The position numbers and the translations under genes are program-made. From Planctomycetota bacterium (GTDB lineage: Bacteria; Planctomycetota; Phycisphaerae; Phycisphaerales; SM1A02), in contig JADFOJ010000029.1 in assembly GCA_022562915.1 (NCBI GenBank), positions 1 to 32,980 of the forward strand: a stretch of 32,980 bases of DNA, given 5' to 3'. Below are positions 1 through 32,980 of the stretch, in pieces (the first letter of the stretch is position 1; every line of letters starts with the position of its first letter). The notes under the pieces are model-generated. The model ran no database searches. It saw only the letters and a program-made list of their open reading frames with translations, and was not told the DNA's origin.

Positions 1-3
1 CCG

Positions 4-435
4 ATGACTGCCGGCGCGATCCCCGACCGCGAACCCGTCACCGCGCTGCCGACGCGGCGCTTGGTCGTGACGGCGCTCGTCGCGGCGGCCTTGACGGCCC
101 TGGGCTGGGCGGGCGTGACCGCGCTGACCGGACGGCACGGCTCGATCACGGCCGCTGCGAGCGGGGCGGTGCTGGTGGCGGGCATCTCGATCGGCAGCCT
201 GCTGCTGATCCGGCCGTGGCGGCCGCGCGCACTCGGAACCTGGGCAAACCTGTGGCTGGCCGCCCTGGTGGGCAGGCTCCTGTTCACACCGGCGCTGGCC
301 TACTTGCTATACTCCGCGACCCAACTCAGCCTCACCCCGCTGATGCTGTCCATCGGCGTGACGTACGTCGTCGTGCAGATCAGCGAGGCGGCGGCGTTGG
401 CAGCACATCTCAATCGAATCTCCGCACCCTCTTGA
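4..435 (+). CDS. AtpI-like small membrane protein at head of ATP synthase cluster
   Basis: A 143-residue hydrophobic protein with about four predicted membrane segments (roughly residues 20-42, 45-68, 78-102 and 108-135) and no soluble domain. Its place 24 bases before atpB is the usual place of AtpI, the poorly conserved membrane protein that helps assemble the c-ring, so the role is inferred from size, hydrophobicity and position and not from a diagnostic motif. The ATG lies 4 bases from the window edge. No ribosome binding site can be judged and the true start could lie further upstream. Confidence 0.6.
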   Translation: MTAGAIPDREPVTALPTRRLVVTALVAAALTALGWAGVTALTGRHGSITAAASGAVLVAGISIGSLLLIRPWRPRALGTWANLWLAALVGRLLFTPALAYLLYSATQLSLTPLMLSIGVTYVVVQISEAAALAAHLNRISAPS

Positions 436-459
436 GCCCGACTCAGGGTATCCCCTCCT

Positions 460-1377
460 ATGTTCCTTCTCGCCGGCGATGTTCAGATCGACCCGACCGA
501 ACACGTTCGCGACGTGGTCCTGCTCAAGATCGGCGAGGTCCCGATCGTCACCATGCACATGGTGACGCTCATCGCCGTCACGGTCGTCTTCCTGCTGGTC
601 ATGATGAAGGCGGCGAAGGCGATCGCCACCGGGCCGGAGTCCGAAGGCAACGATCGCTACATGACCAGGGGACGCCTCGGCCAGATCATCGAGACGATGG
701 TCGTGTACCTGCGCGACGAGATGCTCGCGCCGGTGCTGGGTGCCAGGGACACGAAGCGGTACCTTCCGTACCTGATGACGCTCTTCTTCTTCGTGCTCTT
801 CCAGAACCTCTTCGGGATGATCCCGTTGGCCGACATCCTGCACCTGTTCGGCGTCCACCAGACGCCGATCGGCGGAACCGCCACCGCGAACATCATGGTC
901 ACCGGGGCGCTGGCGGTGTTGTCGTTCTTCATGATCGAGTTGCACGGCTTCCGCGAACAGGGCCTCAAGGGATGGCTGCTGCACAACTGCGGCGGTCTCG
1001 TACCCGGACCGGTCTATCTCCTGCCGATCGCACTGCTGGTCTTCGTGGTCGAGCTTGCCGGTCACCTCATCAAGCCGACCGCGCTGGCCATCCGTCTCTT
1101 CGCCAACATGTTCGCAGGCCACACCCTCATGGCGGTGCTGTTGAGCTTCGGTCTCGTCGCCCATCACGGAGGCATGGGCCTGCTCGGCATCGGCACGATC
1201 TCGGTCATCAGCGGCGCGGCCGCCGTGATGGTCATGTTCCTCGAACTGTTCGTCGCCTTCCTGCAGGCGTTCATCTTCATGTTCCTGACAGCCGTGTTCC
1301 TCAGCCTCATGTCGCACCATGAGCAAGAGCACGAGCACACACCGCCGGAGCCGGCCCTGGAGCCGGCGAGTGCCTGA
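460..1377 (+). CDS. atpB: F0F1 ATP synthase subunit a
   Basis: Subunit a of the membrane F0 sector, which forms the two proton half-channels beside the c-ring. The protein is 305 residues and multi-spanning. The signature helix reads LAIRLFANMFAGH, with the essential arginine at R212, preceded by GHLIKP and followed by hydrophobic segments up to about residue 290. The C-terminus is a short tail rich in His, Glu and Pro. The length is somewhat above the usual 230-290, mainly from an N-terminal region before the first helix. It is the second gene of the cluster and is followed by atpE after 46 bases. Confidence 0.96.
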   Translation: MFLLAGDVQIDPTEHVRDVVLLKIGEVPIVTMHMVTLIAVTVVFLLVMMKAAKAIATGPESEGNDRYMTRGRLGQIIETMVVYLRDEMLAPVLGARDTKRYLPYLMTLFFFVLFQNLFGMIPLADILHLFGVHQTPIGGTATANIMVTGALAVLSFFMIELHGFREQGLKGWLLHNCGGLVPGPVYLLPIALLVFVVELAGHLIKPTALAIRLFANMFAGHTLMAVLLSFGLVAHHGGMGLLGIGTISVISGAAAVMVMFLELFVAFLQAFIFMFLTAVFLSLMSHHEQEHEHTPPEPALEPASA

Positions 1378-1423
1378 ACCGGCGATGCCCGCACACGGCA
1401 CCGCCAAGGAGAGACAACCACGA

Positions 1424-1759
1424 ATGCACAAGCTTCTCACCATGATGTTGGTCGCGTTCGCCGGCCTGAGCGTGTTCGCGTGCGGCACCGCCGGCGCGGC
1501 GCCTGGCGAACTGGCCGCCGGACTGCTGCTCGCCCAGGGCGAAATGACCGGGCTGGGCGCAGGCCTGGCGGCGGGCCTCGCCGTGGTCGGCGCCGGCATC
1601 GGCATCGGTCGCATCGGCGGTGACGCCGTGCAGGCGATCGCCCGCCAGCCCGAAATGGCAGGCCGGATCTTCATCAACATGATCCTCACGGCGGCACTGG
1701 TCGAGGGCGTGGCGCTCTTCGCGGTGATCGTCGGCGTGATCGCACTCGGAAAGGTCTGA
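1424..1759 (+). CDS. atpE: F0F1 ATP synthase subunit c with N-terminal presequence
   Basis: Subunit c, the ring-forming proteolipid. The 111-residue product has a hydrophobic N-terminal presequence (about residues 1-26) before the classic two-helix hairpin: glycine-rich helix 1 (GAGIGIGRIGG), the polar loop ARQPE at 73-77, and helix 2 carrying the ion-binding carboxylate E94 in ALVEGVALF. The sodium-binding pattern (Gln in helix 1, Ser after the Glu) is absent: the equivalent positions are Ile and Gly, so proton coupling is inferred. The ATG at 1424 was preferred over an in-frame one at 1319 because the latter lies inside atpB. An AAGGAGAG ribosome binding site stands about 10 bases before it. 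Confidence 0.95.
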   Translation: MHKLLTMMLVAFAGLSVFACGTAGAAPGELAAGLLLAQGEMTGLGAGLAAGLAVVGAGIGIGRIGGDAVQAIARQPEMAGRIFINMILTAALVEGVALFAVIVGVIALGKV

Positions 1760-1766
1760 GCAACCC

Positions 1767-2333
1767 ATGCCCAACGCCACGACCCTGTTTCTTGCCGCTG
1801 AGCCCGTTGCCGGCGCGCATGCCGTGGAACGGCCCGAGGTGATGGCGCTGACCTGGCTACCCGCCGTCACCGCGTTGGTAGTCTTCGTCCTGGCGTTCGG
1901 TTTCCTCTACGTCATGGTGTGGCCGAAGATCATCAAGGGGCTGGACGACCGCGATCAGAAGATCCGCCGGGAGATCGCCAACGCCGAGCAGGCCCGCGAG
2001 CAGGCGAATGCCGCCCTGGCCAAGTACGAACAGGAGCTCGCCTCCGCCCGCGAGGAAGCAAGCCGGCTCATCGCACAGGCCCGCGCCGACGCCAAGGCGG
2101 TCGCCGTGGAGTTCCGCGATCGCAACGAAGCGGAGCTTGCCGAGATGAAGCAGCGCGCCATCCGCGACCTGGAGACCGCCAGGCGGGCCGCGATCACCGA
2201 ACTGCACGCCGAGACGGCCACGCTGGCGGTGAGCATCGCCGGCCGGATCCTCAAACGCGAGATCTCCGTCGCGGATCAACAGCGTCTCGTGGAGGAGTCA
2301 CTCGGTGAACTTGCCGGCGTACGGAAGCGATAG
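1767..2333 (+). CDS. atpF: F0F1 ATP synthase subunit b
   Basis: Subunit b, the peripheral stalk that holds F1 against rotation. The 188-residue product has one membrane helix at about 28-52 and then a long charged, Ala/Glu/Arg-rich coiled coil from about 56 to 160. The region after the helix (VWPKIIKGLDDRDQKIRREI) is typical of bacterial b subunits. The segment of about 27 residues before the helix is longer than in E. coli. The gene starts 7 bases after atpE, and its stop TAG abuts the atpH ATG without spacing, which suggests translational coupling. Confidence 0.95.
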   Translation: MPNATTLFLAAEPVAGAHAVERPEVMALTWLPAVTALVVFVLAFGFLYVMVWPKIIKGLDDRDQKIRREIANAEQAREQANAALAKYEQELASAREEASRLIAQARADAKAVAVEFRDRNEAELAEMKQRAIRDLETARRAAITELHAETATLAVSIAGRILKREISVADQQRLVEESLGELAGVRKR

Positions 2334-2945
2334 ATGATCCGCCACACCGACGCGCTGGCCAGCGTGTACGCCAGGAGCCTCTACGAACTCGCGGCCGAAG
2401 CCGGCGGCCGCGACAAGATCGTGGAGGTCGCCGACGAAATCGAGCAGGTGTGCGAGCTCGCCCGCGGCAACCGCGCGTTCCGCGAGTTCCTCGGCTCCCC
2501 GATCGTCGACCGCGGTCGCCGCGCAGACGCGCTGCGGGACATCTTCCGGGAGCGGGTGACGGACCTCGTGCTGCGGTTCATGCTGGTGCTCAACGACCGC
2601 GGCCGGTTGAGTCACCTCGAGTCGATCGCCGGCGCCTACGACCACCTGGTCAACGAGGCGTTCGGGCGAGTCGAGGTCGATGTCTTCACGCCGGGCCCGC
2701 TCGACCCCGAGCAGGTCCGGTCGCTCTCGCAGCGTATCGGTGCGGCGCTGGGCAAAGAGCCGGTGGTCTACACCTATACTGATCCTGAGATGATCGGCGG
2801 CCTGAAGCTGAGAATCGGCGACCAGCTCATCGACGGCTCGGTGGCGGCACGGCTGAGGAAAATCCGGCAGAGCTTCCTGACGTCCGGAAGCGCCGCCATC
2901 CGCGAGCGATTCGACCGGATCCTCGACGAAGGAGAGGCTCGATGA
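2334..2945 (+). CDS. atpH: F0F1 ATP synthase subunit delta
   Basis: Delta subunit, linking the top of F1 to the b stalk. The 203-residue product shows the family pattern: an N-terminal helical bundle starting [29 protein letters not shown] near residues 45-60, and a C-terminal part with [22 protein letters not shown], the characteristic delta/OSCP strand-turn. It is about 20 residues longer than the E. coli protein. It starts directly on the atpF stop codon and its own TGA overlaps the next ATG in an ATGA arrangement, so it is probably translated from the same message as its neighbours. Confidence 0.94.
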
Positions 2946-3688
2946 CACCCCGCCGACTGCTGACGGCGATTGGCCTGGCGGCGCTGTGCACGACCGTGGC
3001 CATCGGTTTCGACGGCAACGCACTGGACGATGTTCCTCGTCTCACGGTGCGCGGCGACGCGGTGCTGCACAAGCCCGCCGACCAGCTGCGCATGCGCATC
3101 GGAGTCGTCACGGAGGCGGCCGAGGCCACGGCGGCGGTGGCCCAGAACAGCCGCCGAATGACCAGTGTCGTCGCCGCGATCAGGAAGGCGGGGCTCGGCG
3201 AGAGCGAGTACCGGACCGGTCGCTTCAGCATTCGGCCGAAGTACAACCGGCGGCCGCGCCAGGCAGGCCCGGAGTGGACCCGCCGGATCACCGGCTACGA
3301 GGTCAACAACACGCTGGCGATTCGAACCAAGAAGCTCGATCTCGCCGGGAAACTGATCGAGACGGCCAACGCCGCCGGCGCCAACTCGATCGACGGGATC
3401 ACCTTCGACCTGGCCGACCCGCGGACCCACCGCGCCGAGGCGATCGCCGCCGCCACAGTCAACGCGAGGTCCGACGCCGCCGTCCTGGCCCGCGCGTCGG
3501 AGGTGACGCTCGTCCGGATCCTGTCGATTCATCTCGGCGACAGCGGGCACCGCCCGCCGATGCCGACGATGCTCCGGGCCGAGAACATGGCCGCCGCCGT
3601 CACGGCCCCTGCCCCCCCCATTCAGCCGGGCAACGTCTCCGTGCAGGCGTCCGTGACCATCGTGTACGAGATCGCTCCCAAGGAGTAA
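2942..3688 (+). CDS. Secreted SIMPL (DUF541/YggE-type) domain protein inside the atp cluster
   Basis: A 248-residue protein with an N-terminal signal peptide ([19 protein letters not shown], about residues 4-22) followed by one SIMPL/DUF541 domain. The family pattern is visible: an early strand [15 protein letters not shown], a central helix with AAIRKAGL, the strand [18 protein letters not shown], the helix [16 protein letters not shown] and a final strand [17 protein letters not shown] proteins such as E. coli YggE are periplasmic and linked to oxidative stress, but their biochemistry is not settled. The gene overlaps atpH by 4 bases and ends 17 bases before atpA, so it looks co-transcribed with the ATP synthase. 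No direct part in the enzyme is known. Confidence 0.85.
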
Positions 3689-3705
3689 CAGGAGAGGTTC
3701 ATTCC

Positions 3706-5262
3706 GTGAAGATCAAGACCGACGAAATCACCTCCGTCATCAAGCAGGAGATCGAACAGTTCTCCAGCGAGCTGGAGATCTCCCAGGTCGGGCGCGTCGT
3801 CGAGGTCGGCGATGGCATCGCGCGCATCTACGGCCTTTCCAACGCGATGTCGGGCGAACTGATCGAGTTCGACACCCCCGACGGCGCGGTGATGGGCCAG
3901 ATCATGAACCTGGAGCTTGACACCGTGGGCGCCGTGATCTACGGCAACTACCTGGGAATCCAGGAAGGCGCGACGGTCAAGTCGACCAACCGTCTCCTGG
4001 AGGTGCCCGTCGGCGAGACGCTGCTGGGGCGCGTCGTGGACCCGCTGGGCCGCCCCATCGACGGTGGACCGGCGCTGGACACGTCCGCGGGCACGCGCAA
4101 GCTGGATATCGTCGCACCCGGGATCGCCAGCCGGCAGCCGGTGAAGGAGCCGCTGCAGACCGGCATCAAGGCGATCGACTCGATGATCCCCATCGGTAGG
4201 GGCCAGCGCGAGCTGATCATCGGCGACCGCAAGACGGGCAAGACCGCCATCGCGCTGGACGCGATCATCAACCAGCGCGACTGGTGGGGAACGCCCGATG
4301 CAGTCGTGTGCGTGTACGTCGCGATCGGCCAGAAGGAGTCGACCGTGGCCGCCGTGGTCGAGACCCTCAAGGAGCACGGCGCGATGGACTACACCATCGT
4401 CGTCTGCGCGGGCGCGTCGGACCCGGCGCCGCTGCAGTACATCGCTCCGTACGCCGGCTGCGCGATGGGCGAATACTTCATGTGGCAGGGCAAGGAGGGC
4501 AAGACCCCCAAGCACGTGCTGTGCGTCTACGACGACCTCTCCAAGCAGGCCCAGTCCTACCGGCAACTCTCCCTGCTGCTGCGCCGGCCGCCCGGCCGCG
4601 AGGCGTATCCCGGTGACGTCTTCTACCTGCACAGCCGGCTGCTGGAACGCGCGACCAAGCTGTCCGACGCACACGGCGGCGGCAGCCTGACGGCGCTGCC
4701 CGTCATCGAGACCCAGGAAGGCGACGTCTCGGCATACATCCCCACCAACGTGATCTCGATCACCGACGGCCAGATCTACCTGCAGCCGGAGCTCTTCGCC
4801 GCCGGCGTGCGGCCGGCAATCAACGTCGGCCTCTCCGTGAGCCGCGTCGGCGGCAACGCCCAGATCAAGGCGATGAAAGAGGTCGCCGGTTCACTGCGCC
4901 TGGACCTCGCCGCCTTCCGTGAACTGGAGGCGTTTGCGCAGCTCGGGACCGAACTGGACGCGACCAGCCAGCGCCAGCTCGACCGCGGGTCACGCATGGT
5001 CGAGCTGCTCAAGCAGCCGCAGTACGTGCCGTACGACGCGATCGACCAGTGCATCTCGATCTTCGCGGGGTCCAAGGGGTTCCTCGACGACCTGGCGCTG
5101 AGCAGCGTCCACGACTTCGAGCGCGACCTGCTCGACTATTACCGCGGCCCGAAAAAGGATCTCCGCCGGAAGCTCGTGGAGACAGGGAGCTTCAAGGAGA
5201 TCGACAACGAGTTCAAGGCGGCGATGAAGGAGTTCAAGGCAAGTTGGTCGGCGTCGGCCTAG
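3706..5262 (+). CDS. atpA: F0F1 ATP synthase subunit alpha
   Basis: Alpha subunit of the F1 head, 518 residues, which matches the family. The N-terminal beta-barrel includes [17 protein letters not shown]. The nucleotide-binding domain has the P-loop GDRKTGKT at about 173-180, where most homologues have Gln in place of the first Lys. Further on come [31 protein letters not shown], and the arginine-finger segment SVSRVGG near residue 378. The start is GTG at 3706, supported by AGGAGAGG eight bases upstream; the open frame extends further 5' but only as a shadow of the SIMPL gene. The usual next genes atpG, atpD and atpC are absent. Confidence 0.97.
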
Positions 5263-6839
5263 CCGCTCCGGCCCGGCCGCGTCCGGACGCGGTCCTGGCA
5301 ATCCTCGCGCTGGTCGTCCTGCTGGGGGCCCGCATCCTGGGGCCCTCCGACGCGTGGGACCAGACACAGCCGACGACGATCGCGTACACGACGGACATCC
5401 TCGTCAACGGCCACTGGGTGCTGCCGTCCGAACGCAGCGGGCGCCTTGCCACCAAGCCGCCGCTGTACAACTGGCTGGCGGTGCCCGCCGTGGCGATGGC
5501 GGGCCACTCCAGCGAGTTCGCACACAAGCTCCCCAGCGTCGTGGCGCTGGTGCTGTGTTTCGGTCTGGTGGTACGGCTCGGGCGGCGCCTGGTCTCGGAC
5601 CCGCTCCGGGACGACCCCGCGGTGGGCTGGCTCGCAGGCCTGATCTTCCTGAGCGGATACACCATCTTCAAGCTCGGGTATCTCGCACGGCCGGACATGC
5701 TGCTCGTGCTCTGGATGGTCCTGGGTTGGGCCGCGGCAACGAGGCTCTGCGCCGACCAGGTCGGCCCCGATCCGGCGACCTCCCGCCGGCGGTGGCTGGC
5801 GTTGGGGTTCTGGCTCTGCACGGGTCTCGCCGCGCTGACCAAGGGCCCGGCGGTACTGCCCCTGCTGATCTATGCCGCGATCGCGCCCAGGTTACTCGTG
5901 GGCCGCTGGAGCGCGGGCCGCGTGCTGGAGTGGTCGTGGGGTCCGTTGGTGGCACTGCTGGTGTTCGGCTCCTGGGTCTGGGGTGTGTGGCGGATCGCCC
6001 CGGAACATCTTGTCCAGGAGTTATGGGCGCACGAGATCGTCGGGCGCATCACGGGCTTCGGCGACAGCCCGCGCGAGCCTATCGCGCTGCTCACGACGGC
6101 TCCGAACATGGTCCTGTACTACCTGTCGCGCTTCGAGCCGTGGTGCGTGTTCTCCATCCTGGGCATGTACTGCCTGTGGAGGCGCAGCGCCGCCACCGGG
6201 CAGAGATGGTGGCGGCAACTGGGGCGCCAGGGGGCCGCACTGCACGGCGCCGCGATCTTCATCGTCGTGATGCTCGCGGCGTACACGCTGGTCACCGGCA
6301 AGCGCGCCGACTACCTCGCACCGGCGTACCCGCCAAGCGCACTGCTCGCTGCGTGGTGGCTGCTGCGGGGGCCGTGGCGAACGGGGATCCGGTTCCCATG
6401 GATGGCGCCCGTGTGTGCGGGGGTCGTACTCACCGGGTTGACGATTCACAACAGTCTGGAGCTTTCGGCGCCGGATCGAGGTTTCGGGGATGCCGTCGCC
6501 GACTTCGCCCGCGAGACGACCCGTCATGTCAGGGCCCGCCCGGCGCCGGTGGTTCTCCTGAACGCCGACTACACGCACCTGGGAAGTTTCCTCGGCATCG
6601 CCGGGCCCAGCGGCCCGCCGGCACTGCGTCTCGCCGCCGCCGCCGGCGGGCCGTTCTGGCTGGTCACACCGCGAGTGGACGAGGCGAGGTTCGAGCGGTG
6701 GCGGCGCGAGCGGGGCATCGACATAGAACTCGCCGAAGTGTGCCATTCGCGATCGGTGCCGCCCACCAGGTTCTGGCCCGGTGAGATGGTGCTGTACCGC
6801 GCCGTAAAGGGGACTGATTTTTTTACCGGCTCCCGGTAA
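5244..6839 (+). CDS. ArnT/PMT-family membrane glycosyltransferase
   Basis: A polytopic GT-C type transferase of about 530 residues that uses a lipid-phosphate sugar donor and acts on the outer face of the membrane; the acceptor is not predictable. The N-terminal region has the family pattern: a first helix, an acidic stretch ([10 protein letters not shown]), then [10 protein letters not shown] and TKPPLYNWL, the segment that is GDW-x-x-P and KPPL-x-x-WL in ArnT and PMT_2 proteins. LARPDMLL and [11 protein letters not shown] follow, with about ten more membrane helices and a soluble C-terminus. No ATG lies near the start. The TTG at 5244, overlapping atpA by 19 bases after AAGGAG, is the best candidate. 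The last ~12 codons and the stop lie inside the palindromic repeat at 6804-6858. Confidence 0.8.
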
Positions 6840-6858
6840 ATGAATCAGTCCCCTTTAC
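6804..6858. repeat. Palindromic repeat acting as possible bidirectional terminator
   Basis: Two 26-base arms (6804-6829 and 6833-6858) are reverse complements except for two positions, with a 3-base loop. The arm begins GTAAAGGGGACTGATT. Positions 6848-6860 (GTCCCCTTTACCG) are then repeated directly at 6860-6872, so the right end is partly duplicated. The element lies between the convergent glycosyltransferase and EEP genes, where a hairpin could stop transcription from both sides. It also supplies the stop codon of the glycosyltransferase. It looks like a REP/MITE-type mobile palindrome, but family membership cannot be shown from one copy. Confidence 0.75.
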
Positions 6859-6874
6859 CGTCCCCTTTACCGTC

Positions 6875-7810
6875 CTACCGCGCCAGGTCGACGACCTGCA
6901 CGAGGTGCCGGCCGACCCCGATATCCACGAGGTCGTAGCCCACCGCGCGCACGCTGTCGGCGAGCAGTATGTGATCGATGTGGTACAGCGGCAGACCGCG
7001 GCGATAGCTCGCGCCGTAACCCCGGCCCGCCTGGTCGAACGCGTGCTCCAGGCCGGGGAACGCCATCGAGAGCGAGGCGCTGCCGCGGGTCATGTTGAAG
7101 TCCCCCACCACCACGTCCGGCGGCGCCGACGTCACCCGGTCCAGGATTCTTCTCAGCGCCGCGGCCACCTCGGCACGGGAATGCGTGGGGTCCGACGGCA
7201 GGTCGACGGCGTAGACCGTCAGCACGCGGCCGAGCGAGGCCGTCGCGTCGATCCGGAATACCACCACGCGCAGCCCGGCGTTGGCAATCAACGGCCGCGC
7301 CTCCAGGACCGGCAACCGCGTGACCAGGACGAACGGCCAGATCACGACGGGTGTGCCGAGACCGCCGAACTGTTCGAGCAGCCGGCCGATCCTCCGCTGC
7401 GGCAGGAGACTACTGACAATCGTCACGTCGCCGCCGAGGGCGGTGAGCTGCTCGCCCCAGCGCGCCAGCACCAGCGGGTCCCATGCCTGCACGACACTCC
7501 CGTGAACAAGCCGCATCGCGACGAGGCCGCCGGGCGCCCGCCGCAGCAACCGGTGCTCGATCGCGCCGAAGTACACGAGGATCACCGAGACGCACGCAGC
7601 CCACGCGATGACGCGGCGGCGGCGGCCAGGACCGGTCTCGGACCACGACACCGCCGCCAGGGCCGCCGCCGCGGCGACGAGCGCAGCGGGCGTCGGAATC
7701 CACAGCAGCCACTGGCTCCAGCCGTAGCGGTCCGAGACGAGCCGGCCGAGCAGCCAGGCGACCACGACGGCGGCGGCGAGTCTGGTCCCCTGCCTGGCCA
7801 TTTTGATCAT
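6875..7810 (-). CDS. Membrane-anchored endonuclease/exonuclease/phosphatase-fold protein, catalytic site partly lost
   Basis: A 311-residue protein with about three N-terminal membrane helices (to roughly residue 90) followed by an EEP-superfamily domain. Recognisable EEP motifs are VVVGDFNMT (Asp-Phe-Asn active-site strand) and YHIDHIL. Two expected catalytic positions look changed. The Glu normally in the A-D-V-V-x-x-Q-E strand is missing (here GGDVTIVSSLL), and the final S-D-H reads G-R-H. It may therefore be a weak or inactive member. ATG at 7810 overlaps the upstream permease stop in an ATGA arrangement, so the two are translationally coupled. The substrate is unknown; relatives act on DNA, phospholipids or phosphoesters. 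Confidence 0.72.
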   Translation of the reverse strand: MIKMARQGTRLAAAVVVAWLLGRLVSDRYGWSQWLLWIPTPAALVAAAAALAAVSWSETGPGRRRRVIAWAACVSVILVYFGAIEHRLLRRAPGGLVAMRLVHGSVVQAWDPLVLARWGEQLTALGGDVTIVSSLLPQRRIGRLLEQFGGLGTPVVIWPFVLVTRLPVLEARPLIANAGLRVVVFRIDATASLGRVLTVYAVDLPSDPTHSRAEVAAALRRILDRVTSAPPDVVVGDFNMTRGSASLSMAFPGLEHAFDQAGRGYGASYRRGLPLYHIDHILLADSVRAVGYDLVDIGVGRHLVQVVDLAR

Positions 7811-9678
7811 GGGTGGAACGGAAAGAAAAGCGGCGCGAAGAACGTCGAGAGGATCGCCACCAGCAGCGTCAGCGGCAGGCCGAGTCGGACGTAGTCCATG
7901 AACCTGTATCCGCCGGGACCGTACACCATCAGGTTGGTCTGGTACGCCACCGGTGACATGAAGCTGCTGCCGGCGGCGACCATGAGCGAGAGCACGAAGG
8001 GCTCCGGATTGACCTCGAGCTGCTTGGCCGTCGCCATGACGATGGGGAACATCAGCACCGCGGCGCCGTTGTTGGTGATCAGTTGCGAGAACCCCGCCGC
8101 CAGCAGGAACATCACCAGCAGCATGGCATGCGGGTGCGAGGCGATGCCCGCCCCATCGCACAACGCGCGCAGAGCAACGGTGATCGCGGCGGCGGCGCCG
8201 GAGTCTTCCAGGGCGCTGCCCATGCCCAGCGCGGACGCGATGACGATCAGGACCTGCCAGTTCACGGCGCCGCGAGCGACCGTGCCGCTGACGCAGCGCG
8301 TGACGACCATCGCCATCGCGCAGAGCATGGCGGCCGCGACCGGCTGGATCGGGACCACCGTCAGCATGAACACCAGCGCGCCCAGGATGGCGAGGCTCAG
8401 CCACGCCCGCTCGTACCGGATCGGCCGCGAACCCTCCACGGTCGAGACCAGGTAGAAGTCCGTACTGTTGCGGTACGCGCTGACGAACCCGGTGTGGGTG
8501 TCCAGGAGAAGCGTGTCGCCGGGCTGAAGGGTGATGTCGCCGATCTTGGAGTGGATGGACTGACCGTCGCGATACACGGCGATGATCGCCGCGTTGTAGA
8601 TCGTGCGGAACCGCGAGGTCCGGACGGTCTGGCCGACCAGCGGCGAATTGCGGGAGACCACCGCCTCGACCAGCGTGCGCAGAGGTTGCGCCGCGGCCAC
8701 CTTGAGGACCTGGTCCGTGGCGGGGTCCAGGCCGCGGATCTTCCGCAGATCGACGACGGATTCGAGGATGCCGACGAAGGCAAGTCGATCATTCGCCTTG
8801 AGCTTCTCGTCCGGCGACACCGCCGGCAGCACAGTGCCGTCCCGTTCGATCTGCACGAGGTACAGCCCCGGCAGGTGGCGCAGACCCGCCTCTTCGATAC
8901 TCTTTCCCACGATGGGTGAGTCGTCCTTGACCAGCATTTCGACCTGGTAGCGCCGCGCGTCGATCCCGATCGCGTCGGCGGGCCGTCGCTCCGGCAGCAG
9001 CCATTTCGAGGCAATCACGATCAGCACCAGACCGGCAACCGTGCAGGGTATCCCGATCGCCGCGATGCCCCAGAACTGCATGGTCTCCGACATCTCGCGG
9101 ACGCCGAGCTGCTCGATCCACGACGTGTTCGCCGGGACCCGCCAGTAGGACAAGTACAGGCCCATCACGACGATGTTCGACGCCGAGCCGATGAGCGTGA
9201 GCTTGCCGCCGAGGATCGCCCCGAAACTCAGGGGCATGAAGAGCTTCGACGGGCTGAGGCGCAGCTTGCGGGCCCAATTGTTGACGATGGGCAGGTACAT
9301 GGCGACGATCGGCGTGTTGTTCATGAAGCCGCTCATCAGGGCGACGGGCGCCATGAGCCGCACCTGGGCCATCGCCACGCTGCGGGGCCGACCCAGGAGT
9401 TTCTGCGCCACGGCCTCCATGCCGCCGGTCTCCTGGAGCCCGGCCGCGACGACGAACAGCGACGCGATCATCAGCAGGGCCGGGTGCGCGAACCCGCTGA
9501 TCGCACGGCTGAAGTCACTGAAGACGTACTGGTCACGGAGATACCCGAAGAAGAAGTCGCCGACCATCAACAGGGTCAACCCGCCGATCATCGCCACGTC
9601 GACGCTTATCCGGTTGCTGATCAGCGCCAGGATCACCAGCGTAATCGTTCCGACCGTGAACCAGGCTTCCGGACCCAT
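7807..9678 (-). CDS. SLC13/DASS-type permease with two RCK_C (TrkA-C) domains
   Basis: A 623-residue transporter of the divalent anion:sodium symporter superfamily. The first membrane half carries NNTPIVAMYLP at about 120-130 and GSASNIVVMG at 164-173. Two RCK_C/TrkA-C domains fill the centre (about 245-320 and 333-415), and the second membrane half has the repeated signature ITNNGAAVLMFP. This layout, two RCK_C domains between the halves, is that of sulfate-type SLC13 permeases such as SLT/SAC1-like proteins, so sulfate or a related anion is a reasonable substrate guess. The CysQ/HAL2-type nucleotidase 15 bases upstream strengthens it. The gene overlaps the EEP-like gene by 4 bases. Confidence 0.88.
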   Translation of the reverse strand: MGPEAWFTVGTITLVILALISNRISVDVAMIGGLTLLMVGDFFFGYLRDQYVFSDFSRAISGFAHPALLMIASLFVVAAGLQETGGMEAVAQKLLGRPRSVAMAQVRLMAPVALMSGFMNNTPIVAMYLPIVNNWARKLRLSPSKLFMPLSFGAILGGKLTLIGSASNIVVMGLYLSYWRVPANTSWIEQLGVREMSETMQFWGIAAIGIPCTVAGLVLIVIASKWLLPERRPADAIGIDARRYQVEMLVKDDSPIVGKSIEEAGLRHLPGLYLVQIERDGTVLPAVSPDEKLKANDRLAFVGILESVVDLRKIRGLDPATDQVLKVAAAQPLRTLVEAVVSRNSPLVGQTVRTSRFRTIYNAAIIAVYRDGQSIHSKIGDITLQPGDTLLLDTHTGFVSAYRNSTDFYLVSTVEGSRPIRYERAWLSLAILGALVFMLTVVPIQPVAAAMLCAMAMVVTRCVSGTVARGAVNWQVLIVIASALGMGSALEDSGAAAAITVALRALCDGAGIASHPHAMLLVMFLLAAGFSQLITNNGAAVLMFPIVMATAKQLEVNPEPFVLSLMVAAGSSFMSPVAYQTNLMVYGPGGYRFMDYVRLGLPLTLLVAILSTFFAPLFFPFHP

Positions 9679-9693
9679 GCGCGGTTGAACCCC

Positions 9694-10710
9694 CTACACG
9701 GCCACGGCGATACCGAGCTCGTCGATGGCCCGGATGATCATCGGATGAACTCTGCCGACGGCGCACACCACGCCGCGGTTGGCCTCCAGGCGGCGACCCC
9801 GCCCGAAGTCCAACGGCGAACCCGTGAGGTCCGTCACCACTGCACCGGCCTGGGTCGCGATGAGCGAGCCGGCGGCATGGTCCCAGATCTTCTCGACATA
9901 ATCCTTGCGGGTGGGCATGCGGAGATAGGCATCCGCCTGGCCCCGCGCCACCACGGCATACTTGCACTGGCTGTCGAGCCGCGCGTATTCGACGGCGAGC
10001 CCCAGGTGCGATGCGACGCGTTGTGAATCCGTGTGCCTGGAGTGCGCGCTCTCGACCGACTCGCAGATGCGGACGATCTGCCCGGGATTGAACGCCGAAA
10101 GACCGTGCTCATTCAGAACCGGCGTCGGGTCGAGACCGGGGGAATCGGCCGCATATTGCCGGCATCCACCGCCCTCGCGCGCGACGTAGATCACGCCGGT
10201 CGGATCGGGGTCGTCGAAGGGCCGCTGCCGGTCCGCGGACAGGTTCGGGCACCCCATGATGCCCAGCACGACCCGGCCGCCTTCGAGGCGGGCCAGCGCG
10301 ATGGCGTATTGCCCGCCACGCAGGAAGCCCTTGGTTCCGTCGATGGGGTCGAGCGCCCAGTACGAGTCGGCCGTCGCGTCGTGGTCGCAGCCATCGATTG
10401 CCCCGAGCACGTCGTCGTCCCCGGCGTCCGGTCGAACGGTCCGGACCGCCTCGACGACGGCCCGGCGCACGGCGTCGTGCTCCGGTTGCCGCAGCACGCC
10501 GGCCCGCTCCTCGCCGACGATGTGCACCTGCGGCATCGAGTCGCGAAGCGCCATCGCCACGATCGCCTGCACGGCGAAGTCCGCGACCGTCACCGGGCTG
10601 CGGTCGTCCTTGGTGATCTGCTGCGCCGCGGCACCCCGCTGGACGGTCCGGGCCACTCGACAGGCGGCGGCCACGGCATCGAGCGCGGTCGCAGACGAAT
10701 CATCGTTCAT
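9694..10710 (-). CDS. 3'(2'),5'-bisphosphate nucleotidase, HAL2/CysQ type
   Basis: An inositol-monophosphatase-superfamily enzyme expected to remove the 3'-phosphate of PAP or PAPS, the by-products of sulfate activation. From the ATG at 10710 the protein is 338 residues. The metal-binding residues are visible: D44 in VTVADFAVQ, GEE at 66-68, the signature DPIDGTKGF at about 121-129, and WDHAAG near the C-terminus. A longer reading from GTG 10779 or ATG 10728 is possible; 10710 was chosen because homology to the family begins just after it, although no clear ribosome binding site precedes it. It sits 15 bases upstream of the SLC13 permease on the same strand. Confidence 0.87.
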   Translation of the reverse strand: MNDDSSATALDAVAAACRVARTVQRGAAAQQITKDDRSPVTVADFAVQAIVAMALRDSMPQVHIVGEERAGVLRQPEHDAVRRAVVEAVRTVRPDAGDDDVLGAIDGCDHDATADSYWALDPIDGTKGFLRGGQYAIALARLEGGRVVLGIMGCPNLSADRQRPFDDPDPTGVIYVAREGGGCRQYAADSPGLDPTPVLNEHGLSAFNPGQIVRICESVESAHSRHTDSQRVASHLGLAVEYARLDSQCKYAVVARGQADAYLRMPTRKDYVEKIWDHAAGSLIATQAGAVVTDLTGSPLDFGRGRRLEANRGVVCAVGRVHPMIIRAIDELGIAVAV

Positions 10711-10755
10711 CACCGGCATGGCTGGCATGACTGGTTCGTCGGCACTTCGACCCGT

Positions 10756-10793
10756 CCTCCTCCTGCGGAGGTACTCCACGGATCGCGGTGGAG
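10756..10793 (-). promoter_or_regulatory. Two small hairpins between the prepilin and nucleotidase genes
   Basis: CCTCC-TGC-GGAGG at 10759-10771 and CTCCAC-(8 bases)-GTGGAG at 10774-10793 form two adjacent short stems downstream of the prepilin gene. Read on the minus strand they contain an AGGAGGAGG run that would be an excellent Shine-Dalgarno sequence, but no in-frame start codon lies at the right distance. They could be a weak terminator for the prepilin gene or control access to the nucleotidase message. Confidence 0.3.
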
Positions 10794-10842
10794 TTCGCCG
10801 TTGTGGATTCCTGGAGGGTTTGGGCCGGGGCTCGAACGAGTC

Positions 10843-11613
10843 CTACCCGGAACTGCCACCGATCAGGTCCCAGATGCGGGAGTAGCGGGTGTCGTCGTTG
10901 TCATCGTCGCTCTGGGCTGCCGCCTCCCCCGGGGGAAGCATGTCCTTGACCCGCCCGGAGATGTCGTCACGCCACCGGACCGAGTTGTCGCCTCGAAGGA
11001 CGTTCATGCCGACGGAGTGATTGAAGTCGCGAATGGTCCGCAGGCCGTCGGTGGCGATCACGACCTCCTTGCCGCGGTCGAGTCGCCGCTTGGTTCCCTT
11101 GTCCCAGTCACGCGGGCCGGCGTAGTGGTAGTTGGAGTAGATCGGCCGCCTGTCGGGATGGTTATACAACTCTTCGTAGCGGTCGTAGAAGTGTTCCCCG
11201 TGGTGACTTGGGCAATACAGGACCTGCGGCCCGTTGAAGTATCTGAACCAGTGGAGCCAGCCGAGACCTTCCCAGTTCTCCGGCGCCCCGCCGCGGTGGA
11301 CGGCCATCATCTCCTGTTTGGCGCCGCCGGACTTGCCGTACTCGCTGGGTGGGAGGAAGCCGTTGTGGGCGTCGGCGAAGAGGACCGCCGCCAGCCCGAT
11401 CTGCCGCAGGTTCGAGGAGCAGATGATCCGGTGGGCGTTCTCGCGAACATGCATCAAGGCCGGAAACATCAGCCCGGACAGCATCAAGGTCACCGCCATG
11501 ACAACGATGAGTTCGAGGAGGCTGAAACCGGACGGCGAGCCATGACGCGCACGACGCGCACGATCCAATCGCTCCCCGGCCAAGTCTGAGCGCCCACGAA
11601 CTGCGCGACTCAC
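10843..11613 (-). CDS. Prepilin-type N-methylation protein (type II secretion/pseudopilin-like)
   Basis: A type IV pilin-like protein with a cleavable basic leader and the processing motif G-F-S-L-L-E-L-I. Counting from the GTG at 11613, cleavage would fall between G29 and F30, and the conserved Glu at mature position 5 is E34; a hydrophobic helix follows to about residue 55. Next comes CSSNLRQIGLA, a phrase common in the abundant planctomycete pseudopilin-like proteins, then a soluble domain of about 190 residues with several Trp, Tyr and His residues and an acidic end. The start is uncertain: ATG at 11688 also keeps the frame, but GTG 11613 has AAGGGG 11 bases before it. The function is unknown; export through a type II-like system is expected. 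Confidence 0.75.
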   Translation of the reverse strand: MSRAVRGRSDLAGERLDRARRARHGSPSGFSLLELIVVMAVTLMLSGLMFPALMHVRENAHRIICSSNLRQIGLAAVLFADAHNGFLPPSEYGKSGGAKQEMMAVHRGGAPENWEGLGWLHWFRYFNGPQVLYCPSHHGEHFYDRYEELYNHPDRRPIYSNYHYAGPRDWDKGTKRRLDRGKEVVIATDGLRTIRDFNHSVGMNVLRGDNSVRWRDDISGRVKDMLPPGEAAAQSDDDNDDTRYSRIWDLIGGSSG

Positions 11614-11901
11614 GAGATGTACCGCCCCTTGGTCTTTGCCCGATGCGACCACGGCGCCAACAGACACGACATCCCCGAAAGGCCGCATCCGGACGACAAA
11701 TTGCAGTCCCGTCCAAGGGTAAGGTATACCAGGCTGGGCGGGATTACCATGGAAAGTGGCCTTTTTGGCTAATCCGGACCAGCACCGGCAGAAAAGGGCA
11801 CCGGGGCGGATCCAGGCCGTGGGGAGCCCCTAAAGTACGTATCCCAAGGCAACCGGCGGGGAATGGCTGACGGATAGTACCTCGGCAGAGGAGTTCGCCA
11901 T
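11614..11901. promoter_or_regulatory. Divergent intergenic region between prepilin and ECF sigma genes
   Basis: About 290 bases without a convincing gene. It contains GGTATACC at 11723-11730, a perfect palindrome that resembles a -10 box on both strands, and a lower-GC stretch around 11750-11775. Close to the sigma gene, AGAGGAG lies about 8 bases before ATG 11902. ECF sigma factors often control their own promoter, so conserved bipartite sites would be expected here, but I cannot identify one confidently. Confidence 0.35.
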
Positions 11902-12462
11902 ATGACGCAGCACCAGGACGACTGGCTGCTGATGGATCGTGTCGCTCGCGGCGAAGAAGGCGGCGTAGAGGAGTTGTACGACCGTTTCGGGTCACTGGTG
12001 TACAAGGTGGCCCGGCAGTTGCTCCCCACGAGGGCCGAAGCCGAGGACGCGGTCCAGGAGGTTTTTGTCCGGCTCTGGCAGACCGCCGATCGCTATGACT
12101 ACCGGCGCGCCAAGCTGGTGACGTGGGTGATGCTGATTGCGCGGCGTCATTTGATCGATCGACTCCGAAGAAACGCAGTCCGCGGAACCGCTGCCAGCTA
12201 TCGGGCGGATGGTACGAGTGATCCGGACGCACGCCAGCCGGAACGAAAGCCGCTGGAGGACGAAAGAAACTACTCGCTGCTGCAACGCATCGCCGAGCTT
12301 CCCGAACTACAGCGCGTGGTCATCGAACGCGCCTACCTTCAGGGCTTCACCCTCCGCGAGGTGAGCGTACAGCTCGAGGCGCCGCTGGGGACCATCAAGT
12401 CCGCGCTGAGCCGCGGGCTCGCCCGGTTGCGGGAACGGATCCGAGCGGATTGGGCCGTCTAG
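11902..12462 (+). CDS. ECF-family RNA polymerase sigma factor
   Basis: A 186-residue sigma-70 family protein of the extracytoplasmic-function group. Region 2 spans about residues 22-95: LYDRFGSLVYKVA, AEDAVQEVFVRLW (core binding and -10 recognition), then a Trp-containing helix and RRHLIDRLRR. Region 4 spans about 125-180 with LPELQRVVIERAYLQG and the helix-turn-helix TLREVSVQLEAPLGTIKSA. Regions 1 and 3 are missing, as expected for ECF sigmas. The next gene, 64 bases downstream, encodes a membrane protein like the SigK-type anti-sigma factors, so the pair probably forms a signal-responsive switch. Its targets are unknown. Confidence 0.93.
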   Translation: MTQHQDDWLLMDRVARGEEGGVEELYDRFGSLVYKVARQLLPTRAEAEDAVQEVFVRLWQTADRYDYRRAKLVTWVMLIARRHLIDRLRRNAVRGTAASYRADGTSDPDARQPERKPLEDERNYSLLQRIAELPELQRVVIERAYLQGFTLREVSVQLEAPLGTIKSALSRGLARLRERIRADWAV

Positions 12463-12526
12463 GACACACCGAAGAGAGACACGATGAACCAACGCCCGCA
12501 CTCATGCCAATGGAGACGTATCCGAG

Positions 12527-13351
12527 ATGACTTCCGGTGAATCGATGAGTCCAAGAGAGTTGCTGGAGCTCGCGAGCCTGGACGCGTTGGCTCTCCTCGA
12601 CACCGTCGAGGAAGCGATCTACACGCGGTCCTTTCACGATGCCCCGGCGACGGTTCAGGATGAAGTCCTGCGGCTGCAAGCCGAGATCGCCGATGACCTT
12701 TCGCTGCTGCCCGGGGATGAACCTGATCCGCAACTTCGTGAAAAAGTGCTCAAGGCCGTTGCCGAGGCGATCGAGCGCAACGACTCGACACTCGCCCCGC
12801 TGGCCCGCATCGGCCGGCCCCGCTCCGCCGGCAGGCATGAGACGGGCGCCCGCTTCAGCATCGACGGCACCGGCCAGTTCTGGCGGGCTGCCACCTTCGT
12901 GCTCGCCGGGGTCTCGCTGATCATGGCCTACTTCATGGCGATGGGTCGCCAGGCCAGCGACGACGTCGCCGCCGCCGCCCTCTGGGGCAACACCAACGCA
13001 CTGGAAGTTCTCCTGACGCCGGCGGCGAGACAGTGGCTCCTGGACGACAGCACCAAGGTCGCCCTGCAGCGGGTCAACGCCGACGACCCGTACCGTGGCA
13101 GCCTGTTCGTCAACAAGGCCACACGGAAAGCCCTGATCCTGCTGGAGAACTTCCCCGCAAGCGACGGCAAGGACTACGTGCTCCAGGTCGTCATGGAAAA
13201 CGGCGGGCCGCCGAAGCGCCTGCAGACTTTCCGCACCAACGCCGGTTTCGGCGGCGTCAAGGTGAACGTGCCCGCCAACCTGATCGCGGACATCGTCACC
13301 TGGCAGATCGCGGAGGCGGCGACCGGGGTGGTGCTGCTGGCGAGCATCTGA
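12527..13351 (+). CDS. Anti-sigma factor, RskA-like, single-pass membrane protein
   Basis: A 274-residue protein with a cytoplasmic N-terminal part rich in Leu and Glu (LLELASLDALALLDTVEEA), one membrane helix at about 126-143 (AATFVLAGVSLIMAYFMAM) and an extracytoplasmic C-terminal domain of about 130 residues that resembles the RskA anti-sigma-K domain in length and layout. No zinc-binding H-x3-C-x2-C motif is present, so it would belong to the zinc-free class. It follows the ECF sigma gene in the same direction. It probably holds the sigma factor at the membrane until a signal triggers release, as known for RskA. Confidence 0.75.
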   Translation: MTSGESMSPRELLELASLDALALLDTVEEAIYTRSFHDAPATVQDEVLRLQAEIADDLSLLPGDEPDPQLREKVLKAVAEAIERNDSTLAPLARIGRPRSAGRHETGARFSIDGTGQFWRAATFVLAGVSLIMAYFMAMGRQASDDVAAAALWGNTNALEVLLTPAARQWLLDDSTKVALQRVNADDPYRGSLFVNKATRKALILLENFPASDGKDYVLQVVMENGGPPKRLQTFRTNAGFGGVKVNVPANLIADIVTWQIAEAATGVVLLASI

Positions 13352-13362
13352 GCTGGGTGTGG

Positions 13363-13396
13363 GGTGGCACGGGCGAGCAAGCTCGACCGTGCCACC
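13363..13396. terminator. Palindromic hairpin between convergent genes; arms shared with 32703-32804
   Basis: Outer arms GGTGGCACGG (13363-13372) and CCGTGCCACC (13387-13396) are perfect reverse complements, and an inner pair CGAGC/GCTCG closes a 2-base AA loop. It sits 11 bases after the anti-sigma stop and 11 bases before the ABC-F stop on the other strand, the right place for a bidirectional terminator. The outer arms recur in the larger element after rpsA. Confidence 0.72.
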
Positions 13397-13407
13397 GCCA
13401 CCGCTGT

Positions 13408-15342
<1,935 letters not shown>

Positions 15343-15350
15343 GGTGAACG

Positions 15351-15356
15351 AGTGTA
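15351..15356 (-). promoter_or_regulatory. Putative -10 box of a leaderless ABC-F transcript
   Basis: TACACT on the minus strand ends 8 bases before the ATG at 15342. A transcript started at the usual 6-8 bases downstream of the hexamer would begin at or next to the start codon. The same hexamer and following bases (TACACTCGTT-C-x-C-C-ATG) occur before the gene at 23936. Confidence 0.45.
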
Positions 15357-15401
15357 GCCGCGGTACAGTGTTCAGCGTGGCGCCCGGCGCAGAGACCGCG
15401 C

Positions 15402-15407
15402 TATAGT
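15402..15407 (+). promoter_or_regulatory. Putative -10 box upstream of the beta-helix gene
   Basis: TATAGT within GCGCTATAGTGG, about 68 bases before the GTG at 15476. No good -35 hexamer is visible at the standard distance, so this is a weak call. Confidence 0.3.
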
Positions 15408-15475
15408 GGATCTCGGTTTGAATTCGCCCATCTGCCCCCGCGTACGCCGACGCGCACTTCGAGGCTGCCCACAAC

Positions 15476-17749
15476 GTGTTGCAACAGGTGCTCGTCCTGC
15501 TCACCGTCACGGTGCCCGGCCTCGCCGGCGCGGGTACGACATGGTATGTCGATGACGACGCGACGCCGGGCGACGGTACTGCCTGGGAGACGGCCTTCGC
15601 CGAACTCCAGTCGGCTCTCGCCGTGGCCCGGGCCGGCGACGAGATTCGCCTGGCCCAGGGCGTGTACACGCCCGACTACGACCGGGACGCCGGCGTCCAC
15701 AACGGCGATCGGACGGCCACGTTCACGCTCGTCAACGGGACCTCGATCACCGGCGGCTGGGCGGGTGTCACCGAGCCCTCTCCGGACGCCCGGGACATCG
15801 GCCTCTACGTGAGCCGGCTGAGCGGCGACCTCGCCGGCGACGACGGCCCCGGCTTCCGTGGGTACGGCGAGAACAGCTACCACGTTGTGACCGCCAGCGG
15901 CACGGACGCCTCGACGGTCCTGGCGGGGGTGACGATCACCGGCGGCAACGCCGATGGCGAGGGGTTGCCGACCCTCTGCTTCGGCGGGCCCGACTCCGGG
16001 CAGGCGTGCGGTGACAACGCCGACTGCGACGGCGCCGACTGCGTGAGCCTCGACAGCACCGGCGCAGGCCTGATCGCCTTCAACGGGCGGGCGACACTGC
16101 TGCAGTGCACGATCACCGACAACGTCGCCGCCTTCCAGGGCGGGGGAGTACTGCTGAAGGCCGGCAGCGACATGACCTTCACCGACTGCCTCTTTGCGGG
16201 CAACCGGGCACTTGACAACGGCGGGGCGATGTACTGCGGCGCCAGCAGCCCCTCGATCACCGGCTGCACCTTTTCCGGCAACTCCGGCGTCCGCTACGCC
16301 GGGGCGATCTGCAACCGCGACCTGAGCAACTCGATCATCACCGACTGTCTCTTCACGGGCAACACCGCGGCGGAGAACGCAACGACCGGCGGCGGGGCGA
16401 TCGTCAACGCCTCCAGCAGCCCCTCGATCACCGGCTGCACCTTCGACCGGAACGTGTCCATCCTGGGCGTCGCCGGCGCACTGTACAACAAGGTCGGCTT
16501 CCACCCGGCGTTGGGTTCGAGCGACCCGCTCGTCGAGGACTGCACCTTCACGAACAACACCGCGGTGACGGGCGGGGCCGTCTACAACGACCTCTCCGGC
16601 CCGACGTTCTCCGGCTGTAGTTTCGAGGCCAACGACGCCACCGCAGGCGAGGGCGGCGGGGCGATGTGGAACAACGGCGGCAGCACCGTGCTCACCGGGT
16701 GCACGTTCACCGCCAACCTGGGGTTCAACGGCGGCGCCGTCTACAACGGAGGCGGCGCGGATATCCTGATGGTCGAGTGCGCGTTCACCGGCAACGCGGC
16801 GATCAACGACAACGGCGGGGCCGTCTCGAACGTCATCTCCGGCGGCATGATGCTCGGGTGCACCTTCATCGACAACACCGTCTCCGGCAACGGTTTCGTC
16901 ACCGGCGGCGGCGTCAACAACTACTTCGCCAACCCGTCGGTCATCGGCTGCGTCTTCATCGGCAACAGCGCCGACTTCGGCGGGGGCGGCCTCTACAACG
17001 AGAGCGGCGGCGAGGGTGGCCCCCTCGTGGCGAGATGCACGTTCATCGAGAACACCGCGCCGTACGGCGCCGGCATGTACAACTTCTGGAGTCATCCGAC
17101 GGTGACGAGTTGCCTCTTCGCGGACAACACGGCGTCGCTGTGGGGCGGGGGGATCTACAACGACTTCGGCAGCAGCCCGTCCGTGAGCCACTGCACGATC
17201 GTCGGCAACACGGCGGGCCGGGGCGGCGGCGTCAACAGCGAGAACGTGCTGGGCGCGCCGGAGATCTCCCACTGCATCATCTGGGGCAACAGCCCCCAAC
17301 AGATGACCGACGACGTGGAGTCTCCCTCGACCGTCTCCTGGACGAACATCCAGGGCGGCTGGCCGGCGGGCAGGACGAACATGAACGAGGATCCGGGCTT
17401 CGCCGACCCGGCGGGCGGCGACTACCGACTGCTGCGGGGTTCAGCGTGCGTGGACGCCGGCGACCCGAACCTGGCCGGCGATCCCCGTGAGACGGACCTG
17501 GCCGGCAACCCCCGGCTCGCCGACGGGGACGGGGACGGCACCGCGGTCCCGGACCTGGGGGCCTACGAACTCCAGCCGTGCCCCGGTGACATCGACGGGG
17601 ACGGATCAGTCGGGATCAACGACTTCCTCGAACTCCTGGCCGCCTGGGGCCCGAATCCGGGGCATCCGGCCGATCTCGATGGCGACGGTGCCGTCGGGTT
17701 CGACGACTTTGTCCTTCTGCTTGAGGACTGGGGGCCGTGCCCCGCCTGA
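15476..17749 (+). CDS. Secreted right-handed parallel beta-helix protein with dockerin-like tail
   Basis: A 757-residue exported protein. The GTG start gives a short hydrophobic signal peptide (LVLLTVTVPGLAGAG). The start of the mature part, WYVDDDATPGDG, is a common opening of polymorphic outer-membrane-type beta-helix proteins. From about residue 205 to 625 a repeat of roughly 30-40 residues recurs with the pattern C-T-F-x-x-N-x-A-x-x-G-G-G-x-Y-N, each repeat one or two coils of a parallel beta-helix. Next come a segment ending LGAYELQPC and two EF-hand-like loops, DIDGDGSVG and DLDGDGAVG, each followed by a helix ending in W-G-P. It is probably a cell-surface or extracellular protein; no catalytic residues were recognised. 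Confidence 0.85.
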   Translation: MLQQVLVLLTVTVPGLAGAGTTWYVDDDATPGDGTAWETAFAELQSALAVARAGDEIRLAQGVYTPDYDRDAGVHNGDRTATFTLVNGTSITGGWAGVTEPSPDARDIGLYVSRLSGDLAGDDGPGFRGYGENSYHVVTASGTDASTVLAGVTITGGNADGEGLPTLCFGGPDSGQACGDNADCDGADCVSLDSTGAGLIAFNGRATLLQCTITDNVAAFQGGGVLLKAGSDMTFTDCLFAGNRALDNGGAMYCGASSPSITGCTFSGNSGVRYAGAICNRDLSNSIITDCLFTGNTAAENATTGGGAIVNASSSPSITGCTFDRNVSILGVAGALYNKVGFHPALGSSDPLVEDCTFTNNTAVTGGAVYNDLSGPTFSGCSFEANDATAGEGGGAMWNNGGSTVLTGCTFTANLGFNGGAVYNGGGADILMVECAFTGNAAINDNGGAVSNVISGGMMLGCTFIDNTVSGNGFVTGGGVNNYFANPSVIGCVFIGNSADFGGGGLYNESGGEGGPLVARCTFIENTAPYGAGMYNFWSHPTVTSCLFADNTASLWGGGIYNDFGSSPSVSHCTIVGNTAGRGGGVNSENVLGAPEISHCIIWGNSPQQMTDDVESPSTVSWTNIQGGWPAGRTNMNEDPGFADPAGGDYRLLRGSACVDAGDPNLAGDPRETDLAGNPRLADGDGDGTAVPDLGAYELQPCPGDIDGDGSVGINDFLELLAAWGPNPGHPADLDGDGAVGFDDFVLLLEDWGPCPA

Positions 17750-17756
17750 AGACTTC

Positions 17757-17784
17757 TTGCGTCGTCAACATGGCGCGCTATGAT
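17757..17784 (+). promoter_or_regulatory. Putative sigma-70-type promoter
   Basis: TTGCGT (17757-17762), a 16-base spacer and TATGAT (17779-17784) make the best conventional promoter match in the window. The following gene has a strong GGAGGAG ribosome binding site at 17805-17811, eight bases before ATG 17820. Confidence 0.55.
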
Positions 17785-17819
17785 CGCCAACGCCGATCAC
17801 GCCCGGAGGAGAATCAACA

Positions 17820-19199
17820 ATGAAGAAATGCCATGTGAGTCTGTGTGCCCTGGCTGTGCTGGTGGCCTGTCTGCCCGCAGCGACGGTCAACGCCCAAGCA
17901 GACGTCGCGCTGTGCCAACTGCACCTGGTCACGAAGTGGGGGACGGTCGGCAGCATCACCGCCTACTCGGTGGGAACGACCTCCGTCAACGTCGGCTCCA
18001 CGAACCTGAACTGGATCCAGAACGGAGTGAACCACCCTGTCATCGGGCAGACGATGTACCGGATCTTCGACGGCAGGATCGAGATGATCGGCCAGTCGTG
18101 GCTCAAGCACAGCTTCTGTGCCCTTCAGATCAACAGCGCCTGCGACAATGGGTGCCCCGGTCAGGGCGGGTGCCTGAGTTTCCTTGCCCCCGGCTGCCAG
18201 GACCCGTACTCGGCCGTGCGGAACGGCTCCCAGAGCCTGCTCGGCCCGAAGTACCAGGTCAACGCCAACGCGGGCACGTTCATCTGGCCGCATCCGACGC
18301 CGGGTGCCGGGACCATCACCGGCCGGCTGCAGGTCCACAACTCGGACCTGGGCGACGGCGGCTCGGTCTACCTCGTCGAGGGCCAGTACGTGGCTCTCGA
18401 CGACGCCAATGCCGGCAACCAGGACAACAACGCCTCGTACCGGTTGGTGAATATCTCGTCCGCACCGAGCTTCAACATCAGCTTCGTCGCCGGCCAGGGC
18501 ACCGAGTTTCAGCGCGAGGCGATTCGCGCCTGGGCAGACCACGGCAACGGCGTCGGTACGCCCGACCCCGACGTCAAGATCGTGAAGGCGACCGACTCCG
18601 ACGGCGGGCTGTTCTGGGTGGGCTACAAGGCAAGCGACAACGGTGACGGCACCTGGCACTACGAGTACGCCATCCAGAACATGAACAGCCATCAGTCCGG
18701 CGCGTCGTTCAGCGTGCCGGTCGGGGCGGGCGTGACCGTCACCAACATCGACTTCCACGACGTGGAGTATCACTCCGGTGACGGCACCGGCGGCGTGAAC
18801 TTCAACGGGGACGACTGGTCCGCCACCGTCGGTCCCGGCAGCGTCACATGGCAGACGCAGATCGAGACGCAGAACCCCAGCGCCAACGCCCTGCGTTGGG
18901 GTACGATGTACAACTACCGCTTCGACGCGGACAGCGGCCCCGAGCTCGTCACGGCCACGCTCGGCCTGTACCGCGGGAGCCCGCCCGACGCCCTCTCGGC
19001 CTCGATCTCGGCACCGCAAGCGGTCCTGGTGGTGTGCCCATGGGACTGCGAGCCGGTTCCCGAAGGCACCGTCGGCATCACCGACTTCCTGGCACTGCTC
19101 GGGCAGTGGAACAGCCCCGGGAGCTGCGACTTCGACGGCGGCGGCGTCGGCATCACGGACTTCCTCGACCTGCTGGCGAACTGGGGTCCCTGCCCGTAA
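17820..19199 (+). CDS. Secreted protein of unknown function with degenerate dockerin-like tail
   Basis: A 459-residue protein with a clear signal peptide (CALAVLVACLPAATVNA, cleavage near residue 25). The mature part is rich in Gly, Asn, Ser and aromatic residues, includes a Cys-rich patch (ACDNGCPGQGGCLSF) near 110, and reads as an all-beta extracellular domain that I do not recognise. The C-terminus (about 405-459) is the paired W-G tail also seen in the preceding protein, but the first calcium loop is degenerate (PVPEGTVG in place of D-x-D-G-D-G) and the second has lost one Asp (FDGGGVG). It has its own promoter and ribosome binding site and ends 37 bases before a strong terminator. Confidence 0.82.
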   Translation: MKKCHVSLCALAVLVACLPAATVNAQADVALCQLHLVTKWGTVGSITAYSVGTTSVNVGSTNLNWIQNGVNHPVIGQTMYRIFDGRIEMIGQSWLKHSFCALQINSACDNGCPGQGGCLSFLAPGCQDPYSAVRNGSQSLLGPKYQVNANAGTFIWPHPTPGAGTITGRLQVHNSDLGDGGSVYLVEGQYVALDDANAGNQDNNASYRLVNISSAPSFNISFVAGQGTEFQREAIRAWADHGNGVGTPDPDVKIVKATDSDGGLFWVGYKASDNGDGTWHYEYAIQNMNSHQSGASFSVPVGAGVTVTNIDFHDVEYHSGDGTGGVNFNGDDWSATVGPGSVTWQTQIETQNPSANALRWGTMYNYRFDADSGPELVTATLGLYRGSPPDALSASISAPQAVLVVCPWDCEPVPEGTVGITDFLALLGQWNSPGSCDFDGGGVGITDFLDLLANWGPCP

Positions 19200-19236
19200 A
19201 AGTCGTCAAGGATCGGTGGTCACGATCAGCACCGGA

Positions 19237-19263
19237 GAACCCCGCGGCGCAGCCGCGGGGTTC
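19237..19263 (+). terminator. Rho-independent-type terminator
   Basis: Perfect 12-base stem GAACCCCGCGGC (19237-19248) and GCCGCGGGGTTC (19252-19263) with loop GCA, followed by CTGCTTTG. The T-tract is short, but the stem is the strongest in the window and sits just after the secreted-protein gene. Confidence 0.8.
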
Positions 19264-19301
19264 CTGCTTTGACCCGGTATAGTTGTTCAGGAGTGTGCGC
19301 G

Positions 19302-19355
19302 ATGAGACAGGCGGCCTGGAGTCCGGTGGCGGTCGGGGTGACGGCAAGGACCTGA
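19302..19355 (+). other. Possible 17-codon leader ORF before the fusion gene
   Basis: ATG at 19302 is preceded by AGGAG with 8 bases spacing and opens a 17-codon frame that stops at TGA 19353-19355, only 4 bases before the ATG of the large fusion gene at 19360. It could act by translational coupling. The peptide has no obvious attenuator feature, and such short frames arise by chance. Confidence 0.25.
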
Positions 19356-19359
19356 CCCG

Positions 19360-22300
19360 ATGTCTGAAGTCTCGCTGCCGGTGGTGAACACGACAACGAT
19401 CCGGGCGTCGAAGTCCGGCCGGCGTCGGGCTGTTGTCCTGGTCATCGTGCACGCGCTGGTGGCGATCCACATCGCGCTCTGGTTCGCCACCGGGGAAACG
19501 ATGACGCCGCTGGAGCCGTCGGAGTCGATGGAGTTCTCGAAGCACGGCATCGTCAACGCCGGGCTGATCTTCTTCGCGCTCACGATCCTCAGCACGCTCT
19601 TCTTCGGTCGCTGGTTCTGCGGCTGGGCGTGCCACCTCGTCGCGCTGCAGGACCTCTGCCGGTGGATGCTCGGCAGGCTCAAGTTGCGGCCGCGCCCCGT
19701 GAACCTGGGGATCCTCGGCACCGTCCCCCTCGTGGCGTTCGTCTACATGTTCATCGCGCCGCTCGTGTACCGCCTGCACTTCGGGGACTCGCTTGCGGTG
19801 CGTGGCGTGCAGCTCACGACCGACGCCTTCTGGGTCACGTTTCCGTCGTGGATCCCCGCGGTGCTCACCTTCGGGACCTGCGGCTTCATCATCGTCTACC
19901 TGCTCGGCGCCAAGGGCTTCTGCACCTACGGCTGCCCGTACGGCGCGATCTTCGGCGTCGTCGACCAGCTTGCGGTCGGCAGCATCCGGGTGACCGACGC
20001 GTGCCGGGGATGCGGCCACTGCACGGCCGTGTGCAGCTCCAACGTGCGGGTCCACCAGGAGGTCCGCGACTTCGGCATGGTGGTGGACCCCGGGTGCATG
20101 AAGTGCCTCGACTGCGTCAGCGTGTGCCCCAACGACGCGCTGTACTTCGGCATCGGCCGACCCTCCATGTTCGCCACACGTCGCGCCGGTCGCCGCGCAA
20201 GCCGCGTCTGGCAGGCCCTGCCCGAGTGGCTCCTGACGGCCGGCTTCATGTTCGGGGCCTACAGCCTGCTCATGTGGTACGACCAGAACCTCGTCTGGCG
20301 GGTCTCCGGAATCCTGACCGCCGGCTCCCTCCTGATCGTCGTGCTCTTCAAGGGGCGCGCCGAGCGGCCACGTGAGTTCACGCAGGCGGAGCAGGTGATC
20401 CTGGCCGGCGTGTTTCTCGGTTCGATGTTTGCCTGTCGCGGGCTCTACGGCCTGGTGCCGTTCCTCTTTGCGCTGGGTCTCGGAGCGATCCTCTCGTATG
20501 GGGCGCTCCACGCGTTGCGGCTCGCGTACCGCCGTGACGTCGGCGTGCACGGCTTCTCGCTCAAGCGGGCGGGCCGGATCCGCCCGGCGGGTATCGCGTT
20601 CGCGGCAACCATGCTGGCGATCGCGACGCTCACCGTGCACAGCGGCTTTGTCCAGCACCACACGCTCTCGGGCCGACGCGCCTACCGGGCAGCGTTTCTC
20701 GCCCGGGGCGATGGCCGGGACAACGCGTCGCTCATCGAGGCGGGGCTGAGCCACCTGTCACGAGGCTACGGGCTGGCGCTCGTCAAGAGCCCCTACGACC
20801 TGGCGACGCTCGGGCGGCTGCACCTGCTGGCGGGTGACGACGACGAGTACGAGCGGTTGCTGGGAGCCGCCATCACCGCGGTGCCCGACGATGCGGAGCT
20901 TCACGAGGAACTCGGTGACTTTCACGGCACGCGGGGCCGTGCCGACGAAGCCCTCATGAGCTACCGGCATGCGCTCGAACTCGATCCGGACCGTGTCGAG
21001 CTCAGCGTGGAGGTCGGACGGTACGCGGCGCTGCTGGGACGCTACGACGAGGCACGTGGAGTCTTCGAGGCTGCGATGGCCCGCGACCCGACCGCGGCCA
21101 TCGTGGTCTTCAACTATGGCGTCCTGGAGTCGATGCTCGGCCGCAGCGACGAGGCCATCGCCCGGTTCGAGCGCGCCGTTGCGCTCGACCCGGACTTCAT
21201 CGAAGCGCGGGAGAACCTGGCCGGGATGTACTGCCGGGTCGGCCGCTTCACCGAGGGCATCGCCCAGTTCAACACGGCGATCCGGACCCGGGCCGACGAT
21301 CCACGGACCCACGAGCTGATCGCGCGGGCGTACCTGGCGGTACAGCAGGTGTCCAGCGCGGAGTCACACCTGTACCGGGTACTCGAACTCGCCCCGGATC
21401 ACGGGCCGGCTCGCGCCCTGCTGGCCGAGATCGACGCGAGCCGGAGCATGGACACCGGCATGTCGGTCGAGGAGGAGGTCGCCCGCAATGTTCTCTCGCA
21501 AGCCGTCGGCAGCGGCACGTTGCAGTCCTTCGCGCTTCCGGAGCCGTTCCTGCGACGCATCGCCGACCGGATTATCCGGGAGACGTACCGCGAGCGACAT
21601 CGCCAGGTCCACCCGGACCACTCCGGCGGTTCGCCCGCGGCACGGGTCACGGGCCGGGCCGGGGATGGTCTCGCGATCCGGACCCACGAACTCCCGCACG
21701 AGGTGGAGTTGGCGCGCCGCCTGTACATCGAGGATCGCCCCGCGCTTCGCGGTTTCAAGGCACCGATCGCCGGCGCGTTCGGACCGGACGTCGCGTGGCC
21801 GCGGGACTACCCGCCAGCGTTAACCACGCCGGCCCGGGTCGTCGCGGAGAACCTCGCCGTGGAAGGCCTGCTGCCGACCGTGGGCCTGGTGATCGAGAGC
21901 ATCGGGCCCGAAGAGTTCCTGGCGGACGCCGAGAGCGGAGTCGAGCTGCTGCGGTCCGTCGGCGTCCCTGTGGATCTGCTGGCCTTCTTTGATATGAAAG
22001 ACGCCGTGACCGCGATTGCGCGGCGGCTCCGGGACGGGGCGAGCGCCAGTCTCCTGGCCGCCGAGCTTCGTTTGACGGCCTTCGACTTCCGGCCGACACG
22101 GCCCGGCTTCCGGGCGGCCACCGAGGACGGCGCTCACGAGATCGGCATGCTCCGACTGCAACTCACGCGCGGAACGTACTGGCGGGGTCCCGGCGCCGGT
22201 GGCTGTCTCGACGTCGCCCGCCAACTCGTCGAGACGATGCCGGGCGTCGACATCGTCGCGAGCCTCGAAGAACGTCACCTGCCGTCGTTCGAGGCGACCG

Positions 22301-23442
22301 TGTCGACCTGGCCGCTCGATCGCCGCGCGCAGTTCACGGTGCTGGTGGAGCGGTCGATGACGGTGTCGCAGTGGGCGCAGGACAACGGCAAGGCCGGGAT
22401 CGTCGACGGCCACGTCGCGACGATCGTCCCGCGGTATGCGTCCCGCCGGGAGGACGGGTCGGTCTTCGTCCCCAACGAGTCATTCCTGATGGATGGTCTC
22501 GCCGCAATCGGGCATACCGTGATTCATTCGCCGCTCCTGTTCCAGGGCGGCAACCTGCTGCTGGTCGACGAGCCGGCCGCGGGCCTTCGGACGCTTCTTC
22601 TCGGCGAGGCGGAAATCCACCGCAATACCGCGCTGGGGCTGACCGTCGAGCAGGTGCTGCAGGCGTTTCGCACCGAGTTCGGCGTGGACCGCTGCGTGGT
22701 CCTGCCGGCGGTGTCGTTTCACATCGACTACGACGTCAGCGTGCGCGTCGCCGCCGACGGCCAGGTGATCGCCTTTGTCAACGACACCGAGGCAGCACTG
22801 AGAATCATTCTTGACCTGGGTCTCGGCGCCCTGGAAGAGCACGGCACGCTTGACCGTCTGACGGCTGCCGCCGCGCGAGAGTTCCTCGCCGCGGACCGCA
22901 TGGCCGATCTCGTTGACGCCGTGCGGCCGTTGGTGCTGGCGACCGTGGACGAGCGCGGCCGCTTCCCCATCGACCTCGCGCGGCACTTCGCCGCCGGACC
23001 CATGGACTCGCCGGTCGGCAATCTCCAGCGCTTCATGGCCGCGCTTGACGCCGCGACGAGCCGGGTCATTCCCGGTCTCCGGCCGGCGGACCGGCACGCC
23101 CGGAGCTTCTTCGCCTCGTTCGGCCGACGTCGCGCCGACCGCGCCGAGCTGCACCGCGGGTTGGCCTCGCTGGGGTGGAGGGTCGTGCCCGTCCCCAGCC
23201 TCGCCGATGCCGAGGTCAGCCTGGTCGCCATCAACGGCATCCAGGATCGCTCGCGTTACCTGATGCCCGCCTACGGCGGCTTCTACGCGCCGCTCGACGA
23301 GGCCGCCGCCGAGGCGTTCCGGCAGACGCTGGGGCCGGGCGTCGATGTCGTGCCCATACTCTGCGGCGAGAGCCAACGCCGCGTCGGGGCGGTGCACTGC
23401 TCTGCCGCGGCCTATCCCAGGGTCGGACCCCTGCCCCCGTGA
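19360..23442 (+). CDS. Fusion protein: NapH/CcoG-like polyferredoxin + TPR array + PAD-like pentein domain
   Basis: One uninterrupted 1360-residue frame. Residues 1-430 resemble NapH/CcoG-type membrane ferredoxins: helices at about 22-43, 64-82, 116-137, 164-183, 290-330, 345-386 and 409-428, paired motifs FGRWFCGWAC (82-91) and GFCTYGCP (186-193), then two [4Fe-4S] sets, C215/C218/C221/C225 and C246/C249/C252/C256. Residues about 475-690 are TPRs (for example ALMSYRHALELDP, AIARFERAVALDP). Residues about 700-1360 are a guanidino-modifying pentein domain close in pattern to peptidylarginine deiminases: WAQD (D1008), FQGGNLLLV, HIDYD (H1121, D1123) and GAVHC (C1347). Positive-inside topology puts the Fe-S part in the cytoplasm and the TPR and pentein parts outside. 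AAGGA lies 9 bases before the ATG. The substrate is unknown. Confidence 0.85.
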   Translation: MSEVSLPVVNTTTIRASKSGRRRAVVLVIVHALVAIHIALWFATGETMTPLEPSESMEFSKHGIVNAGLIFFALTILSTLFFGRWFCGWACHLVALQDLCRWMLGRLKLRPRPVNLGILGTVPLVAFVYMFIAPLVYRLHFGDSLAVRGVQLTTDAFWVTFPSWIPAVLTFGTCGFIIVYLLGAKGFCTYGCPYGAIFGVVDQLAVGSIRVTDACRGCGHCTAVCSSNVRVHQEVRDFGMVVDPGCMKCLDCVSVCPNDALYFGIGRPSMFATRRAGRRASRVWQALPEWLLTAGFMFGAYSLLMWYDQNLVWRVSGILTAGSLLIVVLFKGRAERPREFTQAEQVILAGVFLGSMFACRGLYGLVPFLFALGLGAILSYGALHALRLAYRRDVGVHGFSLKRAGRIRPAGIAFAATMLAIATLTVHSGFVQHHTLSGRRAYRAAFLARGDGRDNASLIEAGLSHLSRGYGLALVKSPYDLATLGRLHLLAGDDDEYERLLGAAITAVPDDAELHEELGDFHGTRGRADEALMSYRHALELDPDRVELSVEVGRYAALLGRYDEARGVFEAAMARDPTAAIVVFNYGVLESMLGRSDEAIARFERAVALDPDFIEARENLAGMYCRVGRFTEGIAQFNTAIRTRADDPRTHELIARAYLAVQQVSSAESHLYRVLELAPDHGPARALLAEIDASRSMDTGMSVEEEVARNVLSQAVGSGTLQSFALPEPFLRRIADRIIRETYRERHRQVHPDHSGGSPAARVTGRAGDGLAIRTHELPHEVELARRLYIEDRPALRGFKAPIAGAFGPDVAWPRDYPPALTTPARVVAENLAVEGLLPTVGLVIESIGPEEFLADAESGVELLRSVGVPVDLLAFFDMKDAVTAIARRLRDGASASLLAAELRLTAFDFRPTRPGFRAATEDGAHEIGMLRLQLTRGTYWRGPGAGGCLDVARQLVETMPGVDIVASLEERHLPSFEATVSTWPLDRRAQFTVLVERSMTVSQWAQDNGKAGIVDGHVATIVPRYASRREDGSVFVPNESFLMDGLAAIGHTVIHSPLLFQGGNLLLVDEPAAGLRTLLLGEAEIHRNTALGLTVEQVLQAFRTEFGVDRCVVLPAVSFHIDYDVSVRVAADGQVIAFVNDTEAALRIILDLGLGALEEHGTLDRLTAAAAREFLAADRMADLVDAVRPLVLATVDERGRFPIDLARHFAAGPMDSPVGNLQRFMAALDAATSRVIPGLRPADRHARSFFASFGRRRADRAELHRGLASLGWRVVPVPSLADAEVSLVAINGIQDRSRYLMPAYGGFYAPLDEAAAEAFRQTLGPGVDVVPILCGESQRRVGAVHCSAAAYPRVGPLPP

Positions 23443-23578
23443 CATTCTCCGTGCTGTTCCATTTAGCAGCCGACGTGCACGTCGATACCCGACAGCGATA
23501 TGCGGTCACGCCGGGCGCATCCATCTCAGGCGGATCTGGAACCCTCCTAGACTGGCGCGATGCTGACAACGCCCGACG
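23443..23578. other. Non-coding scar region after the fusion gene
   Basis: No gene recognised. TAGACT at 23548-23553 followed by ATG at 23560 reproduces the leaderless pattern seen elsewhere in the window, but the frame closes after 8 codons. This may be the surviving promoter of a lost gene. Confidence 0.35.
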
Positions 23579-23740
23579 GACAATGAACGCTCTGGATACA
23601 GCAGGCTCGTCGGTGAGCTCTCGAAACTCGGGGTCGTGCTGTCGCGATCAAGCGTGCGTCGCATCCTCCTGGAACATGGCCTTGGACCCGCACCCGAGCG
23701 GCTCAAGCACAAGCCGTGGGCGAAGTTCCGGGACGTCCTG
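23579..23740 (+). pseudogene. Fragment of an integrase-core (rve) type transposase
   Basis: An open stretch of about 54 codons reads DNERSGYSRLVGELSKLG, then SSVRRILLEHGLGPAPER and KPWAKF. This matches the segment just before the catalytic core of IS481/IS3-like transposases and integrases (G-Y-R-R-I-x-G-E-L-x-x-L-G, then V-R-R-I-L-x-x-H-G-L-x-P-A-P-x-R, then W-x-x-F). There is no start codon, no N-terminal helix-turn-helix domain and no DDE catalytic core, so only a remnant of an inserted element is left. It is joined directly to the ABC-F fragment. Confidence 0.7.
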
Positions 23741-23775
23741 AGGAATGTGGGAGTGGAATCGGTTCGCTTGCCGCC

Positions 23776-23890
23776 AAAGAGCCCGATCTTCTCCCCCTTG
23801 CTCGACCGACACCGTCACGCCGTCCAGGACGATCCGGGTGCCGAAGGCGCACGAGACATCGGCACGTGTCAGGAGCCCCATGGCGAACGA
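23776..23890 (-). pseudogene. Duplicated 5' end of the ABC-F gene
   Basis: On the minus strand this encodes the first ~35 residues of an ABC-F protein (MGLLTRADVSCAFG, then IVLDGVTVSVEQG) and stops matching before Walker A. The bases align without gaps to 15239-15352, the start of the intact ABC-F gene and its upstream edge, with roughly one change in nine by eye. The intact copy continues for 1.8 kb; this one runs into the transposase fragment. It is a duplication remnant, or the trace of an ancestral second ABC-F gene. Confidence 0.8.
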
Positions 23891-23921
23891 ATGTCGCGGC
23901 GGGACAGTCCTTCAACGTGGC

Positions 23922-23927
23922 TACACT
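23922..23927 (+). promoter_or_regulatory. Putative -10 box of a leaderless transcript
   Basis: TACACT followed by CGTTCGCC and the ATG at 23936. This is nearly identical to the sequence before the ABC-F gene (minus strand, 15356 downwards). Together with 23877-23895 on the other strand it forms an inverted repeat around the start codons. Confidence 0.45.
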
Positions 23928-23935
23928 CGTTCGCC

Positions 23936-24610
23936 ATGGGGATATCGACGCGAACGCTGGTCCGGCGCAGCGGCTTGATCGCCGGGCCGCTGCCGGCGGG
24001 GGTGTGCTACCTGATACTGCCGGAGTCGTATCGCGACGCGACCGGGACCCTCGTCGAGTTCACCTCCGCCGGCCGGGTGACGCTCGCGGTCATGACGTGG
24101 ATGGCCCTGTGGTGGGTGACCGAGGCGATCGACATCTCCGCCACGGCCCTGCTGCCGATCGCCGTGCTTCCCACGCTCGGGGCCGTCTCCATCGGCGAGG
24201 CCACCGCGCCGTACGCCAACACGCTGATCTTCCTGTTCCTGGGCGGGTACCTGCTGGCGCTGTCCATGCAGCGCTGGGGTCTCGACCGCCGCATCGCCCT
24301 GTTGACCCTGAGATGTACCGGCGACCGGCCGGCCGGCATCGTCGCGGGCATCATGCTGGCGACCGCCGTCCTGAGCATGTTCGTCTCCAATACCGCCACG
24401 GCGGCGATGATGCTGCCGATCGCATTGAGCGTGGTGACGCTGCTGCGCCGCGACGACCGCGTGGACAACTTCGCGATCTGCATGATGCTCGGCATCGCCT
24501 ACGCGGCGAGCATCGGGGGCATCGGCACCAAGATCGGCACACCGACCAACGGGGTCCTGCTGATCACGGGGCTGGCATTTGCCGTGATTGCACACCGCCT
24601 GGGGCCTTGA
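23936..24610 (+). pseudogene. N-terminal half of an SLC13/DASS-family transporter
   Basis: A 224-residue product with about six membrane helices. It carries the first-half DASS pattern: WMALWWVTEAIDISATALLP (about 54-73), NTLIFLFLGGYLLALSMQ, FVSNTATAAMMLPIAL, and the signature SIGGIGTKIGTPTNGVL near 198-214. Intact members are about 450-500 residues and need a matching second half, which is absent. After the first signature the frame ends in a short unrelated tail, AHRLGP. The next gene starts 20 bases later and is unrelated. This is most simply a deletion-truncated gene. It has a good start and promoter-like box, so a short product may still be made. Confidence 0.75.
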
Positions 24611-24617
24611 GAGGTGC

Positions 24618-24623
24618 TACACT
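24618..24623 (+). promoter_or_regulatory. Putative -10 box of a leaderless transcript
   Basis: GCTACACT places the hexamer TACACT 7 bases before the GTG at 24631, with no Shine-Dalgarno sequence between them. Confidence 0.45.
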
Positions 24624-24630
24624 TTGTGCC

Positions 24631-26034
24631 GTGCCCGGCGGAATTCTCGCGAACTGGCTGGCGTGGGGGGCAGGTGCCGTCACCTTCCTGGTCGCGGTCG
24701 CGGTCTTGTGGTGGGGCCTGTTCGGCGACCGGGCTCGCGGCCGGCGGCGGTGTCCGCGATGCTGGTACGACATGTCGCACGCCGCGGGCATGACCTGCCC
24801 TGAATGCGGTTGGGCGGCACCCGGCGAACGACACTTCTCGCGCACTCGAAGACGACCCGTCCCCGCGCTGGTGGCGGCGATCGTCGCCTCGGTGTGCGCG
24901 TCGTACGCCATCGAGCGCGCCGACCGGCAGGGGTGGCTCGCACTGGTGCCGACCCGGATCGTGGTGCTGAGCCTGCCCGTCTTCGGCGACGCGCACGGGA
25001 GCCTGACGACGGAGCTCTCCATGCGGCTGGCGCAGGGGACGCTGACCGACTCGCAACTGCGCGCACTCACGAGACGCTGTCTGCGCGGCGACCACTTCGC
25101 GCGGCCGGTCTCGCCCCAGTGGGAAGAGAAGTACGGCGCCTTGCTCCAGAGCTGCCGCGGGGCGGTGCCGGAGGGATCCGACCTGAACGAAGCCCTGCTG
25201 CGACTGCCGGCGCGCATCGAGCTGGCGAGCAACCGCGCGTGGCCGCGCGGCGCTCCAATCTGCCTCGACCTGGACGTGCGCGACTGGTGGCCCGGCGGGA
25301 CCGAGTGCCGCGTCCTCCTGAGGCCCGGATGGAATCCCTCGCAGCCGATCACGGTGTGGCGGGACGCGGCGCCGCGACCCGGCACGGGACAGGGCCGGCG
25401 CAACCGTCAGCGTCCACGGTCCTACCCGCTGGTCATCACCGACGTACCGGACCTCCCGCGCCTCGAGTTCGACGTCGTGCTGGAACGGCTCCTGCCCGGC
25501 AAGGATCAGCAGTGGCAGGAGTTCCAGACGGAGTCGATCAGCGTCGAGCTGGAGTTCACCGGCAGCCTCGCCGAGACGATGCAGCCCTCCGCGCATGACC
25601 AGTTACAGGAGGCGATGAAGGCCGTGTTCAAGCAGGGCGTCGTGAAGTGGACCGGCGGCCGCTCGCCCGTGCGGGTGCGGTTCGATGCGCGCCAGACCTA
25701 TGGAATCGGGGCCGAGGACACCGTGATCGGCGCCGCCGTCGACATCCTGCGGGCCGGGACCCTCGCACGCCGCCTGGAGATCTGGTGGCCGCTGGCACCC
25801 ACCCCGACCGGCCGGCTCGGCTGGGTCGTCACGTACGAGGACGAGGACCTCATCACCGGCGCCAACGCCGACGACGAACTGTGGCAACTGCACGTGCGCG
25901 GTGACGCTGCAATAGCCCTGCGGGCAGGAACCGCGTCGAGCTACTGGGCGGGCGAGTTCACCGTGCCGCTCACCGTCAGCGAAATCGAGACGACTGCGCC
26001 GCGGAAGTACTGGTGGCGCGAGCGCGCCGAGTGA
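24631..26034 (+). CDS. Membrane protein with zinc ribbon, unknown function
   Basis: A 467-residue protein. The N-terminus has a membrane helix (about 9-30), then a zinc ribbon C-P-R-C (41-44) ... C-P-E-C, a short form frequent in planctomycete membrane proteins. A second membrane helix (about 77-93) is followed by a soluble region of about 370 residues, presumably outside the membrane because the ribbon should be cytoplasmic. The soluble part has many Trp and Arg residues and beta-rich stretches (for example DLDVRDWWPGG and FTVPLTVSEIETT) but no family I recognise. The GTG at 24631 was chosen because it is the first start after the upstream gene and has TACACT just before it. Confidence 0.75.
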   Translation: MPGGILANWLAWGAGAVTFLVAVAVLWWGLFGDRARGRRRCPRCWYDMSHAAGMTCPECGWAAPGERHFSRTRRRPVPALVAAIVASVCASYAIERADRQGWLALVPTRIVVLSLPVFGDAHGSLTTELSMRLAQGTLTDSQLRALTRRCLRGDHFARPVSPQWEEKYGALLQSCRGAVPEGSDLNEALLRLPARIELASNRAWPRGAPICLDLDVRDWWPGGTECRVLLRPGWNPSQPITVWRDAAPRPGTGQGRRNRQRPRSYPLVITDVPDLPRLEFDVVLERLLPGKDQQWQEFQTESISVELEFTGSLAETMQPSAHDQLQEAMKAVFKQGVVKWTGGRSPVRVRFDARQTYGIGAEDTVIGAAVDILRAGTLARRLEIWWPLAPTPTGRLGWVVTYEDEDLITGANADDELWQLHVRGDAAIALRAGTASSYWAGEFTVPLTVSEIETTAPRKYWWRERAE

Positions 26035-26048
26035 CTCGCCGGAGGTGG

Positions 26049-26708
26049 TCAGGCGAGCGGTTCGACGCACGCCGGATCGTCGTGGGCCGTGCTGTTGACG
26101 CGGGTGCTCACGGGGACGGCCGTCAGCGTGTCGTCCGGCGCGGGAACGAGCAAGTCCAGCAATCTCTGCGATGACTGCTCGCCGGGGTCCAGCCAGATCG
26201 AGTACGCCTCGGGCGCCAGGATCACCGGCATCCGATCGTGGATGGGCGAGACCGTCGGATTGGGGCGGGTGGTCAGGATGACGAAGGCGTCGCCTTTGGT
26301 GCCTTGTGCGTTGCCGCCGTGGTCCCAGATTCCGGCAAAGGCGAAGAGCGCTCCGTCGCGCCGGCGAAAGTGAAAGGCCTGCCTGGCACGCCCCAGCTTC
26401 TGCCACTCGAAGAAGCCCGTTGCCGGAACGAGACATCGCCTGGACGCGAAGGCCCTCCGGAACGACGGCTTGCGATCGACGGTCTCGCTGCGGGCGTTGA
26501 TGAGCGGGCGCGGGTTGCTCCCGTACGACGGCAACCCCCATCGCATCAACTCCAGGCACCGTTGAGTCGCCGCCGGACCGACGCGGACCACCGGCACGCT
26601 CTGCGTCGGCGCGATGTTGTACCGCGCGGCGCACGCGACCGCACCGGCGATCTCGAACGCCTCGGCGATCTCGTCAGGCCGCGCCTCCAGGCTGTACCGG
26701 CCGCACAT
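26049..26708 (-). CDS. SOS response-associated peptidase (SRAP/YedK/HMCES family)
   Basis: A 219-residue SRAP protein that forms a covalent link with abasic sites in single-stranded DNA, shielding them from cleavage. The catalytic Cys is residue 2 (MCGRYSLE), exposed after Met removal, which fixes the start at 26708 although another ATG lies three codons upstream. Other active-site residues are N71 in [10 protein letters not shown]101 in GFFEW and H157 in HDRMPVIL. All known functional residues are present. It converges with the zinc-ribbon gene (14 bases apart) and diverges from gnd with only 21 bases between the two start codons. Confidence 0.94.
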
Positions 26709-26729
26709 GCGTCGCATTCTAGAGCTACC
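26709..26729. promoter_or_regulatory. 21-base divergent start region of SRAP and gnd genes
   Basis: Only 21 bases separate the two divergent start codons. On the minus strand TAGAAT (26721 down to 26716) lies 7 bases before the SRAP ATG, another leaderless arrangement. TCTAGA at 26719-26724 is a palindrome, so it may serve both directions. Any -35 element must lie inside the neighbouring coding sequences. Confidence 0.45.
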
Positions 26730-28205
26730 ATGAACGCCATGTCCCAAGACACCGAACCGTGCACCGTCGGGCTCATCGGCCTGGGGGTGATGGGCCGCAA
26801 CCTCGTACTGAACATAGCGGACCACGGGTACCGCGTGGCGGTGTACAACCGCACGGGCTCCGTCACCGCCGAGTTCCTGTCGCAGCACGCCGGCGATACC
26901 TTTCCCGACGGCGGCGGGCTGCGGGGCTGCGACTCGCTGGCGCAGTTCATCGCGGCGATCACCGCACCGCGCGTCATCGTGGTGCTGGTCAAGGCCGGTC
27001 CCGCCGTGGACGCGGTGTGCGAACAACTCATCTCGGCCGGAGCAGGACCGAAGGACATCGTCGTCGACGGCGGCAACAGTCTCTGGACCGACACGATCCG
27101 GCGCGAACGCGATCTGCGCGGAAAGCTGGCGTTCTTCGGCTCCGGCGTCTCCGGCGGAGAGGTCGGGGCCCGGTACGGTCCCTCGCTGATGCCCGGAGGC
27201 GATCCCGCGGCTTGGGACCGGCTGCGACCGATCTGGGAAGCGATCTCCGCCAAGGTCGACGGCGAGCCGTGCACGACGTACCTGGGCCCCGACGGCGCCG
27301 GCCACTACGTCAAGATGGTCCACAACGGCATCGAGTACGCGGACATGCAGCTCATCGGCGAGGCGTACCACCTGCTGCGCTCGGTGACGGACATGACTCC
27401 GGGGCAGCTCGGTGACGTCTTCGCCGCGTACAACGGCGGCGAGCTCGAGAGTTATCTCGTCGAGATCACGGCGGACATACTTCGCCAGGAAGACCCCGTC
27501 ACCGGCCGACCGCTGGTCGACGTTATCCTCGACCGCGCCGGGATGAAGGGCACCGGGACCTGGACGGCGGTCAACGCGATGGAACTGGGCGTGCCGGCGA
27601 CCGCGATCGCCGAGGCGGTCATGGCCCGGGCCATGAGCGCCGACAAGGACGGCCGGACGGCCGCCGCGAACGTGCTGGCCGGACCGCGGACTCAGGCAAC
27701 GCCGGAGAAGGACGCGCTCGTCGATTCGGTGCGCGACGCGCTGTACTGCTCGAAGATCTGCGCGTACGCACAAGGGTTCCAGCTCATGCGGGCGGCCCAG
27801 ACCGAGTACGGCTGGACATTGGACTTCGGCGAGATCGCCCGGATCTGGCGCGGCGGGTGCATTATTCGCGCCGTTTTCCTGGAGCGTATCACCGAGGCGT
27901 ACCGGCGCACCGGGGATCTGGCGAACCTGCTGCTGGACGAGTACTTCGCCGGCGAGATCGCCCGGCGCCAGGACCAATGGCGCGAGGTCGTGAGCCGTGC
28001 GGTGCTGGCGGGCGTCCCGTGCCCGGCCTTCGCGTCGGCGCTGGCGTACTACGACGCCTACCGCAGCGAGACGCTGCCGGCAAGCCTGCTCCAGGCACAG
28101 CGCGATTACTTCGGTGCCCACACGTACGAGCGCGTTGATCAGCCGCGCGGCCGGTTCTTCCACCTGGACTGGACGGCATCCACGCGCCGCCAGGTCGAGG
28201 TGTAG
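26730..28205 (+). CDS. gnd: 6-phosphogluconate dehydrogenase (decarboxylating)
   Basis: Converts 6-phosphogluconate to ribulose 5-phosphate and CO2 with reduction of NADP+, in the oxidative pentose phosphate pathway. The product is 491 residues, the usual length of the long dimeric form. The Rossmann motif [12 protein letters not shown] lies at 14-25, [20 protein letters not shown] follows, and the active-site helix [11 protein letters not shown] provides K195, N199 and E202. The helical C-terminal half has [13 protein letters not shown]. The start could also be the ATG at 26739. A HIT-family gene follows after 4 bases and is probably co-transcribed. Confidence 0.95.
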
Positions 28206-28209
28206 CGTC

Positions 28210-28743
28210 ATGAACCACGACAATCTCTGGGCGCCGTGGCGCACCGTGTATCTTCGGGAGCTGAAACGCAGGGCCGAGGCGCTCGGCACGACCGACATCG
28301 ACGCCGGCCCGTTTCTCGTGGAGTATTTTCAGAACCCGCAGCACGACCAGGCGAACCACGTCGTCTACCGCGACGACCACGGCATGCTGCTGCTGAACCG
28401 GTACCCCTACGCCACCGGCCACATGCTGGTGGCGCTGGGTGAGCCGAGACCGACCCTGCTGGATTACGAACCGCCGCAGCGGGCCGCTTTCTGGGCGCTG
28501 ATCGAACGGGGCACGGACCTCATCGAGCGGACCTTCCACCCGCAGGGAATCAACACGGGCATCAACCAGGGCCGCGCCGCCGGCGCGGGTGTGCCCGATC
28601 ACCTGCACGCGCACCTGGTGCCGCGCTGGCACGCCGATACGAACTTCATGAGCGTTGTCGGGCAGATCCGCGTCATTCCCGATTCACTGGAGTCCGTGGC
28701 GGCGCAGTATCGGCAGACGCTGGGAAAGAGCGACCCGGGCTGA
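28210..28743 (+). CDS. HIT-family nucleotide phosphorylase/hydrolase (Ap4A phosphorylase-like)
   Basis: A 177-residue histidine-triad protein. The N-terminus NLWAPWR, the central LLLNRYPYATGHMLVAL and the triad HLHAHLVPRW (H131, H133, H135), followed by DTNFMSVV, match the branch that contains the mycobacterial Ap4A phosphorylase. The likely role is splitting dinucleoside polyphosphates or related AMP conjugates in the cytoplasm. It begins 4 bases after gnd. Its stop codon is the first triplet of the inverted repeat at 28741-28958. Confidence 0.9.
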   Translation: MNHDNLWAPWRTVYLRELKRRAEALGTTDIDAGPFLVEYFQNPQHDQANHVVYRDDHGMLLLNRYPYATGHMLVALGEPRPTLLDYEPPQRAAFWALIERGTDLIERTFHPQGINTGINQGRAAGAGVPDHLHAHLVPRWHADTNFMSVVGQIRVIPDSLESVAAQYRQTLGKSDPG

Positions 28744-28958
28744 CGGCGCTCGACCCCCGCGGGCTCACCCGCTGTTCCGCAGGTTTTGCTCGAACCCCGG
28801 GTCCAGGTGGGCTCGCCCTCCGTCGGTCCCGGCCGTCCACTCTTCTCGGGGAGAAGGAGGCATGGCCTTCGCCGCGAAATTGGCGATCCCTCGGGGTTTC
28901 TCAGGCTCGAGCAAAATGCCCGCGAATGGGCTCCGCCCGAGGGGGTCGAACGCCGTCA
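28741..28958. repeat. Long imperfect fold-back inverted repeat
   Basis: The end arms 28741-28764 (TGACGGCGCTCGACCCCC...) and 28935-28958 are 24 bases long and reverse complementary with two mismatches. An inner pair around 28784-28793 (TTTTGCTCGA) matches the strand near 28907-28917 (CTCGAGCAAAA), so pairing continues inward with interruptions. Short frames across it have no recognisable protein features. The element could be a miniature inverted-repeat element, a 3' UTR structure of the gnd-HIT message or a non-coding RNA; no transposase lies beside it. Confidence 0.65.
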
Positions 28959-29048
28959 CGGTTCAGAGTACCTCATGTGCCATCGCTGCCGGCGATGATT
29001 TTCGCTCTTTGGCAGCTTTTGCTCCGGTCGGGTTATTTTGTATTAAAT

Positions 29049-29066
29049 TGACACAGGTACCTGTCA
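29049..29066. repeat. Short REP-like palindrome in an AT-rich patch
   Basis: TGAC-AC-AGGTACCTGTCA: the core ACAGGTACCTGT is a perfect palindrome, and TGAC/GTCA flanks extend it with a 2-base bulge. It lies in a stretch (about 28990-29080, including TTATTTTGTATTAAATTG) whose base composition is far lower in GC than the rest of the window. It resembles the short dispersed palindromes of REP type, but only one copy is visible here. Confidence 0.45.
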
Positions 29067-29121
29067 CTGCTACATCTATGTATCTGCGCCCGAATCCGAT
29101 ATTGCTCCTGCGAGACCTTCC

Positions 29122-29394
29122 ATGAAAACCATTGCTCGACTGCTGGTCGTCGCCGTGCCGTTCGTCGCGGTCGCAACGAGCGGCCTCGGCTGCGCTCACC
29201 GGTACCAGAACCAGCCCGCCCCGGCGATGGCCGGGACCACCGGTCGGTGGGTCGACGGCGCCAACAACTACGCCTACATGCGGAACATCAACCACCGAGG
29301 CGTCGTGGACGACGCCGCCAGGCTGTTCTACGTCGACAACCCCAGCCGCTTGAGCCCGTGGCCGATCGTCGACATGTCCGGCAACCCGCGCTGA
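29122..29394 (+). CDS. Small predicted lipoprotein
   Basis: A 90-residue protein with a lipoprotein signal: basic start MKTIARLL, hydrophobic core, and lipobox SGLGC with the lipidated Cys near residue 24. The mature ~65 residues (RWVDGANNYAYMRNINHRG, then ARLFYVDNPSRLSPWPIVD) have no recognised domain. The short tail and the ending in Pro-Trp-Pro resemble small planctomycete lipoproteins, without a known role. The MFS gene starts 40 bases downstream. I see no strong ribosome binding site (only GAGACC). Confidence 0.65.
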   Translation: MKTIARLLVVAVPFVAVATSGLGCAHRYQNQPAPAMAGTTGRWVDGANNYAYMRNINHRGVVDDAARLFYVDNPSRLSPWPIVDMSGNPR

Positions 29395-29434
29395 ACGGGT
29401 CGCAGACAACCACGACTACTTTCGTGAACAGGCG

Positions 29435-30817
29435 GTGAGCCCCCTCCAGGTGGCCATCGACTCGGTCGGGCGCGCGGTCGCATCGTTCCATCCAAGGGCC
29501 CAGCCCTACATGTTGCGGGCGAACTACGCCCGCGAACTGGCGGCATGGTCCGTGCTGCCGCTGATGCTGGGCACCGTCGAGGGCGGCATCGTCGGCGTGC
29601 TGGTCAAGACGTACTTCGCCGGCACCGTCACGCCCGCCACGCTGAACATGGCCGTCGCGATCGTCGCCGGTGCCCCGGCATTCGCGAACATCACCAGTTT
29701 CCTCTGGGCCGCCATGAGCCATGGCCGGCACAAGATCCGCATGCTGGTCGGACTGCAGGTCGCCGCGGCAATGTGCGTCGGGCTGGTGGCGGTGGCGCCG
29801 CGAGCCCCGATCGGCCTGCTCGTGATCACCATGGGCGCCGTCGGTGCGCGGATATGCTGGTCCGGCGTCGTCACCATCCGCTCCACGGTGTGGCGGGCGA
29901 ATTACCCGCGGCACATGCGGGCCCGGCTGGCGGGCAAGCTCGCGACGGTGCAGGCCCTGGCGATGACCGCGGCAGGCCTGGGCATCGGCCTGGCGATGAA
30001 GATCGATGACGACGCCTTCCGGCTGCTGTATCCGCTGGCGGCGTTGTGCGGATTCGGCGGGGCGTGGATCTACCGCGGCCTGAGGCTGCGCGGCCACCGC
30101 GCCCTGCTGCGGGCCGAGCGCAGCGACGCCCGCGGGGGACAGTTCAATCCGCTGGAGCTCCGGCGGGTCCTGCTGGATGACGAGCGGTTCCGCCGGTACA
30201 TGACGTGCATGTTCGTCTTCGGCACCGGCAACCTGATGGTCACCGCGCCGCTGGTGATCATGCTCAAGGACCGGTTCGAGCTCGACCCGTTCGTCTCGGT
30301 GCTCATCGTCGCATCGATCTCGACCCTGCTCATGCCGCTGAGCATCCCGATCTGGTCGCGGCTGCTCGACCGGATGCACGTGATCCGGTTCCGGGCGATT
30401 CACAGTTGGTCGTTCATCGCCTCGACCGGCACGTTCCTGGTCGGGGCCCTGACCAACCAGGTCTGGCTGCTGTGGGTGGGCGCGATCTTCAAGGGCCTCG
30501 CCTTCGGCGGCGGCGTGCTCGGCTGGAACCTGGGCCATCACGACTTCGCTCCTCCCGAGCGGGCATCGCAGTACATGGGCGTTCACGTCACCCTCACCGG
30601 GATTCGCGGGCTGCTGGCGCCGATCATCGCCGTGTGCCTCTACGAGATCCTGGAGTGGATTCACCCCGGCGCCGGGCCGTGGACGCTGGCGGTGTGCCTG
30701 GCGCTGTCCACGATCGGGGCGGTGTGGTTCGCCCTGATGCGGCGCACGCTGACGGGGCCCGGGGGCGACTCGGAGTTCGAGGACGGCCCGCCCGTCCAGC
30801 CGCCGGCGGCGACCTGA
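29435..30817 (+). CDS. Major facilitator superfamily transporter
   Basis: A 460-residue polytopic membrane protein with about 11-12 predicted helices in two halves separated by a charged central loop (about 215-245, RLRGHRALLRAERSDARGG). The loop between helices 2 and 3 has the MFS-type basic pattern SHGRHKIRM, and the second half opens at FRRYMTCMFVFGTGN. The substrate cannot be predicted. The start is GTG 29435; the ORF opens there and no ATG lies close by. The C-terminal tail is acidic and Pro-rich and probably cytoplasmic. Confidence 0.8.
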   Translation: MSPLQVAIDSVGRAVASFHPRAQPYMLRANYARELAAWSVLPLMLGTVEGGIVGVLVKTYFAGTVTPATLNMAVAIVAGAPAFANITSFLWAAMSHGRHKIRMLVGLQVAAAMCVGLVAVAPRAPIGLLVITMGAVGARICWSGVVTIRSTVWRANYPRHMRARLAGKLATVQALAMTAAGLGIGLAMKIDDDAFRLLYPLAALCGFGGAWIYRGLRLRGHRALLRAERSDARGGQFNPLELRRVLLDDERFRRYMTCMFVFGTGNLMVTAPLVIMLKDRFELDPFVSVLIVASISTLLMPLSIPIWSRLLDRMHVIRFRAIHSWSFIASTGTFLVGALTNQVWLLWVGAIFKGLAFGGGVLGWNLGHHDFAPPERASQYMGVHVTLTGIRGLLAPIIAVCLYEILEWIHPGAGPWTLAVCLALSTIGAVWFALMRRTLTGPGGDSEFEDGPPVQPPAAT

Positions 30818-30832
30818 CGGCACCGGCATTGC

Positions 30833-30838
30833 TATACT
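30833..30838 (+). promoter_or_regulatory. Putative -10 box for rpsA
   Basis: TATACT in TTGCTATACTGG, 73 bases before the rpsA ATG, which would give a leader of about 67 bases. That contrasts with the leaderless pattern of other genes here and leaves room for control of S1 translation, as known for S1 autoregulation in other bacteria. No clear -35 box is seen. Confidence 0.4.
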
Positions 30839-30911
30839 GGCTGCTTTGGGCCGCAACGCCTGAACATTCGCCCCGAAACCCTTTCAGACACACCGTCCAG
30901 AGCGTTCTCCA

Positions 30912-32672
30912 ATGGTCAACTACAACCTCATCGCGGACATCGGCATCGACGACCGGCAGGTCGACGAGTTGGTCCGGCAAGCGTTCGGCGAACAGGTCGC
31001 CGACGGCGACATGGACAGCCTCCTCAAGGAAGACATCGAGAACTTCCAGCGAGGCAACATTCTCAAGGGCAGAGTCGTCGGCAAGGCCGGTGACGACGTC
31101 GTCATCGACGTCGGCCTGAAGTCCGAGGGACTCGTCAACAAGAGTGAGTTCGAGAACTACAACGAGCTGGAGGTCGGCGACATCATCGAGGTCCTGCTCG
31201 AGGAACTCGAAGATGAGACCGGCGCCGTGCGGCTCTCCAAGCGCAAGGCCGACCGGATCCGCGGCTGGGAGAAGATCCTCGAGACGAAGAAGGAAGACGA
31301 CATCGTCGAGGGCAAGTGCATGCGCAAGATCAAGGGCGGGCTGCTCGTGGACATCGGCGTGCCCGTGTTCCTGCCCGCATCGCAGGTGGACATCCGGCGG
31401 CCCGGCGACATCGGCGCGTTCATCGGCAGAACGATCCGCGCCGTCATCCTCAAGGTGGACGAGGAACGGCGCAATATCGTGATCAGCCGCCGCCGCCTGA
31501 TCGAGAAGGAGCGCGAGCAGGCGAAGATCAAGCTCCTGGAGAGGATCACCCAGGGCGACGTCGTCAAGGGCACGGTGACCAACATCGCGGACTTCGGCGC
31601 GTTCGTCGACCTCGGCGGCCTCGACGGCCTGCTGCACATCACCGACATGAGCTGGGGACGAATCAGCCATCCCAGCGACGTGGTCAGGGTCAGCGAGGAG
31701 ATCGAGGTGAAGATCCTCTCCATCGATCTGGAGAAGGAAAAAATCGCCCTGGGTCTCAAGCAACTCCAGGAATCACCCTGGGAGTCCATCGAGGAGAAAT
31801 ACCCGGTCGGGTCTCGGGTGCAGGGCCGCGTGGTCAACCTGGTGTCCTACGGCGCGTTCGTCCAGCTCGAGCAGGGCATCGAGGGGCTCGTGCACATCTC
31901 CGAGATGTCCTGGACCCGGCGCATCAACCATCCCAGCGAGCTGGTCAACGTTGAGGACAGCGTCGATGTCGTCGTACTCGACATCAACAAGGACAAGCAC
32001 GAGATCTCGTTGGGGATGAAGCAGATCGACGTCAATCCGTGGGAGCTGGTGGCCGAGAAGTTCCCGCCCGGAACGATCATCGACGGCACGATCCGCAACC
32101 TCGCGAACTACGGCGCCTTCGTCGAGATCGAGCCCGGCATCGACGGGCTGCTGCACGTCTCGGACATCTCGTGGACGGAGAAGATCTCCCATCCCAACGA
32201 GAAGTTCAAGAAGGGCGATGCCGTCAAGTGCGTCGTGCTCGACATCGACCAGGCGAAGCAGCGGGTCGGGCTGGGCCTGAAGCAGCTCAGCGAAGACCCG
32301 TGGCTGCACGCGATTCCCGGTGCGTACAAGCCGGGGATGGTCGTCCACGGCACCGTGACCAAGATCACCAACTTCGGCGTCTTCGTCGAGCTGGAAGAAG
32401 GCCTCGAGGGGCTCCTTCACATCTCCGAGCTTGCCGACCACAAGGTCGAATCGCCGCAGGACGTCGTCAAGGCCGGCGACAGGATCGACGTGAAGATTCT
32501 TCGAGTCGACATCGAGGAGCGCAAGATCGGGTTGAGCCTGAAGCGAGCTCAGCTCGCCGAAACGAGTGGGACCGACGGGCTCGGCAGTTCGTCCTCCGCT
32601 GGGGGCCCCAGCCCGGCCAAGGGCGGCATGGACGAGCACGGCGCGTTGGGGACCGACAAGATCGAGTTGTAG
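30912..32672 (+). CDS. rpsA: 30S ribosomal protein S1
   Basis: Six S1 (OB-fold) RNA-binding domains in a 586-residue protein, as in the full-length S1 of Proteobacteria. The domains lie at about 46-113, 130-196, 215-285, 299-371, 386-458 and 473-546. Domains 3-6 show the typical G-x-V-x-x-I-x-x-(F/Y)-G-(A/V)-F-V ... G-L-(L/V)-H-(I/V)-S pattern, while 1 and 2 are the divergent ribosome-binding type. An N-terminal extension of about 45 residues and a low-complexity Gly/Ser/Pro tail flank them. The role is mRNA binding and unfolding at initiation on the small subunit. A palindromic element begins 30 bases after the stop. Confidence 0.96.
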   Translation: MVNYNLIADIGIDDRQVDELVRQAFGEQVADGDMDSLLKEDIENFQRGNILKGRVVGKAGDDVVIDVGLKSEGLVNKSEFENYNELEVGDIIEVLLEELEDETGAVRLSKRKADRIRGWEKILETKKEDDIVEGKCMRKIKGGLLVDIGVPVFLPASQVDIRRPGDIGAFIGRTIRAVILKVDEERRNIVISRRRLIEKEREQAKIKLLERITQGDVVKGTVTNIADFGAFVDLGGLDGLLHITDMSWGRISHPSDVVRVSEEIEVKILSIDLEKEKIALGLKQLQESPWESIEEKYPVGSRVQGRVVNLVSYGAFVQLEQGIEGLVHISEMSWTRRINHPSELVNVEDSVDVVVLDINKDKHEISLGMKQIDVNPWELVAEKFPPGTIIDGTIRNLANYGAFVEIEPGIDGLLHVSDISWTEKISHPNEKFKKGDAVKCVVLDIDQAKQRVGLGLKQLSEDPWLHAIPGAYKPGMVVHGTVTKITNFGVFVELEEGLEGLLHISELADHKVESPQDVVKAGDRIDVKILRVDIEERKIGLSLKRAQLAETSGTDGLGSSSSAGGPSPAKGGMDEHGALGTDKIEL

Positions 32673-32702
32673 GAGGCTCCGTAGCGGCCTCCGGGCAACG
32701 GG

Positions 32703-32804
32703 GGGTGGCACGGTCGACGGAGCGAAGCGACGTCGCCCGTGATCGGACGTCACATCACGGGCGAGTTCGTCCGCCTGCGGCGGGCTCACTCGACCGTGCC
32801 ACCC
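32703..32804. repeat. Nested palindromic element downstream of rpsA
   Basis: Outer arms 32703-32717 (GGGTGGCACGGTCGA) and 32790-32804 are perfect 15-base reverse complements. Inside lies a second perfect 9-base hairpin, GCCCGTGAT (32735-32743) with ATCACGGGC (32754-32762), and a third short GC-rich stem is possible around 32770-32785. The outer arm shares GGTGGCACGG with the hairpin at 13363-13396, so the two belong to one dispersed family. It may act as the rpsA terminator. Confidence 0.72.
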
Positions 32805-32980
32805 ACTCGCTGTGTTACGCAACGGCCGATTGATCAGTCATCGCTGAGCGAACGCCTGTACAGCGCTCCGCGGCTCCACTTCATCGGCGGCCGCGCCACG
32901 CTGCACGATGGCGTCTATCGTTCAGCAGAGACTGACGAACGTCAGAAACGTCAGCAGCGCCATTCGCTTCCGGCTGTCAG
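32805..32980. other. Window end, no gene assigned
   Basis: Frames on both strands are short. On the plus strand an open frame without a clear start runs to the window edge (LHFIGGRATLHDGVYRS among its residues), and on the minus strand a 13-codon hydrophobic frame is interrupted by TGA. Neither can be called a gene without the downstream sequence. Confidence 0.3.

Follow-up and report, generated by a model that had tools for sequence, protein, structure and literature searches.

Peptidylarginine deiminases (PADs) have been described in animals and a few microbes. They need a reducing environment, and how they nevertheless remain active outside cells is a practical question on which one gene of a Planctomycetota bacterium bears, located in the 32,980-nucleotide window analyzed here (contig JADFOJ010000029.1). 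The gene (19360..23442, + strand) is an unbroken frame of 1360 codons for a single protein of 1360 amino acids, in which a NapH-like polyferredoxin is followed by a TPR array and a PAD-like pentein. PADs require reducing conditions and are inactivated extracellularly (PMC4858833; PMC6396667). The natural union of a PAD-like enzyme with a membrane electron carrier in a single polypeptide, and an unfused overlapping-gene version for comparison, make this question testable.

The continuous ORF, the Pfam domains and the fold model confirmed the three-part fusion of the original prediction. Its statement that no protein with this order has been described agrees with the literature searched, which was limited in extent: no counterpart was found, no paper connected Planctomycetes with peptidylarginine deiminase, or with a polyferredoxin combined with TPR, and pentein-ferredoxin fusion yielded unrelated structure papers only. 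The draft state of the genome (153 contigs) and the fact that the two parts are unlinked in most relatives would fit a chimeric assembly or a misread frame fusing two genes, but L101, an independent second planctomycete MAG, carries the same fusion with identical module order and junction region. Furthermore, GC by codon position is even throughout the ORF including the junction (GC3 0.80-0.97 in each 90-codon window), and the usual pentein neighbour gene is still directly upstream. L101, codon-position GC and this retained synteny rule out misassembly, and we regard a chimera as highly improbable. The ORF contains zero Ns. The search of other Planctomycetota for this architecture was thus successful in L101, which also bears out the earlier expectation that an assembly artefact is less likely; no further fusion was found in a 392-genome sample of the phylum.

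As the Pfam match of the C-terminal part to PAD_porph (PF04371) is sub-threshold (E 0.011 at full length and 0.0007 on residues 915-1360; 18-19 bits on the domain versus a gathering cut-off of 25 bits), it is the fold model that settles its identity as a pentein. Queried with the pentein sequence by itself, the PDB gave no match, and a HMMER profile search of it recovered weak agmatine deiminase/PAD_porph chains only. The AlphaFold2 model (pLDDT 90.3, pTM 0.91) has the five-blade alpha/beta propeller of the pentein superfamily and was aligned by Foldseek and VIA-align to PPAD, AgDI, PAD and DDAH, with PAD/agmatine deiminases as top Foldseek matches (E 2e-11). The best solved-structure match in VIA-align was PPAD of Porphyromonas (Z 27.6 over 299 residues); agmatine deiminases reached Z 24-26.6, with the C. 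jejuni enzyme at 26.6, and human PAD4 22.0. PPAD and the best agmatine deiminase differ by about 1 Z and are therefore effectively tied. The structural alignment to PAD4 and agmatine deiminase thus upholds a pentein fold, but not over the whole of residues 700-1360 as originally proposed: the catalytic core comprises residues 914-1358 (22099..23433, + strand) with a helical insertion at about residues 1143-1269 (about 22786-23166, +), and residues of about 695-913 (21442..22098, +) form a separate helical domain in the model. The first part of this helical domain is an overlapping gene of its own in L106, the first copy of L111, L113 and L116. The original choice between deiminase and amidinotransferase can be narrowed to the former: an amidinotransferase is less likely because PPAD, agmatine deiminases and PADs are the top structural matches, and it was absent among the Foldseek matches listed.

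The catalytic positions are as predicted, and D1008, H1121, D1123 and C1347 are invariant in 13 and in 24 aligned sequences, which excludes a chance motif match. In the set of 24, the catalytic Cys, His and acidic guanidine-binding residues follow in the order typical of penteins. D1008 (WAQD, 22381..22383, +) corresponds by motif to the guanidinium-binding D130 of PPAD, and H1121 and D1123 (FHIDYD, 22720..22728, +) to H236 and D238. For these three residues the mapping relies on motifs and on the fold, since hhalign against a secreted planctomycete PAD_porph protein aligned the last blade alone. The predicted nucleophile C1347 (GAVHC, 23398..23400, +; PPAD C351) lies in the GxxHC motif of PAD_porph and aligns to the catalytic Cys region of 1zbr, 2ewo and 6b10, and the invariant N1292 (23233..23235, +; PPAD N297) is aligned by HMMER to an Asn of 1zbr and 2ewo. 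The PPAD counterparts of this invariant set are essential by mutagenesis (PMC4487231).

R1025 (PRYASR, 22432..22434, +), invariant in the 24 sequences as well, is a candidate equivalent of PPAD R152 and PAD4 R372, which contact the main chain or carboxylate of the substrate; it was placed by motif, without superposition. This residue bears on the nature of the substrate. The fold of agmatine deiminases is nearly as close as that of PPAD and the best PDB sequence matches are agmatine-deiminase-type chains, as expected for a membrane-bound deiminase of agmatine or arginine that acts outside the cytoplasm on an agmatine-like guanidine instead of protein arginine. Agmatine, however, has no main chain that an Arg at the main-chain-binding position could hold, a secreted protein gene is linked to the pentein in 19/26 loci, and PPAD is still the best fold match, albeit within the tie. 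Therefore, we consider a small-molecule substrate unlikely.

The NapH-like membrane module of type 1 (residues 1-430; 19360..20649, +) was delimited by Pfam, TM and Cys tables and NapH trees. It has about nine TM helices, Fer4_5 and Fer4 domains at about residues 67-262 with a score above cut-off for PF12801, two full [4Fe-4S] sets (C215/218/221/225 and C246/249/252/256) and the CxxxC pairs C87/91 and C188/192. The match to the NapH/MauN family TIGR02163 (E 7e-19, 68 bits) is below the curated cut-off of 213 bits. The TPR array (about residues 482-690; 20802..21429, +) consists of 3-4 stretches with Pfam TPR matches at about 513-690; it is short in L101, which argues against a conserved recognition surface. 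The predicted topology (9 TM, N-in/C-out) would let the [4Fe-4S] sets face the cytoplasm and place the C-terminus with TPRs and pentein outside after TM9. This location of the pentein, already assumed in the original prediction, is supported by the TM count and by signal peptides or lipoboxes on most standalone relatives; an export signal was not seen in four relatives (L114, L118, L119 and L120), which counts against the best explanation below.

NapH-like proteins are thought to exchange electrons with extracytosolic partners, with which they associate in a modular manner (PMC8238504). The redox gating originally suggested for the fusion fared less well than its architecture: between the cytoplasmic clusters and the pentein thiol there is no haem, FMN or thiol-disulfide relay domain, which also counts against our best explanation below. 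A scan of the fusion protein found no CxxCH haem motif and, with Pfam, no recognised FMN-binding or thioredoxin-like domain; an FMN-binding domain is also absent from the protein encoded by the neighbouring gene (17820-19199).

This absence of a visible electron relay would be in line with a NapH-TPR part that is a membrane anchor and periplasmic scaffold, replacing the signal or lipid anchor of the pentein without electron or regulatory coupling. In other genomes, the pentein is in most cases an exported protein or a lipoprotein in its own right. The nearest relatives tether this enzyme by a signal anchor in L103 and by a lipobox-like signal in L108, and the fusion junction coincides with the end of these N-terminal anchors. 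On the other hand, the fused copy retains all [4Fe-4S] cysteines, and NapH-TPR is associated with the pentein twice. In a third MAG, L107, the NapH-TPR gene overlaps the pentein gene by ATGA, and this pentein retains its own signal peptide. According to NapH trees, the NapH-TPR paralogue is not the same in the two associations, which thus probably arose independently. The repeated association with different paralogues and the signal peptide in L107 make anchoring alone hard to accept, and we rate it as a serious but less probable reading. The fusion is the sole type-1 NapH-TPR found in either of the two genomes that carry it, and at the NDK-sigma factor locus of G000 the NapH-TPR gene present in relatives is missing. 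Together, the fusion in two genomes and the overlapping genes in a third suggest a real, though so far putative, link between membrane redox chemistry and extracellular protein-arginine modification. Most pentein relatives have no adjoining NapH-TPR, which counts against the best explanation.

Upstream of the fusion gene lies a gene for a secreted GC-dockerin-like protein of 459 amino acids (17820..19199, +), a better candidate partner, or a candidate substrate, that the original prediction had missed. Such a gene is located on the same strand within about 1.1 kb of the pentein gene in the 19/26 loci mentioned above. The structural model of the protein in the window is moderate (pLDDT 72.5) and gave no convincing match in the PDB (best rows by E-value with TM <= ~0.3). 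Further observations speak against the best explanation: the family of the neighbour is multicopy, a dockerin-type neighbour was not found in the L101 DNA examined, and a strong GC-rich hairpin (19236..19262, +; RNA fold z -4.0) separates the two genes of the window. As the hairpin has no T-run it is no textbook terminator, and a consensus scan found no terminator-like site between the genes. A role in defence was dismissed, as neither protein was matched by any PADLOC model.

Taken together, we see about an even chance that the fusion is a membrane-tethered extracytoplasmic arginine deiminase, probably one with protein arginine as substrate, which NapH-TPR anchors and whose thiol it may protect. 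Such a Cys-dependent guanidine hydrolase would most likely deiminate protein or peptide arginine: D1008 and D1123 would grip the guanidinium for attack by C1347, with H1121 as general acid/base and N1292 assisting the thiol, and citrulline and ammonia would be released as by PPAD and PADs. NapH-TPR would anchor the enzyme to the cytoplasmic membrane on its outer side, and the TPRs would probably position a protein partner, for which the secreted protein of the adjoining gene, which usually accompanies the pentein in genomes, is the best candidate. Quinol or cytoplasmic donors probably supply the NapH module with electrons, and, because PADs need reducing conditions, the module may help to hold the extracytoplasmic catalytic thiol reduced; among the presumed deiminase activity, substrate, partner and electron role, the latter is the weakest step. 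It is conceivable, although rather doubtful, that the quinol or respiratory redox state controls the thiol and leads to redox-dependent citrullination of a secreted surface protein in a free-living bacterium. The PAD-like penteins compared here make up a planctomycete family that Pfam misses at its cut-off; most members are exported, and a partner gene for a secreted protein is conserved with them.

Compared with known systems, the fusion shares the pentein fold and extracytoplasmic location with PPAD of Porphyromonas gingivalis (PF04371, PAD_porph), and D130/G182/H236/D238/N297/C351 of PPAD have invariant counterparts in the fusion family. Identity to PPAD is about 15%, a level that, for known PADs in general, counts against the best explanation. 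The fusion differs from PPAD in the extra helical N-terminal domain, the helical insertion of about 127 amino acids and NapH-TPR, and lacks its C-terminal IgSF domain. At the motif position of Tyr233, the residue that limits PPAD to C-terminal Arg, the family has mostly small residues and no Tyr. Bacterial and plant agmatine deiminases (AguA, PF04371/TIGR03380) have the same fold and catalytic residue order, whereas the pentein family has an invariant Arg after the WxxD motif and extra domains, is mostly exported and is linked to a secreted protein gene. Animal and cyanobacterial PADs (PADI) share the catalytic pentein fold (Z about 19-22), but the fusion is bacterial and membrane-fused, and PAD_N and PAD_M were not found in it by Pfam. 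NapH/MauN-type membrane ferredoxins (TIGR02163; PF12801) have the membrane helices, CxxxC pairs and two [4Fe-4S] sets in common with the fusion, which is set apart by its score under the family cut-off, about nine TM helices and C-terminal TPRs outside. Finally, planctomycete NapH-TPR proteins (about 600-900 amino acids; matches in 292/400 genomes of the order at E <= 1e-3), whose core copy adjoins NDK, a sigma factor and a PTS EIIA-like gene, share the first two modules with 46-66% identity in the NapH part, but stop after the TPRs, and in the genomes checked the pentein is unlinked from them.

The ORF at 19360-23442 (+) encodes a single continuous protein of 1360 amino acids and its GC content by codon position is uniform along the whole length. 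Pfam assigned Fer4_5/Fer4 to residues ~67-262 and TPRs to ~513-690, and the sole match at the C-terminus was a sub-threshold hit to PAD_porph. Hydropathy, read jointly with the homologue at locus L101 from another genome, points to about nine membrane helices in the NapH-like part, which is predicted to put the N-terminus and the iron-sulphur cysteines on the inner side of the membrane and the TPRs and the pentein on the outer side. This agrees with the external pentein of the original prediction, and both [4Fe-4S] cysteine sets named there are complete.

The pentein fold proposed for the C-terminal part is borne out by a structure model (pLDDT 90.3, pTM 0.91) built from the window sequence aligned to 23 homologues of other genomes. 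Foldseek placed PAD_porph/agmatine deiminases at the top (E about 1e-11), followed by human PADs and DDAH. A second structural aligner ranked PPAD of P. gingivalis first (Z 27.6, 299 residues, 15% identity), with agmatine deiminases at Z 24-26.6 and PAD4 at about 22; in these model comparisons PPAD and the best agmatine deiminase, ~1 Z unit apart, are effectively tied as closest fold. The core spans residues 914-1358, interrupted at about 1143-1269 by a helical insertion, and a helical domain (695-910) lies apart from it. The proposed catalytic residues D1008, H1121, D1123 and C1347 are invariant in the alignment, as are G1063-G1064, N1292 and R1025. Judged by motif order and fold, the residues found essential by PPAD mutagenesis, D130, G182, H236, D238, N297 and C351 (PMC4487231), would be counterparts of invariant window residues. 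Given this invariance and the established enzymology of PPAD and PADs, the domain is likely to be a thiol-dependent guanidine hydrolase.

Scanning a single genome per species yielded 26 pentein relatives, all in MAGs titled Planctomycetota or Phycisphaerae-type lineages. As a rule the pentein stands alone as a protein of ~600-760 aa and carries a hydrophobic leader or a lipobox; four relatives have neither. At L113:5890-8108, L116:5527-8150, L106 and the first copy of L111, the helical N-terminal segment lies in one frame and the catalytic core in another that overlaps it. In L113 and L116, genes for the leading part of the helical domain and for the core overlap as ATGA or GTGA and each core has its own leader, so the split genes look like a two-subunit form, not a frameshift.

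The pentein gene is usually accompanied by one for a secreted GC-dockerin-like protein, which lies within ~1.1 kb and in the same orientation at 19 of the 26 loci; these 19 come from related genomes and are not independent. In a second, partly overlapping genome set the count is 12 of 15. As each genome has from one or two to several full-length family members, chance adjacency would be rare. In the window this gene (17820-19199) lies directly upstream of the fusion, but a strong hairpin without a T-run separates the two, so co-transcription is not assured. Dozens of proteins on many contigs of this genome carry a C-terminal GC-dockerin-like segment as in 17820-19199 and 15476-17749, which makes for a large repertoire of secreted proteins with a similar tag. 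The linkage to a secreted protein gene and the invariant R1025 moderately, and only moderately, favour protein arginine over agmatine as substrate.

A search for the same architecture in other Planctomycetota recovered the identical three-part arrangement in L101 (JACZTW010000017.1), whose NapH part is 57% and whose pentein is 52% identical to that of the window and whose TPR array is shorter. In L107 (JAJRYY010000031.1) the stop codon of a NapH-TPR gene and the start codon of the pentein gene share the sequence ATGA; here the pentein has its own signal peptide. NapH trees unite window and L101 (support 100/99) and place L107 in a separate paralogue group, type 2, with a copy on contig C130 of the window's genome; in the pentein tree L107 falls outside a supported set of window, L101, L103 and L108 (96/96). 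By these groupings, NapH-TPR and pentein seem to have been joined at least twice.

NapH-TPR matches occur in 292 of 400 genomes of the order (E <= 1e-3), and the proteins normally stop after the TPRs. The type-1 copy, the group of the fused protein, has NDK and a sigma factor gene as neighbours in L086-L090, the relatives examined, and in most of them a PTS EIIA-like gene as well. In the window's genome, whose completeness of about 93% limits the weight of missing genes, NDK and sigma factor genes lie on contig C70 with no adjoining NapH-TPR gene, and no type-1 copy other than the fusion was found, as in the L101 genome; each has one standalone type-2 protein. The simplest history is that the single type-1 gene moved and joined the pentein. 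All four cysteines of the second [4Fe-4S] set are retained in the fused copies and in almost every type-1 copy; in the type-2 proteins of L107, L143, L144 and L146-L149 Asp replaces its second Cys, and in the type-2 protein of the window's genome it is the first set that is short of one Cys. Immediately downstream of the fusion (23560-24610) lie a fragment resembling a transposase and a truncated ORF, transporter-like, that stops near 24610; they suggest that this side of the locus was once rearranged. At 1-2945, translations read by eye indicate an ATP synthase operon start (small membrane subunit-like, atpB-, atpE-, atpF- and atpH-like ORFs); a non-atp ORF follows where atpA is expected, so the operon looks split.

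PADs require reducing conditions and become inactivated outside the cell (PMC4858833, PMC6396667), and NapH-like proteins are thought to donate electrons to, or accept them from, extracytosolic partners (PMC8238504). On this basis the NapH half would help to keep the catalytic thiol of the pentein reduced, which is the most economical link between the halves. It is also the weakest step: the fusion showed no haem, FMN or thiol-relay domain to carry electrons across. The main rival is that the fusion tethers the pentein without redox coupling. In the limited literature searched we found no description of the NapH-TPR-pentein combination, nor of this mostly exported planctomycete pentein family and its partner. 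The parts of the fusion are of known kinds, and NapH-like proteins have repeatedly formed new partnerships (PMC8238504).
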